In this document: positions 1 to 64,000 of the stretch, in pieces
How positions within the stretch are numbered: the stretch's first letter is position 1
Layout: each line of letters opens with the position of its first letter
From: Novosphingobium profundi
GTDB taxonomy: Bacteria > Pseudomonadota > Alphaproteobacteria > Sphingomonadales > Sphingomonadaceae
Length of the DNA stretch: 64,000 nucleotides
NCBI RefSeq assembly: GCF_020524485.1
Contig: NZ_JAIVLF010000001.1
Coordinates: 1,116,001 to 1,180,000, forward strand
Direction: 5' to 3'
Position numbers and translations under genes: made by a program
Notes under the pieces: generated by a model
What the model saw: the letters and a program-made list of their open reading frames with translations, nothing else
The model's database searches: none
Told to the model about the DNA's origin: nothing

Positions 1-464
1 GCATGGACATCGAGACCGTTGAGGGGTTCGTCCAGAAGCCAGAGCGGGGCGGCCTGGCCGATCAGGCGGGCAAGCGCTGCGCGCTTCTTCTGGCCGGTCG
101 ACAAGTAGCGCACGGGTACGTCCAGAAGGTCGGCGAGGCCGAGCCGGTCGCGCGCGGCCTGCGCCGCATCCTGCGAAGTGCCATCGATCCGGGCCCAGAA
201 GGCCAGGGCATCGCCGAGCGCCTGCGAGGTGTCGAGCGCGGGGCGTTCGTCGACGAGGCCGATGGCGCCCTCGCGCTCTACCGTGCCGGCGAAGGCCGGG
301 GCGAGCCCGGCGACGATGCGCAGCAGGCTCGACTTGCCAATTCCGTTGCCGCCCGCAACCTGCAGCGCCTCGCCCGCGTTGAGGGCAAGCGACAGGCCGC
401 GAAAAAGCACCCTGTCGCCGCGGCGACAGGCAAGGTCACGGATCGCGATCTTGGCTTCCTGCAT
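1..464 (-). CDS. ccmA: Heme exporter ATP-binding protein CcmA (3' part beyond window)
   Basis: This reads on the minus strand from an ATG at 464 and runs off the left edge, so about 154 codons of a protein usually near 200 residues are seen. It has the full order of ABC ATPase motifs: Walker A GGNGIGKSS near residues 38-46, the signature LSTGQKKRAALARL near 121-134 and Walker B LWLLDEP near 141-147. The signature form STGQKKR with the compact size is typical of CcmA, the ATPase of the CcmABCD complex used in cytochrome c maturation (family knowledge). The neighbouring ccmB is not visible, so another small ABC ATPase is possible. It is divergent from the pterin dehydratase gene. Confidence 0.85.
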   Translation of the reverse strand, partial: MQEAKIAIRDLACRRGDRVLFRGLSLALNAGEALQVAGGNGIGKSSLLRIVAGLAPAFAGTVEREGAIGLVDERPALDTSQALGDALAFWARIDGTSQDAAQAARDRLGLADLLDVPVRYLSTGQKKRAALARLIGQAAPLWLLDEPLNGLDVH

Positions 465-541
465 GACGCCGTGCCCTAGTGGAAAGGCCCTGATCTGCCA
501 AGCGTCCTGACGCGGCAGGGAATTTAAGGAAGGTATCGCGC

Positions 542-850
542 ATGTCTGTCACCCCGCTCTCCGACACCGAATTGAAATCGCTGCTGGAAACGCACAGCGC
601 ATGGGCGTTGCGCGGCGATGGCAAGGCGATCGAACGCACGCTGAAGTTCGCCGATTTCAACGCAGCCTTCGGCTTCATGACCCGGGTTGCGCTACACGCG
701 GACAAGGCTGATCACCACCCCGAGTGGTCGAATGTCTACAACACCGTGGAGATCGCGCTGACGACCCACGACTGCGGCGGCCTGTCGGGCCGCGACGCGG
801 ACATGGCGCAGTTTATCGACGCCGCGGCGAAGGCTGCCGGAGCCGTCTGA
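542..850 (+). CDS. phhB: Pterin-4-alpha-carbinolamine dehydratase
   Basis: A 102-residue protein of the usual PCD/DCoH length. It dehydrates 4a-hydroxytetrahydrobiopterin, recycling the pterin cofactor of aromatic amino acid hydroxylases. The family motif is seen as DHHPEW near residues 57-62, followed by [12 protein letters not shown]. The ATG at 542 has a purine-rich AAGGAAGG stretch about 8 nt upstream. Phenylalanine hydroxylase itself is not in the window, but fumarylacetoacetase of the tyrosine catabolic route is at about 36 kb. The gene is divergent from ccmA and followed by an IMPACT-domain gene in the same direction. Confidence 0.9.
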
Positions 851-921
851 GCGTTTTCGGTCCGATGGCTGCTCCTGGCCAGCCTTTGCATCGCGCGAGG
901 GTCGACGCTAAGGCGCGGGCC

Positions 922-1281
922 ATGCGCACCTTCGACAAGATCATTTCCGATAGAGGCTCGAAATACGCCGTCTCGGGTGCGCCGTGCCGCGATGCGGACG
1001 AGGCGCGCAAGCTCATCGAAGGGCTCAAGAAGGTCAAGAAGTTCGCCAAGGCGACGCACAATTCGTGGGGGCTCCTGGGAGCGGACGGCCCGGTCAAGAA
1101 CGACGATGGCGAAAGCGGGGCAGGGATGATCATCCTTCAGCAGCTCGAAGCGGCGAGGCTGGAGGGGCATCTTGTCGTGGTGACCCGCTGGTATGGGGGC
1201 AAGCACCTTGGCGGCGACCGCTTTCGCCATGTGCGCGATGCGGTCGCCCATTATCTGGACGCGTTGAAAAGGGAAGGCTGA
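922..1281 (+). CDS. IMPACT/YigZ-type domain protein, short form
   Basis: A 119-residue protein carrying only the UPF0029/IMPACT N-terminal fold. The conserved block TRWYGGKHLGGDRFRH is near residues 90-105 and is preceded by GESGAGM. Full-length YigZ proteins are about 200 residues with a second C-terminal domain, which is missing here. The ATG at 922 was chosen because the domain begins directly after it; an in-frame ATG at 865 would add 19 residues with no family similarity I recognise. Function is unknown; eukaryotic IMPACT is a translation-regulatory protein (family knowledge). Confidence 0.7.
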   Translation: MRTFDKIISDRGSKYAVSGAPCRDADEARKLIEGLKKVKKFAKATHNSWGLLGADGPVKNDDGESGAGMIILQQLEAARLEGHLVVVTRWYGGKHLGGDRFRHVRDAVAHYLDALKREG

Positions 1282-1287
1282 GGCGCC

Positions 1288-1530
1288 TTAGCCCGCGAGC
1301 GCGCTTTCTCGCACGGGGACATGCACCAGCGGTGGGACCCGGTCGGTCGCAGGCGCGCGCACGCGGCGAATGGTGCACAGCCGGGTTTCGTTCAGCCACA
1401 ATTCGGCGTTGCGATCCTGAGCTTCCTTGTGCGCGAAGATCAGGGCTTCGCTCGAATCGGCGGCGGTGAACTCAAGTCGCTGGGCAAGGCCCACTTCGTC
1501 TTCGGCGAAGCGCAACTGGTAGACTGGCAT
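1288..1530 (-). CDS. Small conserved-looking hypothetical protein
   Basis: An 80-residue acidic protein beginning MPVYQLRFAEDEVG. It has no signal peptide, membrane segment or motif I recognise. The start at 1530 is supported by a GAGG stretch about 7 nt upstream on the minus strand. It is convergent with the IMPACT-domain gene, only 6 nt away. Codon composition looks coding (strong GC third positions). No function is proposed. Between it and the next gene (1531-1785) I see nothing. Confidence 0.6.
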   Translation of the reverse strand: MPVYQLRFAEDEVGLAQRLEFTAADSSEALIFAHKEAQDRNAELWLNETRLCTIRRVRAPATDRVPPLVHVPVRESALAG

Positions 1531-1785
1531 CGGGCATCCTCGGGTTTCCACCGTACGCGCCCGGTTCCGGGCCGCGCACTCTCTCTCACTCTTGGCGATG
1601 GCACATGGAGCAGGCCCACTCCTTGACCTTGCGCAATTTGCCATCGCGGCGGGAATGCGAGCGGGCGGAAATTGGTTCCCGCCCGAGACGAGGGAGGAGA
1701 GGGCGCGCGACAGGTCGTGGCAGGCCTGCGCCGGACGCGAGAAGGCACCGTGCTTTCAGCGGCTTGGCGCGTGTTGGGGCGCGTG

Positions 1786-2403
1786 TCAGAGCGCTGCGTT
1801 GTTGTAGCAGTGCCAGGTGAAGATCGCCGCGGCGCCCCGGTGCGGACGCCAGTCTTCGGCAAGCTCGCGGGTTGCCTTCTCGCTTGGCCGTTCGGGAAGG
1901 CCCAGGATCTTGCCGATGCCGACTTGTACGGCAAGGTCGCCCGCAGGCCAGATGTCGGGGCGTCCTTCAGCGAAGAGTAGGTAGATCTCGGCCGACCAGC
2001 GCCCGATGCCCTTGATGCGGATCAGCTCGGCAATGGCGGCCTCGTCGTCCTCGGGGAGGTTTGCAAGATCGAGCTCACCCGCCACCACCAGTTCGCACAG
2101 TGAACGTGCATAGCCCTGCTTCTGGCGCGAGAGGCCGCAGCCGCGCAGCGCATCGAATTCGGCGGCGAGGAGGTCTTCGGGCTTCAGTTCGGGCCCCAGC
2201 AGCGATTCGAGCTTGGCCCAGACCGAACTTGCCGCCGCGACCGAGACCTGCTGGCCCACGATGGTGCGAAGCAGGGTTGCGTAGCCAGTGGGGCGGGGGC
2301 GGGGTTCGGGGTAGCCACAAGCCTCCAGCGCCCGGGCGATACCCGGCTCGATACCGGCCAGGGTATCAAGCCCATACTCAATCTGTTGTGCGCCCAGCGC
2401 CAT
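1786..2403 (-). CDS. DNA-3-methyladenine glycosylase II, AlkA-like HhH-GPD protein
   Basis: A 205-residue base-excision repair glycosylase that removes alkylated bases. The helix-hairpin-helix is seen as IKGIGRWSAEIYLLF near residues 130-144, and the catalytic aspartate is Asp156 in WPAGDLAVQ, as expected for HhH-GPD enzymes. The protein is short compared with E. coli AlkA (282) because the N-terminal domain is absent, which is common in alphaproteobacterial homologues. The ATG at 2403 was chosen because the conserved sequence begins there and AGAGAG lies upstream; a longer reading to 2577 adds unlike sequence. It is divergent from the ferredoxin gene. Confidence 0.9.
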   Translation of the reverse strand: MALGAQQIEYGLDTLAGIEPGIARALEACGYPEPRPRPTGYATLLRTIVGQQVSVAAASSVWAKLESLLGPELKPEDLLAAEFDALRGCGLSRQKQGYARSLCELVVAGELDLANLPEDDEAAIAELIRIKGIGRWSAEIYLLFAEGRPDIWPAGDLAVQVGIGKILGLPERPSEKATRELAEDWRPHRGAAAIFTWHCYNNAAL

Positions 2404-2554
2404 GATGCATCTCTCTTGTTGAAGTATGAACTTCTGGCGATTTAGTATTAACAATTCGGCTTGCCAAAGCCGTATGGCGCTTCTAGCACCTCCTGTCAGA
2501 GGCGTGTAGAAGCGCCGCCGACCAACCCGGTTTACCAAGAGGGGACACAGGACA

Positions 2555-2872
2555 ATGCCGCAGATCACCGTCGTCAATCACGCGGGCGAGGAATCGAGCG
2601 TCGAGGCCAGCGAAGGCCGCACGCTCATGGAAACCATCCGCGACAGCGGTTTCGATGAACTTCTGGCGCTGTGCGGCGGCTGCTGCTCGTGCGCGACCTG
2701 CCATGTCCACGTCGACCCGGCCTACATGGACAAGCTGCCCGAGATGAGCGAAGACGAGAACGACCTGCTCGACAGCTCGGACCACCGCAACGAGTACTCG
2801 CGTCTCTCCTGCCAGATCCCCATCACCGCGGCGCTCGAAGGCTGCAAGGTGACGATCGCTCCCGAGGATTGA
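2555..2872 (+). CDS. [2Fe-2S] ferredoxin, adrenodoxin/putidaredoxin type
   Basis: A 105-residue soluble electron carrier. The four cluster ligands have the vertebrate-type spacing C-x5-C-x2-C-x36-C at Cys40, Cys46, Cys49 and Cys86; Cys43 and Cys44 are extra. The closing motif RLSCQIP is typical of adrenodoxin-like ferredoxins that serve cytochrome P450s, Rieske oxygenases or Fe-S assembly. A GAGGGGACA purine stretch precedes the ATG. No P450 or reductase gene lies nearby, so the partner is unknown. A strong terminator follows at 2893. Confidence 0.93.
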
Positions 2873-2892
2873 TCTTAAGGCCTTCGGGCTTG

Positions 2893-2953
2893 CGAAAAGG
2901 GGCGCAAGGTCTGGTCCGGGCACTCTGTCCGGTCGGCCTTGCGCCCCTTTTCG
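2893..2953. terminator. Strong bidirectional terminator-like hairpin
   Basis: There are two perfect 17-nt arms, CGAAAAGGGGCGCAAGG (2893-2909) and its complement (2937-2953), around a 27-nt loop. The A-tract on one side and T-tract on the other let it act on both strands. It lies 20 nt after the ferredoxin stop. Nearly the same arm recurs at 52778-52821. Confidence 0.8.
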
Positions 2954-3068
2954 GTTCGGAGGCGCATATTTGCGGGGAGGGCCCTGCGCGTTAACCCTCG
3001 GTCCAGCTTTTTACGCCTAAAGCGCAATTCGATTGCGACATGCAGGGACACTTCCTAAGTCAGCGGCC

Positions 3069-4079
3069 ATGACAGCACCAAACGCCACGCCTTCCTCGAT
3101 CGACCTGATCGGCAATACCCCGCTCGTACTTCTCAAAGGGCCCAGCGCCGCCGCCGGCTGCGAAATCTGGGGCAAGTGCGAATTCGCCAACCCCGGCGCC
3201 TCGGTCAAGGACCGCGCGGCGCTCTGGATCGTGCGCGACGCCGAAGCGCGCGGCGAGTTGAAGCCGGGCGGCACGGTGATCGAAGGCACGGCGGGCAATA
3301 CCGGCATCGGCATCGCGCTGGTCGCCAATGCGCGGGGCTACAAGTCGGTCATCGTCATGCCCGACAACCAGTCCAAGGAAAAGATGGACACGCTGCGCGC
3401 GCTGGGCGCCGAGCTGGTCCTCGTTCCGCCCACCAAGTTCGCCGACCCCAACCACTTCGTGCACACCTCGCGCCGTCTTGCCGAGGAAACCGAAGGGGCG
3501 GTCTGGGCCAACCAGTTCGACAACGTCGCCAACCGCAAGGCCCACATCGAGAGCACGGCGCCCGAAATCTGGGAGCAGCTGGGTGGCCGCATCGACGGTT
3601 TCACCTGTGCGGCGGGCACCGGGGGCACGATTGCGGGCACGGGCCTTGGCCTCAAGGCCTTCGACGAGAACATCGTCGTTGCACTGACCGATCCGTATGG
3701 TGCGGCGCTTTACAACTACTACGCCAACGGTGAACTGAAGGCCGAAGGCTCGTCGGTGGCCGAAGGGATCGGCCAGGGCCGCATCACCGCAAACCTCGAG
3801 GGCGCGCCGATCGACACCCAGTTCCGCATGTCGGACGAGGAAGGCCTCGAGTGGGTGCGTCGTCTTCTGGCCGAAGAGGGGCTGTGCCTGGGCCTGTCCT
3901 CGGGCATCAACGTGGCGGGTGCGGTGGCACTTGGCCAGAAGCTTGTCGCCGAAGGCCGCAAGGATGCGCGGGTCGCCACGATTCTGTGTGACACCGGCTT
4001 CCGGTACTTGTCCACACTTTACAACCCCGAGTGGCTCGAAACCAAGGGGCTGCCCGTCTTCCCGTGGCTGGTGCGCTGA
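3069..4079 (+). CDS. cysK: Cysteine synthase A (O-acetylserine sulfhydrylase)
   Basis: A 336-residue PLP enzyme of the beta family that makes cysteine from O-acetylserine and sulfide. The cofactor lysine is Lys47 in NPGASVKDRA, the substrate loop is EGTAGNTGIG, and the glycine-rich phosphate cup is AGTGGTIAGTG. The C-terminal stretch CDTGFRYLSTLYNPEWL resembles CysK-like proteins with an extended tail. The start at 3069 was preferred to an in-frame ATG at 3033 because the family sequence begins within ten residues of it. A cystathionine beta-synthase-like role cannot be excluded. A small membrane protein gene follows 17 nt downstream and is probably co-transcribed. Confidence 0.9.
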   Translation: MTAPNATPSSIDLIGNTPLVLLKGPSAAAGCEIWGKCEFANPGASVKDRAALWIVRDAEARGELKPGGTVIEGTAGNTGIGIALVANARGYKSVIVMPDNQSKEKMDTLRALGAELVLVPPTKFADPNHFVHTSRRLAEETEGAVWANQFDNVANRKAHIESTAPEIWEQLGGRIDGFTCAAGTGGTIAGTGLGLKAFDENIVVALTDPYGAALYNYYANGELKAEGSSVAEGIGQGRITANLEGAPIDTQFRMSDEEGLEWVRRLLAEEGLCLGLSSGINVAGAVALGQKLVAEGRKDARVATILCDTGFRYLSTLYNPEWLETKGLPVFPWLVR

Positions 4080-4096
4080 GGTAACCTTTCGCCGCG

Positions 4097-4489
4097 ATGG
4101 CAACCAAGCTCCCCCCCCAGGTCGTCGAACCACTGACCACCCCGCAGCATTTTGCGGAACCGTCTTCGCGCGAGCTTCGCTCGCAGGCGATGCACCGGTT
4201 GCAGGTGGGGCTCTTTGGCCTGTGCGCGATGCTGCTCATCGTCGGGTTGGCGAGCATCATCATGGAACGCGCGCGCCTTGCGGATGAGGAAGACCCCATC
4301 CGCGAGGTCGTCGCGGCCGATGCGCCCGAGAAGAAGCCGGCAAGCGATCCGCTCGCCGATATCGGCGTCATGCCCGCGGCCGAACCTTCGCCCAAGGCCA
4401 AGGAGGCCGAAGGCACTTCGGCGCGCGATGTGGAAGGGCCGCTCGATCCGCGTGCGGCGCCTTTCGATGGACCGCTGCGCGAGGAATAG
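4097..4489 (+). CDS. Hypothetical single-pass membrane protein
   Basis: A 130-residue protein with one hydrophobic segment (about residues 36-56, VGLFGLCAMLLIVGLASII). A short charged N-terminus precedes it and an acidic, Pro/Ala/Glu-rich tail follows. The pattern fits an inner-membrane protein whose tail is probably periplasmic. No family is recognised. It follows cysK by 17 nt and precedes the long leader of the division cluster. Confidence 0.65.
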   Translation: MATKLPPQVVEPLTTPQHFAEPSSRELRSQAMHRLQVGLFGLCAMLLIVGLASIIMERARLADEEDPIREVVAADAPEKKPASDPLADIGVMPAAEPSPKAKEAEGTSARDVEGPLDPRAAPFDGPLREE

Positions 4490-4600
4490 ACCTCGTTCCT
4501 GGCTCTGGAGGGGGCGTGCGTGACCCTTCGTGCGGCGCAGGCATCCTGAGAATCACCTAAAGATATACGTTGGCCTTTCGGTCTGCGTCGGTTCCTTCTC

Positions 4601-5081
4601 GGGGGCGGACGGGGATTGGCAGGGCAGGGCGTGGTCGTTCGTCCCGGACTATCCCTCAGGGTGATTGCCCAGGCATGGGCTGCGTGTGGATGTGTTCCGG
4701 TTCGGGGAGGATTGGGGACAGGCCGGAAATCTACGCAGATGTCCCTGGCTTCCGGTCACCTCATTCGCGCGCAGTATTGCGCATTTGCGGCTTGGTACGG
4801 GTCCTTATGGGGATCTGCGGGGATGGGCCTGGATCGTTTTGGGGAGGACCGGGGATCGGTTGCCGCCCTATGTGTTCGCTGTGGGGGCGCACCGGTCCTG
4901 TTTCCAGTGGCAAAGTGCCTGCTGAAGCACGGAAAACCGGGACTTGATGCCATGATCGCACCAATCGGCCTCTGCATTGGGCAAAACGGGGAGATCGCGG
5001 GATCGTGCGTTCACGATGGCTGCAATCCGTGTCTTTACGCAGGGTCTTCCGATAGGGATGGGGATGCCTAGGGATGGCGGG
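4601..5081. promoter_or_regulatory. Phased G-tract array, candidate extended MraZ operator region
   Basis: The stretch 4490-5411 holds no convincing gene. G-runs recur one helical turn apart: 4601/4611; 4704/4714; 4809/4819, a GG at 4831, then 4841/4851; a clean triplet 4979/4989/4999; and 5060/5071. C-runs at 4643/4653 have the same spacing in the other orientation. MraZ proteins bind repeats of TGGGN separated by 5 nt, a 10-nt period (established for E. coli). Regulation by MraZ is inferred from this spacing and from the mraZ gene downstream. A 151-codon reading frame at 4616-5071 shows no coding character. Confidence 0.45.
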
Positions 5082-5226
5082 AAGTGGCGCTGTCTTCGCA
5101 CTCGCAAACCTGGTGAAACTACATAAAATTACACAAATTCAACGGTATTATTGGATAACGTGAGCTTAATAAGGCCTGTGGAAACTATGTGGGTAAAGTT
5201 CCCGGGGTGCGCAATCTCGTGAAAAT

Positions 5227-5260
5227 TCCCGTCATTCCCCAAATTTCCCTTTTATCCCCC
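5227..5260 (-). promoter_or_regulatory. Proximal MraZ operator-like repeat
   Basis: Four C-runs (5228-5230, 5237-5240, 5247-5249, 5256-5260) lie about 10 bp apart and read as TGGGG-type repeats on the minus strand. They follow an AT-rich stretch (5115-5200), the likeliest place for the cluster promoter. The arrangement matches the operator usually found just upstream of mraZ. Orientation is inverted relative to the E. coli case. Confidence 0.55.
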
Positions 5261-5411
5261 AAGGGGGCAAGGTAGAAGGAATCGCAATCGGAATGCCTGA
5301 GTCCCGCCGCACCGTGTTCGGTTGGTGCGGACCCTGTCGCGCACCTGCGCTTCGGGGGTGGCCTCGGTCATGCTCCGAGGCGGCAAAACCCACGGGGATC
5401 AACAGGGCGGC

Positions 5412-5915
5412 ATGGCTGGGCAACCAACCATCTACAGCGGACAGGGCTTCTCGCTTATACGCGACAAGAAGCGCTTCGTGCTGCCCAACACCCTTCGCCC
5501 CACCGTCCGGGAATCGAGCGGCAAGGACATCATGTGCCTGGCCAAGCATCCCGAGTGGAAGTGCCTCGTCGCCTTCGGCTTGTCGCGCGTGGATGACTTC
5601 GAGAAGCAGCTCGACGCGGAGGAAGAGCGCGCGGACCGTGCCGGGCGTCCCTTCAACCGCGACAAGCGCGCGATGCAGCTCTACTCGTTCCAGCAGGTTC
5701 CCTTCGACGGCTCGGGCCGTTTTGTCCTGCCCGAGGCGCTGTCGGGTCTTGCCAACATCGAGGACCAGCTCTTCTTCCAGGGTGTGGGCCGCTTCATCAC
5801 CATCTGGAACCCGGCCGAACTCTATGCGCTCGCCGAGGATCCCGAGATGGAAACCATCGTCGCCACCTGCCGTTCGCTGGCCGACGCCGAACTTGCCAAG
5901 GCGAAGAAGAAGTGA
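5412..5915 (+). CDS. mraZ: Transcriptional regulator MraZ
   Basis: A 167-residue protein with two MraZ/AbrB-like half domains: the first around [19 protein letters not shown] (residues 6-24), the second around [17 protein letters not shown]. MraZ binds its own promoter and controls the division/cell-wall cluster. The ATG at 5412 fits family N-termini; in-frame upstream starts (5322, 5370) would add unlike residues. It is the first gene of the dcw cluster, and its stop overlaps the GTG of rsmH (GTGA). The operator-like repeats at 5227-5260 and farther upstream suggest autoregulation. Confidence 0.92.
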
Positions 5916-6895
5916 GCGAGGCTCCCCACATCCCCGTCCTCCTGGACGAAGTCGAAGCCGCGCTGCTGCCGCTTGAGGGGCAGGTCGTCGTTGATGCGAC
6001 CTTCGGAGCGGGCGGCTACACCCGTCGCCTGCTCGATGCCGGGGCGACCGTCCACGCCTTCGACCGGGATCCCGATGCGATCGCGGCCGTCCATGCGAAC
6101 CCTGAACGCTGGCCCGAACTTGCCAGCGTTCCGCCCCGTCTGGTCCTGCATCCCCGCCGCTTCTCCGAGATGGTCGATGCCCTGCACGGTGCAGGCATCG
6201 AAGCCGTCGACGGGATCGTGGCCGACATCGGTGTCTCCTCGATGCAGCTCGACCAGGCGGAGCGCGGGTTCGCCTTTGCCAGCGACGGTCCGCTCGACAT
6301 GCGCATGAGCCAGGACGGGTATTCGGCTGCCGACTTCGTGAACGAGGGCGAGGAGAGCGCGATTGCCGACGTGCTCTACCTCTACGGTGAAGAGCGCCAG
6401 TCGCGCCGTGTCGCCCGCGCCATTGTCGCCGCGCGTCCCATTACCACGACGGGCGAGCTGGCGCGCGTCATCCGCAAGGCGCTTGGTCACCGCCCCGGCG
6501 CGCCCAAGGATCCTGCCACGCGCAGCTTCCAGGCGATCCGCATTCACGTGAACGGTGAGCTCGACGAGCTTGAGGCTGCGCTGGCCGCTGCCGAGGAATT
6601 GCTGCGCGAAGGCGGGCGTCTTGCCGTCGTCACGTTCCATTCGCTGGAGGACCGCATCGTCAAGCGCTTCCTCAAGGAGGCGAGCGGGCAGGCGCGCTCC
6701 ACCTCGCGCCACCTGCCGCTCGTCGATACCGGCCCCGAGGCGACCTTTGCGAAAGTGGCCAAGCCGGTAAAGCCCGGCGCCACAGAGCTGGAGGTCAACC
6801 CCCGCTCCCGTTCCTCCACCCTGCGCAGCGCCATCCGTACCCACGCGCCCGCCCGTTCCGCTGAAACCCGTTCGTCCTCAAGGAAAAACCCATGA
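5912..6895 (+). CDS. rsmH: 16S rRNA (cytosine(1402)-N4)-methyltransferase
   Basis: A 327-residue SAM-dependent methyltransferase (old name MraW) that modifies C1402 in the ribosomal P site. The SAM-binding loop [14 protein letters not shown] is near residues 28-41, and AFDRDPDAI follows. Near the C-terminus [13 protein letters not shown] is the conserved family signature. It starts with GTG overlapping the mraZ stop and ends in an ATGA overlap with ftsL, so translation is coupled. Length is usual. Confidence 0.96.
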
Positions 6896-7473
6896 ACCTG
6901 ACCCAAGATCGCGTTCGCTCCATCGGGTGGATCACGGTGCTCGCCATCTGCGCGGCGATGCTCGTGGCGCTGACCTTGCGCGTCAACGCGGTGAAAAGCG
7001 AAGTCTACGCGGCCGAGAAGCGGATCGTGTACACCCAGCAGCAGATCAACTTCCTGGAAACCGAATTCCAGACGCGCGCGAACCAGCAGGCGCTCAAGAA
7101 GCTCAACGATCTCGAGTTCGGGTACGCGGCGCCGGGGGCGGGCCAGTACCTGGAAGGGGAGCGCCAGCTTGCTGCGCTGGGCGCCGCGCCGGGTCCCGAT
7201 GCGCCCGCGCCGATCCGCTTCGCCAACGCCGAGCCGGCTGACATCCCGGGTGAGGATGTGGCCGAGCGCGCCGAGGAGAAGGCCGGCTCGCTGCTCGCCA
7301 TGGTCAATCCGGTGAGCGGCGCAACGGCGGCCGCCATGCCTGAGGAAGAGCGCCGCCGCGAGGTGGCAGCCGCAAGGACGCGCGACACAGATCGCGAGGC
7401 CCTGCGGGCGGAAGCCGCCGACCTGTCGCGGCGCCTGGCCAGCATCGAAATCGCGGAGGCGCCCAACCAGTGA
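6892..7473 (+). CDS. ftsL: Cell division protein FtsL-like
   Basis: A 193-residue bitopic membrane protein with a short cytoplasmic tail, a transmembrane segment near residues 11-29 ([19 protein letters not shown]) and a following coiled-coil stretch (about 33-75). The remaining tail is Ala/Glu-rich and longer than in E. coli FtsL (121). FtsL bridges FtsQ/FtsB to FtsW and FtsI. Sequence similarity in this family is low, so position between rsmH and ftsI and topology carry most of the assignment. ATGA overlap upstream and GTGA overlap downstream. Confidence 0.82.
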
Positions 7474-9248
7474 CCGCGCTGGCTCTTCAGTCGACGGTTC
7501 CGGTCACGGTCTCGACGGGCTCACGCGGGCTCGTCAACGAACGCCAGCGCTCGCTGCTCATGGCCAAGGCGCGCACCCTCTGGGTGCTCGTTGCGTTTGT
7601 GCTGGTAGGGATGATCGCTGCGCTGCGCATTGCCTACCTCGGCACTACGGGTCCGTCGCCGCGCGAGGTGCGCCTGGCCGATCTGCTGACTCCCCAGCGC
7701 GGCGAGATCGTCGACCGCAACGGGGCGCCGCTGGCCCGCGACTTCCGGGTCTATTCGCTCTGGTTCAACCCCAAGGCGATGACCGAGGGTGAGCCCCTGA
7801 TCCATTCGCCCAAGGAAATCGCGGCGGGTCTGGCGCGCATCTTCCCCGACATCGACCAGGACGAGGTGATCGAAAAGCTTTCGTCGGGCAAGGCGGGTTA
7901 TATCCGCAAGTCGCTGCTCCCCGAGGACGCCAACCGCGTCCACGAACTGGGTGAGCCTGCGCTGGAATTTCCGCTGGAGACGACGCGGTACTACCCGCAA
8001 GGCTCGCTCGCCGCGCACGTTCTGGGCTATGTCGACAGCTACGGCCACGGCAAAGTCGGCATGGAGCAGTACTTCGACAAGGAGCTGGTCAGCCCGGAAG
8101 GCCGCTCGGCGCCTTCGGTCATCTCCATCGACTTTCGCGTCCAGAGCGCGCTTGAGGACGAACTTGCCAAGGGCATGGCGCTGTCCGAGGCCAAGGGCGC
8201 AGCCGGTGTGGTGCTCGATGTCGACACCGGCGAAGTCATGGCGCTGGCCTCGCTTCCCGGGTTTGACCCCAACCACGTGAAGCCCAACGACATGGTGGTG
8301 ACGCCTGAAGAGGCCAAGCAAGGCGAAGTGCCCAAGGGCTTCAACCGCGCGACCAACCAGGTCTACGAGCTGGGCTCGACCTTCAAGCCGATCACGGTTG
8401 CAGCCGCGCTCGATGCCGGCACGGTCACGAACCTGGCCCGCCGCTGGCCCGCAGCCCCCCTTCATGTCGGCCGCTTCACCATCAAGGACAGCCACGCGAT
8501 GGGCGATTCGCTCAACGTGCCTGAAACGCTGATCCATTCCTCGAACGTGGTGACGGCCCAGATCGCCGATGAACTGGGCGGGGAGCGGCTCAAGGCCAAG
8601 CTCAAGACGCTGGGCATGAACACGCGGCCCGCCATCGAGCTTCCCGCGCGCGGCTTTCCGATCTGGGACAACGGCAAGTGGCGCCGCCTGCGCACGATGA
8701 CGGTGTCCTACGGGCACGGCGTGGCGGTGACCCCGCTGCACCTCGCCACCGCCTACGCCGCTCTCGTCAACGGGGGCATGTGGCGCCCGGCGACCCTGCG
8801 CAAGCTGAGCGCGGGCGAGGTACCCGAAGGGCGCCGGGTGTTCAGCGCGGCGACCTCGGCGCGTATCCGCCAGCTTCTGCGCATGATCGTGCTCTACGGT
8901 ACGGGCCGCAAGGGCGATGCGCCGGGCTTCCGGATCGGTGGCAAGACCGGCTCGGCGGAAAAGCCGGGCAACGGGGGGTATCGCCACCACTCGCTGATTT
9001 CCACGTTCGCGGCGGCCTTCCCCATGGACAAGCCGCGCTATGTCGTCATAGCCATGATGGACGAGCCCAAGGGTACGGCGGCGACCAGCTACCAGCGCAC
9101 CGCCGCCTGGAACGCGGCGCCGGTTGTGGCGCGCGTGGTCCCGCGTATCGGGCCGCTCCTGGGCATCATGCCCGACGAGACCCGCGATATCGACATCTCG
9201 GATCTCAAGCCTCTCATCCCCCACGAAGTGAGCGAAGCCGAAGAATGA
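7470..9248 (+). CDS. ftsI: Division transpeptidase FtsI (PBP3)
   Basis: A 592-residue class B penicillin-binding protein that crosslinks septal peptidoglycan. A single membrane anchor lies near residues 36-55. The catalytic motifs are in order: S-x-x-K with Ser303 and Lys306 (STFK), SSN at 357-359, KTG at 492-494. The GTG start overlaps the ftsL stop. The pedestal domain and the length are normal. It should act with FtsW, encoded five genes downstream. Confidence 0.96.
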   Translation: MTALALQSTVPVTVSTGSRGLVNERQRSLLMAKARTLWVLVAFVLVGMIAALRIAYLGTTGPSPREVRLADLLTPQRGEIVDRNGAPLARDFRVYSLWFNPKAMTEGEPLIHSPKEIAAGLARIFPDIDQDEVIEKLSSGKAGYIRKSLLPEDANRVHELGEPALEFPLETTRYYPQGSLAAHVLGYVDSYGHGKVGMEQYFDKELVSPEGRSAPSVISIDFRVQSALEDELAKGMALSEAKGAAGVVLDVDTGEVMALASLPGFDPNHVKPNDMVVTPEEAKQGEVPKGFNRATNQVYELGSTFKPITVAAALDAGTVTNLARRWPAAPLHVGRFTIKDSHAMGDSLNVPETLIHSSNVVTAQIADELGGERLKAKLKTLGMNTRPAIELPARGFPIWDNGKWRRLRTMTVSYGHGVAVTPLHLATAYAALVNGGMWRPATLRKLSAGEVPEGRRVFSAATSARIRQLLRMIVLYGTGRKGDAPGFRIGGKTGSAEKPGNGGYRHHSLISTFAAAFPMDKPRYVVIAMMDEPKGTAATSYQRTAAWNAAPVVARVVPRIGPLLGIMPDETRDIDISDLKPLIPHEVSEAEE

Positions 9249-10717
9249 AACTCTCCGCCCTCTGCGCCACCGCCGGCCTTGCGCTTCCCGGTCCCGATGC
9301 AGAGGTGACCGGCTTCGCCATCGACCACAGGAAGGTCGCGCCCGGCACCGTCTTCGGCGCCTTCAAGGGCGCGCGTTTCAACGGCGAGGACTACATCGCG
9401 GACGCCATCGCGTCGGGCGCGGTTGCCATCGTCTCGGCCTGTGAGGTTCCCATCGAGGGTGCGGCGTCCTTTGTCGACGCCGAGCCGCGCCGCCTTTTCG
9501 CGCAGCTGGCCGCGCCGTTCTATCGCCCGGTGCCCGAAACGCTGGTCGCGGTGACCGGGACCAATGGCAAGACCTCGACAGTCGAGCTCACGCGCCAGAT
9601 CTGGAACATGGTGGGGGAGCGGGCTGCCTCCATCGGCACGCTGGGTGTGACCACCGGTGATGCGCGCGTTTCGACCGGGCTGACCACGCCGGACGTGGTG
9701 ACCTTCCTTGGCAATCTGGCGGGGCTCGCCCGCGAGGGCGTCAGTCACGTCGCCTACGAAGCCTCCAGCCACGGTCTTTCGCAATACCGTATCGAGGGGC
9801 CGCGCGTGGCGGCGGGGGCCTTTACCAATCTCAGCCGCGACCACCTCGATTACCACGCGACCATGGAAGAGTACTTCGCGGCCAAGATGCGCCTGTTCGA
9901 CGAAGTGGTCGCGGACGCGGGGACGGCGGTGATCTGGGCCGACGATGCCTGGTCGCAGCGGGCTATCGTCCATGCCCGGGCGCGGGGGCTCAAGGTCTTC
10001 ACCGTGGGTGAGCAGGGCGAGGATATCCGCCTCGCCGCGCGCACGCCGGGAGGCCTGGGCCAGCAGCTTGAAGTCCAGTACGCGGGCGTTTCGCGCATGA
10101 TCCCGCTCCCGCTGATCGGCGCCTACCAGGCCGCCAACGCGCTGGTTGCGGCAGGGCTGGTCCTGGCGACGGGCGGCGATGCGGACCGGGTGTTCGATGC
10201 GATGAAGCGGCTCGTCACCGTGCGCGGCCGTCTCGAGCGCGCCGCGATCACGCCCTCGGGCGCGCCGGTCTACGTCGACTACGCCCACACGCCCGACGGA
10301 TTGGAGGCCGCGATTGCCGCGCTGCGCCCGCACGTTTCGGGACGGCTCATCGTCGTGTTCGGAGCCGGGGGCGACCGTGATACCGGCAAGCGGGCACCGA
10401 TGGGCCGCGTGGCGAGCGACCTCGCTGACATCGCCATCGTCACCGACGACAACCCGCGCGGCGAGGATCCGGCCGCGATCCGCGCCATGGTGCTTGAGGG
10501 GGCGCGTGCGAGCGCGCGCGAGATCGGCGATCGGCGCGAGGCGATTGGTGCGGCTCTTGCCGAGGCCAGGGGCGGTGACATCGTTCTCATCGCGGGCAAG
10601 GGGCACGAGCAGGGGCAGATCATCGGCAGCGGCGAGGCCATGCGCGTGCTGCCCTTCGACGACGTGGACGTGGCGCGCGAGATGGCAGGCGCGCTGGCGA
10701 AGGGAGGTGACGCATGA
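9245..10717 (+). CDS. murE: UDP-MurNAc-tripeptide synthetase (meso-DAP adding)
   Basis: A 490-residue Mur ligase. The ATP loop GTNGKT is at residues 105-110, and the later motif DNPRGEDP indicates meso-diaminopimelate as substrate. It adds the third residue of the stem peptide in the cytoplasm. The ATG at 9245 overlaps the ftsI stop (ATGA); a longer reading frame running upstream to 8678 lies inside ftsI and is not used. It ends in an ATGA overlap with murF. Confidence 0.96.
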   Translation: MKLSALCATAGLALPGPDAEVTGFAIDHRKVAPGTVFGAFKGARFNGEDYIADAIASGAVAIVSACEVPIEGAASFVDAEPRRLFAQLAAPFYRPVPETLVAVTGTNGKTSTVELTRQIWNMVGERAASIGTLGVTTGDARVSTGLTTPDVVTFLGNLAGLAREGVSHVAYEASSHGLSQYRIEGPRVAAGAFTNLSRDHLDYHATMEEYFAAKMRLFDEVVADAGTAVIWADDAWSQRAIVHARARGLKVFTVGEQGEDIRLAARTPGGLGQQLEVQYAGVSRMIPLPLIGAYQAANALVAAGLVLATGGDADRVFDAMKRLVTVRGRLERAAITPSGAPVYVDYAHTPDGLEAAIAALRPHVSGRLIVVFGAGGDRDTGKRAPMGRVASDLADIAIVTDDNPRGEDPAAIRAMVLEGARASAREIGDRREAIGAALAEARGGDIVLIAGKGHEQGQIIGSGEAMRVLPFDDVDVAREMAGALAKGGDA

Positions 10718-12213
10718 CGGCACTGGCACGCATTCTCGATTGGCCCGCACCCGAGGTGGAAGAGCAGGGGCAGGGGCTCTGGGATTCCGCGACGCTCGAA
10801 CGCGCCTTGCGCGGCACGGCGAGTGGTCCGTTTACGGTATCGGGTGTCGAGATCGACAGTCGCGACGTCGAGCCGGGCGACCTCTTCTTTGCCCTGAAGG
10901 GTGAGAGCATGGACGGCCACCGCTTCGTCGAGATGGCCTTCGCCAAGGGCGCAGCGGCCTGTGTCGTCGACCGTCCTGTCGAAGGGCCGCACATCCTTGT
11001 CCAGGACACGACCGAGGCGCTGGAGCGTCTTGGCGCCGCATCGCGCCAGCGTGCGCGTGGGCCGGTGATCGGGGTGACCGGATCGGTCGGCAAGACCGGG
11101 GTCAAGGAGATGATCTTCGAAGGGCTCGACCGCGCGACACGCGGCGATGCGCACCGTTCGGTCAAGAGCTACAACAACCATGTCGGCGTGCCGCTCAGCC
11201 TCGCGCGCATGCCTGCTCGGGCTCGCTTCGGCGTGTTCGAAATGGGGATGAACCACGAAGGCGAGATCGCTGCGCTGACGCGTCAGGTTCGCCCGCATGT
11301 CGCGGTGATCACCACTATCGCGCCCGCCCACATCGAGAATCTGGGCTCCGAAGAGGCCATTGCCGACGCTAAGGCGGAGATATTCCAGGGGCTTGAGCGC
11401 GGCGGCACGGCGGTGATCCCGGCCGACAGTCCGCATTACGAGCGTCTTCGCAAGGCGGCGCTGCGCTGCGGGGCCCATGTCGTCGCGTTTGGCCGGGGCG
11501 CCAACGCGGACGTGCGCCTGCTTGACGCGGTCGATGCAATCGGCGGGGGCTCGCTCGTGACTGCGGACATGGGTGACAGGCGCGTGTGCTACACCGTCGC
11601 CGCGCCGGGCGAGCACCAGGTGATGAACTCGCTTGCGGTCATGGCGGCCATCCGTGCCGTGGGCGGCGATCTGGGCGCTGCGGGCGTGGCGCTCGCCGAA
11701 ATGGGCGGCCTTGCCGGACGCGGGGCGCGTCTTGAGATCGCGGTTTCGGGCGGGGAGGCCAACGCGGACGGTTCGCGCACCGCGCTCCTCATCGATGAAA
11801 GCTACAACGCCAATCCGGCCTCGATGCGCGCGACACTGGCGCAGCTCGGGCGCACCAACGCCAGGCGGCGTATTGCGGTGCTGGGCGCAATGAAGGAACT
11901 GGGCACCCACGGGCCAGGTTATCACGCCGCGCTGGAGGAGCCGATCCGCGAGGCCGGTGTCGACTATCTGGTGCTGGTCGGCGATGAAATGCTCCCGCTC
12001 GTCCGGGAACTCGAAACCCGCGCGGATGCGGGGGAAAACGCCGCCTCCTCGCTTGGCAAACCGGCCGCCTTCGCGCATTGCCAGAGTGTGAGGGAGGCTG
12101 TGGATCGTGTGCGCGCTTTCGGGCTCGAAAGCGGGGATGCCATTCTCGTCAAAGGGTCCAATTCGGTGGGCCTGGCCTCGCTCGTTTCGGAGCTGAACAA
12201 GCAGGAAGGGTGA
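10714..12213 (+). CDS. murF: UDP-MurNAc-tripeptide:D-Ala-D-Ala ligase
   Basis: A 499-residue Mur ligase that joins D-Ala-D-Ala to the tripeptide. Its ATP loop GSVGKT at residues 123-128 replaces the TNGKT form of the other Mur ligases, as is usual in Mur[12 protein letters not shown] is the conserved C-terminal domain motif. Start overlaps the murE stop, preceded by AGGGAGG. A gap of 16 nt separates it from mraY. Confidence 0.95.
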
Positions 12214-12229
12214 GGGTCGCTCCCGCAAC

Positions 12230-13300
12230 ATGCTGTATCTTTTCGCAGATTGGTTCGATTATCAGGGGCTTGCCAACCTCTTCCGCTACCAGACCTTCCG
12301 GGCCGGTGGCGCGCTTCTGTTTGCGCTCTTCGTCGGTCTCCTGATCGGTCCGAAGTTCATCAACATGCTGCGCGTGCGCCAGGGCAAGGGGCAGCCGATC
12401 CGTGAGGACGGTCCGCAGAGCCACCTGGCCAAGCGCGGTACGCCCACGATGGGCGGCCTGATGATCCTGACCGCCCTGATCGCGGCGATGGTCCTGTTCA
12501 TGGACGTGACCAACCCGTTCGTTTGGGCCTGCATCGCGGTCACCATCGGCTTTGGCGCAATCGGCTTCATGGATGACTACGACAAGGTCGCCAAGCGCAG
12601 CACGGCGGGCGTTCCCGGGCGCGTGCGCCTGCTCATGGAATTCGCCGTGGCGGGGCTCGCCTCGTACATCATCGTCAGCCAACTGAACACGAACCTTTAC
12701 GTGCCGTTCCTGACCGGGCGCTACATCCCGCTGGGGCCGCTCTACTACGTCTTCGCGGCCTTCGTGATCGTGGGGGCGGGCAATGCGGTGAACCTCACTG
12801 ATGGGCTCGACGGTCTGGCGACCTTCCCGGTCTTTGTCGCAGCGGGCACTTTCGCGATCATCTGCTATCTGGCGGGCCGCGTCGACTTTGCGACGTATCT
12901 CGGCATTCCGCACGTCCCGGGGGCAGGCGAACTGGCGATCTTCTGCACGGGCATCATGGGCGCGTGCCTTGCCTTCCTGTGGTTCAACGCGCCGCCTGCG
13001 GCCGTGTTCATGGGCGATACCGGCAGTCTGGCACTCGGAGGCGCGCTGGGCTGCATCGCGGTCGCCGCGCACCACGAGATCGTGCTGGCGGTCGTGGGCG
13101 GTCTCTTCGTTCTGGAAGCGGCCTCGGTCATCATCCAGGTCTTCTGGTTCAAGCGCACCGGCCGCCGGGTCTTCCGCATGGCGCCGATCCACCACCATTT
13201 CGAACAGTTGGGCTGGAAGGAATCGACTGTCGTCGTGCGCTTCTGGATCATCTCGCTGGTGCTGGCCGTGCTGGGCCTTGCCACGCTGAAGCTGCGATAA
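12230..13300 (+). CDS. mraY: Phospho-MurNAc-pentapeptide translocase
   Basis: A 356-residue polytopic membrane enzyme that transfers phospho-MurNAc-pentapeptide to undecaprenyl phosphate, forming lipid I. Family signatures are present: [11 protein letters not shown] near residues 71-81, [10 protein letters not shown] and [11 protein letters not shown] close to the C-terminus. Hydrophobic segments alternate through the length, consistent with about ten membrane spans. It is followed by murD after 14 nt. Confidence 0.97.
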
Positions 13301-13314
13301 GGAGAGCTGCGCAG

Positions 13315-14712
13315 GTGATCGTCTTCCCCGCCTTTGCCGGCAAACGCTACGCGGTCCTCGGGCTTGCCCGCTCGGGGATGACGGCGGTGCGCTCGCTGCT
13401 GGCGAGTGGGGCCCACGTGATGGCCTGGGACAGCCGCGAGGAGCCGCGCCAGGCCCTGCTGCGCGACTGCGAGGCGGGGACCTGCGAGATCGCCGATCCT
13501 ACCAGCGCGAACCTTTCCGGCTACGACGGGGTCGTCGTCTCGCCGGGCGTTCCGCTCAACAGCCATCCGATTGCCGCAGCCGCGGCGCGGGCGGGGGTGC
13601 CGGTTATCGGGGACATCGAACTCTTCGCGCTCGCCCGTGCCAGCCTGCCCGCGCACCGGGTTGTGGGCATTACCGGCACCAACGGCAAGTCGACGACGAC
13701 CGCGCTCGTGCGGCACCTTCTGGAAAAGGCAGGCGTGCCGGCGCGCATGGGCGGCAACATCGGTCTGCCGATCCTGGGCACGGTGCCGCTCGAGCCCAAC
13801 GCGAACGGTTCGGGCGTCTATGTGCTGGAGCTTTCGAGCTACCAGATCGACCTCACCCACAGCCTCGATTGCGACGTGGCCGCGCTTCTCAACGTGACAC
13901 CCGATCACCTCGATCGCTACGACGGCTTCGCCGCCTACGCCGCCTCCAAGGCCCGTCTCTTCACAATGCAGACGCCCGGCCATGCGGCGGTCTTCGGCAA
14001 GGGCGATGCGCAGACACTGGGCGTGGCCCGGCGCGAGGAAGCCCGGCGCGAGGGCAAGGGGGTGGTCCGGGTCGACGGCGCTGACCTCGACGCGCTGCAA
14101 AAGGACTGGCCCTCGCTCCAGGGGCCGCACAACCTCCAGAACGCCGCCGTTGCCATCGCCATTGTCGAGGCGCTGGGGATCGCGCGCGCGGACTGGGAGC
14201 CGGGTCTGCGCGACTTTCGCGGGCTGCCCCACCGCATGGAATGCGTCGCGCGGGCCGAGGGCGTTGACTACATCAACGACAGCAAGGCCACCAACCCGGC
14301 CTCGGCCGCGCCTGCGATTGCCGCCTTCCCGCCCGACCCTGCACCGCGCATCCACTGGATCGTGGGCGGTCTTCCCAAGGGCGAGGACCTCGACGAGTGC
14401 AAGCCCTGGTTCGGCCACATCAAGGCGGCCTACACCATCGGCGATGCGGGCCCGCTCTTTGCCGAGATCCTGGAGCCCTATACCCGCATCGTGCGCAGCG
14501 AGATGATGGCGCAGGCGATCCGCCAGGCCATGGACGCCGCCGCGCCCGGCGATGTCGTCCTGCTCTCTCCTGCCTGTGCCAGCTTCGACCAGTTCCGCGA
14601 CTATGAGGCGCGCGGCGAGGCCTTCCGCCAGATCGTCGAGGCGCTGCTTGCGCCCGAGGATGGGGACGAGAAGGACGGGGAGGGGCGCGGCCAGGGAGGA
14701 GCAGCGGGCTGA
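13315..14712 (+). CDS. murD: UDP-MurNAc-L-alanine:D-glutamate ligase
   Basis: A 465-residue Mur ligase that adds D-glutamate. The nucleotide-binding N-terminal loop VLGLARSG is near residues 14-21, and the ATP loop GTNGKSTTT at 121-129. DSKATNPASA is the family motif of the C-terminal half. The GTG start at 13315 has a clear AAGGAG site about 10 nt upstream. The last ~15 residues are a charged Gly-rich tail. The stop overlaps the ftsW start (TGATG). Confidence 0.95.
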   Translation: MIVFPAFAGKRYAVLGLARSGMTAVRSLLASGAHVMAWDSREEPRQALLRDCEAGTCEIADPTSANLSGYDGVVVSPGVPLNSHPIAAAAARAGVPVIGDIELFALARASLPAHRVVGITGTNGKSTTTALVRHLLEKAGVPARMGGNIGLPILGTVPLEPNANGSGVYVLELSSYQIDLTHSLDCDVAALLNVTPDHLDRYDGFAAYAASKARLFTMQTPGHAAVFGKGDAQTLGVARREEARREGKGVVRVDGADLDALQKDWPSLQGPHNLQNAAVAIAIVEALGIARADWEPGLRDFRGLPHRMECVARAEGVDYINDSKATNPASAAPAIAAFPPDPAPRIHWIVGGLPKGEDLDECKPWFGHIKAAYTIGDAGPLFAEILEPYTRIVRSEMMAQAIRQAMDAAAPGDVVLLSPACASFDQFRDYEARGEAFRQIVEALLAPEDGDEKDGEGRGQGGAAG

Positions 14713-15989
14713 TGGCAAGTATTGCACCCGAGGGCCCGCAGGGCTTCACCATTCCCATGGCCGGAGGGCATCGCGGCGCGGTGAGCGGGCATTTCGCGCC
14801 CGCAACGGGCCCGCTGCCCACCGGCAAGGGCCCGGGCGCGCGCACCCGGCGCCAGAGGCTGGCCGTCTGGTGGCAGGAGATCGACCGCTTCGCCTTGTAT
14901 GTCGTCCTGATCCTCATGGGGATCGGCGCGGTGGCGGTGGCGGCGGGATCGCCCGCCTCGGCGCGGCGCCTGTCGACCTCGGCCGAGCGCTTGCCCGATC
15001 TCTACTTCTTCTTCCTTCACATGCGCTGGCAGCTTGTGGGCATTGTCGCGCTGCTCTGGGCCTCCAGCCTCGACAAGGACGCGGCCCGGCGCTTTGGTAT
15101 CCTGATTGCAGGCATCATGTTCGCCGCGCTCTTCCTCGTGCCGGTGGTCGGCTCGGAAGTGAACGGGGCGAAGCGCTGGTTGCGTCTGGGCTTCTCGCTC
15201 CAGCCCTCCGAGTTCCTCAAGGTGGGCTGGCCGATCCTGCTCGCCTGGATCCTGTCCTGGCGCGCGCGCGATCCGCATATCCCCGTCGTGGGCATCTGCG
15301 CCGCGCTGATGGTGGTTCTGGGCGGTCTGCTCATGCTCCAGCCCGACTTCGGCTCGACCATGCTGTTTTCGGGCAGCTTTGCGGTGATGGTGCTGCTGTC
15401 GGGCTTCGACTGGCGCCGCCTCGCGGCGCTGGGCGGCGTGGGCGTCGTCGGGCTCGTCATCATGTATTTCACCTATGACAACGGCCGCAACCGCATCGAC
15501 AACTTCCTCTTTGGGGGCACGGCCTACGACCAGGTCGACCTTGCCGAGCGCACGCTGCTGAATGGCGGGTGGACAGGCCAGGGCTTCTGGATGGGCGTGC
15601 GCAAGATGTCGCTGCCCGAGGCCCATACCGACTACATCTTTTCGGTCATCGGCGAGGAGTTCGGCCTGCTGGCCTGTATGGTGATCGTCGCGCTCTACAT
15701 TGCCTTCCTGGTGCGCGTGCTGATGCGCACCATCGATGAGGAGGATCTCTTCTCGGTGCTGGCTGCGGCCGGCATCGCCGCGCAGTTCGGCGGGCAGGCC
15801 TTCATCAACATCCTCGTCAACCTGCAGCTCTTTCCTTCCAAGGGCATGACGCTGCCGCTCATCAGCTATGGTGGTTCGTCCACCATTGCGCTGTGCCTGA
15901 CGATGGGCCTTCTTCTCGCCATTACCCGGCGCAATCCCTTTATCCAGCGCGAGCGTTTCACCTTGCGCACCAATGGAGAGCTTTCATGA
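14712..15989 (+). CDS. ftsW: Division peptidoglycan polymerase FtsW
   Basis: A 425-residue SEDS family glycosyltransferase that polymerises septal glycan from lipid II, in complex with FtsI. A hydrophilic N-terminal extension of about 58 residues precedes multiple membrane spans. The signatures GAKRWLRLG, LQPSEFLK, QPDFGSTM and PLISYGGSS are seen in order. Overlap with murD upstream, and ATGA overlap with murG downstream. Confidence 0.96.
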   Translation: MASIAPEGPQGFTIPMAGGHRGAVSGHFAPATGPLPTGKGPGARTRRQRLAVWWQEIDRFALYVVLILMGIGAVAVAAGSPASARRLSTSAERLPDLYFFFLHMRWQLVGIVALLWASSLDKDAARRFGILIAGIMFAALFLVPVVGSEVNGAKRWLRLGFSLQPSEFLKVGWPILLAWILSWRARDPHIPVVGICAALMVVLGGLLMLQPDFGSTMLFSGSFAVMVLLSGFDWRRLAALGGVGVVGLVIMYFTYDNGRNRIDNFLFGGTAYDQVDLAERTLLNGGWTGQGFWMGVRKMSLPEAHTDYIFSVIGEEFGLLACMVIVALYIAFLVRVLMRTIDEEDLFSVLAAAGIAAQFGGQAFINILVNLQLFPSKGMTLPLISYGGSSTIALCLTMGLLLAITRRNPFIQRERFTLRTNGELS

Positions 15990-17268
15990 GCGGCCCCTCG
16001 CGGCACTACGTCCTTGCGGCCGGTGGCACCGGCGGCCACCTGATCCCGGCCTTTGCGCTGGCCGCCGAGCTTCACGCGCGCGGGCACCATGTCGCGCTCA
16101 TCACCGACGAGCGCGGCGCGAAAATTCCCGGCAAGCCTGATTACCTGACCACCCACGTCCTCCCGCAGGGTCGCATTGCGGGCAAGAACCCGCTGAACTG
16201 GCTCAAGGGCGCGCGCGGTGTGCTGAAGGGGCGAAGCATGGCCAAGCGCCTGTTCGAGAGCTTCCAGCCCAGCGCCGTGATCGGCTTTGGCGGTTATCCC
16301 TCGCTCCCCACCATGCTGGCGGCCAGCGCAATGAAGATCCCGACCGTCCTGCACGAGCAGAACGCGGTGCTGGGGCGGGTGAACCGCTATTTCGCCAAGC
16401 GCGTCAATGCCATCGCCACCCCGTGCGAGGATGTCGACTTCCTTGATGCGCGCCATGCAGACAAGGTCACGCTGGTCGGCAATCCGGTCCGCGAGCAAGT
16501 GCTGTCCCTGCGCGAGGAGCCGTTCCCCGATTTCTCGGAAGACAGCCTGTTCCGCATTCTCGTGACCGGCGGCAGCCAGGGCGCGCGGATCCTGAGCCAG
16601 GTCATTCCCGAAGCGCTGGCCATGCTTCCGCCCACGCTGTGCTCGCGCCTCCAGGTGATCCAGCAGTGCCGCCCCGAGGACATCGACGGCGTGCGCCAGC
16701 GCTACGCGCACCACGGTATCCCGGCCGAGCTTGCGACCTATTTCGAGGACATGGCCGAGCGGCTTGCCGGCGCGCACCTGTTCATCGGGCGCTCGGGCGC
16801 CTCGACGATTGCCGAGCTGACTGCGGTGGGCCGTCCGGCGATCCTGATCCCGCTTCCTTACGCGATGGACGACCACCAGGTCGCCAACACACGTGAGATC
16901 GTGGCGGCAGGCGGCGCGCGTGTCATTCGCCAGCCCGCGATCACGACCGAAGACCCCGATCTGCTGACGGGCGACAAGCGCAACGCGCTGCTGCGCGAGC
17001 AGGGCGCGATCTTCGACAAGATGGCCAAGGACATCTGCCTGCAGGTCCAGGCCATCGCCAAGAACCCGCAGACGCTTGCCAATGCCGCGCACGCCTCGTG
17101 GAACTGCGGCTATCCCAAGGCGGCCAAGGATCTTGCCGATCTTGTCGAGAGCTTCGGGGCCGCCCCGATGATGGACGTGCTGCGCGTCGTACCCGAAGGC
17201 GGTGCCCCTGCGCGGGGCGGTGAGGCGCTTGCCCACTCCGTTACTGCGACCAACAAGGAATTTGCCCA

Positions 17269-17272
<4 letters not shown>
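15986..17272 (+). CDS. murG: Lipid II synthase MurG
   Basis: A 428-residue GT-B glycosyltransferase that adds GlcNAc to lipid I at the inner face of the membrane. The N-terminal loop [12 protein letters not shown] is near residues 11-22 and the second glycine loop VTGGSQGAR lies in the C-terminal domain; the donor-binding region [11 protein letters not shown] follows. It is longer than usual (about 355-390) because of extra sequence at the C-terminus (after about residue 390, ending NKEFAQ). The start overlaps ftsW, and the stop overlaps the murC GTG. Confidence 0.95.
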
Positions 17273-18686
<1,414 letters not shown>

Positions 18687-18690
<4 letters not shown>

Positions 18691-19589
18691 GCGATCTCGC
18701 GGCCTCCCTTCCGCCCGTCCGGGGCAAGCTGACGGCGAACGCGCCGCTGGCCCCGCTCGTCTGGTTCAAGGCGGGTGGAAGCGCGCAGTGGCTGTTCGAG
18801 CCCAAGGATACCGAGGACTTGCAGGCGTTCCTCAAGGATCTGGATCCTGCCATTCCGGTCATGGCGCTGGGGCTGGGCTCGAACATGATTGTGCGCGACG
18901 GCGGCGTTGCGGGCGTGGTGATCCGGCTTGGCAAGCCCTTTGCCAAGGTCACCGCGCACGAGGACCTCACGCTCGAATGCGGGGGTGGGGCCAGCGGTAT
19001 CCTGGTTTCCTCCACCGCGCGCGATGCGGGGATTGCGGGAACCGAGTTCCTGCGCTCGATCCCAGGCACAGTGGGCGGCTTCGTGCGCATGAACGGCGGC
19101 GCCTATGGCGGCGAGGTCAAGGACATCCTGGTCGCGTGCGACGTGGTCCTGCGTGACGGAACGCTGCGCACGCTGACCAACGCGGAGCTGGGCTACACCT
19201 ACCGCCATTCCGAACTTCCGGCAGGCGCGGTGGTCGTCGCCGCGCGTTTCCAGGGCCGGGCCGGCGATCCCGTCGAGATCCAGGCCGAGATGGACCGCAT
19301 TTCGGCGAGCCGCGAAGCCTCGCAGCCGCTGCGCTCCAAGACCGGCGGCTCCACGTTCAAGAACCCGGACGGGACCTCGGCGTGGAAGCTGGTCGATGAG
19401 GCCGGGTGCCGCGGGCTCCAGCTGGGCGGGGCGCAGGTTTCGGAAAAACACACCAACTTTCTTCTCAACACCGGCGATGCCACCGCCAGCGACATCGAGG
19501 CGCTGGGCGAGGAAGTGCGCCGCCGGGTCAAGGAAGCCTCGGGCGTGACGCTCGAGTGGGAAATTCAACGAGTAGGATCGCACAAGTGA
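18687..19589 (+). CDS. murB: UDP-N-acetylenolpyruvoylglucosamine reductase
   Basis: A 300-residue FAD enzyme that reduces enolpyruvyl-UDP-GlcNAc to UDP-MurNAc. The FAD-binding motif [13 protein letters not shown] is near residues 61-73, and the second block [18 protein letters not shown] near 125-142. The catalytic serine is probably in [10 protein letters not shown]. The ATG at 18687 overlaps the murC stop. A longer frame upstream is a shadow of murC. Confidence 0.95.
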
Positions 19590-20542
19590 CACTCCCCAAG
19601 CTCCACGTCGCCGTCCTGATGGGTGGCTGGTCGAACGAACGTCCCGTCTCGCTGATGAGCGGTGAAGGCGTGGCCAAGGCGCTTGAGAGCAAGGGCCACA
19701 AGGTCACGCGCATCGACATGGACCGCGAGGTCGCGCAGCGCCTCGCCGAGACCAGGCCCGATGTCGTGTTCAACGCGCTGCACGGTGCGCCGGGCGAGGA
19801 CGGCACGGTGCAGGGCATGATGGACCTGATGGGCCTCACCTATACGCATTCGGGGCTCGCGACCTCGGTCATCGCCATCGACAAGGAACTGACCAAGCAG
19901 GCGCTCGTCCCGCATGGCGTGCCCATGCCCGGCGGGCGCGTGGTCGAGACCGAGACGCTGTTCACGAAGGACCCGCTGCCCCGCCCTTACGTGCTCAAGC
20001 CTGTCAACGAAGGGTCTTCGGTGGGCGTTGCCATCGTCACCGAAGAGGGCAACTACGGGAACCCCATCAGCCGGGAGGCCAAGGGGCCCTGGCAGGAGTT
20101 CGCAACGCTCCTGGCCGAACCTTACATTCGCGGGCGTGAGCTGACGACGGCGGTGATCGGGGAGCGCGCGCTGCTCGTCACTGAACTCAAGCCCAAGTCC
20201 GGTTTCTACGACTTCGATTCCAAGTACACCGACGGCATGACCGAGCATGTCTGCCCGGCCGACGTGCCCGCCGAGATCACCGAGGCGTGCAAGGCGCTGG
20301 CATTGCGCGCCCATCAGCTGCTGGGGTGCAAGGGCACCAGCCGTTCGGACTTTCGCTGGGATGACACGCAAGGGGTGGAAGGCCTGTTCCTGCTGGAGAC
20401 CAACACCCAGCCGGGCATGACCCCGCTCAGTCTCGTGCCCGAACAGGCCAAGGCCTGCGGCATCGAGTATCCCGACCTTGTCGAGGCGATTATTGCCGAG
20501 GCGCTGGCCGATGTGAAACCGGACAAGGCCACTTCGCCATGA
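19586..20542 (+). CDS. ddl: D-alanine--D-alanine ligase
   Basis: A 318-residue ATP-grasp enzyme that forms the D-Ala-D-Ala used by MurF. Family motifs are HGAPGEDGTVQG near residues 71-82, KPVNEGSSVGV for ATP binding, and ETNTQPGMTPLSL near the C-terminus, which supplies metal ligands. It is of the DdlB type by position. GTG start overlaps murB, and the stop overlaps ftsQ. Confidence 0.95.
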   Translation: MTLPKLHVAVLMGGWSNERPVSLMSGEGVAKALESKGHKVTRIDMDREVAQRLAETRPDVVFNALHGAPGEDGTVQGMMDLMGLTYTHSGLATSVIAIDKELTKQALVPHGVPMPGGRVVETETLFTKDPLPRPYVLKPVNEGSSVGVAIVTEEGNYGNPISREAKGPWQEFATLLAEPYIRGRELTTAVIGERALLVTELKPKSGFYDFDSKYTDGMTEHVCPADVPAEITEACKALALRAHQLLGCKGTSRSDFRWDDTQGVEGLFLLETNTQPGMTPLSLVPEQAKACGIEYPDLVEAIIAEALADVKPDKATSP

Positions 20543-21477
20543 GCCAGACGATCAAGCGCAAGGGCAAGACCGCCCGCAAGGCCGCTGCCGCGCAGGGCAA
20601 CCGCGCCAAGGTGCGCAGCGCCAAGGCCACCGGCGGCAGCGCGCTCGACATGGCGATGGGCTGGCTGCCCTTCACCGAAGCGCAGCTCCAGCGCCTGTTC
20701 GTGCTTGCGATCCTGGCTGGCGTGGCCGCGCTGGCCTGGGTCGTGGCGTCCGCTGCAGGCGTGCCGGGCATGGCCGAAGCACGCTTTGCGCAGATATCCA
20801 AGCAGGCCGGTTTCGAGGTCAAGCACATCGAACTGCGCGGCGTGAAGAACATCAACGAACTCAAGATCTACGAGCGCGCGCTCGCGCAGAAGTACCGCGC
20901 GATGCCGCTGGTCGATCTGGAGCAGTTGCGCAGTGAGCTGCTCGAACTGCCCTGGGTCGAGGATGCGCGCGTGTCGCGCCAGTTGCCCACGACGCTGGTC
21001 ATCGACATTGTCGAGCGCTCGCCCCGTGCGGTGCTGCGCAAGGCGGATACCTATGCGCTGATCGACGAGACCGGGCATGAACTCGAAGTGATCGACCGTT
21101 CGGCGGCCAAGGGCAAGCTCATCGTCTCGGGTGAGGGGGCTGGGCAGGAGATCATCCAGCTCTCGCACCTTCTGGAGGCCGCGCCCGCGCTCAAGCCCCG
21201 CGTGCGCGAAGCGCAGTGGGTCGGGAACCGGCGCTGGAATCTCGTGTTCGAGACAGGCCAGGTTCTCGCGCTGCCGGAAGGCGTCAAGGAATCGGCCGGG
21301 GCGCTTGTCACGTTTGCGCGCCTGGACGGCACCAACCGCCTGATCGGGGGCAGGGCTATCGCCATCGACATGCGTGCGCCCGACCGGGTCTACCTGCGGG
21401 TGCCTGAGGGCGAGGTTCAGGAGATTTCGACCAAGGGCGGTGCGGTTGCGCTGGCCTCGGGCGGGAACGGGCAGTGA
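20539..21477 (+). CDS. ftsQ: Cell division protein FtsQ
   Basis: A 312-residue bitopic protein. It has a basic cytoplasmic tail (about 50 residues, Lys/Arg-rich), one membrane span near residues 54-74 and a POTRA domain beginning FEVKHIELRGVKNI near residue 93. LPWVEDARVSRQLPTTLVIDIVE is the conserved POTRA/beta junction. FtsQ recruits later division proteins. A 49-nt gap follows before ftsA, the first real gap since murD. Confidence 0.93.
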   Translation: MSQTIKRKGKTARKAAAAQGNRAKVRSAKATGGSALDMAMGWLPFTEAQLQRLFVLAILAGVAALAWVVASAAGVPGMAEARFAQISKQAGFEVKHIELRGVKNINELKIYERALAQKYRAMPLVDLEQLRSELLELPWVEDARVSRQLPTTLVIDIVERSPRAVLRKADTYALIDETGHELEVIDRSAAKGKLIVSGEGAGQEIIQLSHLLEAAPALKPRVREAQWVGNRRWNLVFETGQVLALPEGVKESAGALVTFARLDGTNRLIGGRAIAIDMRAPDRVYLRVPEGEVQEISTKGGAVALASGGNGQ

Positions 21478-21526
21478 GGCACCGCGCGGCGCTTGTGCGC
21501 GCGGCAACAGGGGAAGGGCACGCCTG

Positions 21527-22807
21527 ATGGCGGCGACACGCATCAGCAAGGTTTTCGGGGCGGTCAACATCGGCTCGTTCCGCATTTCCGCAATCATTGC
21601 GGGCATCTCCGAGAGCGGTGAGCTTGTCGTGCTTGGCTCGGGGCATCGCGCCAGCCAGGGCATCAAGCGCGGCTTCGTGACTGATATGGCCGCCGCGACC
21701 TACGCGGTGCGCGACGCCATCGAACGCGCCGAGCGCATGGCCGATGTCTCGGTCCAGAAGGTGTGGATCGGCTGTTCGGGGGCGGGGCTTGCCAGCCGTC
21801 TCCAGCCCTTCGATGCCGAGATCGGCGGACGCCGGATCGAGCAGGAGGACATCGACCAGCTGCTCGTTGCCGCGCGCGATGCGATCCAGCCCGATGGGCG
21901 CATGGTGCTTCATGCCCAGCCCGCGCAGTACCGGCTCGACGGCGCGCACGGCGTGGGTGATCCGTGCGGTCTCCATGCCGAGCGGCTTGGCGTCGATATC
22001 CATGTCATGCTGGCTGACGGGGCCCCGATCCGCAACCTGACCGAAGCGGTGCAATCCGCGCATCTTGAGGTTGAGGCGGTGGTAGGCTCGCCGATTGCGG
22101 CCGGGCAGGCCTGTCTCTCGCCCGAGGAAAGGGACCTGGGCGTCGCGCTTGTCGAATTCGGCGCGGAGGTGACCAATGTCTCGCTCTATGCGGGCGGCAT
22201 GCTGCGTGACATGATTTCCATTCCCATCGGGTCGGCCGATATCACCGATGCGATTGCCTCGGCGTTCGGCATTCGTCGCTACCAGGCTGAGCGCCTCAAG
22301 TGCGTGAACGGTTCGGCGATCGCCTCGCCGCATGACCATCGCGAGATGATTCCGGTGAACGCGCCGGGTGAAGAGGGCACGGGCCCCATCGCGCGCCACG
22401 CCGACGACAAGAACCGGATTCCGCGCGCCGAACTGATCGGTGTCATCACCGGCCAGCTGGGCATGTTGATGGAAGAAGTCAGCAAGGCGCTGAAAGTGAT
22501 GCAGTTCTCAAGCCAGCGCGGCAAGCAGGTGGTCTTTACCGGCGGCGGCGCGGAACTGGTGGGGCTGGCCGATTACGCGCAGGCGGCGCTCGGCCGTCCG
22601 GTCCGCATCGGACGCGTGCCGCACCTTCCCGGCCTTGCCGAAGCGCACCTCAAGCCCGGCTTCTCGACGCTGACGGGACTGGTTCTCTACGCCGCGAACG
22701 ACCCGGTCGACATCCGCAGTTTTGCCCGTCCTTCGAACAGGACCGTGAAATTGGGCTGGAACACAATGTTTTCCCGGATCTTTCAGGCGGTTCGAGAGTA
22801 TTTCTGA
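21527..22807 (+). CDS. ftsA: Cell division protein FtsA
   Basis: A 426-residue actin-like ATPase that tethers FtsZ to the membrane and activates septal synthesis. The phosphate-1-like strand GAVNIGSFRISA is near the N-terminus and VVFTGGGAELVGL is the adenosine motif. The C-terminal IFQAVREYF is the amphipathic membrane-targeting helix. The ATG at 21527 follows GGGGAAGGG; an upstream frame to 21374 lies within ftsQ. It is followed by a 206-nt gap. Confidence 0.95.
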   Translation: MAATRISKVFGAVNIGSFRISAIIAGISESGELVVLGSGHRASQGIKRGFVTDMAAATYAVRDAIERAERMADVSVQKVWIGCSGAGLASRLQPFDAEIGGRRIEQEDIDQLLVAARDAIQPDGRMVLHAQPAQYRLDGAHGVGDPCGLHAERLGVDIHVMLADGAPIRNLTEAVQSAHLEVEAVVGSPIAAGQACLSPEERDLGVALVEFGAEVTNVSLYAGGMLRDMISIPIGSADITDAIASAFGIRRYQAERLKCVNGSAIASPHDHREMIPVNAPGEEGTGPIARHADDKNRIPRAELIGVITGQLGMLMEEVSKALKVMQFSSQRGKQVVFTGGGAELVGLADYAQAALGRPVRIGRVPHLPGLAEAHLKPGFSTLTGLVLYAANDPVDIRSFARPSNRTVKLGWNTMFSRIFQAVREYF

Positions 22808-23013
22808 ACGCGCCTTCTGGCCGTTCGGTTCCCCGCCCAAATAGTGGCTGTGGACAGGACGTGCGAGAGGCGCGACAACGTGGCAGAAACCGCCGGTATC
22901 GGGCGTTTTTGCCTGTGGACAACACAAGGCTATCCTTTGCCTCGCCAAGTCGAAGCGTGCAATCAGGATGGTCGAGAAATATCTGACGCGCATGTGTCTG
23001 GCAGGAGTCACTA
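22808..23013 (+). promoter_or_regulatory. ftsA-ftsZ intergenic region, probable ftsZ promoter
   Basis: This 206-nt gap breaks an otherwise overlapping operon, so ftsZ probably has its own promoter here. Two TGTGGACA copies (22849 and 22914) differ by one base from part of the DnaA box. The ribosome site CAGGAGTC includes a GANTC methylation site (GAGTC, 23005-23009) of the CcrM type. No clear -35/-10 was identified. Confidence 0.4.
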
Positions 23014-24576
23014 ATGAGCATTAACATCGGACTGCCGACGATCGACGAACTTCGCCCGCGTATCGTCGTCATCGGCGTAGGCGGGGCGGGTGGCAACGCC
23101 ATCGCCAACATGATTGAGGCGCAGGTCGAAGGGGTCGATTTCGTCGTCGCCAACACCGATGCGCAGGCTCTCAACAACTCGATCGCGGAAACCCGCATCC
23201 AGCTCGGCCACGAGATCACGCAAGGGCTCGGCGCAGGGGCGCGTCCCGAGGTGGGGCGTGCCGCCGCCGAGGAATCACTGGAAGAGATCGGCCGCGTGCT
23301 CGACGGCGTGCACATGGTCTTCATCGCAGCTGGCATGGGCGGCGGCACCGGCACCGGCGCGGCCCCGATCATCGCCCAGGCTGCACGTGAACGCGGCATC
23401 CTGACCGTCGGCGTCGTCTGCAAGCCGTTCCTGTTCGAAGGCACGCGCCGCATGCGCGCGGCCGAAGCGGGCATCGAGGAGCTGCAGAAGAATGTCGACA
23501 CGCTCATCGTGATTCCCAACCAGAACCTGTTCCTCATCGCCAAGGCGGAAACGACCTTCAAGGAGGCCTTCCAGCTTGCCGACGAGGTTCTGCAGCAGGG
23601 CGTGCGCTCGATCACCGACCTGATGATCATGCCGGGTCTCATCAACCTCGACTTCGCCGACGTGCGCTCGGTCATGGGTGAGATGGGCAAGGCGATGATG
23701 GGCACCGGTGAGGGCGAAGGCCCCAACCGTGCGCTCGAGGCGGCCGAACACGCCATCGCGAACCCGCTGCTGGACGGCGTTTCGATGCAGGGCGCCAAGG
23801 GCGTCATCATCTCGATCATCGGCGGCGAGGACATGAAGCTTCTCGAAGTCGACGAAGCGGCAAACCATATCCGCGAACTCGTCGATGCGGATGCGAACAT
23901 CATCTGGGGTTCGGCCTTCAATCCCGAGCTTGACGGCAAGATCCGGGTTTCGGTCGTGGCCACCGGCATCGAGCAGACCGCCGAGCAGGCTGACGCTCCG
24001 GCGCGCCCGATGGCGATCGGGGGCGGCCGTGGGCCGGTCCGTCCAGCCGTGCAGGCGCCTGCGCCCAGCGCGCCCGCCCCGGCTCCGGCGCCCGAGCCTG
24101 CTCCGCTCGATCTTTCGCCCCCGGCTCCCGAAGTCGAGAGCGAGAAGACCCCGGAGGCGGCCAGTGGTTCCAAGCCCTACGTGCCCGAACCGTTCTCGCC
24201 CTCTGCAGAGCTGGAGTTGGGCGCGACCGAAGAGGTCGAGGACGAGGACGAAGGCCAGGACGACACCGACGAGAGCAACTACGCCAGCATTTCAGGCTCG
24301 CGCAGCTTTGCTCCGCGCAGTCCTCAGCAGACCCCGCCGACCCGCCAGGACGAGCTGTTCGGCGGTGAGAACAAGGCGGCCGCACCTGCGCCGAGCCCGG
24401 CACCCGCACCTGCCCCGCAGCGTCCGGTCGGCGGTGGCGGCAGCACCCTGTTCGAACGCATGACCAGCCTTTCGCGGCCCAAGCCCGCCGCGCCCTCGCG
24501 CGAGGCCGGTGAGAGTGAGGACGATAGCGGATCGCTCAGCATTCCGCGTTTCCTCAACCGCCAGAACAACCAGTAA
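23014..24576 (+). CDS. ftsZ: Cell division protein FtsZ
   Basis: A 520-residue tubulin-like GTPase that forms the division ring. The N-terminal loop GVGGAGGNA is near residues 21-29 and the tubulin signature GGGTGTG at 109-115. The GTPase core ends near residue 325. A long Pro/Ala/Glu-rich linker of about 170 residues follows, and the C-terminal peptide ends [12 protein letters not shown], the site for FtsA and other partners. The long linker is typical of alphaproteobacteria. A terminator follows at 24647. Confidence 0.97.
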
Positions 24577-24646
24577 GGCCAGGCCTGAGGAACGCCCGGC
24601 GCAGGGAAGCTGCTCCGGACCGTTCTTTGCCAGGCCTCCCAGTATG

Positions 24647-24687
24647 AAGGGCCGCGGATGCGCACAGCAGCGCATCTGTGGCCCTTT
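24647..24687 (+). terminator. Terminator after ftsZ
   Basis: Arms AAGGGCCGCGGATGCGC (24647-24663) and the complementary stretch 24670-24687 pair with G-U wobbles in the middle, with a 6-nt loop and a short T-rich end. It closes the dcw cluster about 70 nt after the ftsZ stop. Confidence 0.65.
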
Positions 24688-24858
24688 GTCTATCCGGTCG
24701 GCGGTATCCTGCTTTGCGGGATGGGGCGGGCCGTGGGGGCGCTGCGGCCAGAGCGCTTGGCCTGTGGCCATCATGAGGATATGGTGTATCCCAGATAACA
24801 GATGGTCCGAGGTCGCCGTGGCTGCGCGGACCCCATGACACGAGATGCAAGGTCCCAG

Positions 24859-26802
24859 ATGATCCGGCCCAAGGCCCCGAGCATACTTCGCGCCGCCCTG
24901 CGCGCGTCCATTCCCGCTTCCCGTCCCACGTTCCAGGCCCTTCGCTATGCGTTGGGCTGCGCCTTGCTGACCGGGGTTTCCGGCCTGGCCGTGCAACCGG
25001 CTGAGGCCAGCGAGGTGGTCCAGGCGCTTCCTGATCCCAACACGGCGCGCCTCGGCGATGCGCTGACCCGCCTGGCGCGCGACCAGAACGATCTGGAGGC
25101 GTTGCTGGATGCGGGCAACGCGGCGCGTGAACTGGGTGATTTCGATGCGGCCAAGGGCTTCTTCGAGCGGGCGCAGGAGGTGGCGCCGCGGGACGGCAGG
25201 ATCGCGGAAGGCTTGGCTCGCACCACGCTTCGGGCGGGTGATCCGGTCGGCGCGATCACGTATTTTGAGAACGCGCGCAAGGCCGGGCGCCCGGTGGCCG
25301 CTCTGGCGAGTGATCAGGCGCTTGCCTACGACATGGTCGGGGATACGGTCGCCGCGCAGGCGCTCTATCGCCGCGTTCTTTCGGGGGGCGCGCTCACGTC
25401 GGATGAAGAAAACCTGGTACGCAGGCGGCTTGCGGTCAGCCAGGCGATCGGCGGGGATCTTAAGGGTTCCGAAGACACGCTGATGCCGCTCTTGCGGGCG
25501 CAGGATAAGCCCGGTTGGCGCACGCGCGCTTTCACGCTGGCGATTGCAGGGGAAGCGAAGGAGGCGGTGAAGCTGGCCGAGCGCATTCTGCCCGCGCCGC
25601 TCGCTGAGGATGTTGCGCCTTATCTGCGTTACATGCCGCGCCTGACCGCGGCCCAGCAGGCCGCCGCCGCCAATCTGGGGCGCTTTCCCAGAGCATCGGA
25701 GATCGGTCGCGACAGCGCGCGGATCGCGGCCTACGAACCCGCTCAGCCCCTCGTGCCTGCCGCTACGGCGGGCTCGGGCGCGCCCGTGGTCGGTACGGCA
25801 AAGCCCGCAGGGGCAGCCGAGGCCCAAGCGCCGAGCCGCCCTGCGCGCCGTGCACGCCGCTCGCTGCGTCTGGGTGAACGTAATTTGGACGAGACCGCAC
25901 CGCGTGAAAGCGCGCGTCGCCCCGTTCGTAAGCCGGAGGCGGAAGCGGAGGTCGAACGTGTAGCGCCGCCCGAGCCCAAGCCCGGCATCGAAGTAGTCCC
26001 GGGCGATGGTGGCCCTGTGCTGGGTGCCAATGGCGAACTTCCTCCGGTTTCGGCGTCGGCCTCGGCCGCCGCGCGTGACCGGATTGCCCGCGCAGCACCG
26101 ACCCCGGCGCCGCTGCAGCAGGCGGGCGCCATGGCGGCGCCAGCTGCGTCTGCATCCTCAGCCCCCCCCGCGGCCTCGGTCCCGGCCGCACTGGCAACTG
26201 CGACACCCGCTGTCGCGGCGACGACAAGCCCGGCCTCGGGGGGCTCGATTCCCACGCGTTCGACCGTGCCCGGATTTGACCTGGCGCGGGCAAGTCAGGT
26301 GGGGGCCAGTCAGGCCGGTGCGCTGCCAGCGCGCAGCGGCGAAGGTCCCTCGAGCGCGGCCGAAGAGGCGGTTGCACAGATGTCGCTCAGCGAGGCTTTC
26401 GCGGACCTCGGCAAGCCGCGTTCGCCCGATACCCCTGTCTCGGGCGCGGTCGATATCCGCAAGGTGACACCGGCGCGTCCAGCGCCTCCTCCGCCTCCGC
26501 CCAAGCCCAAGAAACCGGCGCATCCGAGCCGGATCTGGGTGCAGATTGGCGTTGGCCGCGACACCGATGCCATCGCCTTCGACTGGCGGCGCTACACGCG
26601 TCGCAATCCTGCGCTGTTCAAGGGGCGGGACGCGCATGTCACCGATATGGGCCGCACCCATCGCATCCTCGTCGGGCCCTTTGCCACGCGCAAGGCGGCG
26701 GACGGCTTCGTCGATGATTTCGCCGAAGCGGGCAACGGTCGGGCGCTGGTCTGGACCAGCCCGGCGGGCCAGGTCGTCGACGCGCTTGACGTCGGGGGCT
26801 AG
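24859..26802 (+). CDS. TPR and SPOR domain protein, exported
   Basis: A protein of about 647 residues. The ATG at 24859 was chosen for an AAGG site 6 nt upstream; starts at 24802 and 24835 are in frame. A hydrophobic signal (ALRYALGCALLTGVSGLAV) leads to a likely cleavage before ASEV. TPR-like helices follow (roughly residues 60-250), then a long Pro/Ala-rich linker, and a C-terminal SPOR domain (IWVQIGVGRD to RILVGPFATRKAADGF). SPOR domains bind denuded glycan at septa, so a role in late division or cell-wall remodelling is inferred, in line with its place after ftsZ. Confidence 0.8.
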   Translation: MIRPKAPSILRAALRASIPASRPTFQALRYALGCALLTGVSGLAVQPAEASEVVQALPDPNTARLGDALTRLARDQNDLEALLDAGNAARELGDFDAAKGFFERAQEVAPRDGRIAEGLARTTLRAGDPVGAITYFENARKAGRPVAALASDQALAYDMVGDTVAAQALYRRVLSGGALTSDEENLVRRRLAVSQAIGGDLKGSEDTLMPLLRAQDKPGWRTRAFTLAIAGEAKEAVKLAERILPAPLAEDVAPYLRYMPRLTAAQQAAAANLGRFPRASEIGRDSARIAAYEPAQPLVPAATAGSGAPVVGTAKPAGAAEAQAPSRPARRARRSLRLGERNLDETAPRESARRPVRKPEAEAEVERVAPPEPKPGIEVVPGDGGPVLGANGELPPVSASASAAARDRIARAAPTPAPLQQAGAMAAPAASASSAPPAASVPAALATATPAVAATTSPASGGSIPTRSTVPGFDLARASQVGASQAGALPARSGEGPSSAAEEAVAQMSLSEAFADLGKPRSPDTPVSGAVDIRKVTPARPAPPPPPPKPKKPAHPSRIWVQIGVGRDTDAIAFDWRRYTRRNPALFKGRDAHVTDMGRTHRILVGPFATRKAADGFVDDFAEAGNGRALVWTSPAGQVVDALDVGG

Positions 26803-26807
26803 GTTTT

Positions 26808-26841
26808 CCAAGGGAGCACAGCGCGCTAGCGCCGCCCTTGG
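26808..26841. other. Short inverted repeat after the SPOR gene
   Basis: CCAAGGG (26808-26814) pairs with CCCTTGG (26835-26841), with GCGC complementarity inside. There is no T-run, so it is a weak terminator candidate only. A perfect DnaA-box consensus TTATCCACA is at 26886-26894 nearby; a single box has uncertain meaning. Confidence 0.35.
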
Positions 26842-27012
26842 AACGGGGCGGGAACAGCTGTCCCGGGATCGGACACGCAGTGCGCTTATCCACATCCTGT
26901 AAACAGACTTGTCGGGTTTTGCCCCGGTGATGGAGGCCGCTCCATTGTGCTGACAGGGGCAGGCAAAGCATCCCTCTATCCGAACACGCGGATAGGGGGC
27001 TGCTTAGCCAAT

Positions 27013-27519
27013 ATGAGAATTGTGCGCGACACTATCGGACACGACGACGACGCCGCTCCCGTGGAGATGCTGGCGTCGCTCTTCGAGGCGCGCGACTGGC
27101 CTATTGCCCATGCCAGCGAGGACGAGATTTCGGCCGAGCTGAAGGGCGCCTGGACGACCTACCAGTTCCAGGCGATCTGGCGGCGTGAGGACCATGTCCT
27201 GCAGCTTCTGTGCCTGCCTGAGCTGCGCATTCCCGAAGAAAAGCGGGCCTACGTCTACGAGGCGCTGGCGCTGATCAACGAGCAGCTGTGGGTTGGCCAC
27301 TTCGATCTGTGGTCGAACGGTTCGGTCGTGCTCTACCGCCACGGGCTGATGCTGGGGCAGGACGGCCTCCTGGGGCCGGGGCAGGCGCAGATGGTGGTCG
27401 AGGCTGCGATCGAGGAATGCGATCGTTTCTACCCGGTCTTCCAGTTCATCCTGTGGGGCGATAAGACGCCGCAGGAGGCTCTTGTGGCGGCGCTCGTGGA
27501 CGCGCACGGCGAAGCCTGA
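27013..27519 (+). CDS. YbjN domain-containing protein
   Basis: A 168-residue acidic soluble protein of the YbjN/DUF1790 type, with the domain spanning most of the length. The features VEMLASLFEARDW near the start and FWLWSNG-like FDLWSNGSVVLYRHGL in the middle are typical. The fold resembles secretion chaperones; the role is not established. The ATG at 27013 was preferred to one at 26947, because the domain begins soon after. proC follows 154 nt downstream. Confidence 0.75.
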   Translation: MRIVRDTIGHDDDAAPVEMLASLFEARDWPIAHASEDEISAELKGAWTTYQFQAIWRREDHVLQLLCLPELRIPEEKRAYVYEALALINEQLWVGHFDLWSNGSVVLYRHGLMLGQDGLLGPGQAQMVVEAAIEECDRFYPVFQFILWGDKTPQEALVAALVDAHGEA

Positions 27520-27673
27520 TCCGGTCCATTTCGGACTGAGCGGGAAAGGCGAGGGGCTCTTTCCCGCCCTGCTGGCGACGCCACCAAGGTGCGGCGCTGG
27601 CCTTGCCCCATCCGGTTCCCGTCCCTAAGTCGAAGCCCGATTTAGACTGACAGCAGACAACGGGAAACGCACC

Positions 27674-28486
27674 ATGGCGAACTTTGAATCCATCCTTATC
27701 TACGGCTGCGGCAACATGGCCGGGGCCATGCTGGACGGGTGGCTCGCCGGTGGCATTCCGGCCTCGACCTTCACGGTTTACAACCGCACGCCCAAGCCCG
27801 TGCCAGAGGGTGTCGAGCAGGTGAACGAGGTCCCGACGGGCCGCGATTTCGATGCCGTGATGATCGGCGTGAAGCCGCAGGTTCTTCCCACCGTCCTCGA
27901 CACGATGGAGCCGCTGGTCGGGTCGGGCACGACCGTCTTCTCGATTCTGGCGGGTAATGAACTGGCCAGCCTTGCCGCGCAGTTCCCGCGCGCTCATGCG
28001 GTTCTTCGCATCATGCCCAACCTTGCCTGCGCGCTTGGAAAGTCCCCGATTGCGCTGGGTTCGAGTGGTCTCGACGAAGAGGAAAAGGCCGAGATCACCA
28101 AGCTCATGGAGCCACTGGGCACGCCGGAATGGCTTGAGGACGAAGAGCAGTTCCACGCCGTCACCGCGCTTGCGGGCAGTGGCCCTGCCTATGTCTACCG
28201 CTTCATCGACGCGCTTGCCAAGGGCGCGGCCGAGCTGGGCGTGGAACCCGGGACGGCGCAGCGTCTCGCGACCGCGATGGTCGAGGGTGCGGCCTCGCTG
28301 GCGAGCGCATCCCCGCTCACGGCGGGCGAACTTGCGGACAAGGTGGCTAGCCCGGGCGGCACGACGCGTGCGGGCATGAACGTGCTCGACGAGGACGGCG
28401 CGGTGAACGCGCTGATGCTCGCCACGCTGACCGCCGCGCGCAATCGCAGCGCGCAAATGGCCGAGGAAGCGCGCGCCAAGGACTGA
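27674..28486 (+). CDS. proC: Pyrroline-5-carboxylate reductase
   Basis: A 270-residue NAD(P)H enzyme making proline from pyrroline-5-carboxylate, the last step of proline synthesis. The Rossmann loop GCGNMAGAM is near residues 11-19. The C-terminal ALAGSGPAYVYRFIDAL and VASPGGTTRAGMNVLD are the ProC signature. proB is 4 kb downstream; proA is not in the window. A hairpin CGGTTTTC/GAAAACCG lies downstream (28541-28559), ahead of the next gene. Confidence 0.95.
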   Translation: MANFESILIYGCGNMAGAMLDGWLAGGIPASTFTVYNRTPKPVPEGVEQVNEVPTGRDFDAVMIGVKPQVLPTVLDTMEPLVGSGTTVFSILAGNELASLAAQFPRAHAVLRIMPNLACALGKSPIALGSSGLDEEEKAEITKLMEPLGTPEWLEDEEQFHAVTALAGSGPAYVYRFIDALAKGAAELGVEPGTAQRLATAMVEGAASLASASPLTAGELADKVASPGGTTRAGMNVLDEDGAVNALMLATLTAARNRSAQMAEEARAKD

Positions 28487-28630
28487 GCCCGGCGGGGCGC
28501 TTATGTGCCCACGACACATTTCGTTACACGAAAGCGGCGCCGGTTTTCCTTGAAAACCGTGCCGTGAAGGCAGATATTGGCAAGGTATCGGGAGGCGGCA
28601 TCATGCGCGCTTCCCCCAAGGGAGTTTAAC

Positions 28631-29368
28631 ATGGCAAATTGGAACGACCCCCAGCCCCGTCAGGGCTTCGGTGCGTCTCCGATTGATGGACGCACCGCTG
28701 GCCGCGCCACCTACGATGCGGGCCTGCGCAAGTACATGCTGTCGATCTACAACTACATGGCCTCAGGCGTACTGCTGACGGGCATCGTGGCGATGCTTTT
28801 CGCGTCGTCGGGTCTGGCCTATTCGGTTCTGACCACGCCGCTGCGCTGGGTGGTCATGCTGGCCCCCTTCGGCTTTGTCCTCGCGATGAGCTTCGGCCTC
28901 AACAAGATGAAGACCTCGACGCTGCAGATTCTCTACTGGGGTTTTGCCGTGGTCATGGGGCTGTCGCTCTCGTCGGTCTTCCTCGTCTACACAGGGGAAT
29001 CGATCGCAACGACCTTCTTCGCGACGGCCGCTGGCTTCGCCGGACTGAGCCTGTTCGGCTACACCACCAAGAAGGACCTTTCGGGCTTTGGTCGTTTTCT
29101 GATCATGGGCCTGGTCGGTATCCTTGTGGCGATGCTCATCAACCTGTTCGTGCAGTCGAGCGCGCTTAACATGGCGATCTCGATCCTGGGCGTGCTGATC
29201 TTCGCAGGCCTGACTGCTTACGACACCCAGAAGCTCAAGATGCAGTACCAGTACCTGCAGGGCACCGAATTCCTGGGCAAGGCCGTGATCATGGGCGCGC
29301 TGACGCTCTACCTCGACTTCATCAACATGTTCCTCTTCCTCCTCAACTTCCTTGGTCAGCGCGACTGA
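28631..29368 (+). CDS. BAX inhibitor-1/YccA family membrane protein
   Basis: A 245-residue protein with a short hydrophilic N-terminus and about seven hydrophobic segments. The ending GALTLYLDFINMFLFLLNFLG is the hallmark of the family. The E. coli relatives YccA and YbhL interact with or resemble FtsH substrates; the family forms calcium-leak or proton-sensitive channels (family knowledge). The ATG at 28631 has AAGGGAG upstream. A clear terminator follows at 29426. Confidence 0.9.
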   Translation: MANWNDPQPRQGFGASPIDGRTAGRATYDAGLRKYMLSIYNYMASGVLLTGIVAMLFASSGLAYSVLTTPLRWVVMLAPFGFVLAMSFGLNKMKTSTLQILYWGFAVVMGLSLSSVFLVYTGESIATTFFATAAGFAGLSLFGYTTKKDLSGFGRFLIMGLVGILVAMLINLFVQSSALNMAISILGVLIFAGLTAYDTQKLKMQYQYLQGTEFLGKAVIMGALTLYLDFINMFLFLLNFLGQRD

Positions 29369-29425
29369 GGAGGAGGGAAGAGCCTCCTTTGCCGCACAAA
29401 AGCGGTAAAGCGTGGAAACAATGCG

Positions 29426-29460
29426 ATGCCCGGTGCGAAACCTCGCGCCGGGCATTTTCT
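29426..29460 (+). terminator. Terminator after the BI-1 family gene
   Basis: The arms ATGCCCGGTGCG (29426-29437) and CGCGCCGGGCAT (29444-29455), with one wobble pair, are followed by TTTCT. A classical intrinsic terminator. Confidence 0.8.
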
Positions 29461-29481
29461 TTGTTGGACAGAGCGCGTAAT

Positions 29482-30255
29482 ATGGTTGGTAACGAGGTAA
29501 CTTCTTTCTTGAGGGTGGGTACGAAGGTGAAGAGCACGCTTTCCGGGCTTCGGCGGATGCTGAGTGGCGCAAGCCTGATGGGGCTCGCAGCCCTGGCCGC
29601 CTGTGGCCCCAAGGAGCACGTCGTGACCGCTCCGCCACCGCCGCCGGTCGTGGTCATTCCGCCCAAGCCCACGCCGCCCAACGGCGCGCAGCTGACCATG
29701 AATATTCCGCCGGTGAACGAGCAGGGTGAACGTCACACCGTGAACTACGGCATCTCCACACCGCAGGCGGTGTGGAACCTGCGTTCGGCCTACAATGTGG
29801 CCGCGCTCAATTGCATCGAGCCCAAGTACGCGCCGATCCTGAACGGCTACAAGCGCTTCCTGACGCTCTATGATGCCTCGCTCGACAAGGCGAGCGCGGC
29901 GATCGACCGCAGCTTCCGTCAGGGCCATACCCGCCGCGAAGCAATCAAGGCGCGCGAGAGCTACCAGACCCAGGTCTACAACTACTTCTCGCTTCCCCCT
30001 GTCGATACCGGCTTCTGCGAGGCCGCGATGGGCGTGACGCAGGATCTGGAAACGGTCGATCCCAGCCAGTTCGAGACCTGGTCCTTCATCGGGTTGGCCA
30101 AGATGGAAAAGCCCTTCAAGGAATTCTTCGACGCCTTCGAGCAGTACCGTGCCGATCTGGCGGCCTGGGAATCGGCCTATGGTGGCGGCCTTGTCACCGT
30201 GCGTCCCAGTTTCGAGCAGCAGACGGCTCGGGCCCAGGAAACCTACGAGCAGTAA
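29482..30255 (+). CDS. Putative lipoprotein of unknown function
   Basis: A protein of about 257 residues with a lipobox LAAC (in [12 protein letters not shown]) after a hydrophobic signal. A proline-rich stretch ([17 protein letters not shown]) follows, then a mostly helical domain. Such a proline hinge is common in outer-membrane or periplasmic lipoproteins. The start is uncertain: ATG at 29482, or a closer GTG or ATG (29557), would all keep the signal. No family is recognised. Confidence 0.65.
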
Positions 30256-30401
30256 GGCAGAGCCGCCAGCCCGGCCCGAAGTGGCGGGAAGGCGGTCCTT
30301 ACGCGCGCGTTTTGCGAAAAAGGGGGCTTTTCAAGCGTCCCAAGCTTCGCTAAGGGGGCGCTCCTGCCTCGGCAAAGCTCGGGGCAGGGCGATACTGGAA
30401 C

Positions 30402-30477
<76 letters not shown>

Positions 30478-30520
30478 GTACCACACGCCAGATCACGATC
30501 CGGTACAAACCGGATTGCCG

Positions 30521-30545
30521 CCCGGTCGCCATGGCCGGGTTTTTT
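30521..30545 (+). terminator. Terminator after tRNA-Ala
   Basis: CCCGG (30521-30525) pairs with CCGGG (30535-30539) and is followed by six T. An additional hairpin ATCCGGT/ACCGGAT lies just before it (30498-30515). Confidence 0.65.
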
Positions 30546-30614
30546 GTTTATGGGCATAGGGCGCACCGTGGCGCGCGACGTGCCCCTTTTTGGAACCGTT
30601 GGGACCCCTAGCCC

Positions 30615-31670
30615 ATGCATTTTCTCGACCAGGCCAAGATCTACATCCGCTCGGGCGCCGGTGGCCCCGGCGCGGTCTCGTTCCGCCGCGAGAAGTACAT
30701 CCAGTACGGCGGCCCCGACGGCGGCAATGGCGGCAAGGGCGGTGACGTCGTGTTCGAGGCCGTCCCCGGCCTCAACACCCTCATCGACTTTCGCTACACG
30801 CAGCACTTCAAGGCGAAGCGCGGCGGCCATGGCATGGGCAAGAACCGCAATGGCGCGGCGGCCGACGACCTGGTCATCAAGGTTCCCGTGGGCACGCAGG
30901 TGATCTCGGACGAGGACGGCGAGACCGTTCTGCTCGATCTTGTCGAGGCGGGCCAGCGCGAGGTTCTGCTCGAAGGCGGCATGGGCGGTCGTGGCAACGC
31001 CAGCTACAAGACGAGCACCAACCGCGCCCCGCGCCAGCACCAGCCCGGCATCCCCTATGAGGAGATGTGGGTCTGGCTGCGCCTGAAGCTGCTGGCGGAC
31101 GTGGGGCTTGTCGGTCTGCCCAACGCAGGCAAGTCGACTTTCATCAACAAGCTCTCGAACGCCAAGGCGAAGGTCGGGGCCTACGCCTTCACCACGCTGC
31201 GTCCGCAGCTGGGCGTGGTCTATCACAAGGGCCGCGAGTTCGTGCTGGCCGACATCCCGGGCCTGATCGCGGGCGCTGCGGAAGGGGCAGGGATCGGCGA
31301 CCGGTTCCTCGGGCACATCGAGCGCTGCCGCGTTCTCCTTCACCTCATCGACATCTCGGTCGACGATCCGGTCGAGGCGATGAAGGTCGTCGAGCAGGAA
31401 CTGGAAGCCTACGCGGGCGAGCTAGCCGACAAGCCGCGCCTCGTCGCGCTCAACAAGGTCGATCTGGTCGATGACGAGCTCGCCGCCGAATACGCGCGCG
31501 AGCTGCTCAAGGCCGGTGCGCATGAGGTCTTCCCGATCTCGGGTGTGACCGGGCAGGGCCTTCCCGCGCTGCTCGATGCGGCGATCGAGCATCTGCCAGC
31601 CGCCACGGTGACCGAACGTCCCGAAGGCGAGCAGGAAGAGGCCAACGAGACGCCCTGGTCGCCGATCTGA
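30615..31670 (+). CDS. obgE: Obg family GTPase
   Basis: A 351-residue essential GTPase of ribosome assembly and stress control. The glycine-rich Obg fold spans about residues 1-159 ([15 protein letters not shown]). The G domain has G1 [10 protein letters not shown]3 DIPGLIAGA and G4 NKVD. The C-terminus is short and acidic ([10 protein letters not shown]). An inverted repeat after the gene probably terminates it. proB follows 379 nt downstream rather than in the tight obgE-proB arrangement seen in many bacteria. Confidence 0.96.
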
Positions 31671-31729
31671 TTCGGCGCTTGAGCCAGACGGGCATCGGCT
31701 CTGGCCGGGCCGCCATCATGGATTGACGC

Positions 31730-31770
31730 GAAGAGCGCGCAGGAGGCCAGGTGCCCCCTGCGCGCTCTTC
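31730..31770 (+). terminator. Hairpin terminator after obgE
   Basis: Perfect 14-nt arms GAAGAGCGCGCAGG (31730-31743) and CCTGCGCGCTCTTC (31757-31770) with a 13-nt loop, followed by GTTT. The T-run is weak. Confidence 0.65.
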
Positions 31771-31898
31771 GTTTGGGCCGGAGAGGCCCGCATTTGCGGC
31801 CTTCGTCGCCCGACAGGTGATTCGCCATTCGCGCGCAGGATCTGCGTCAAAATGGCCGCGACGGATCTTGTGCAGGTGCGAAAAGAGGGATGTGAGAG

Positions 31899-31923
31899 GG
31901 AACATCCCAGATGTGGCTGCGTT
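31899..31923 (+). promoter_or_regulatory. EcfG-type promoter candidate upstream of proB
   Basis: GGAAC (31899-31903), 16 nt, then CGTT (31920-31923). This matches the general stress response promoter consensus of alphaproteobacteria. The predicted transcript would carry a leader of about 120 nt to proB. Proline is an osmoprotectant, so stress control would make sense, but this is inference. Confidence 0.5.
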
Positions 31924-32049
31924 GAAAATTGCTCACAGCACGAAAAGGGGACTTTCGTGCGGCTTCCACGTGCCGAAACGCCGGTACGCTGCGCCGGTTC
32001 GTTGGGTCCACCTTTGCACTCTTGCGCAATTCTTCTAGAAGCCGAGCTT

Positions 32050-33228
32050 ATGCCTATTACCAAACTTTCCGACCTCGCCGATCCTGAACTCAATCCCTGT
32101 CTCGTCATCAAGGTGGGTTCGTCCCTTCTTGTCGACGATGACGGGGTCCGTACGGTCTGGCTCAACGGCCTTGTCGGTGAAATCTCCGAAGCGCGCCGGC
32201 GCGGGCAGAATGTCATTGTCGTGTCTTCGGGCTCGGTGGCTCTGGGCGCGCGTACGCTCGGCCTCGACAAGGGCGGGCGCGGCTCGCTTGCAGATGCGCA
32301 GGCTTCGGCCGCCGTCGGCCAGATCGCGCTCTCGGGCATGTGGGCCCAGCTTCTGGGCAACCACGGTCTGACCGCCGCGCAGATGCTGGTGACGCTGATG
32401 GATCTTGAAGATCGCCGCCGTTACCTCAACATCACCGCGACCATCGAACGCCTGCTCGATGCGGGCGTGGTGCCCGTCATCAACGAGAACGATTCGATCA
32501 CCACCCAGGAACTGCGCTTTGGCGACAACGACCGCCTAGCCGCGCGTGTCGCGCAGGCCGCGGGCGCCAGCTCGGTCCTGCTGATGTCGGACATCGACGG
32601 GCTCTACGATCGCCACCCCAAGGAGCCGGGCGCCACGCGTCTTGAAGTGGTCAAGGGCATCACGCCTGAGATCAAGGCTATGGCGTCCACCGAATCGAAT
32701 TCCGGCATGGGTTCGGGCGGCATGGTCTCCAAGCTCCAGGCCGTCGAGATCGCCGCGATTGCAGGCGCCTGCGTCGTCATTGGCAACGGTTTCCACGAAC
32801 GTCCGGTCGAGCGGGTCATGGGCTCGCGCGACGAGGCGGGCGTGGGCACGCTGTTCCTGCCGCGCCGCCGCCGCGGGGCGAGCAAGCCGGGCGCGCGCAA
32901 GGTGTGGCTGGGCGGACGCCTGCGCACCAAGGGCAAGATCATCATTGATGACGGCGCGATGAAGGCGCTGATCCACGAGGGCGCGAGCCTGCTTGCCAAG
33001 GGCGTGATCGATGTCGACGGGCGATTCCGCCGCGGCGATCCGGTCTCCATCGTCAATTCGGAAGGGACCGTTGTCGCCAATGGCCTGTCCGAGTACGACG
33101 CCAAGGAGATCCACGCGATTCGGCGCCTGCACTCGAATGAACAGCAGACGGTCCTGGGCTACGCACCGCGTTCCTCCGTCGTTCATCGCGACCTCATGTC
33201 GATCAAGTATGTGCCACCTGTCGCCTGA
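32050..33228 (+). CDS. proB: Glutamate 5-kinase
   Basis: A 392-residue enzyme phosphorylating glutamate, the first step of proline synthesis. The amino-acid kinase domain shows LVIKVGSSLL near residues 20-29, VVSSGSVALG and FGDNDRLAA. A C-terminal PUA domain follows (FRRGDPVSIV to GLSEYDAKEI). The ATG at 32050 begins the conserved sequence; the long upstream reading to 31723 is non-coding. It is somewhat longer than E. coli ProB (367). proA is not adjacent. Confidence 0.94.
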   Translation: MPITKLSDLADPELNPCLVIKVGSSLLVDDDGVRTVWLNGLVGEISEARRRGQNVIVVSSGSVALGARTLGLDKGGRGSLADAQASAAVGQIALSGMWAQLLGNHGLTAAQMLVTLMDLEDRRRYLNITATIERLLDAGVVPVINENDSITTQELRFGDNDRLAARVAQAAGASSVLLMSDIDGLYDRHPKEPGATRLEVVKGITPEIKAMASTESNSGMGSGGMVSKLQAVEIAAIAGACVVIGNGFHERPVERVMGSRDEAGVGTLFLPRRRRGASKPGARKVWLGGRLRTKGKIIIDDGAMKALIHEGASLLAKGVIDVDGRFRRGDPVSIVNSEGTVVANGLSEYDAKEIHAIRRLHSNEQQTVLGYAPRSSVVHRDLMSIKYVPPVA

Positions 33229-33268
33229 TTTTCGGGCACGGGACAAGGCCTGAAGGACCACACACCGC

Positions 33269-34192
33269 ATGCACAGCGAGAGCCCCATCGTCGCGCTTAC
33301 CGGCGCGACGGGTTTTGTCGGCCACAGTGTTCTCACAGAAGCGCTCGCCCAGGGCTATCGCGTGCGCGCGCTTACACGGCGCGAACATGAGCCCCGCGAG
33401 GGTGTGACCTGGGTGCCGGGCGATCTCTCGGACACCGCCGCGCTCTCGGAGCTCACGCGCGGGGCCGAGGCGACGATCCACGTGGCGGGCGTGACCAACG
33501 CGCCCGATGCGGCGGGGTTCGAGGCTGGGAACGTCGCAGGCACGCTCAATCTGATCGAGACCGTGGTGGCCAAGGGCATCCCGCGTTTCGTCTTCGTCTC
33601 CTCGCTTTCGGCGCGCGAACCGGGCCTTTCCGCTTATGGCGCGTCTAAGGCGCGTGCGGAAAAGCTCCTCAAGGCCAGCCCGCTCGACTGGACCATCGTG
33701 CGCCCTCCCGCGATCTTCGGGCCGCGCGACAAGGAGATGATGGAGCTCTTCCGGGCGGCGCGCTGGGGCCTTGTCCCGGTTCCGGCTGAGGGGCGCGCCT
33801 CGATGATTCATGTCGAGGATCTGGCGCGCCTGCTGGTCGCGCTGGTCGTGCCGGGCGAGGCAGTCCACCGCATGACCTTCGAGCCTGACGACGGCAAGCC
33901 CGAGGGCTGGGAGCACACCGAGATGGCGCTCGCCATCGGGCAGGCCATGGGGCGCCGTCCCAAGGTGATCGGCCTGTCGCAAAAGGCGCTCGAACGCGTG
34001 GCCAGCCTCGACAACTTCGTGCGCGGCACCAAGGCCAAGATGACCAAGGACCGCGCGGCCTATTTCGCGCATCCCGACTGGGTGGTTTCGCCCGGTGCGC
34101 GGCCGCCCGAGACGCTGTGGCGCCCGCAGATCGAGACGCGCGAGGGCCTTCGTTCGACTGCCGAGTGGTACCGCGCCAACAAGTGGCTCTAG
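33269..34192 (+). CDS. Extended SDR-like NAD-dependent epimerase/dehydratase family protein
   Basis: A 307-residue protein. The Rossmann loop is TGATGFVGHSV near residues 11-21, and the active-site tyrosine/lysine pair is seen as SAYGASKARAEKLL. FVSSLSA precedes it. Similar proteins act on NDP-sugars or as NDUFA9-type complex I subunits; the substrate cannot be read from the sequence. It starts 41 nt after proB and may be co-transcribed. Confidence 0.8.
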   Translation: MHSESPIVALTGATGFVGHSVLTEALAQGYRVRALTRREHEPREGVTWVPGDLSDTAALSELTRGAEATIHVAGVTNAPDAAGFEAGNVAGTLNLIETVVAKGIPRFVFVSSLSAREPGLSAYGASKARAEKLLKASPLDWTIVRPPAIFGPRDKEMMELFRAARWGLVPVPAEGRASMIHVEDLARLLVALVVPGEAVHRMTFEPDDGKPEGWEHTEMALAIGQAMGRRPKVIGLSQKALERVASLDNFVRGTKAKMTKDRAAYFAHPDWVVSPGARPPETLWRPQIETREGLRSTAEWYRANKWL

Positions 34193-34294
34193 GAGCCCGG
34201 CTCGCTCCTGCGCGGGGTGCTCTCAAAATTCTATGCGCGCAGTGTCATAAACAGGTACTGGCCCCGCAAGGCGGCGGCGGCTAAGCGCAAGGCC

Positions 34295-35290
34295 ATGCAG
34301 AGCCTCGTCAAACGCCTCAATCTCGATCCCTACATGCTGGCGCTTGTCAGCATGGTCGTGCTCGCCAGCTTCTTTCCCGCGCAGGGCATCTGGGCGCAGA
34401 TTGCCGACAGGGCGACCGACGTCGCCATTGCGTTGCTGTTCTTCCTGCACGGCGCCAAGCTCTCGCGCGAGGCGGTGATCGCGGGCGCCAAGGCGTGGAA
34501 GCTGCACCTGGCCACCATGGCGATCACCTTCGTCCTTTTCCCGATTCTGGGTCTTGGCTTGCGCGCCATTCCGGGACTGGATGCGAACCTGGGGACGGGC
34601 CTCCTGTTCCTCACGCTATTGCCTTCAACGGTGCAGTCCTCGATAGCCTTCACCGCGATTGCAGGCGGCAACGTGGCCGCCGCCGTGTGCGGGGCTTCGT
34701 TCTCGAACCTTGCCGGCATCTTCGTGACGCCGCTTCTCACCGCGCTGTTCATTACCGGCCAGAGCCAGGGCATCTCGGCCGATCCGGTTATTGCCATTGC
34801 CTCGCAGCTGCTCCTGCCGTTCGTGGCGGGCCATCTGCTGCGGCCGGTGATCGGGGGCTTCGTGACCCGCCACAAGAAGATGGTGGGCTATGTCGATCGC
34901 GGCTCGATCCTGCTGGTCGTCTACACGGCTTTTGGGGCCGCCGTGCTCGATGGTCTGTGGCAGACGGTGACGCTGGGCGAGCTTGCGCTCATCGTCGTCA
35001 TTGCGCTTGCTCTGCTGGCAGTGGTGATGACGGCCACGAACCTTCTGGGCCGGGCCATGGGCTTTGCACGCGAGGATCGCATCGTCATGCTCTTTTGCGG
35101 TTCGAAGAAGAGTCTGGCGAGCGGTGTGCCTCTGGCTGGCGTGCTGTTCCCGGCGGCGCAGGTGGGCGTGGTGATTCTGCCCGTCATGTTCTTCCACCAG
35201 ATCCAGTTGATGGTCTGTGCGGTGCTCGCGCGGCGCTATGCCGCCGAGACGGCCGAGCTGGAAGCCAAGGGGGAGGCAGCCTCGGCCTGA
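34295..35290 (+). CDS. Bile acid:sodium symporter-like carrier (SBF-like)
   Basis: A polytopic protein of about 331 residues with the SBF-like (YfeH/PF13593) pattern: LFFLHGAKLS near residues 52-61, LLPSTVQSSIAFT in the middle, and CGSKKSLASGVPLAG in the crossing region. Hydrophobic segments cover nearly the whole length (about ten). The ATG at 34295 fits family N-termini; a GTG at 34217 is in frame. Substrate unknown. Confidence 0.8.
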   Translation: MQSLVKRLNLDPYMLALVSMVVLASFFPAQGIWAQIADRATDVAIALLFFLHGAKLSREAVIAGAKAWKLHLATMAITFVLFPILGLGLRAIPGLDANLGTGLLFLTLLPSTVQSSIAFTAIAGGNVAAAVCGASFSNLAGIFVTPLLTALFITGQSQGISADPVIAIASQLLLPFVAGHLLRPVIGGFVTRHKKMVGYVDRGSILLVVYTAFGAAVLDGLWQTVTLGELALIVVIALALLAVVMTATNLLGRAMGFAREDRIVMLFCGSKKSLASGVPLAGVLFPAAQVGVVILPVMFFHQIQLMVCAVLARRYAAETAELEAKGEAASA

Positions 35291-35364
35291 GGGGCTGCAA
35301 AGGGCGGTCGATAACCTTCAGGAGTAGCTGGACGGGGCGCTACGCCCAGGCCTAACGGCGCGCC

Positions 35365-35565
35365 ATGAGTATCATCGCAACCGTCATGAATTCGACCACC
35401 GGCCTCGCCATCCAGAAGATGAAGTTCGAGCGCATGCCCAAGCCCTGGGTGACCTTCCACCTGGAGAATGGCGAGCAGGTCACTGCTGATCGCGTTCACG
35501 TGGGTAAGCCCGCACCGGGCAAGTTCATCACGCCCGTAGAGGTTTGGGTCACGCCCAAGGGCTGA
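35365..35565 (+). CDS. Small hypothetical protein
   Basis: A 66-residue basic protein starting MSIIATVMNSTTG. No motif is recognised. Its third codon positions are GC-rich like neighbouring genes, which supports a real gene. It lies 74 nt after the SBF-like carrier and is convergent with fumarylacetoacetase. Confidence 0.5.
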   Translation: MSIIATVMNSTTGLAIQKMKFERMPKPWVTFHLENGEQVTADRVHVGKPAPGKFITPVEVWVTPKG

Positions 35566-35729
35566 ACAGCAAGGCAGGGAAATCAGAAGGGGGCAGTCCG
35601 AGGGCCATTGCCCTCGGGCTCCCCGAACTGTTCAGGTCTTGTCCTGCGGCCAATGCGGGGCGAGAGAGGTGAGGGAAGTATTGCAGATAAGGGTAAGGGG
35701 CGGTGGCTCCTTGAAAAAGTCCAATTTTC

Positions 35730-37055
35730 TCAGACTCCTGGCGCAGGCGCGATAACTCCGCGGCACTCGCCAAAGCCGATGCTTCGGCGGCCTTCCGCCA
35801 TGAAGCGGCCTTTCAGCACGATTTCGTCGCCATCCTCCAGGAACGTGCGCGTCTCTCCGCGCGGCAGTTGCAGCACCTGTGCGCCTCCGCGGGTGATCTC
35901 GAGAAGCGATCCCTTGCTGCCGGGCTCGGGGCCGGACAACGTGCCGGTCCCCAGCAGATCGCCGCTTTCCAGTGCGCAGCCGTTCACCGTGTGGTGCGCC
36001 ACCATCTGGCCCAGCGTCCAGTACATCGCGAGGGCCTGCGTGTGGCTAAGCACCTGCGGCTCTTCCCCGCGCGCGCGCATCGCGGCGCTGGAGAGCGTGA
36101 CTTCGAGATCGAGCGCAAGCGCGCCTTTGTCCTGATCCTGTGTATCCTGAAGATAGGGTAGCACGCCGGGGTCTGCTTCGGCACGAGGAGGCTGGGCGAT
36201 CCGGAAGGGGGCCAGGGCTTCGGTCGTCACGATCCAGGGCGAGACAGTGGTGTGGAAGCTCTTGGAAAGGAACGGGCCGAGGGGCTGGTACTCCCAAGCC
36301 TGGATATCGCGCGCGGACCAGTCGTTGAGCAATGTCAGGCCGGCCATGTGCCCCCAGGCCTGCGCAAGGGGGATGGGCATGCCTTGCGTGTTGCCCGGAC
36401 CGATCCAGAGCCCCAGTTCCAGTTCGAAGTCGAGACGCTGGGTCGGGCCGAAGCGTGGCGCGTCGACGTCGCTGCCCCGGGTCTGGCCGTTGGGGCGGAT
36501 GACCGGGGGGCCACTTGGCCGGATCGTCGAGGCGCGGCCGTGATAGCCAATGGGGATGTGCTTGTAGTTGGGCAGAAGCGGCTGTTCAGGGCGGAACAGG
36601 GCGCCGACTTCGGCCGCGTGATGGATGCCGACGTAGAAGTCCGAATAGTCACCGATTCGGGCCGGAAGGTGCATCTCGGCGCGGTGTGCCGGGACAAGGA
36701 GGGGCGTCACATAAGGCTGTTTCGGGGACCCCGTCGCCAGCAGCGCGCTGACCGTGCGGCGCAGCGCCCGGCGTGGTCCTGATCCCAGTGCCAGAAGGCG
36801 ATTGAGCGTGGGGCCCGAGGCGGCCTCAGTGACGGCCAGCGCCTCGCCTTCCAAGAGGCCGCTGTGCGCCAGCGCAGCGAGGTCGAGGATCATCGCGCCA
36901 ATGGCGATGCCCCCGCGCGGCGTCTGCCCGTCCACGGAAAAGACCCCGAGGGGAAGGTTCTGGATCGGAAAGTCAGGGTGCGTGTCGGCACCGTCCACCC
37001 ACGAACCAAGGTCGGGAGCGTGGGTCTCGTCGATGGTGGCCATGGGGGTGGGCAT
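35730..37055 (-). CDS. fahA: Fumarylacetoacetase
   Basis: A 441-residue hydrolase of the last step of tyrosine and phenylalanine degradation, giving fumarate and acetoacetate. The N-terminal SH3-like part is followed by the catalytic FAH fold, with DFYVGIHHA, HIPIGYHGRAST, LDFELELGLWIG and LNDWSARDIQAWEY. These are the signature blocks with the metal-binding acids. The start at 37055 has AGAGGA close upstream. The rest of the homogentisate route is not in the window. Confidence 0.95.
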   Translation of the reverse strand: MPTPMATIDETHAPDLGSWVDGADTHPDFPIQNLPLGVFSVDGQTPRGGIAIGAMILDLAALAHSGLLEGEALAVTEAASGPTLNRLLALGSGPRRALRRTVSALLATGSPKQPYVTPLLVPAHRAEMHLPARIGDYSDFYVGIHHAAEVGALFRPEQPLLPNYKHIPIGYHGRASTIRPSGPPVIRPNGQTRGSDVDAPRFGPTQRLDFELELGLWIGPGNTQGMPIPLAQAWGHMAGLTLLNDWSARDIQAWEYQPLGPFLSKSFHTTVSPWIVTTEALAPFRIAQPPRAEADPGVLPYLQDTQDQDKGALALDLEVTLSSAAMRARGEEPQVLSHTQALAMYWTLGQMVAHHTVNGCALESGDLLGTGTLSGPEPGSKGSLLEITRGGAQVLQLPRGETRTFLEDGDEIVLKGRFMAEGRRSIGFGECRGVIAPAPGV

Positions 37056-37132
37056 GGGGTCCTCTCGCCTCGTCTTTTGCCCGGCAGCCTAACGCGCGAG
37101 GGGCAAATGCAAAACCGTGATCGCGCGCGAGC

Positions 37133-37579
37133 TCAAGACGGCTCGGCTTCGTGTGAGGCGGGTGGGGCCAGTTCGATGGGATCGGAGAGGCGGATACCAT
37201 CGAGGAGTTCGGCCGTGGCGTCGCGAACCTGCAGCATGAGGGCGCGCGTGCGGCATTCGGCTTCGGGCACGCAGTTCTTGCAGGTCTCATGCGCGTTGCG
37301 ACTGGCGCAGGGGACGAGGGCTACCGAACCGCGCACGAGGCGTACCAGGTCGCCATAGCTGATCTCCTGCGGGGCAAGGGCCAGCCAGTACCCGCCATCC
37401 TTGCCGCGCTGCGAATCGATGAGCCCGGCACGGGACAACTCGGAGAGGATCACGGTCAGGAACTTGGCCGGGATGTTCTGGCTCTCGGCGATTTCAGTGA
37501 GCTGGATCGGGCCCTGTCCATGCCGGTCGGCCAGATGCTGCATGGCGCGGATGGCGTACCGGGTCTTCTGCGCAAGCAT
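37133..37579 (-). CDS. Rrf2 family transcriptional regulator
   Basis: A 148-residue winged-helix regulator. The N-terminus MLAQKTRYAIRAMQHLA and helix FLTVILSELSRAGLIDSQRGKDGGYWLA are typical of the family. Cysteines in CASRNAHETCKNCVPEAEC could bind an iron-sulfur cluster, as in IscR or RsrR. The ATG at 37579 begins the domain; a longer frame extends upstream to 37786 without similarity. It lies 77 nt upstream of fahA on the same strand and may be co-transcribed with it. It is divergent from the GlsB/YeaQ gene. Confidence 0.85.
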   Translation of the reverse strand: MLAQKTRYAIRAMQHLADRHGQGPIQLTEIAESQNIPAKFLTVILSELSRAGLIDSQRGKDGGYWLALAPQEISYGDLVRLVRGSVALVPCASRNAHETCKNCVPEAECRTRALMLQVRDATAELLDGIRLSDPIELAPPASHEAEPS

Positions 37580-37766
37580 GGGGAACGCGACTCCGCGAAG
37601 CAGGAGGAAACAACGAGTCCTCCTTGGGGGGCAATGGCTTGCAGCGTCAAGTCGGGCAAGGGGAAGAGCGGACGGGCGCTGGCCCGACGCGCGAAAACGC
37701 AGGTCCCAGCCGCAGGTTTCCGCCGTTCCGGAAAAATAAAAGCCGATCGCGCAAATGTCTAATACC

Positions 37767-37792
37767 GGAACCTTTGGGGGGTGCACTCCGTT
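37767..37792 (+). promoter_or_regulatory. EcfG-type promoter upstream of the GlsB/YeaQ gene
   Basis: GGAAC (37767-37771), 17 nt, CGTT (37789-37792). It ends 38 nt before the ATG at 37831, a good distance for a promoter. Genes of this family are frequently members of stress regulons. Confidence 0.65.
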
Positions 37793-37830
37793 TAGGATGC
37801 AACAGACACAGACTTTTCGGAGACGGACCT

Positions 37831-38100
37831 ATGACACTTCTTCTTATCCTTCTCGTCGGCGGTATCCTGGGCTGGCTGGCCTCGATCCTCATGCGCACCG
37901 ACGCGCAGCAGGGCATCTTCCTGAACGTGGTCGTGGGCATCGTCGGCGCGCTCATCGCCGGCTTCATCATCACCCCGCTCATTGGCGGTGCGCCCATCAC
38001 CAGCGGTTCGTTCGATCTCATGAGCCTGATCTCGTCGTTCCTCGGCGCGGTTGTCCTCCTGGCGATCGTCAACCTCTTCCGTCGCGGTTCGGTGCGTTAA
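37831..38100 (+). CDS. GlsB/YeaQ/YmgE family membrane protein
   Basis: An 89-residue protein with three hydrophobic segments and the glycine motifs GGILGWLAS near residues 10-18 and GIVGALIAGFI near 36-46. The family was called transglycosylase-associated but its molecular role is unknown. It is commonly stress-induced. The ATG at 37831 has GGAGACGGA upstream. It is preceded by an EcfG-type promoter and followed by hairpins. Confidence 0.85.
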   Translation: MTLLLILLVGGILGWLASILMRTDAQQGIFLNVVVGIVGALIAGFIITPLIGGAPITSGSFDLMSLISSFLGAVVLLAIVNLFRRGSVR

Positions 38101-38113
38101 TCCGGACAGGGAC

Positions 38114-38180
38114 GGGCCCTTGATCCAAGGGCCCACCCGGCCAAAGGGGACGGCAGCCGCTTACGGCTTCTGTCCCTTTT
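38114..38180 (+). terminator. Tandem hairpins after the GlsB/YeaQ gene
   Basis: The first is GGGCCCTT/AAGGGCCC (38114-38134). The second pairs AAAGGGGAC with TGTCCCTTT around an inner AGCCG/CGGCT (38143-38180) and ends in four T. Either could terminate. Between 38181 and 38395 there is an AT-rich stretch (about 38221-38280), the likely sodB promoter region. Confidence 0.55.
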
Positions 38181-38395
38181 CGCCGTCCGGGCTTCCCGCA
38201 GGTGCGACTTCGCCGCCCGAGATGTTCAAAATGTTTAAAATGCCACATTTCCACGCTTGAATTGTGGCGCTGCAACACAGACATAGGCGCTGTGTTTTGC
38301 GTAAGGCCTGGCGGAACGCGGCCGGGCTTCGCACACGAAGGCTTCGACTTCGGGGCCACGCGTTCGAAAACTCGAGAGAACAGGAAAGACTAGCC

Positions 38396-38998
38396 ATGAC
38401 CATTTCGCTGATGCCGCTGCCCTACGCGCACGACGCCCTCGAACCGCACATCTCGAGCAAGACCCTCGAAATCCACCACGGCGCGCACCACAAGACCTAC
38501 GTCGACAAGCTGAACGCGGCTATCGAAGGCACCGAGAACGCCGGCAAGTCGGTCGAGGAAATCACGAAGTCGGCTTCGGGCGGCCTGTTCAACAACGCGG
38601 CGCAGACCTACAACCACGGCTTCTACTGGATGAGCCTGTCGGGTGAGAAGACCGAGCCCAGCGAAAGCCTTGCGGCCGCGATCACCAACGACTTCGGCTC
38701 GATGGACGCGCTCCTCGAAGCGCTGACCAACGAAGCGGTCGGCCACTTCGCCAGCGGCTGGGCCTGGCTCGTCGTCGACGCCGGCAAGCTCAAGGTCATC
38801 TCGACCCATGACGCAGCCACCGCGATCACCGAGGACGTGAACCCGCTCCTCACCATCGACGTGTGGGAGCACGCCTACTACATCGACCAGATGAACAAGC
38901 GTCCGGCCTACGTGAAGGCGGTCCTGGAGAACCTCATCAACTGGAAGTTCGCCAGCGACAACTTCGACCGCGGCACGCCCTGGACCTACCCGGCCTGA
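38396..38998 (+). CDS. sodB: Iron superoxide dismutase
   Basis: A 200-residue cytoplasmic enzyme dismutating superoxide. Metal ligands can be placed in HHGAHHKTYV, in QTYNHGFYW and in DVWEHAYYID. The glutamine in GLFNNAAQTYNH is at the position typical of iron-type enzymes. The ATG at 38396 fits the family N-terminus MPLPYAHDALEPHIS; a longer frame to 38264 is not used. Strong terminator at 39064. Confidence 0.95.
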   Translation: MTISLMPLPYAHDALEPHISSKTLEIHHGAHHKTYVDKLNAAIEGTENAGKSVEEITKSASGGLFNNAAQTYNHGFYWMSLSGEKTEPSESLAAAITNDFGSMDALLEALTNEAVGHFASGWAWLVVDAGKLKVISTHDAATAITEDVNPLLTIDVWEHAYYIDQMNKRPAYVKAVLENLINWKFASDNFDRGTPWTYPA

Positions 38999-39063
38999 GG
39001 CAGCGCGGACGAACCCGGTTACCGCGCCGCCCATACCGGCAGGCGCGGGCCGGACCGCATGAA

Positions 39064-39103
39064 AAAAAGGGGGTGCTCCCGGCAAGGGGAGCGCCCCCTT
39101 TTT
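39064..39103. terminator. Bidirectional terminator after sodB
   Basis: AAAAAGGGGGTGCTCCC (39064-39080) pairs with GGG-AGCGCCCCCTTTTT (39087-39103). The A-tract/T-tract symmetry lets it act on both strands. Confidence 0.85.
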
Positions 39104-39271
39104 CGTGAGCTGGCGGCAGCGGCGGCGGTCCTGCGGAAGGTTTGACGGCAAAAGGCACGCAAACGGGACAAGACTGCTGCCGCCAAGGGAAATTTCGCAA
39201 GCAACGTCGCTGCTGGCAGGGGTAGCTTCCCCGAGGCCTGCGGACAGGGCCATCCTCGTTCCAGGAGTGCC

Positions 39272-40162
39272 ATGCGCGGTTTTCTCGTTCTTGCCTTTTG
39301 CCTGCTGGCGACAGTATCGGCGTCTGCCCATGGGGCCCAGGCGGATCTGTGGCAGGGCACCATTGCCTTCACGGCAGCCCCGACACCGGGCCGCGAAGCG
39401 GGCGGTGAAGAACGCAGCGGCGATCAGAACCAGAGCAGCTACGCGCTGCGCCTGCGCATCACACGCCGGGAGGTGCCGCTGGTGGGTCAGGTGAGCGCGG
39501 AAGTCGAAAGCAACTACCGCCCCGATTACCTGAAGCGCGGTCCGCAGTCGCGCCTGCGGCTCCATTCTGTGCTCGGCAACGCGCCGATCATGCTGGGCGG
39601 AGAGGTCGCGGGGGCCCGCGCCGATACGCTTCGCCTCCGTCTCGACATGTTCCATGACAAGGTGTGGAGCGTGTGCCGTGCTGAAGATGGCAGTTGCCCG
39701 AAAAACCCTTCCGGTTTCTTCGAAGGCGAAGTGCGCCGGGATGTGACGGTGGGGGCAGGGGCGGTCTATGCCACCCACCTTAGTGCCTCTGAGCCCGACA
39801 TCGAGCTACGCCTTGCCGCGAGCGCCAGGCGCCTGTGGTCGAGCCGTGCTGACCGCAACCGTTGGACCCCGCGCGCGCAGGCGAGTGTCCTGGTCGGACC
39901 GCTTGGCCCGGGGATCCGGCCCTTCGTGCAAGCCGCCTACGATCTGCGGCTCTATGACCGGCCGTGGTCGGGGATGGACCGCGCGCGGCGTGACCGCAAC
40001 CTGCAGGTCGGGGCAGGGGCGGACCTGGAGGACTGGGTCGGCCACGGGATCGATGCGCTCCAGATCGGTGTTCTCTACTACCGCCGCCGCTCGAACCGGG
40101 CCAATGCGGGCTACACGCGCGGCTTCTTCGCCCCGCGCCTCACACTTGCCCGGCGGTTCTGA
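39272..40162 (+). CDS. Putative exported beta-barrel protein
   Basis: A 296-residue protein with a signal peptide (LVLAFCLLATVSASAHG). Alternating patterns such as RLRLHSVLG and LRLRLDMF, and a C-terminal phenylalanine after LTLARRF, suggest an outer-membrane beta-barrel. Two cysteines (VCRAEDGSC) could form a disulfide. No family is recognised. It is convergent with the DUF1570 gene, 18 nt apart. Confidence 0.6.
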   Translation: MRGFLVLAFCLLATVSASAHGAQADLWQGTIAFTAAPTPGREAGGEERSGDQNQSSYALRLRITRREVPLVGQVSAEVESNYRPDYLKRGPQSRLRLHSVLGNAPIMLGGEVAGARADTLRLRLDMFHDKVWSVCRAEDGSCPKNPSGFFEGEVRRDVTVGAGAVYATHLSASEPDIELRLAASARRLWSSRADRNRWTPRAQASVLVGPLGPGIRPFVQAAYDLRLYDRPWSGMDRARRDRNLQVGAGADLEDWVGHGIDALQIGVLYYRRRSNRANAGYTRGFFAPRLTLARRF

Positions 40163-40180
40163 AAGTGTCTGGCAAGGCCG

Positions 40181-41737
40181 CTAGTGCGCCGCCTTCACGT
40201 CGTCGGAGCGATAGGCCAGCGACAAGACTTGCCCGAGGTCCTCGCCTGTCCAGTCAGGCTCGGCGTTCAGCCGGGCCAGCAGCGCGCGTGCGGCCCTGGC
40301 CTGGCTGCCTCCGTGGGGGTTGTAGGCGACCGGCTGGAGATGGCGCAGCGCACGGTTGCCCTTGCCCAGGCCGATCAGGGTCGTGGCAACATTCATCTGC
40401 AGGCTGAGATCGAAGGGGGCAAGCTCGCTTGCGCGCTCGAGCCCCTGCACCGCGAGTTCGGGCGGCTTGACCCCGGCCTCGGCAAAGCTGCGGTAGTAGT
40501 AGACCAGAGGCAGCGGGTGGTCGTTCTCGATCTTGTTGAGCGCCAGGAACGGTGCGCGCGCCGCCTTGTAGGCCGCCGCGTCGGCCTCCTCGGCGTCGCG
40601 TGCCTTGGCAAAGAGGGCATAGCCCTTCTGGAGGTAGGCGTTGACCGTGTGCGGGTCGGCAGCGAGCGCCCGGTCGGCCGCTGCGATGGCGGCATCGTAG
40701 TGGCCTGTGTCGTACTCGGCTTCAGCCAGTTCGGAGAGGACGGCCGGGTCGTTGGGGTACAGGGCCGCGATCTCACGCGCCTCGGTGAGGATTTCGGCGG
40801 CAGCCTCGCTGTCGACACCACGCCGGCTCTCGATGGTGAGCGGCAGGATCTCGGCCTCACCCTCACGTAGACGCGTGATTGTCACGGTTGCGGCGGGAAG
40901 GTTCTCCGGGCTGAGATTGAGGGCTGAGATGCGCCGCTGGTCGAGATAATCGTCGAGTTCGTCCTCAAGCGTCTCAAAGTCGCCGAAAACGTCCTCGGCC
41001 GCCGCGCGTTCTCCGGCACCTTGCCCGATACGGGTGAGATAGGCGCGCATCTGGCCCTTTCGGGACGGTGCAAAGGTCAGGTAGTGGTAGAGTAGCCAGC
41101 TGCGGCCATAGAATGCATCGTAGCCCTTGCCGCGGTGCGCCTCGTAGAGTTCGGGATCGAGCAGGTCCTCGACGGGCACGCTCTTGGCGTTGAACAGTTC
41201 GTAGCCGCGGTGCTGTGCGGCACGCCCCATCAGGATCGAGCCATCGCGCTTGAAGGTGCTGGAGGCGAAGAATTCGGCCGCGCCCTCGCTCATCCAGCGC
41301 GGCATGGTCAGGCTTTGGCCCGAGAGCAGGAAGTGGTGCGCGTATTCGTGCAGGAGGGTGATCAGGGCCACATCGGGCGTGCCGGATGTTGACCCGAGCC
41401 GCGGCACGATGGCGAGCGACTTACCCGCGCGCGGCACGTAAAAGCCGTTGACGTACTTGTCGTCGCCCCCGTGGAGGCGGCGTACCTCCCGTTCGCCGCT
41501 GACCACGAAGATGGTCACCCGGTTGGACGGGCTGGGTGGCTCAGCGGTGTCGCCGGTCACCAGCGCCATGGCTTGGTGGAAGCGCTCCAGCCGGGTGGTG
41601 AAGGTTTCCAGGTCCTTGGCGCTGTCCTTGGCATAGACCACGAAGTGCGGGCTTGCCGCCTTGTACCAGTCTGCCGCCATGACTGAGCCTGGAAGAAAAG
41701 TGGCGGCCACGCAGGCCGCCAGCGCCAGTCGTTTCAT
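40181..41737 (-). CDS. Exported DUF1570-type metallopeptidase with TPRs
   Basis: A 518-residue protein. After a signal peptide (residues 1-21, cleavage near VMA-AD), the zinc motif HEYAH is at residues 130-134 and a likely third ligand lies in MSEGAAEFF (about 151-155). This matches gluzincin-like peptidases such as DUF1570. The C-terminal half has TPR-like helices (about 320-500). The substrate is unknown; a periplasmic location is inferred. It lies next to the ecfG-nepR unit on the same strand, 112 nt downstream of it. Confidence 0.75.
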   Translation of the reverse strand: MKRLALAACVAATFLPGSVMAADWYKAASPHFVVYAKDSAKDLETFTTRLERFHQAMALVTGDTAEPPSPSNRVTIFVVSGEREVRRLHGGDDKYVNGFYVPRAGKSLAIVPRLGSTSGTPDVALITLLHEYAHHFLLSGQSLTMPRWMSEGAAEFFASSTFKRDGSILMGRAAQHRGYELFNAKSVPVEDLLDPELYEAHRGKGYDAFYGRSWLLYHYLTFAPSRKGQMRAYLTRIGQGAGERAAAEDVFGDFETLEDELDDYLDQRRISALNLSPENLPAATVTITRLREGEAEILPLTIESRRGVDSEAAAEILTEAREIAALYPNDPAVLSELAEAEYDTGHYDAAIAAADRALAADPHTVNAYLQKGYALFAKARDAEEADAAAYKAARAPFLALNKIENDHPLPLVYYYRSFAEAGVKPPELAVQGLERASELAPFDLSLQMNVATTLIGLGKGNRALRHLQPVAYNPHGGSQARAARALLARLNAEPDWTGEDLGQVLSLAYRSDDVKAAH

Positions 41738-41849
41738 CAGTCCCCCCGTTTCAAGGGAGGTACTAAAGCTCTCGGACCCTTGCTTGGCAAGTGTCTTGCC
41801 CAGTTAACGCTTTGCAAGACATGGCCCGTCCTGGGTGTGCGGGGCGCTC

Positions 41850-42380
41850 TCAGCGCGCCCCGATCTTCTCCGGTTCATCTGCCAGCATACGCGTGAGGTC
41901 GGTCCGGGCACGGGCCACGCGGCTCTTCATCGTGCCGATCGGACAGCCCGCAATGTCGGCCGCCTCCTCGTAGCTGAAGCCCGAAGCGCCCACCAGCAGC
42001 ACGGCTTCGCGCCGTTCGGGCGCCAGTTTCTGGAGCGCGGTTTCCATGTCGCCCAGATGCACCGGCCCTTCCTGATCGGCTTCCATGACCAGCATGCGCT
42101 CCATGTCGGCGTCTTCGACATCGGTCTGGCGCTTGGACTTGCGCAGCTCGGACAGGTAGTGGTTGCGCAGGATCGCGAAGGTCCAGGCACGCATGTTGGT
42201 GCCGACCTGGTAGCGTTCGCGCGCGGTCCATGCCTTGACCGCCGTCTCTTGGACAAGATCATCGGCAAAGTCGTGACGGCCGCACAGGCCACGTGCGAAG
42301 GCGCGAAGGTGCGGCAGCACCCCCATGAGTTCGCGGCGGAATGCCTCGTCGCCCGAGGTCGGCGTGATCCGCTCAGGCAT
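41850..42380 (-). CDS. ecfG: General stress response sigma factor EcfG
   Basis: A 176-residue ECF sigma factor of the ECF15 (EcfG) group. Region 2 is HLRAFARGLCGRHDFADDLVQ and the -10 binding part ends AWTFAILRNHYLSELR. Region 4 is GFSYEEAADIAGCPIGTMKSRVARAR. EcfG directs transcription of stress genes and is held by NepR until phosphorylated PhyR titrates NepR (established in alphaproteobacteria). Its ATG at 42380 overlaps the nepR stop region by 8 nt, which implies coupled translation. Confidence 0.93.
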   Translation of the reverse strand: MPERITPTSGDEAFRRELMGVLPHLRAFARGLCGRHDFADDLVQETAVKAWTARERYQVGTNMRAWTFAILRNHYLSELRKSKRQTDVEDADMERMLVMEADQEGPVHLGDMETALQKLAPERREAVLLVGASGFSYEEAADIAGCPIGTMKSRVARARTDLTRMLADEPEKIGAR

Positions 42381-42558
42381 CGTCGCCGTCGTCCAGCTTC
42401 TTCAGGAGGTCCTGGAAGCTGTCCGGCAGCGGTTCGTCCACCACGGAGTTGTACAGCTTCCTCAATCCACCGGCCCAGCCGGGCTCGCCGTCGCGGCGCA
42501 CCTCCGGCGGGAGACCCGGTGTCTTGCCGGGTTGGCCATTCGATTTGGGGTGGTCCAA
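42373..42558 (-). CDS. nepR: Anti-sigma factor NepR
   Basis: A 61-residue protein with the NepR helices: GGLRKLYNSVVDEPLP (about residues 30-45) and DSFQDLLKKLDD. It binds EcfG, and by partner switching PhyR. The variable N-terminus is disordered and charged, as usual. Directly upstream of and overlapping ecfG on the minus strand. Transcription probably starts from the symmetric element at 42766-42792. Confidence 0.92.
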   Translation of the reverse strand: MDHPKSNGQPGKTPGLPPEVRRDGEPGWAGGLRKLYNSVVDEPLPDSFQDLLKKLDDGDDA

Positions 42559-42914
42559 AGCTGACTCCTTGCTTCAAAGCTCCTTGCGGCCCGCAGGCGC
42601 ACCGGTCAAGCCTTGCGCGGGCAGCGTGCCGCGCAATTTTCCCCCAGCGTGCCGGGCAAGGCGCGCCCGGATCGTTCGTGTCATTCTCGGTGCCCGGGCT
42701 GCCCGAACGGGCTGGCCTGCGGGCGGATGAAGCTGCGCAGTGCTGCGCAAATTGCTCTTACACACGGAACCATTGGGAGGCTGCATGGTTCCCGAATGAC
42801 GAGTGTCTCGCAACGTGCCGCCGAATTGGAAGAATTTAATGGGTAGGCTGGAGGCGGGCGGCATGCCATGGCACGGACGAATTCACACCGCATGAGGCGG
42901 CCGAGGATCGGCCG
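42559..42914. other. nepR-kinase divergent intergenic region
   Basis: These 356 nt carry no gene. The main feature is the symmetric promoter element listed separately, 208 nt from nepR and 123 nt from the kinase start. The long leaders on both sides show no further clear structure. Confidence 0.5.
42766..42792. promoter_or_regulatory. Palindromic EcfG-type promoter, GGAAC-N17-GTTCC
   Basis: GGAAC at 42766-42770 and its mirror GTTCC at 42788-42792 are 17 nt apart. On each strand the element reads as -35 GGAAC followed by -10 GTT at the right spacing, so it could drive both nepR-ecfG and the divergent kinase. The base before GTT is G on both strands instead of the consensus C. Confidence 0.6.
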
Positions 42915-44594
42915 GTGCGGATCTTGGGGGTATGTACGGTGGTTGACCAGCCTCTGCTGGACAGGGTCGAAAAGCAGGCATGGTTCCACAAGTATCCGCG
43001 TGGCTGGCCGTTCCTCCTTTTCATCATTGCAAGCGTGACGACGGCCGTCTCGGTCATGGCGATCGAGCGTGCCGACCGCGAAACGCGCCGCCTTGCGCTG
43101 GAAAGCAGCATGACCGAGGTCTCCTCCGCGCTGCAGCGCCGTGCCACCGAGACGATTGCCTTGCTGCGCGCGGGTAGTGCGCTCTTCGCGACGCAGGAGG
43201 AGGTAAGCCAGGACCAGTTCGCCGAGTTCGTCGGGGACATGCAGCATGAGGGCGATCTCTATGGGTCGCTCGGGATCGGCTGGGCCCCCTTGGTGGAGCG
43301 CAAGGACCTGCCGGCCTTTGAAGTGGCCGAGGCCGAGGCGGGGCGTGTCGATTTTCTCGTCCATCCGCGTCCGGAACCGGATGACGAGCTGGTGGCGCCC
43401 ATTGTCTATCTGCGCCCTGCAAGCGCGGCCAACCTGCGCGCGATCGGCTTCGATATGTATTCCGAAGAGGTGCGCCGCGCCGCGATGGAAAAGGCGATGG
43501 AGCTGGCGCGACCGATTGCCTCGGGTAAGGTTCGTCTGGTCCAGAACAGCCGCGGCGATGATTCGGCCGGGTTCCTGATCTACATGCCTGTTCTTGTCGA
43601 CACCTGGGGGGGCAAGCGGGTCAAGGGCTTCATCTATTCGCCGTTCGAGGCCAGCGAATTTCTCGATTCGGCCAGCGAATTGTTCTCCAGCTCGCGCCTC
43701 GAGATGGCGATCTATGACGAGAAGGTGGACCCGGCAAATCTGCTCGCCGAACACCGCGTCGAAGGGACCGATGGCCCCATGCTGACCCGTCGCCTCGAGG
43801 TCGCAGGGCACCATTGGGTGCTGCAGGTGCGCGACAAGAAGGGCGGTCTGCTTTCGCCGCTTTCGCGCATCACGCTGTTTTTCGGGGCGATTGCCTCGCT
43901 CATGGTCATGGCGATCGGGCGGCTCATCACCAAGCGCGCGGCCGAAGATCGCCGGGTGCTCGAATGGCTGCGCAGCCAGGCCTCGATCCGGGATTCGCTG
44001 ACACGTGAACTCAACCACCGGGTGAAGAACACGCTGGCCAATGTCCTGTCCATCGCCGCGCTGACCCGGCGCCGCTCGAAGGACATCGACGACTTCACCG
44101 ACAGCCTGACCGCGCGCATCCGTGCGCTGTCGGCGACCCATGACCTGCTTTCGCAATCGGACTGGGGCTTTGCCGGGCTCGGCGATGTCGTGGCCTCGGA
44201 ACTGGCGCCGTACATGGAAGGCAGTGAGAGCCACGTCGAGATGTCGGGCCCGGACATCAAGCTTGCGCCCAACGATGCGATGTCGCTGGGCCTCGCCATC
44301 CATGAGCTGGCGACCAATGCGGCCAAATACGGTGCGCTCAGTGTCGGCGAAGGGCGGGTTCACGTCGACTGGGCTCTCATCAGCCATGATCTGGCAACGA
44401 TCCGTTGGCGCGAAGAGGGCGGCCCGCCGGTGACCGAGCCGGTCAAGCGTGGGTTCGGGCGCGATCTCATCGAGAAGATCGTGGCGCACGAGTTGAAGTC
44501 GCAGGTCAATCTGGAGTTCAAGCCGGGCGGCGTCGAATGTGAACTCAAGGTGCCGGTGCGTGTCTCGCGCGACTTCGTCCTGCGCAGCCAATAG
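42915..44594 (+). CDS. CHASE-domain sensor histidine kinase, HisKA_2/HWE type
   Basis: A protein of up to 559 residues. A first membrane span (FLLFIIASVTTAVSVMA, near residue 34) and a second near 320-345 enclose a periplasmic CHASE domain (LYGSLGIGWAPLVE, EEVRRAAMEKAM). The kinase has the H-box ELNHRVKNTLANVL with phosphoacceptor His368 and the ATP-binding part HELATNAAKYGAL. There is no receiver domain. It lies divergent from nepR-ecfG, the place held in Sphingomonas by PhyP, a PhyR-directed kinase/phosphatase, so PhyR is the likely partner. The GTG at 42915 is used; a GTG at 42939 after GGGGG is an alternative. Confidence 0.85.
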   Translation: MRILGVCTVVDQPLLDRVEKQAWFHKYPRGWPFLLFIIASVTTAVSVMAIERADRETRRLALESSMTEVSSALQRRATETIALLRAGSALFATQEEVSQDQFAEFVGDMQHEGDLYGSLGIGWAPLVERKDLPAFEVAEAEAGRVDFLVHPRPEPDDELVAPIVYLRPASAANLRAIGFDMYSEEVRRAAMEKAMELARPIASGKVRLVQNSRGDDSAGFLIYMPVLVDTWGGKRVKGFIYSPFEASEFLDSASELFSSSRLEMAIYDEKVDPANLLAEHRVEGTDGPMLTRRLEVAGHHWVLQVRDKKGGLLSPLSRITLFFGAIASLMVMAIGRLITKRAAEDRRVLEWLRSQASIRDSLTRELNHRVKNTLANVLSIAALTRRRSKDIDDFTDSLTARIRALSATHDLLSQSDWGFAGLGDVVASELAPYMEGSESHVEMSGPDIKLAPNDAMSLGLAIHELATNAAKYGALSVGEGRVHVDWALISHDLATIRWREEGGPPVTEPVKRGFGRDLIEKIVAHELKSQVNLEFKPGGVECELKVPVRVSRDFVLRSQ

Positions 44595-44601
44595 CCCTTA
44601 A

Positions 44602-44610
44602 GGGGGGGGG
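44602..44610 (+). repeat. G9 homopolymer after the kinase gene
   Basis: Nine consecutive G lie 8 nt after the kinase stop, followed by an AT-rich stretch (44640-44690) unlike the surrounding DNA. The AT-rich part is a plausible promoter for the next small gene. Confidence 0.5.
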
Positions 44611-44777
44611 CTGCCAGAAAAATTCGGATGCGTACCACTTTTCATTCGTTTTCAGATATATAGTTTCTTCTTAGGTATTTCTCCGAGGATTGCTTTCGGG
44701 GCTTGGTAATGCTGCAGCGCAAAAGCGGGTCGCAGCCGCAACCAGAGCCGAGAACAAGACCAGAAGGAAAACGAGAC

Positions 44778-45170
44778 ATGGGTTGCACCACCAGGGCCAG
44801 CCGTTGGCTTGCGCAGGCGGACGAGATCGCGCTTGTCTGCAGCGATGCCGAGGCCGAGCAGCAGGGCGCCTGCCTTGTGGCGATGATGCAGTTCCTGCGC
44901 GGACATCAGGACATGGGCGCGAGCGCGGAGGCGCGCGCCGCGCGGTTTCTCTCCGTGGATGCCTATGCCGATGCGGCGCTGGCGCTGTTGCCGCCGCGCT
45001 GTGCGTCGATGATCTCGCAGGCGGGACGTGGGGGGCTGGCCTGCGCGAGCGTACGGCTCGATGGGTGCAGTGGGCCCGAAGCGACCGCGACGGCGCGCAC
45101 GCCTGCGCTCGCGCTTGTCGCAGCCTATGCGCAGGCGCTGGTCGAGGCGGAACTGTCGCTCGCGGCCTGA
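44778..45170 (+). CDS. Hypothetical protein in the stress locus
   Basis: A 130-residue Ala-rich, mostly helical cytoplasmic protein (ASRWLAQADEIALVCSD...). The ATG at 44778 has AAGGA about 9 nt upstream; a TTG at 44703 is in frame. Several cysteines are spread along it. No family is recognised. It lies between the kinase gene and phyR and is convergent with phyR, with a terminator between. Confidence 0.55.
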   Translation: MGCTTRASRWLAQADEIALVCSDAEAEQQGACLVAMMQFLRGHQDMGASAEARAARFLSVDAYADAALALLPPRCASMISQAGRGGLACASVRLDGCSGPEATATARTPALALVAAYAQALVEAELSLAA

Positions 45171-45192
45171 GGCACGCCGCTTGCGGGCATGA

Positions 45193-45227
45193 AAAAAGGG
45201 GCCGTCCTCATAGGATGGCCCCTTTTT
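45193..45227. terminator. Bidirectional terminator before phyR
   Basis: AAAAAGGGGCCGTCCT (45193-45208) pairs with AGGATGGCCCCTTTTT (45212-45227). It separates the convergent small gene and phyR. Confidence 0.85.
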
Positions 45228-45250
45228 GCAGGAACGTAGAAGCGGGTAAA

Positions 45251-46048
45251 TCAGCCCAGGGGCTTGCTCGAGCCGAAGAACAGGGCCTGGCTGATCGCCG
45301 CGCGCACCGTTGCTTCCTTGAAGGGCTTGGTCACCAGATAGGTGGGTTCCGGGCGTTCGCCGGTGAGCAGGCGTTCGGGGTAGGCGGTGATGAAGATCAC
45401 CGGCACGTCACCGAACTTGAGTAGGTCTTCCACCGCGTCGATACCCGAGCTGCCGTCGGCCAGCTGGATGTCGGCAAGGACGAGCCCGGCGGGCTCGCGC
45501 TCGAACATTTCGAGAGCCTGCGTGCGCGTGGCAGCCGTGCCCACGACCGTGTGGCCCACGTCCGAGACCAGGCTTTCGAGCTGCATCGAGATCAGGGGCT
45601 CGTCTTCGATGATGAGGACGCGCGTCGCGCTCTCACCCTCGATCTCGGCGATGGCCTGGGCGATCAGGGCGTCGACGGCGTCGGGCGTGACGTCGAGGAT
45701 CGTGGCGGTATCCTCGCGGCTGAATTCCTCCACCGTGTTCAGGAGCAGGGCCTGGCGGTGCGTCGGGGCAATCGTCGAGAGGCGGGCCTGGGCGGCCTGC
45801 TCGTGACGGTTCTCGGCAAGGTCTGCGCCGAGTTCACCTTCGACGTGGCCGGTGGTCCAGATCCGCGTGAAGGCGCCATAAAGGGCCGCGCGGCTCTGTG
45901 CGATGGCGCTGCGCAGCTCGGTGTCGGCCAGCGCCGCCTCCAGCGTTGCGCGCACATAGGTGTCACCCGACTGCTGGGAGCCGGTGAGCGCACGTGCATA
46001 GCGGCGTAGATAGGGAAGCTGCAGTGCGATCTGATCTGAGACGGACAT
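45251..46048 (-). CDS. phyR: Response regulator PhyR
   Basis: A 265-residue protein with an N-terminal EcfG-like sigma domain (about residues 1-135, region-2 and region-4 mimic, FSREDTATILDVTPDAVDALIA) and a C-terminal receiver. The acidic pocket is IIEDEP near 147-151 and the phosphoacceptor Asp193 in LADIQLADG; VTKPF carries the conserved lysine. When phosphorylated, the sigma-like domain takes NepR from EcfG (established mechanism). The ATG at 46048 is chosen over one 7 codons upstream. No EcfG-type promoter was found on its strand. Confidence 0.95.
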   Translation of the reverse strand: MSVSDQIALQLPYLRRYARALTGSQQSGDTYVRATLEAALADTELRSAIAQSRAALYGAFTRIWTTGHVEGELGADLAENRHEQAAQARLSTIAPTHRQALLLNTVEEFSREDTATILDVTPDAVDALIAQAIAEIEGESATRVLIIEDEPLISMQLESLVSDVGHTVVGTAATRTQALEMFEREPAGLVLADIQLADGSSGIDAVEDLLKFGDVPVIFITAYPERLLTGERPEPTYLVTKPFKEATVRAAISQALFFGSSKPLG

Positions 46049-46269
46049 CCGTATTCCTCGTCCTTGCAATCTGTATTTCCTGTGTACCCGTCCTTGCTCC
46101 CTAAAGAGGGGCGCGGCGTCGGGTGCGGCGCGATCGGGCAGGGGCTGTACCGGAAGGGTCGTCCGGGGCCTTTCCCGAGCCAGCTATGGCGCGCGGACCT
46201 TGTTCAAGGTCTGGCGCGGAGCCGGCTTGAGAGCAACATCAAAATTTTTCCTCCGTGCGACCAATTCCA

Positions 46270-46294
46270 GGAACCAATTTCCGGAAGCGGCGTT
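46270..46294 (+). promoter_or_regulatory. EcfG-type promoter candidate, distal, upstream of ecfG2
   Basis: GGAAC (46270-46274), 16 nt, CGTT (46291-46294). A transcript would cross the C-tract and the inverted repeat before reaching the gene, a leader of about 290 nt. Confidence 0.5.
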
Positions 46295-46325
46295 ACGCCT
46301 GTGTTGCCGCCGGAGACCACCCCCA

Positions 46326-46339
46326 CCCCCCCCCCCCCC
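46326..46339 (+). repeat. C14 homopolymer
   Basis: Fourteen consecutive C, preceded by ACCCCCA. Tracts of this length are prone to slippage. It lies between the distal promoter candidate and the inverted repeat. Confidence 0.8.
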
Positions 46340-46365
46340 GCGATCCGGCGTCAACCTGATCCCAA

Positions 46366-46399
46366 GAGGCCTCCGATCACGAGCGTGATCGGAGGCCTC
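46366..46399. repeat. Perfect 15-bp inverted repeat with GAGC loop
   Basis: GAGGCCTCCGATCAC (46366-46380) and GTGATCGGAGGCCTC (46385-46399) surround a 4-nt loop. No T-run follows on either strand. It could be an attenuator-like hairpin or an operator. Confidence 0.75.
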
Positions 46400-46533
46400 A
46401 AAGTTTGGGCAAGGCATATGTTCCCGTGCTGGTGCAATTTTTTGAAGGCGTACCGCGGTTGCATGGCACAAACTCAGTTCATCGCGCAGAGGGAACGCTT
46501 CGTCGCCACGGAAGCGTTCGATGTGTGCATTCA

Positions 46534-46559
46534 GGAACTTTTCGCGCCCGCATCACGTT
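46534..46559 (+). promoter_or_regulatory. EcfG-type promoter, proximal, of ecfG2
   Basis: GGAAC (46534-46538), 17 nt, CGTT (46556-46559). It ends 35 nt before the ATG at 46595, giving a leader near 29 nt that includes GGAGGG. The best-placed match in the window. Confidence 0.7.
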
Positions 46560-46594
46560 GGCTTCACAACGGAATTCAACGGAGGGTAATCCAG

Positions 46595-47230
46595 ATGACC
46601 GCACAGCTGAGCGAAGCCGGCGAAACCACAGCGCTTACGGACGGGGAGTTCAAGCGCGCACTTGCCGACGTCGCACCGCACCTGCGTGCCTTTGCGCGGG
46701 GCCTTTGTGGCAACCGCGATCGGGCCGACGATCTGGCGCAGGAGGCCATGCTGCGGGCCTGGGCCGCACGCGAGCGCTATGCCGCGGGCACCAACTTCAA
46801 GGCCTGGACTTTCACGATCCTGCGCAACCACTTCTATTCCGAAGCCCGCCGCGCGCGTTTCCATGGCGAGTACGACGAACTGGCCGCCGAGCGTATCCTG
46901 CGCACCGACGCGACCCAGGAAAGCGCCATCGAACTGGCGGACGTGCTGCGCGCGCTGGAGGCGATTCCGGCCAACTACCGCGAGGCTCTGATCCTGGTGG
47001 CCGCGGGCAATCTTTCCTACGAGGAAATCGCGAGCATCTGCGATATCGCGCTGGGCACGGTGAAGAGCCGGATCTGCCGCGCGCGTGCCATGCTTTCCAA
47101 GATCATCGAGTCGGGCCAGCTGCCGGACTCACGCCACGAATTCGTGCTCACCGGCGAGGCGATTGACGCCTTCTTTGCCGAGCTGGGCAAGGTTTCGAAC
47201 GTCGAGGAGCTGCGCCGCATCGCGGCCTGA
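46595..47230 (+). CDS. Second EcfG-like ECF sigma factor
   Basis: A 211-residue ECF sigma factor close to the EcfG encoded at 42 kb: region 2 HLRAFARGLCGNRDRADDLAQ and AWTFTILRNHFYSEARR, region 4 NLSYEEIASICDIALGTVKSRICRAR. It is 35 residues longer, with a C-terminal tail (from about residue 176, HEFVLTGEAIDAFFAEL). GGAGGG precedes the ATG at 46595 and an EcfG-type promoter lies just upstream, so it may be induced by EcfG or by itself. Multiple EcfG paralogues are common in this order; they may widen or feed back on the response. Confidence 0.85.
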   Translation: MTAQLSEAGETTALTDGEFKRALADVAPHLRAFARGLCGNRDRADDLAQEAMLRAWAARERYAAGTNFKAWTFTILRNHFYSEARRARFHGEYDELAAERILRTDATQESAIELADVLRALEAIPANYREALILVAAGNLSYEEIASICDIALGTVKSRICRARAMLSKIIESGQLPDSRHEFVLTGEAIDAFFAELGKVSNVEELRRIAA

Positions 47231-47293
47231 TCTCCCATTCATTCGGTGTGCCCCCTTTGAGGGGGCTCCCCCCAGCCGGACCCAGACAGTACC

Positions 47294-47713
47294 ATGCCCC
47301 ACGCGGCCAATATCCTGATCGTCGAAGACGAATTTCTGCTCGCCCTGCAGCTTGAAGACATCCTCATGGATGGAGGCCACGCGGTGGTCGGAACCGTGAG
47401 CGAACGCGCTGCGCTCGATACGCTGGCGCAGAATCAGGTGCGGCCCGACATCGCTCTTGTCGATCTCAATTTGCGTGACGGGCTGACCGGACCGGAAGTG
47501 GCGCGTGATCTGTGCGACAAGTTCGGTGCCCACGTCATCTACGTTACGGCCAACCCAGCGCAAATCGGCGATCCGGCTTCGCGCGCGGTGGGCGTGGTCC
47601 AGAAGCCATTCGGGCCAGAATCGATCCTCGCGGCCATCCGCTACGTGTTGGATGGGTGCCCGGAAACGTCCCGTCCGGCTGGGCTCGACAAGCTTTCGAT
47701 GGCGTCGCGCTAG
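47294..47713 (+). CDS. Single-domain response regulator
   Basis: A 139-residue stand-alone receiver. The acidic pocket is VEDEF near residues 10-14, the phosphoacceptor is Asp57 in LVDLNLRDG, and QKPF gives the conserved lysine. No output domain. It follows the second sigma factor by 63 nt and may be co-transcribed. Single-domain regulators such as SdrG take part in phosphotransfer of the stress pathway in Sphingomonas; whether this one does is inference. Confidence 0.85.
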   Translation: MPHAANILIVEDEFLLALQLEDILMDGGHAVVGTVSERAALDTLAQNQVRPDIALVDLNLRDGLTGPEVARDLCDKFGAHVIYVTANPAQIGDPASRAVGVVQKPFGPESILAAIRYVLDGCPETSRPAGLDKLSMASR

Positions 47714-47735
47714 GCGCGGGGAAATCCTGCCTTTG

Positions 47736-47773
47736 AAAAAGGGCGCTGTTCCGAGGGGGACGGCGCCCTTTTT
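47736..47773. terminator. Bidirectional terminator after the response regulator
   Basis: AAAAAGGGCGC (47736-47746) pairs with GCGCCCTTTTT (47763-47773), extended by partial pairing inside. Confidence 0.8.
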
Positions 47774-47859
47774 CGTGCGTAGGCGGGGAAGGGGAGCTGG
47801 CATTGCCATGACAGGTGGAAGAGTGGCGAGGGATACGGCACTGCTGAGCCCGCTCGATG

Positions 47860-47893
47860 AAAAAAGGCCTCTTCCGCAGGACGAAAGAGGCCT
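47860..47893 (-). terminator. Terminator for the minus-strand hemerythrin gene
   Basis: AGGCCTCTT (47865-47873) pairs with AAGAGGCCT (47885-47893). The A-run at 47860-47865 reads as a T-run on the minus strand, so it terminates minus-strand transcripts. Confidence 0.6.
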
Positions 47894-47997
47894 CCTCTCA
47901 GGAGCGATTCCGGCGGGGGGATGACGGCTCGCTCTCTCTCCCAGGGGTACGGGGCGAGCGCGGTGGGGGTGTGGCGCTCGCCCAGTGTCTCTAAGGC

Positions 47998-48480
47998 TTA
48001 CTCGCGCTCGTCGCCCGGGCCCTGGTCTTCGGCGAGTTCCAGTTCCTTGGGCTTGCGCTTCTCGAAGACCTTGGCGATCTTGGCTTCGGTCTCGGCGGTG
48101 AGGCCTTCGGCGGCGGCGGGGAACATGTCCTCCTCCTCCTCCTCGATGTGGTGCAGGTAGCGATGGCGCATGTCCTTGAAGGTCATCAGCCAGGCGTTGC
48201 TGCTCATGTCGGTGTCGGCCAGCTCGGCAAGGAAATCGTCGATCTCCTTGTGCTCGGCGACCGAGTGGCGCGCTTCGTCGCGCAGCTTGGGGTCGGCGAG
48301 CATGGCCGCGTAAAGCGATTCTTCTTCGGCCGCGGCGTGGGCCTGCAGTTCCTTGCTGAGCGCGGCGAAGAGCGTGCGGCGCTCCTCGCTGTCACCGTGC
48401 GTTTCGCCGAGCTTGGCCAGCATGTCGCGGTGACGGTCGTGGTCGGCCTTGAGATCGGCGAAGATCCGTGCGTCTGCCAT
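47998..48480 (-). CDS. Hemerythrin HHE domain protein
   Basis: A 160-residue helical protein with the iron-site pattern: DHDRHRDML near residue 13, AHAAAEEESLY, VAEHKEIDDF and HRYLHHIEEEEEDMFP. It probably binds a di-iron centre and oxygen, NO or peroxide. The C-terminus is a charged tail. The ATG at 48480 has GGAG upstream on the minus strand. A degenerate EcfG-type promoter (GGAAAC-N16-CGTT) lies at 48524-48549 on this strand. Confidence 0.88.
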   Translation of the reverse strand: MADARIFADLKADHDRHRDMLAKLGETHGDSEERRTLFAALSKELQAHAAAEEESLYAAMLADPKLRDEARHSVAEHKEIDDFLAELADTDMSSNAWLMTFKDMRHRYLHHIEEEEEDMFPAAAEGLTAETEAKIAKVFEKRKPKELELAEDQGPGDERE

Positions 48481-48523
48481 GGGTGCGTCTCCAAATCCTG
48501 TGGTTGTCGGTTTTGCCGATAAC

Positions 48524-48549
48524 AACGGGCAGGAGACGCTTTTGTTTCC
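48524..48549 (-). promoter_or_regulatory. Degenerate EcfG-type promoter candidate, hemerythrin gene
   Basis: On the minus strand GGAAAC (48549-48544), 16 nt, CGTT (48527-48524), 43 nt before the start. The -35 has an extra A compared with the consensus, so this is a weak call. Confidence 0.3.
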
Positions 48550-48565
48550 CGAGGATGCGCCCTTT

Positions 48566-51133
48566 TTAGCGCTGTTCCACGCTGGCCCGCGCGATAGCCG
48601 AGCGCAAGTCGCGCTCGCCATACGGCTTGGTTACCACGGGAACGCCGGTGAAGTTGCCTTCGGGCAGCGTCCGCTCGCCATAGCCACTGGCGAAGATGAA
48701 GGCGATGCCCCTTTCGCGCAGGGCTTCGGCGATCGGCGCGCTGGTGTCCTTGCCCAGGTTGATGTCGAGCATGGCAAAGGCGATTTCGGTGTGCTCAAGG
48801 ACGTCCATCGCGGCCGCCACCGATCCTGCCACGCGGCAATCGGCAAAGCCACAGGCGCGCATGTGGTCCTCGGCCTCCATCGCGATGATGACATTGTCCT
48901 CCACGATAAGTGCGGCGCCTTCGGGCAACTGCGCGCGAAGATCGGTCCCCTCGGGCACGTCGACCACGCCCTGGCGCGGGTCCGCACCGGGAGTCTCGAA
49001 CGTCGCGACATGGTCATTGGGAATGAGGAAGAAGGCCTGCATTCCGGCCTCGGGGTAGATCACCGAGGCGCTGCCACCCAGTTCGTGCGGGATCGTGCGC
49101 TCGATGATGGTCGAGCCGAAGCCGCGCCGGGTGGGCGGGGTAACGGGCGGACCGTCCTCCTCGCGCCAGTCGATCTCCAGAGCGCCATCGTCGCTGCGCG
49201 CGATGGTGACATGGACCGTGCCCTTGCTGTCCGACAGCGCGCCGTACTTGCACGAGTTGGTCATCAGCTCGTGAATGACCAGTGCCAGCGTGGTGAAGGC
49301 GCTGGGGGCGATAAGGGCATCGGGGCCATCGATCACGACGCGGTCCGTGCTGTGGCTGGCGTAGGCGGCGGTTTCTGTGCGGATGAGGTCGTAGAAGGAG
49401 GACGGGCGCCAATCCTTCTCGGTCACCTGGTCGTGCGCGCGGGCGAGAGCATGGATGCGGCTGCCCACGATTTCGGCGAACTCGTCGATGGTGCTGGCGC
49501 CGTCCTTGCTCTGCGAGACCAGGCCACGGATGAGGTTGAGGATGTTGCGCACACGGTGGTTGAGTTCCGCGATCAGCATGTCCTGCTGCTGGCTCGCCTG
49601 TTCACGCTGGGCGTGGGCGGCGTCCGACATGCGCAAGACGACTTCAAGGAGCGTGATGCGCAGCGATTCCGCTGCCGCCGTCTCTTCCTCGGTCCAGGGG
49701 CGTGAATAGCCGCGGCGCTCTTCCTTCCAGAGATCGAAGCTCTTGCGCGGGGTAAGGCGCGCGCCGTTCGGTCCGAGTTCGACCGACTTCTCCGGATTGC
49801 CCGCCCAGTTCACTTCGCGCAGCTGTTCCTTGCGGAACAGGACGATGTAGTCGCGCGGGGAGCGGCTGACGGGAAGGGCCATGACGCCCGCCGCCTTGTC
49901 GGCCCATTCGCGCGCAGGCTCGAAGATCGAGGTGATGTTGTCGGTCGCCCACACCGTGCTGGCACCCGCGGTGTTGAGGAAGCGGGCAAGCTGGCCGAAC
50001 TGGGCGCGCGTCGGGGTGAGACCGTCGGCCATGAATTCGCCGTCGACCCAGCCGATTGCGCCGTCAAAGCCGATCACCCGTCCGATCGACTCGCTGAAGT
50101 CACCAAAGGCATCGAGCAGTGAGCCGCCACCGGCGACCCGGCTCATGATCTCGTCGTGCAGCTTCATCGAATCGCCGCGGCGTTCAAAGGCCGCGTCGGT
50201 TTCCTTCTGCTCGAGCAGGTAGGCGAAGAACTCGCCGAACAGTTCGGCTGCGGTACGTACCGAGTAGGACAGGCGCAGCGGGCTGTAGTGATGGCAGGCC
50301 ATCAGCCCCCAGAGCTTGCCCCGGCGCATGATCGAGACCGACATCGAGGCCTTGACCCCCATGTTGCGCAGGTACTCGATATGGATCGGGGAAACCGCGC
50401 GCAGGCCCGACATCGAAAGGTCGAGCGGATCGCCCGTCGGCCCCGTGGCCGGGAAGACCGGCACGGTGGGATCATCGATGTCGGTGATGATGCGCAGCAG
50501 GTTGCGGGTGTAGAGCTTGCGCGCCTGCTTGGGGATGTCGGAGGCCGGGAAGTGCAGGCCCTTGAAGCTGTCGACGAGGCCGTTGAGGCTCTCGGCGATG
50601 ACTTCGCCTGCGCCTTCTTCCGAAAAGCGGTAGACCATGACCCGGTCGAAGCCGGTAAGGCCGCGCAGGTGGCGTGCCGCGCTTGCGCACAGCTTCTCGA
50701 TCGATTCGGTCTGGCGCATCCGCTCGATCATCGGGCGGACGTAAGAGACGAAGTCGCGGCGACGTCCGCTCTCGTGCTCCTCGATCTCGACCACGAAGGA
50801 ACGGCCCGAGGTGTGCACGGCGAGGTCGAAGAGGCGTCCGTCGTTGAGGAGGTCGACCTCGAAGATGCGCTCGACCGTGTTCGAGGAGCCCAGGATCTGC
50901 AGGCGCGAGCGGATGTCGTGCATGGCGCTGGGCGAGAGGAACTGCGCGGCGTTGAGGCCGATCAGGTCCTGCGCGCTCTGGCCGAACAGGGCATCGCAGT
51001 TGCGCGAGGCATGGTTGATGATCCAGTCGCTCGAGAACGAGATCAACCAGCCGAAACTCTGGATCCGTCCAATGATGTGGATCGGTTCCAGGTCGCAGGT
51101 GGTGAGGTCGACTTGGTGTTGGTCTTCAGCCAT
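48566..51133 (-). CDS. bphP: Bacteriophytochrome hybrid histidine kinase
   Basis: An 855-residue red/far-red photoreceptor. Order: PAS (about 20-115) preceded by Cys13 in DLTTCDLEPIHIIG, the biliverdin attachment site; GAF with the PASDIP motif (about 135-310); PHY (about 320-490); HWE/HisKA_2 kinase with H-box ELNHRVRNIL and His526; and a C-terminal receiver (about 735-855) with Asp in MLDINLG and FASGYGER, similar to the FAT-GUY receiver motif. The ATG at 51133 overlaps the bphO stop by 8 nt. It lies in a stress locus and shares its kinase type with known PhyR-directed kinases, so light input to that response is plausible. Confidence 0.94.
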   Translation of the reverse strand: MAEDQHQVDLTTCDLEPIHIIGRIQSFGWLISFSSDWIINHASRNCDALFGQSAQDLIGLNAAQFLSPSAMHDIRSRLQILGSSNTVERIFEVDLLNDGRLFDLAVHTSGRSFVVEIEEHESGRRRDFVSYVRPMIERMRQTESIEKLCASAARHLRGLTGFDRVMVYRFSEEGAGEVIAESLNGLVDSFKGLHFPASDIPKQARKLYTRNLLRIITDIDDPTVPVFPATGPTGDPLDLSMSGLRAVSPIHIEYLRNMGVKASMSVSIMRRGKLWGLMACHHYSPLRLSYSVRTAAELFGEFFAYLLEQKETDAAFERRGDSMKLHDEIMSRVAGGGSLLDAFGDFSESIGRVIGFDGAIGWVDGEFMADGLTPTRAQFGQLARFLNTAGASTVWATDNITSIFEPAREWADKAAGVMALPVSRSPRDYIVLFRKEQLREVNWAGNPEKSVELGPNGARLTPRKSFDLWKEERRGYSRPWTEEETAAAESLRITLLEVVLRMSDAAHAQREQASQQQDMLIAELNHRVRNILNLIRGLVSQSKDGASTIDEFAEIVGSRIHALARAHDQVTEKDWRPSSFYDLIRTETAAYASHSTDRVVIDGPDALIAPSAFTTLALVIHELMTNSCKYGALSDSKGTVHVTIARSDDGALEIDWREEDGPPVTPPTRRGFGSTIIERTIPHELGGSASVIYPEAGMQAFFLIPNDHVATFETPGADPRQGVVDVPEGTDLRAQLPEGAALIVEDNVIIAMEAEDHMRACGFADCRVAGSVAAAMDVLEHTEIAFAMLDINLGKDTSAPIAEALRERGIAFIFASGYGERTLPEGNFTGVPVVTKPYGERDLRSAIARASVEQR

Positions 51134-51692
51134 CGGCGCGAGGTGTCTCCATGTTCGACCCGACGGCGAAGGCGGTCTCGAAGTGAGCAAAAGTGGCAAG
51201 GGCAGCGGCTTCGACCGCACGTTCTTCGGACGGGCCGAAGCTGCGCGCGCGCGCCCAGGTGTTGAGGGCCTTCCAGACGGCGTGGCCGGTATCGTCTTCC
51301 ATGTAGCGCGAGGGCAGGCCCGTCTCGCGGCCATGGTAGCCTTCGGCGCGGATCACCGCGTTGCCGAGGCGCGAGCCGGCGATGACGTAGGCCACTCCGG
51401 CGCCGCCGCAAGGGGCGTGAACGCAGGCATCGGGTTCGGGTGCGGGAAGGGCGGGCATGGACAGGCCGCGTTCGGCAAGGTCGGCGGCGAGCATGGCGGG
51501 AAAGTCCGGGCAGGGCATGTCGAGCTCTTCCTCGACGAAGCGGCGGAACGGCGCGTCAAGGCTCTTCACGGCCACGGCGTGAGCCGCAAGAAATCGCGCG
51601 CAATCGTCCGCGGCGCCCAGGTCGAGGGCGCCGAAGGCTGCATCGAGCCGGTCGTGCGAAGCTCGTGTCACTGCGCGCAGATGGCTCAGCAT
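51126..51692 (-). CDS. bphO: Heme oxygenase for phytochrome chromophore
   Basis: A 188-residue biliverdin-producing heme oxygenase of the BphO type. The proximal heme histidine is probably His14 in VTRASHDRLD; later, GVAYVIAGSRLGNAVI is the conserved distal-helix glycine motif. It is upstream of bphP with overlapping stop and start (ATGGCTGA), so enzyme and photoreceptor are co-translated. An EcfG-type promoter lies upstream at 51850-51874. Confidence 0.9.
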   Translation of the reverse strand: MLSHLRAVTRASHDRLDAAFGALDLGAADDCARFLAAHAVAVKSLDAPFRRFVEEELDMPCPDFPAMLAADLAERGLSMPALPAPEPDACVHAPCGGAGVAYVIAGSRLGNAVIRAEGYHGRETGLPSRYMEDDTGHAVWKALNTWARARSFGPSEERAVEAAALATFAHFETAFAVGSNMETPRADG

Positions 51693-51849
51693 GAAGAAGT
51701 CTTTCGGGCCTTTGTCATCAACGTCGGGAAATCCATTGCATGATCGAATAGTTGAACCGCCGCCATTTGCAAGGAGCGCTAAGTGAGGGGGGAGCGTTCC
51801 ACGCACCGCGACCGGACGCGGCGTTCTGCGCGCGGCGTTCGTGTGGTCA

Positions 51850-51874
51850 AACGTCAAGGTTCGAGAAATGTTCC
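51850..51874 (-). promoter_or_regulatory. EcfG-type promoter of bphO-bphP
   Basis: On the minus strand GGAAC (51874-51870), 16 nt, CGTT (51853-51850). The leader to bphO would be about 150 nt. Confidence 0.65.
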
Positions 51875-51951
51875 TGAGGCACGCAATAGCAGCGCGTGAG
51901 ACGTCTGTCTGTGCATTAGCGCACACATGTCGAAAGTGACAGTTTGTGTCA

Positions 51952-51976
51952 GGAACATGCACGGGAGCGGCTCGTT
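51952..51976 (+). promoter_or_regulatory. EcfG-type promoter of the Crp/Fnr gene
   Basis: GGAAC (51952-51956), 16 nt, CGTT (51973-51976), ending 52 nt before the ATG at 52029. Confidence 0.65.
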
Positions 51977-52028
51977 AGGCAGGGATCAACACATGTGACT
52001 GGCGGCGCGCAGGCGTCGGGAAGACCTT

Positions 52029-52745
52029 ATGGACGCTATGGCCCTGAACAACGACAACGCCCTTCTCGAGCGGCTGGAAGCGCGCGATCGCGACGCGCTG
52101 TCCTCGGCGGTGGAGGAGGTTCGCTTCGAATCCGGCGCGGTGCTCTACGAGCCGGGTACCAACATCGATTACTGCTATTTCCCGACCGGCTCGGCGATCT
52201 GTTCGTACTTTGTCGAGATGGACGAGGGCGTGGCTGTCGAGACGATCCTGATCGGCCGCGAAGGCGCTCTGGGCGGGGTGGTCAGCCATGGCAACCTGCC
52301 CGCCTTTGCCCGTTCCAACGTGCTGCATGGCGGGGTCTTCCAGCGCATTGCCCTGCGCGATCTCGACCGGCTGAAGCGCGACAACCCGGCACTCGCGCAC
52401 CTGATGAACCGCTACAGTGATTGCGTCATGGCGCAGGTCTTCCAGTCGATCGCCTGCAATGCGGTCCACACCATCGAGCAGCGGGCGGCCAAGTGGCTGG
52501 TCGCCGCGGTGGCGCGCATGGGCCGCCCCAGCGTGACGATGACGCAGGAGCAGCTTGCCTCGATGATGGGGGTCGGACGCAGCTACGCCAGCCGTGTCCT
52601 CCAGCGCTTCAAGCGCGATGGCCTGCTGCGCACGCGGCGCGGCGGCATCGAGGTGCTTGACCGCGATGGCCTCGCCAAGCGGGCCTGCGCTTGCAACGAC
52701 CATGTCGATGCCCACTTCGAGCGGGTTCTGGGTGGGCTTTACTGA
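52029..52745 (+). CDS. Crp/Fnr family transcriptional regulator
   Basis: A 238-residue regulator with an N-terminal cyclic-nucleotide-binding-like jelly roll (VLYEPGTNIDYCYFPTGSAICSYF) and a C-terminal winged helix (MTQEQLASMMGVGRSYASRVLQRFKRDGLL). It lacks the FNR cysteine set at its N-terminus; cysteines near the C-terminus (RACACNDH) are unusual. The effector is unknown. It is divergent from bphO-bphP and has its own EcfG-type promoter. A second ATG at 52038 is possible. Confidence 0.88.
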   Translation: MDAMALNNDNALLERLEARDRDALSSAVEEVRFESGAVLYEPGTNIDYCYFPTGSAICSYFVEMDEGVAVETILIGREGALGGVVSHGNLPAFARSNVLHGGVFQRIALRDLDRLKRDNPALAHLMNRYSDCVMAQVFQSIACNAVHTIEQRAAKWLVAAVARMGRPSVTMTQEQLASMMGVGRSYASRVLQRFKRDGLLRTRRGGIEVLDRDGLAKRACACNDHVDAHFERVLGGLY

Positions 52746-52777
52746 TTGGCTGCGGCTTGGCGGTTCGCCAACGGACA

Positions 52778-52821
52778 CGAAAAGGGGCGCAAGGACAGAT
52801 ATATCCTTGCGCGCCTTTTCG
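52778..52821. terminator. Bidirectional terminator between crp and the autotransporter
   Basis: CGAAAAGGGGCGCAAGGA (52778-52795) pairs with 52804-52821 with one mismatch and an 8-nt loop. It shares 17 nt of its left arm with the hairpin at 2893. Confidence 0.85.
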
Positions 52822-52880
52822 GATCCTGAGGTCCGTTCGCGCGGCACTCGGCAAACCGCGCGAACGGAACGGGGGGATTC

Positions 52881-55800
52881 TCAGAAGCGGACGCTGACCG
52901 TGCCGCGATAGGACTGGTAGCTCAGGTCATTGCGCCACACGGTCGTCTCGGCATGGAGGGAAACCGCGATCTGGCCACCCGTGGTGATGCCCACGCCGAT
53001 TTCGCCCCAGTCCTGGTCATCGCCAGGCAGCGCGAAGAAGGCGTCGGGGCCACGGCCACCCACGAAGTTCGCGCCGAAGAAGCCCGGCTTGTCCTGGAAG
53101 TCGTGGACATAGGTCGCCGAGATGTAGGGCTTGATCGCCCCGTTGGCGGCGAGGCGCGCGCCGGCACGCGCCTGGGCGCTCTCATAGCTGTCCATATCGT
53201 ACTGCAGGGCGGGACCTCCTCCCACTTCCTTGGTGCGGGTGAAGTCGACCGAAGCGAAGCGGAACGCCACGCGCGGGGTAAAGCTCATTGCTCCGCCCAT
53301 GCCGATCATCTGGCTGATGCCCGCCTCGCCGCTCAGCACGAGAGGCGAATCGTCGGCGCGCAGCGACCATTCGCTGGTGCCGATCATCACGTCGCGCTGC
53401 GTCTTGAAGTCCCAGAAGCCGCCGCTCAGTTGAGCATCGATGCCAAAGCCACTCGCCGAACGCGTGCCGCCATAGAGATTGACCTGGAACATGTCGCCCG
53501 TGACATCGCGCGTGGGATAGCCCGGATCACCTTCCATGCGGGTGTACGAGAGCGCCATGCCAAGGAAGCCGGTGCCCCCGTCCGAGATTTCGAGACCGCC
53601 AGCAAGATAGTAGCCGTCGAACTTGTCTCCGGCATAAGGGCGGGCGGTTGGGGCGCCATCGCTCTTGCCATCGATGTAGCCACCGGCCACGAAGGCGCTC
53701 ATCGTGTCGGGCAGGGCGCCCTCGATGACTGAGCCCGGCGCGCCGCCCGCGCCCGCCATCGACGGGGCCGTGCCAGCGGTGTTGCTGGTGTCCAGCGCGG
53801 ACAGGGCGCCGCTGGGGCTGCCGTAGTAGGAGAGGGTGCCTCCCGAATTGCCCGCGGTCACCGTCGCGATACGTTCGCGCAGGAAGCGCGAATTGGTGTC
53901 GAGTGCGGCGGTCGCCATCGACTGGAGAAGCGGCTGCTCGCGCGGGGCCAGCTCCTCGAGCGTGCCCTGGATGCCCGCGATCCCCATCATGTCGAGCGGC
54001 CCGTAGACCCCGGCAAGATTACCGTAATACGCGCGGTTCTGGTCGAGTAGCTGCGCGTAGGCGGACTGGACGTTCGAGGAGGGATCGATGACATCGGCAT
54101 AGAGCCCGGCCTCGATGGTGACCAGGACCTCGGTGTCGGTGTAGCTCAGCTCGGGCGTCAGGATGGCGCTGATCGCGTTCCAGTTGTCGAACTCGCCCTC
54201 GATGCCGCCCGTGGCGGTCAGGATGGTGTATTCGTCGCCGTAGCGCACCATGCCGGTGGGACTGAACATGACGAGACCGCCGATGTCGGCCATGCCGTCG
54301 AGCGGAACGTCGGCGGGGTCCAGCATGGTCGGGTTGACCGCGATCAGGTCGGAAGTGCCCGCAGGGCCAAGGTCGACGAGGTAGGTGCTGCCCGAGGAGA
54401 GGATCACGTTGCCATTGAACGTGAGCGTGCCGATCTCGCCCACGCCGCCCGGCGCGATCACGCCGGCAACGTTGGTGAAGTAGGGCGTGGTGATCGTGCC
54501 CGAACCCTGCAGGCCGCCGGTCATCAGCATGTAATCGCCGTTGGTGGCGAGGTCCCCGTCAACGCGCACCATGCCCTGGTACTGGTTGATCGACATGAGC
54601 GAGGTAAGCGAGCCCTCCTCGGTGATGTCGAGGGCGGCACCCGCACCGTCCATGGAGAAGCGGTCGATGGTGACCGCGCTCGAGAGCGTCGTTGTACCGT
54701 CTGCGCTCAGTGTCACGTCGTAGTAGGTCGGACGCACGCCGTTCGCGGGATCGCCCGCATCGTTGTCCGGCACGAAATCGCTCGCACCGGGAAGGCCGTT
54801 GGCGATGGTGGGCGCGTCGAGGACAAACGGGGTGTCCGTGGCTTGAGCCGCGTCGTCGGCGCGGGCGAGCAGGTCCCCGATGGCGACGGTCGCACCGGCA
54901 TCGGTGGTGACCGGCGTGCTCGCATCGACAAGTTCGCCGTCGATGTAGATGTCACCAGTCGCCATGTCCTCGCAGATGTCGTCGCCGCCCAGCTGGAAGC
55001 AGGCGTGGCCAAACGAATCCGGGCTGCCGGCTGATCCGGCGCCAGGGGCATCGGGCACGCCGTTGACGAGGTTGCCGTCGGCGTCGAGCACCATGTAGTT
55101 GGGATCGGTGATGGTCACCCAGTGCTCGGGATCCTCCCAGGCTCCGTCCCCCTCGACAGCGCTGGCATAGCGGTAGGGGTTGTTGGCCGCGATCCAGTCC
55201 CAGTACAGATAGAGCGGCTGGTAGAAGCTCATCGTGCCGTAGGTGCTGAAGGGCTGGGGGCCGAAGAAGCGGCTGCCGCCCGAGAGCACGCCGATGACGA
55301 CGTCGATGTCGTAGGTTTCATCGAGGATCAGCGGACCGCCCGAGTCGCCGCCTGCGGTCGTGCCCTCGTTGGGGGTGGCCGCATCCTTCCACAGGTTGAA
55401 GTCGTAGGGGTTCGCGTCCGGCGTTCCGCGCAGGGGGTCGTCGAAGTCGAGCATGTAGAGGTTCTGCGGGAGCCCTGAGGTGCTTCCGAACAGGAACAGG
55501 TCGCGCTGGTCAAGGCTGGCGAGAGCGCCGAGCATGTTCTCGGCGGCGCGGCGGCGGTAGTCGATGCCGCCGGTGTCGCCCGTCGAGCCCGAGCCGTTGC
55601 GGCCATAGCCGGTGATCTTGACGTGGTAGCCGGTGCCGTTCTCGTCGGTGATTTCATCGGGCGTGGGCAGCGGCGAGAACATCAGCGCCCAGGTCGGTAC
55701 GTCGGCGGCGGGCGTGTCGAGCGAGGCCATCGCGACGTCGCCATAGAGAAACGAGATCGCATCGGGCTCAAGCGAGGCGGGATGATAGTTCACCCAGTCC

Positions 55801-56318
55801 GCGTTGTAGAAAGCCAGGTCCGGGTTGGTCTGGTTGCCGCCGAAGTACCAGTTGAGAAGGCCGTTGTAGTTGTCCTGCGCGAAGCCGAAGCCGATCGGCA
55901 CGCCGCCAGTGGTGGAGCCGTAGGTGGTGGGATCGCGATCGTTCACGCAGTGCGCCGCGAAGATCACCGTGCGCGGGTTGATCAGGGTTCCGGTGCACAG
56001 GCCGATGAAGCCGTTCTGCTGGTCGATGATCATCTGGCCAACGCCGTTCACGTCCTCGGGATCGAGGCTGGTGGTGCTGTCGCCGGGGTCCGCGACCACG
56101 ATGTGCGGCGCGTTCACGATGTCGGGCGCCTGAATCTGGCGGTAGGCGGCTTCGAAGACGGTGGTGGCATCGCTGCCCGCGCCATGCGCGGTGTTCCAGG
56201 CCTGCCCCGGCCGCTCCTGCGCGCCGGCCTCGACCGACAGGAGCGCGAGCCCCGCCGCCGAGCCCAGAAGCAGGCTGCGGCGCACCACCTTGCGAGACGA
56301 AACTTGTGCAATCCTCAT
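52881..56318 (-). CDS. Trypsin-like serine protease autotransporter
   Basis: A 1145-residue secreted protein. After a signal peptide (KVVRRSLLLGSAAGLALLSVEAG) comes an S1 protease domain with His123 in FAAHCVND, Asp194 in YGDVAMASLD and Ser326 in GGDSGGPL, a complete triad. A passenger stem with beta-helix-like repeats follows (about 560-840), and the last ~300 residues form an autotransporter barrel ending VSVRF. It reaches the cell surface by type V secretion. The ATG at 56318 precedes the signal; the frame runs on to 56507. It is monocistronic between hairpins. Confidence 0.92.
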   Translation of the reverse strand: MRIAQVSSRKVVRRSLLLGSAAGLALLSVEAGAQERPGQAWNTAHGAGSDATTVFEAAYRQIQAPDIVNAPHIVVADPGDSTTSLDPEDVNGVGQMIIDQQNGFIGLCTGTLINPRTVIFAAHCVNDRDPTTYGSTTGGVPIGFGFAQDNYNGLLNWYFGGNQTNPDLAFYNADWVNYHPASLEPDAISFLYGDVAMASLDTPAADVPTWALMFSPLPTPDEITDENGTGYHVKITGYGRNGSGSTGDTGGIDYRRRAAENMLGALASLDQRDLFLFGSTSGLPQNLYMLDFDDPLRGTPDANPYDFNLWKDAATPNEGTTAGGDSGGPLILDETYDIDVVIGVLSGGSRFFGPQPFSTYGTMSFYQPLYLYWDWIAANNPYRYASAVEGDGAWEDPEHWVTITDPNYMVLDADGNLVNGVPDAPGAGSAGSPDSFGHACFQLGGDDICEDMATGDIYIDGELVDASTPVTTDAGATVAIGDLLARADDAAQATDTPFVLDAPTIANGLPGASDFVPDNDAGDPANGVRPTYYDVTLSADGTTTLSSAVTIDRFSMDGAGAALDITEEGSLTSLMSINQYQGMVRVDGDLATNGDYMLMTGGLQGSGTITTPYFTNVAGVIAPGGVGEIGTLTFNGNVILSSGSTYLVDLGPAGTSDLIAVNPTMLDPADVPLDGMADIGGLVMFSPTGMVRYGDEYTILTATGGIEGEFDNWNAISAILTPELSYTDTEVLVTIEAGLYADVIDPSSNVQSAYAQLLDQNRAYYGNLAGVYGPLDMMGIAGIQGTLEELAPREQPLLQSMATAALDTNSRFLRERIATVTAGNSGGTLSYYGSPSGALSALDTSNTAGTAPSMAGAGGAPGSVIEGALPDTMSAFVAGGYIDGKSDGAPTARPYAGDKFDGYYLAGGLEISDGGTGFLGMALSYTRMEGDPGYPTRDVTGDMFQVNLYGGTRSASGFGIDAQLSGGFWDFKTQRDVMIGTSEWSLRADDSPLVLSGEAGISQMIGMGGAMSFTPRVAFRFASVDFTRTKEVGGGPALQYDMDSYESAQARAGARLAANGAIKPYISATYVHDFQDKPGFFGANFVGGRGPDAFFALPGDDQDWGEIGVGITTGGQIAVSLHAETTVWRNDLSYQSYRGTVSVRF

Positions 56319-56688
56319 AAAAGCCCCGGTTCTGCTGTGCCGGCTGCCTTCGCGAGTGTGCATTTCTGACCCGCTACGGCGCGACCGGCGGATTACGGCC
56401 CGGCCTTCGGTGGCCGGTGCCTTGTGATGGATATGTATCGTGTGCCCATCGAGCCACGGTGGCGCGTTGGACGGTTGCAAGGTTCGGCAGACCGGGGCGG
56501 ATCGCAATAGGGATTATCGGTAGTGTCTAAGTATTTGCCGAAGGGTGTTGCAATTTGGTCATGCTGGTGTGGCGATGGGTAATTAAATCAATGGCTTGTT
56601 GTATTCCTTGGGGGGCGGTTCCCGCAATTGTGATTGGTATTTTATCTGACGCAACTTGTCACTTTTCGCTCTCGCGGTGGAGGATCGG
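56319..56688. other. Gap upstream of the autotransporter gene
   Basis: 370 nt without a gene. The part 56510-56670 is clearly richer in A and T than its surroundings and could hold the autotransporter promoter; no sequence motif is called. Confidence 0.4.
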
Positions 56689-57510
56689 CTAGTGCGCGGC
56701 GCGGAAGTTGCCGAACAGCAACTGGGCGTTGTTGCGCGTGCGGGTGGGGGCGCTGATGAAGAAGTAGCGCGGAAGCTGGCCTGTGAAGGCGCGGGTGTCG
56801 GCAATCTTCTGATCGTCGAGATAGACCCGTAGCATCTCGCCCTCGACCGCGATGGAGACGTGCATGACTTGGTTGGCGTAGTGGCGCAGGTCGAGGCGCT
56901 CGGCGTGGTAGTAGTCGGTTGCGCTGCTGGAGACGTTGCTGCTGCCCGTGTAGTTCACGTGGACCGACGCGATGGCGCCGTGGTTGTGGGCGTCCATGAT
57001 GTAATCGGCAACGCTGTTGTCCCGCGCGAAGCCGAAATAGAATCCCGAAGCATCGCGCGCAGTGTCCGCCGCTGTGAGCACGTCGAATTCGACCGTGAAG
57101 CTTTCGGGCAGGGCCTTGCTCTCGTTCAGCTTGTAGGTGGCGAAGGGCTGGAGCTTGAGCCAGTTGCCTGCGATCCCGCCGACCGAGACGACGGCGCCCG
57201 AGCCGTTGGTCTTCCAGGCATCGGGCATCGTGCCGAGCGGTGCATCTGCAAAGTCGGTGGCGACGATGGTCCGGCTGCCAGGGGTGAAGGCGAAGCCTTC
57301 GTTGATCTGCAGGCTTTGGCTGCCTGCGGCACTGTCCTGCACGTCCGATGTGTTGCCGCCGGTGCCGCGCACTTGCCGCTCGACTTCCTGCTCGACCTGG
57401 TTCTTGATCGCGCCGAAGACGTCTCCGAACTGTGCGGAGGCCGGGGCCGTTGTCAGCAGCAGGGAGCTGGCAAGACCGGCAAGGAGAAGCGGGCGGGCAA
57501 GATAGCGCAT
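56689..57510 (-). CDS. Exported protein of unknown function, lectin-like domain possible
   Basis: A 273-residue protein with a signal peptide (LLLAGLASSLLLTTAPASAQ). After a short Gln/Glu-rich stretch, the main domain (about 75-270) has alternating beta patterns such as FTVEFDVLTAADTA, GFYFGFARDN and HVSIAVEGEMLRVYLDDQKI, like concanavalin/LamG jelly rolls. The family is not certain. The ATG at 57510 begins the signal; the frame continues upstream without similarity. Confidence 0.6.
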   Translation of the reverse strand: MRYLARPLLLAGLASSLLLTTAPASAQFGDVFGAIKNQVEQEVERQVRGTGGNTSDVQDSAAGSQSLQINEGFAFTPGSRTIVATDFADAPLGTMPDAWKTNGSGAVVSVGGIAGNWLKLQPFATYKLNESKALPESFTVEFDVLTAADTARDASGFYFGFARDNSVADYIMDAHNHGAIASVHVNYTGSSNVSSSATDYYHAERLDLRHYANQVMHVSIAVEGEMLRVYLDDQKIADTRAFTGQLPRYFFISAPTRTRNNAQLLFGNFRAAH

Positions 57511-57783
57511 TGAAAAGTTTCCCGAACAGCCTGGAAGATTACGGTGGCGCGTCGTAGTTGCGAGGCCCCTACTGTTCAAGGTGTTCGTGAAGCGTGACGT
57601 GGCGTTGCCCGATGCATGCATAGGAACGCGACCCCCGCATTTGCGAGAAAGCATTCGTTTGCACCTTGTGCGCCATCGTGGGGCATTTTTTTCTATTCAG
57701 GCCTGAGCCTGAGTGGACGGGCGCTGCATCTGCTCGGTGCAAAAGGGGGGCGGCGGGCGTATCTGCCCGCCGCCCAAACGGGA

Positions 57784-60039
57784 TCAGTAGCGGTCCGCGT
57801 TCATCACCTTGGTCCAGGCCGCGACGAAGTCGGACACGAACAGGTCCTGAGCGTCTGCCGAAGCATAGACTTCCGACACCGCGCGCAGCTCCGAGTTCGA
57901 ACCGTAGATCAGATCGACCGGGGTCGCGGTCCACCTGGCCTCGCCGCTCGCGCGGTCCTTGCCCTCATAGAGGCCGGGGGTGGCCGACTTCGACCAGACG
58001 GTGTCCATCGTCAGCAGGTTGACGAAGAAGTCGTTGGTAAGCTGGCCGGGACGGCTGGTGAAGACCCCCGCCGTGGACCCGCCTGCGTTGGCGCCGAGCG
58101 CGCGCATGCCGCCGACAAGAACGGTCATTTCGGGAACGGTCAGGCCGAGCATGTCGGACTTGTCGACCATGGCATCGGCCGGCGCGTAGTTGGCACCTTC
58201 GCTGTAATAGTTGCGGAAGGCATCGGCCTTGGGCTCCAGATAGGCGAAGGACGCCGCGTCGGTCATGTCCTGCGTGGCATCGACACGGCCGGGCGCGAAG
58301 GGCACCTTGACCGGGTGTCCGGCGTCGCTGGCGGCCTTTTCGATCGCGGCCGCACCGCCCAGAACGATGAGGTCGGCCATCGAAATCGGCGAGCCTGCAT
58401 CGGCCGCGCTTGCGCGGATCTTCTCCAACTGGCCCAGAACCATCTTCAGTTCGGCCGGGTCGTTGACCGCCCAGGAGGTCTGCGGATCGAGCCGCAGGCG
58501 CGCGCCATTCGCGCCGCCGCGCATGTCGGTGCCCCGGTACGTCGCGGCCGAGGCCCAGGCGGTGCGCACGAGCTGCGGTACGGTGAGCCCTGAGGACAGG
58601 ATCGTCGACTTGAGCGCATCGGCCTGCGCGTCGCTGAGCGGGGCGAAGCTGGGCTCGGGCAGCGGGTCCTGCCACACGAAGGTTTCACCCGGCACATCGG
58701 CGCCCAGGTAGCGGGCCTCGGGGCCGAGGTCACGGTGGGTCAGCTTGAACCAGGCGCGCGCGAAGGCCTTGGCGAAGAGGCTCGGGTCCTGCTGCCAGCG
58801 TTCGAGTACCGCACGAAAACCCGGATCGCGCTTGAGGGCGATGTCGGTGGTGAACATGATCGGCGCGTGGAACTTGCCCTCGACATGGGCGTCGGGGACG
58901 AGGCTGGCGGCGGCCGGGTCGGTCGGGATCCACTGCGTGGCACCGGCCGGGCTCTTGGTCGTCTTCCACTCGAAGTTGAGGAGGTTGTCGATGTACTGGG
59001 TGGTGAACCGGGTGGGGGCGGCTGACCAGGCGCCTTCAAGTCCGGAGGTCAGCGTGTCCTCGGCGTTGCCCTTGCCGCAGGAGTTCTTCCAGCCAAGGCC
59101 TTGGCTCTCGACACCCGCCGCGGTGGGCTCGTCACCCAGGCAGTCCTCTGGCTTGTGCGCGCCGTGCGCCTTGCCGAAGGTGTGGCCGCCTGCGATGAGC
59201 GCAAGCGTCTCCTCGTCGTCCATCGCCATCTGGCCGAAGGCGACGCGGATGGCCTGCGCGGCCGAAACCGGGTCGTGGTTGCCGCCGGGTCCTTCCGGGT
59301 TGACGTAGATGAGGCCCATCGTGGTCGCTGCGAGAGACTTCTGCAGCTTGCCGTCCTTGGTGTAGCGCTCGGAGCCCATCATCTCGGTTTCCGGGCCCCA
59401 GTAGACGAGGTCGGGCTGCCAGGCATCGACGCGGCCACCGGCAAAGCCAAGCGTCTTGAAGCCCATGTCTTCCAGGGCCACCGTGCCCGAGAGCACCATG
59501 AGGTCACCCCAGGAGAGCTTGCGCCCGTACTTCTGCTTGATCGGCCAGACGAGGCGGCGGGCCTTGTCGAGGCTGACATTGTCGGGCCAGGAGTTCAGCG
59601 GATCGAAGCGCTGCTCGCCGCCGTCCGAGCCGCCCCGGCCATCGCCGACGCGGTAGGTTCCGGCCGAGTGCCAGGCCATGCGGATGAAGAACGGGCCGTA
59701 GTGTCCGTAGTCGGCCGGCCACCAGGGCTGGGAGGTGGTGAGGACCTTGCGGATGTCCTCCTTGACCGCGGCCAGGTCGAGGCTGGCGAATTCGGCGGCG
59801 TAGTCGAAGTCGGCGCCGTAGGGGTTGGACATCGCCTCGTGCTGGCGCAACTGGGCGAGGTCGAGCCGCTGGGGCCACCAGTCCTCGTTGGTCATGCCGT
59901 GGATCTTGGCACGAACCGAGGTGTCCTCTTCCATCACGGTTTCGTTCTCGACTGCGGCCAATGCGCCTTGCGGGGCCAGAAGGGTGAGCGCACTGCCCAG
60001 AAGGGCGGCGCGAAGGGTCATCTTTGTGTTCTTGGGCAT
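57784..60039 (-). CDS. katG: Catalase-peroxidase KatG with signal peptide
   Basis: A 751-residue heme enzyme that removes hydrogen peroxide. Distal residues Arg120, Trp123 and His124 (IRMAWHSAG) match the KatG active site, with the Tyr of IYVNPEGP and the Met of GQMAMDDEE completing the Met-Tyr-Trp adduct; [12 protein letters not shown] carries the proximal histidine. The second, inactive peroxidase half is present. The N-terminus has a typical signal peptide ([20 protein letters not shown], cleavage near residue 29), so the enzyme is probably periplasmic, unlike most KatG. Confidence 0.95.
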
Positions 60040-60406
60040 GGAGCCTCTCCACCTGTTGCGACGAACGCGGCGCTGGTGTCAGCGCGCTGGAGGAAGGGTA
60101 GGCCCGTGCGCGGGCGGGCCCAAACGGGGAGGCCAGATAAGTGTGATCGATTGTGCCGATCAAATTGGAAAAGTTTCAGCAATATTGCGATTGGTTCGCG
60201 TTCGCGCCTGCGCCAAGTTCCGAGTGGAAAATAGAAAATTCACAAGGAGCGCGATGAAACGCATTGTATGTGCGGCCTAAGGATATGTCGCGGGTAGGGC
60301 CGATCCGGCAAGCATCGTCGTCTGCCACGATGCGATCCTGTCAATTTCGGGCTTTCTCCCGTGCACGCCTTGGGTTTTGCGACTCGGGTGGCTATGTCCT
60401 CGGCCT
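60040..60406. other. katG-putP divergent gap
   Basis: 367 nt without a gene, holding the promoters of both flanking genes. The dyad at 60144-60162 is the only site called. AT-rich DNA lies at 60150-60250. Confidence 0.45.
60144..60162. promoter_or_regulatory. Dyad TGATCG-N7-CGATCA upstream of katG
   Basis: ATCG (60146-60149) and CGAT (60157-60160) are 7 nt apart, the half-site spacing of OxyR and other LysR-type regulators. It lies about 105 nt before the katG start. A single element only; the partner site expected for an OxyR tetramer was not seen. Confidence 0.3.
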
Positions 60407-61894
60407 ATGCAGACAGGAACCTTGATATCGTTAACCCTCTACTTTGTCCTGATGCTCGGCATCGGTCTCTATGCTTGGAAGAAGTCCACCGAGGACTCTG
60501 AAGGCTATCTGCTGGGCGGGCGCAACCTGCACCCAGCCGTCGCGGCGCTCTCCGCCGGGGCCTCGGACATGTCGGGCTGGCTCCTTATGGGCCTGCCGGG
60601 CGCACTTTACGCTTCAGGGCTGGTCGAAGCCTGGATCGGCATTGGCCTTTTCCTCGGCGCACTGGTCAACTGGGTAGTGGTGGCTCCGCGCCTGCGCGAG
60701 CAGACGGTCTCCTACGGCAACGCGCTGACCATCCCCGAATTCCTCGCCAATCGCTTCCCCGACAAGGCGACGCTGCTGCGCGTGGTGTCGGCGGTCATCA
60801 TCGTCGTGTTCTTCACCGTCTATACCGCGGCCGGACTCGTCGGCGGCGGCAAGCTCTTCGTCACCAGCTTTGCCGGGCTTTTCGGCGATGTCGGCATGAG
60901 TGACTACATGTTCGGGATCTGGATGACCGCGGGCGTGGTGCTGGCCTACACGATGATCGGCGGCTTCCTGGCCGTTTCGCTCACCGATTTCTGCCAGGGC
61001 TGCATCATGGTCGTCGCGCTGATCCTGATGCCGATCGTGGTGCTCTGGGGCGGGCAGGGCGATGGCTTTGCGCAGATGGAAGTGACGCTGACCGAAATCG
61101 ACCCCAACTTCCTTAGCCTTACCCATGGCCTGACCTTCATTGGCTGGCTTTCGGCGGTGACCTGGGGCCTTGGCTACTTCGGGCAGCCGCACATCATCGT
61201 GCGTTTCATGGCCGTGCGCAGTGTCGAGGACGTCAAGGTTGCGCGCAACATCGGCATGGGCTGGATGCTGGTCTCGCTGATCGGCGCGCTCGGCGTGGGC
61301 CTTGCGGGCCGTGCCTACATGCAGCGCAACGGTATTCCACTCGATGATCCCGAAACGATCTTCATCGCGCTTGCGCACCTGCTCTTCCACCCGCTCATCA
61401 CCGGCTTCCTGCTTGCCGCGCTCCTTGCCGCGATCATGAGCACGATCTCCTCGCAGCTGCTGGTCTCGTCCAGCTCGCTGGCCGAGGACTTCTACCGCCT
61501 CTTCCTGCGCAAGGACGCCTCCGAGCGCGAGATCGTGAACGTCGGGCGCGTGGCGGTCCTGATCGTCTCGCTGGCGGCCATCGCCATCGCGGGAGATCCC
61601 GAGAGCGAGGTGCTCCAGCTCGTCTCGAACGCCTGGGCCGGCTTTGGTGCGGCATTCGGGCCGATGATCCTGCTTGCGCTGACCTGGCGCGGTATGTCGG
61701 GTGCGGGCGCTGTCTCGGGCCTCATCGTGGGCGCGCTGGTCGTGATCGTCTGGATCGCCATGGAATGGAACGCGAGCTTCCTGGGCGGACCCGGCGTCTA
61801 TGAAATCATTCCGGGTGTCATCGCGTCCACGCTCGCCATCTTCGCTGTCAGCAAGATGACGTCCAGCAAGGAAGCGGCCGCAGCCATGGCGTGA
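60407..61894 (+). CDS. putP: Sodium/proline symporter
   Basis: A 495-residue sodium:solute symporter (SSS family) with hydrophobic segments through its length (about 13). SAGASDMSGWLLMGLPGALY near residues 58-77 is the sodium-site motif of PutP, and STISSQLLVSSSSLAEDFY is the conserved block of the later spans. Proline is the likely substrate because of the close match of these motifs; another solute is possible. The ATG at 60407 begins the first span. Terminator at 61924. Confidence 0.9.
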   Translation: MQTGTLISLTLYFVLMLGIGLYAWKKSTEDSEGYLLGGRNLHPAVAALSAGASDMSGWLLMGLPGALYASGLVEAWIGIGLFLGALVNWVVVAPRLREQTVSYGNALTIPEFLANRFPDKATLLRVVSAVIIVVFFTVYTAAGLVGGGKLFVTSFAGLFGDVGMSDYMFGIWMTAGVVLAYTMIGGFLAVSLTDFCQGCIMVVALILMPIVVLWGGQGDGFAQMEVTLTEIDPNFLSLTHGLTFIGWLSAVTWGLGYFGQPHIIVRFMAVRSVEDVKVARNIGMGWMLVSLIGALGVGLAGRAYMQRNGIPLDDPETIFIALAHLLFHPLITGFLLAALLAAIMSTISSQLLVSSSSLAEDFYRLFLRKDASEREIVNVGRVAVLIVSLAAIAIAGDPESEVLQLVSNAWAGFGAAFGPMILLALTWRGMSGAGAVSGLIVGALVVIVWIAMEWNASFLGGPGVYEIIPGVIASTLAIFAVSKMTSSKEAAAAMA

Positions 61895-61923
61895 TCGCCC
61901 GCTAGACAAGAGCCTGAACAGAC

Positions 61924-61957
61924 AAAAGGGGCGTCCCGGCATCGGGGCGCCCCTTTT
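61924..61957. terminator. Bidirectional terminator between putP and the Tad genes
   Basis: AAAAGGGGCGTCCCG (61924-61938) pairs with CGGGGCGCCCCTTTT (61943-61957), 4-nt loop, further T following. It serves the convergent putP and Tad units. Confidence 0.88.
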
Positions 61958-61980
61958 TCATGCGAAGCCTCGATGAGGCG

Positions 61981-62616
61981 TCAGTCGCAGCGGGCGACGG
62001 TCAGGCCTTGTGCGTTGCTCAGCTCCTGGTTCTGCCGCCCGCGCACGTTGAAGGCGCTTTCGTACCGGATCGTGCCGGTATCGAACAAGGCGGCGACGAT
62101 CAGCGGCTGGTAGGTGTAGCTGGCTTCCACGAACATGATCGCCGTGTTCGAGGAAGCGGCAATGCGGTGCCCGTTACGGCCCATGCCTTGTGACAGCGCA
62201 TCGTTGGTGCGGCCCGTGCCCTGGGTGCCATAGGCGGGATCGAAGTCGCCCTCGCCCCAGCAGCGTTGCCAGCGGATCATCTGGCCGGCATTGCGTCCGC
62301 TGCGGCCGTTGGTCTCCAGCGAGGAGAGGACGATGCGGCCATTCGCCTCGAAATCGATGCTCTCGCCGATGGAAGCGGCTCCGGCGAAGACCTCCTGGAC
62401 GTTGGCCTCGTCGATCCCGCCCATGACGCGCCCGGCGTTGTCGGCCACGCTCATCGCGATCTCGCTCACGCGCAGCTGCGCGCGGGCGTAGTTGGCGAGT
62501 TCGAGGCCGGTACACAGGACCATCAGGAAGAGCGGCGCAATGAGGGCGAATTCGATGATCGCGACGCCGCTCTCATCGGCTTCGAGTTCCTGCAGGCGGG
62601 GCGGGAGGGGGCTCAT
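61981..62616 (-). CDS. TadE/TadG-like pilus assembly protein
   Basis: A 211-residue protein with the type IV prepilin-like TadE N-terminus: ESGVAIIEFALIAPLFLMVL near residues 16-35. A periplasmic domain follows, with cysteines near QRCWGEG and the final RCD. It is the last gene of an overlapping minus-strand unit (4-nt ATGA overlap with the gene before). These proteins are minor pseudopilins of Flp/Tad pili. Confidence 0.85.
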   Translation of the reverse strand: MSPLPPRLQELEADESGVAIIEFALIAPLFLMVLCTGLELANYARAQLRVSEIAMSVADNAGRVMGGIDEANVQEVFAGAASIGESIDFEANGRIVLSSLETNGRSGRNAGQMIRWQRCWGEGDFDPAYGTQGTGRTNDALSQGMGRNGHRIAASSNTAIMFVEASYTYQPLIVAALFDTGTIRYESAFNVRGRQNQELSNAQGLTVARCD

Positions 62617-63242
62617 CGGCGCCGCTCCCCGCACAGGACCGGTGGTACGGCCTGGGCGCTGTAGGGCTGGTTTCGGAAGGCGCTCTTGGCGGTGAGGGAA
62701 ACCGCCGCGTCGCCGCCTGTGAAAAGATGGACGGGAAGCAGGCGGTCGACCTCGATCGTGGCTTCGTAGAACGCGATGTCGTTCGCGCCGCCGATGCCGC
62801 CGCGCCCGGCATCGAGGTCGTATTCACCGTTCCCGTTGCTGTCGAGCCAGCAGTCGCCGTCGTAGTAATCGAAGCGGCCGTTGCCGTTGACGTCGGTCAT
62901 CAGCTTCTCGGCATTCCCGATGCCGCTGAACTCGTAGTAGTTCTTAATCGTGATCTGCGGATTGGCATTGGGGGCAATGCTGGCGAGCTGCTGGCGGATC
63001 TGTGCGGCCACGCGCTCCTCGGTCGTGTCCCCCTCGGTCATGAACTCGGGCTCTTCAACCGAGGCGCGCCGCGCTGCGTCCGAGAGCGTGCCCTGTAGGA
63101 CCGAGAGCACGTAGGACTGGTAGCCCAGATCAAAGGCGCCCGTCAGGAGCACCATGAGCGGGCCGATGAGAAGTCCGAACTCGACGGCGGTGACGCCGCT
63201 GCGATCCCGCCTCAGGCGGCGCAGGAGGGGAGGCAGTCTCAT
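62613..63242 (-). CDS. TadE-like pseudopilin with EF-hand-like loops
   Basis: A 209-residue protein. SGVTAVEFGLLIGPLMVLLTGAF near residues 15-37 is the TadE segment. In the periplasmic part, DVNGNGRFDYYD (117-128) and DSNGNGEYDLD (134-144) look like two calcium-binding EF-hand or dockerin-type loops in tandem. It overlaps the vWA gene upstream and the other TadE gene downstream by 4 nt each. Confidence 0.85.
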   Translation of the reverse strand: MRLPPLLRRLRRDRSGVTAVEFGLLIGPLMVLLTGAFDLGYQSYVLSVLQGTLSDAARRASVEEPEFMTEGDTTEERVAAQIRQQLASIAPNANPQITIKNYYEFSGIGNAEKLMTDVNGNGRFDYYDGDCWLDSNGNGEYDLDAGRGGIGGANDIAFYEATIEVDRLLPVHLFTGGDAAVSLTAKSAFRNQPYSAQAVPPVLCGERRR

Positions 63243-64000
63243 CGCGTGAGCCTCAGGTTGCCGATGCCGCGGCCGATGTCCTCGAAGATCTGTTCGAGGT
63301 CAGAGCCGTCGCTGGTGTAGAACTGCGAGGAACTGGTGGCGCACGATTCGATGTCGCCGGTGTCGGTCACGTCGAGCGCAATGACCCAGATCGTGATGCC
63401 CATCGACTTGGCTACCGTGCAGGCCGAATCGAAGCGGCTGATATGGCGGTTGCGCATCGCGCCAGAACCCTGGACGCGCTGCTGGAAGCGTTGCAGGCCA
63501 TAGGCGCTGTAGAGGTCATTCGAGCCATCGGCCTTGTCGGTGTCGAGGCGGCCATCGGTCATGAAGACGATGTGCTGGCGTACCGGCACGTCATCGCGCT
63601 CGGTCGGGTTGTCGCTGGAGAAGAAGCCCGTGCGCGAGATGAAGCGGGCACCCCAGAGCATGCCGATGTCGTGATAGGTGCCGCCCGTGACGCGGGCCGT
63701 CGCGTCGTTGATGGCGGTCTGGAAGCTGCTTTCGGAACTGTATTCGCGCAACGTCGTCGCCTCGGAGGGGCAGCCCGACTGGGTCTCGGCTTCCTGTACG
63801 GCGGGGTCGTAGCGTCCGAACTGGAGTTCGGGCTCATTGCCCGCGTTGCCCGCACGGGTGTCGATGTCGGCGCGCGAGACGCTTGTCTCGATCTCGAAAG
63901 GATCGAGCGTGTTGCCGATCGACGGGCGCTCCTCGATACAGCCGTCGCCGCTGGTCCGGAAGTTCTGCGTGTTGCCGCCCGTGTTGCCGCCACCGCGCCC
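63239..64000 (-). CDS. vWA domain Tad-type protein (5' end beyond window)
   Basis: The frame is open from the right edge, so 253 residues of the C-terminus are seen. It shows von Willebrand factor A features: RQHIVFMTDGRLD (a metal-site loop), THYDIGMLWG-like TYHDIGMLWGAR, and IWVIALDVTD. The upstream part is Asn/Gly/Thr-rich with cysteines. TadG-like proteins with a vWA domain accompany TadE genes. A TTG at 63751 is an internal codon, not the start. Confidence 0.85.
   Translation of the reverse strand, partial: GRGGGNTGGNTQNFRTSGDGCIEERPSIGNTLDPFEIETSVSRADIDTRAGNAGNEPELQFGRYDPAVQEAETQSGCPSEATTLREYSSESSFQTAINDATARVTGGTYHDIGMLWGARFISRTGFFSSDNPTERDDVPVRQHIVFMTDGRLDTDKADGSNDLYSAYGLQRFQQRVQGSGAMRNRHISRFDSACTVAKSMGITIWVIALDVTDTGDIESCATSSSQFYTSDGSDLEQIFEDIGRGIGNLRLTR

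Follow-up and report, generated by a model that had tools for sequence, protein, structure and literature searches.

MraZ, a regulator conserved very widely among bacteria, assembles into ring oligomers, and its gene heads the division and cell-wall (dcw) cluster. To our knowledge, the purpose of the ring lacks a clear explanation. DNA loops closed on operator pairs are known from the lac and gal repressors. The accessible part of a study of Burkholderia cenocepacia describes an MraZ operator of four 7-nt repeats with 3-nt spacers that was bound in a gel shift, and places a single box set downstream of the -10 element in both Escherichia coli and B. cenocepacia (PMC7761207). E. coli MraZ represses, as cited in the accessible sections of PMC8475190 and PMC7761207. 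In Mycoplasma genitalium, the repeats are AAAGTG[T/G], and the mraZ promoter is given as their sole occurrence in that chromosome in the available part of PMC8475190. The titles of structure entries 9r4j and 9sz7 refer to a four-box promoter bound by M. genitalium MraZ. The dcw cluster of Rhodobacter sphaeroides has an extended 268-nt transcribed leader with the sRNA UpsM, according to the available part of PMC5089854.

The locus analyzed here resembles the E. coli and B. cenocepacia boxes in its direct repeats of a G-rich core with a 10-bp period upstream of mraZ. Unlike the single set of those species, its proximal array (P) overlaps the predicted -35 element and lies on the opposite strand; upstream, at a phased distance, there is a second set that faces it. 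It shares the protein fold with M. genitalium and differs from it in the repeat sequence. Like R. sphaeroides, as far as the accessible text describes it, the bacterium is an alphaproteobacterium with an unusual region before its dcw cluster; here, however, the predicted transcription start is downstream of the arrays, and a search for Rfam families near mraZ gave no match. Among the papers listed, a search of the open-access literature found no report of an MraZ loop or of distal or phased MraZ sites. Our reading, drawn from sequence, is that the G-tract arrays are two facing sets of MraZ operators, both predicted to be bound by MraZ oligomers that would loop the DNA at the dcw promoter (probability roughly 0.6).

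G-tract arrays upstream of mraZ

The window is a 64,000-nt stretch of Novosphingobium profundi DNA. Upstream of mraZ, it carries a cysteine synthase gene, a small open reading frame (4097 to 4489), and then 922 nt without an evident gene. Arrays were called by a strict rule that accepts two units, each a G-run followed by A, at a step of 9 to 11; the number of a unit is the position of the base that follows its run. Five distal arrays passed this rule. The features are as follows (gap, inner gap to P in bp; phase, position relative to P out of 10.5).

4601-4629, plus strand: outermost G-tract group, weak (4601, 4611, 4622, 4627)
4704-4718, plus strand: distal array GGGGAGGATTGGGGA; strict pair 4708/4718; gap 510, phase 4.0
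4799-4827, plus strand: distal array GGG-N7-GGGGATCTGCGGGGATGGG; strict pair 4813/4823; gap 405, phase 4.0
4841-4855, plus strand: distal array GGGGAGGACCGGGGA; strict pair 4845/4855; gap 373, phase 3.5
4979-5001, plus strand: distal array with GGG at 4979, GGGG at 4988, and GGG at 4999; strict pair 4992/5002; gap 226, phase 3.5
5055-5081, plus strand: D1, the distal array closest to P; strict pair 5064/5074; gap 154, phase 5.0
5228-5260, minus strand (GGG on minus): proximal MraZ-box-like array P, four units, from periodicity and matrix
5228-5230, 5237-5240, 5247-5249, and 5256-5260: unit runs of P, CCC on the plus strand
5250-5255, plus strand: TTTTAT, predicted -35-like hexamer with a proximal unit on either side, register taken by hand from 58 loci
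5272-5277, plus strand: predicted -10-like hexamer GTAGAA, transferred by hand from 58 loci
5286-5411, plus strand: predicted mraZ 5' leader, start inferred near 5286 from the 58-locus register and the leader alignment
5412-5915, plus strand: mraZ, 167 amino acids
5912-6895, plus strand: rsmH (mraW), the gene after mraZ in the cluster (TIGR00006, 267 bits)

The MraZ protein of the window shares 98% identity with the one from Novosphingobium sp. BW1 (L031), the nearest relative. It scored 23.4 bits with PF02381 (cut-off, 23) and 45.9 bits with the NCBIfam MraZ models, below their cut-off of 162; the family match and the position just before rsmH identify it as MraZ. In fold, it matches the MraZ-promoter complexes 9r4j and 9sz7, and sequence comparison of protein P0001 against solved structures gave no match. 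A PF02381 family search of the window's own genome was empty because this MraZ sits at the cut-off; a protein search did find it.

The original prediction described at least six groups of G or C tracts with 10-bp phasing, including a clean triplet at 4979/4989/4999 and a run from 4809 to 4851. Both were recovered, with GGG starts at 4979, 4988/4989, and 4999 and at 4809, 4819, 4841, and 4851. The number of groups came to the five distal arrays listed above, whereas the outermost group fails the strict rule, with just one of its runs followed by A. Comparison with shuffled sequence, which had been named as a check, revealed an excess of GGG periodicity and left the reading unrefuted: 13 lag-10 GGG pairs were counted in 4601-5260 versus 2.34 ± 1.65 in 1,000 dinucleotide shuffles, whose counts all stayed below 13, and five lag-10 GGGA pairs versus 0.06. 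With the proximal cluster excluded (4601-5220), the GGG count was still 13 versus 2.62 ± 1.83. For CCC, the single pair in 4601-5220 gave no significant periodicity (P = 0.074). Read on the plus strand, the distal tracts are GGG and the proximal ones CCC; the two had been pooled and should be kept apart.

Across the 4.64-Mb genome, the pattern GGGRA-N5-GGGRA has 32 matches and its reversed control 36, so there is no genome-wide excess. Six of the 32 matches fall in the 560 bp before mraZ (binomial P about 3e-18), three on the plus strand (4704, 4809, and 4841) and three on the minus strand (within 5226-5259).

Between the window and L031, 47 of 48 unit bases are identical versus 348 of 463 other bases of 4600-5110 (P = 8e-5), and because of this difference the distal units look constrained. 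The corresponding values for two further relatives (L033 and L032) were 25/48 and 22/48 for unit bases and 174/463 and 170/463 for the rest, from alignments that are unreliable because the arrays have moved.

An opposite-orientation pair (CCC-N7-CCC on the plus strand) was observed at 4643-4655 among the distal arrays, with a proximal matrix score of 14.9 (4653). This minus-strand pair breaks an otherwise clean strand rule and is partly lost in L031.

The same unit on opposite strands in relatives

The named relatives comprised the best 80 of 510 places, from Novosphingobium, Croceicoccus, Altererythrobacter, Qipengyuania, Citromicrobium, Erythrobacter, and other genera. Among these best 80 of 510, the minus-strand lag-10 pair motif had 81 matches in 57 loci at -250 to -100 and 2 matches beyond -250 up to -1000. 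Plus-strand pairs in the same 80 loci numbered 49 (30 loci) at -700 to -450, 28 (24 loci) at -450 to -250, and 11 further upstream, with none at -250 to 0. Reversed-pattern controls gave 0 or 1 match per bin at lag 10; one reversed pattern had 19 far-upstream matches at lag 12. P was present with at least three units in 77 of these best 80 loci, and the proximal unit consensus is GGGAWWWNNG with a period of about 10 (323 units).

A matrix was trained on the proximal minus-strand units of the 80 relatives alone, and both strands were scanned. At a score of at least 10, the best 80 of 510 yielded 93 plus-strand matches in 60 loci at -450 to -250, 57 plus-strand matches in 32 loci at -700 to -450 (the D2 region), and 4 minus-strand matches at -700 to -250. 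Markov shuffles of -1000 to -250 gave 6.3 matches on the plus strand and 2.3 on the minus strand. In E. coli, the scan of the 601-nt cra-mraZ gap plus 20 nt found as sole pairs of at least 10 the two overlapping pairs of TGGGAAATTGTGGGGCAAAGTGGGA, a TGGG trio that we take, from the box letters together with the E. coli sequence, to be its MraZ boxes. Four of the five distal pairs of the window score under 10. The pair at 4813 (10.9) is the sole distal plus-strand pair there above the threshold, and the window's distal units are therefore weaker than the consensus.

Further mraZ loci of the family (120 among the 150 matches listed, weaker ones thinned) were pooled with L001 to L030 and the 80 named loci to give 230 loci in 169 sequence clusters, of which 110 contained no training locus and served as the held-out set. 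At a threshold of 10 and among the matches listed, P was found in 105 of the 110 held-out clusters and D1 in 74; a third (36/110) lacked D1. Conservation in related genomes, the second check attached to the original prediction, was thus observed and likewise left the reading unrefuted. Held-out matches at -450 to -250 numbered 115 on the plus strand versus 5 on the minus strand, and a D2-region array occurred in 6 of the 110 clusters, again among the matches listed. Further distal arrays occur mainly in part of Novosphingobium.

Higher-scoring Erythrobacter/Novosphingobium-like loci among the matches listed carried P in 83 of 84 and D1 in 75 of 84 cases. In weaker-scoring loci, which we label as probably Sphingomonas type, the counts among the matches listed were 34 of 36 and 8 of 36. 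Across 20 loci of other families in the order, with extrapolated gene starts, 14 had a minus-strand array within 350 nt, mostly of the TGGG type, and 5 had a plus-strand array at -450 to -200. On these counts, P seems older than D1, and D1 seems to be mainly a trait of part of the family.

Three 2.1-Mb genomes of one genus in this family (L256/G080, L257/G221, and L258/G164) contain rsmH, and a search of them for MraZ found none at E ≤ 10. The 1.2 kb before rsmH held 0, 1, and 0 array pairs, respectively, the one pair sitting at the rsmH start in L257; the three genomes represent one evolutionary event. These genomes bear on the proposal that a protein other than MraZ, for example a nucleoid protein or an unrelated protein that regulates the neighboring gene, binds the distal arrays. 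MraZ binding is itself a prediction, and the distal units of the window differ from the proximal units after the A (GGGGAGG). Set against this, the proximal-unit matrix recognizes the distal units of relatives, the pair motif exceeds chance at one locus of its own genome, and arrays are missing before rsmH, save for the one pair, in the genus without a detectable MraZ. We regard binding by another protein as improbable. The idea in the original prediction of candidate MraZ sites outside the promoter cluster gains from the proximal-like unit, its retention in relatives, and its concentration at this locus.

Helical phasing of the facing arrays

The D1-P distance was taken from the best D1 pair to the best P pair at a threshold of 12. 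For the discovery representatives (n = 35 of 59), the phase near 10.5 bp was 4.8 with R = 0.42 (nominal P = 0.002). In the validation set (n = 59 of 110), it was 4.5 with R = 0.61 at 10.5 bp (nominal P = 2e-10), and the peak lay at periods of 10.5 to 10.75 bp. All phase P values are nominal because the loci are related by descent. Re-pairing of arrays among 94 loci reached the observed R in 0 of 10,000 trials (maximum, 0.32 versus 0.54). Relative to the mraZ start, neither array was phased (R = 0.10 and 0.02).

Strict array edges (212 arrays in 127 cluster representatives) gave phases of 4.4, 4.7, 5.2, and 4.7 in the bins of 50 to 100, 100 to 140, 140 to 170, and 170 to 200 bp (n = 13, 62, 52, and 13; R = 0.62 to 0.76). 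In the bins beyond 200 bp, the phase was not significant (n = 10, 22, 32, 3, and 5). The inner gaps between D1 and P are mostly about 78 to 155 bp, and gaps below 260 bp (118 loci) cluster near 89, 100, 110, 121, 132, 142, and 153. Up to 200 bp, D1 and P are thus two sets at a helically phased distance, as in operator-pair loops. Phasing beyond 260 bp is not general across the set, and no clear pattern was seen between the nearest and the further distal arrays. G-runs outside the arrays were also weakly phased (R = 0.29, n = 147; R = 0.19, n = 354) and are perhaps decayed units.

An array within 260 bp was present in 166 of the 230 loci. Spacers were clustered by BLAST at E = 0.01 with one representative per cluster; the 92 clusters of unlike spacers gave R = 0.57, and random sets without any two similar spacers gave at least 0.56. 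For 99 pairs of similar spacers, gap differences in bp were 0 to 2 (71 pairs), 3 (1), 8 to 12 (16), 18 to 23 (10), and 42 (1), and net length differences between homologous anchors were 0 to 3 (84), 7 (1), 9 to 12 (10), 20 to 21 (2), 31 (1), and 113 (1). Alignment revealed that many 10- and 22-bp gap steps are edge units gained or lost, not indels. This test of whole-turn indels is only supportive, since most pairs are close relatives and divergent alignments are poor.

The five distal arrays of the window are coherent in phase (R = 0.95, P = 0.002; one genome), and against the phase found elsewhere they gave P = 0.0013. The coherence depends on the period, with R falling to 0.79 at 10.4 and 0.65 at 10.6.

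In its sequence, the family demonstrates a shared unit, opposite strands, conservation, and a helically phased spacing between P and the distal set. An origin by chance, in which a G-rich stretch with accidental periodicity was passed on by descent, would fit the composition of the region (268 G and 198 C in 811 nt) and the shared ancestry of the relatives. The shuffles, the reversed-pattern controls, the held-out and unlike-spacer phase tests, the unit conservation relative to L031, and the presence of arrays in other genera all argue against it, and we give it next to no weight. G-quadruplexes that control transcription have been proposed for Staphylococcus aureus mraZ, and the accessible part of PMC11796246 reports one in that promoter as well as G4 motifs conserved in mraZ promoters; some groups of the window also contain four G-runs. 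A motif of four G3 runs with loops of 1 to 7, however, overlaps just 14 of the 166 nearest distal arrays, and neither the A after the run nor the helical phasing has a role in such a model, which makes quadruplex control here highly improbable.

Predicted promoter, loop, and neighboring gene

Alignment of 58 cluster representatives on CA[AT]CGG placed CCC units at -60, -50, -39, -30, and -20, with a TTYCAT -35-like hexamer between two units followed by a TTA-type -10. The window reads CAATCGG and lies outside the 58 loci, and the promoter register was transferred to it by hand. A scan for the sigma-70 consensus and for promoters and terminators gave no match. The original prediction assigned the arrays to the mraZ leader; because the distal arrays are upstream of the predicted promoter, they are probably untranscribed and outside the leader.

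A facing operator pair at helical phase leads us to predict an MraZ-closed loop at the dcw promoter. MraZ would bind both the proximal and the distal set, and one oligomer, or two in contact, would bridge them. On P, it would cover the -35 element, so that repression is favored by analogy with E. coli; activation is also possible. Closure of the loop would tighten mraZ autoregulation, and the extra arrays of this lineage would probably act as auxiliary operators. The arrangement resembles the lac and gal loops in having two operator sets at a helically phased distance near one promoter; it differs in that the operators are multi-unit arrays and the loop is predicted from sequence.

Alternatively, MraZ may bind both sets with no bridge between them, and the phasing would then reflect assembly on one face of the helix or curved DNA that wraps around the oligomers. 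A/T-rich tracts that run on at about 10-bp steps upstream of P fit this account, as do the unit arrays, themselves continuous same-face repeats. The stretches of about 80 to 155 bp that separate the sets and contain no full unit count against it, and simple extension of an array leaves the strand flip unexplained. We consider this alternative unlikely and prefer the MraZ-closed loop.

The original prediction also suggested that MraZ could organize the whole leader. One distal array facing P at a phased distance is what survives of this as a general feature; the further arrays are not phase-locked as a rule, although the five of the window are. A wider picture, in which MraZ is a DNA-looping regulator, is tenable at somewhat less than even odds. 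In Novosphingobium and the Erythrobacter-like genera, facing MraZ arrays would then close a loop that evolution has maintained, perhaps with the help of IHF, and that has the dcw promoter at one foot; in this lineage, the five phase-coherent distal arrays, which span some 370 bp, would form a larger nucleoprotein structure with MraZ. If the loop reading is correct, the second facing array would give the MraZ oligomer a natural job, the bridging of two DNA sites; loop phasing would have been detected through comparative genomics; and operators would be written partly within the coding sequence of a neighboring gene.

IHF-like sites were scanned in the 130 to 160 bp upstream of P in 164 cluster representatives from relatives. 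Nine altered patterns occurred 0 to 5 times each, whereas the exact IHF consensus occurred 18 times in 17 of the 164 loci. When one mismatch was allowed, 95 matches in 70 loci were found versus 19 to 59 for altered patterns; 36 of the 95 sit 10 to 20 bp before P, where they would fit a bent loop.

The start of the predicted leader (5284-5411), CAATCGGAATGNCTGAGTC, is strongly conserved in 16 Novosphingobium loci (L031 to L058 leaders), and other genera carry CATCGGACA at this place. Leader RNA structure had weak support, with 12 weak pairs, 2 of them with changes on both sides.

In some relatives, a PF09822-matching gene precedes mraZ (41.8 bits in L041; below the cut-off in L109). The longest upstream open frame, picked by length alone so that some of the 33 loci concerned may not be genes, contains 43 of 169 distal pairs. 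Their codon frames number 16, 18, and 9; with all three frames used, codons are not what keeps these pairs. Among the loci listed, the PF09822-type gene seems absent and the arrays kept in the lineage of the window and in L005, L006, L008, and L011. In L003/L035, L007/L041, and L009, distal arrays in a coding frame read as Gly-Lys/Ser-rich stretches (e.g., KSGGGSG), as if the operator had shaped a protein segment.
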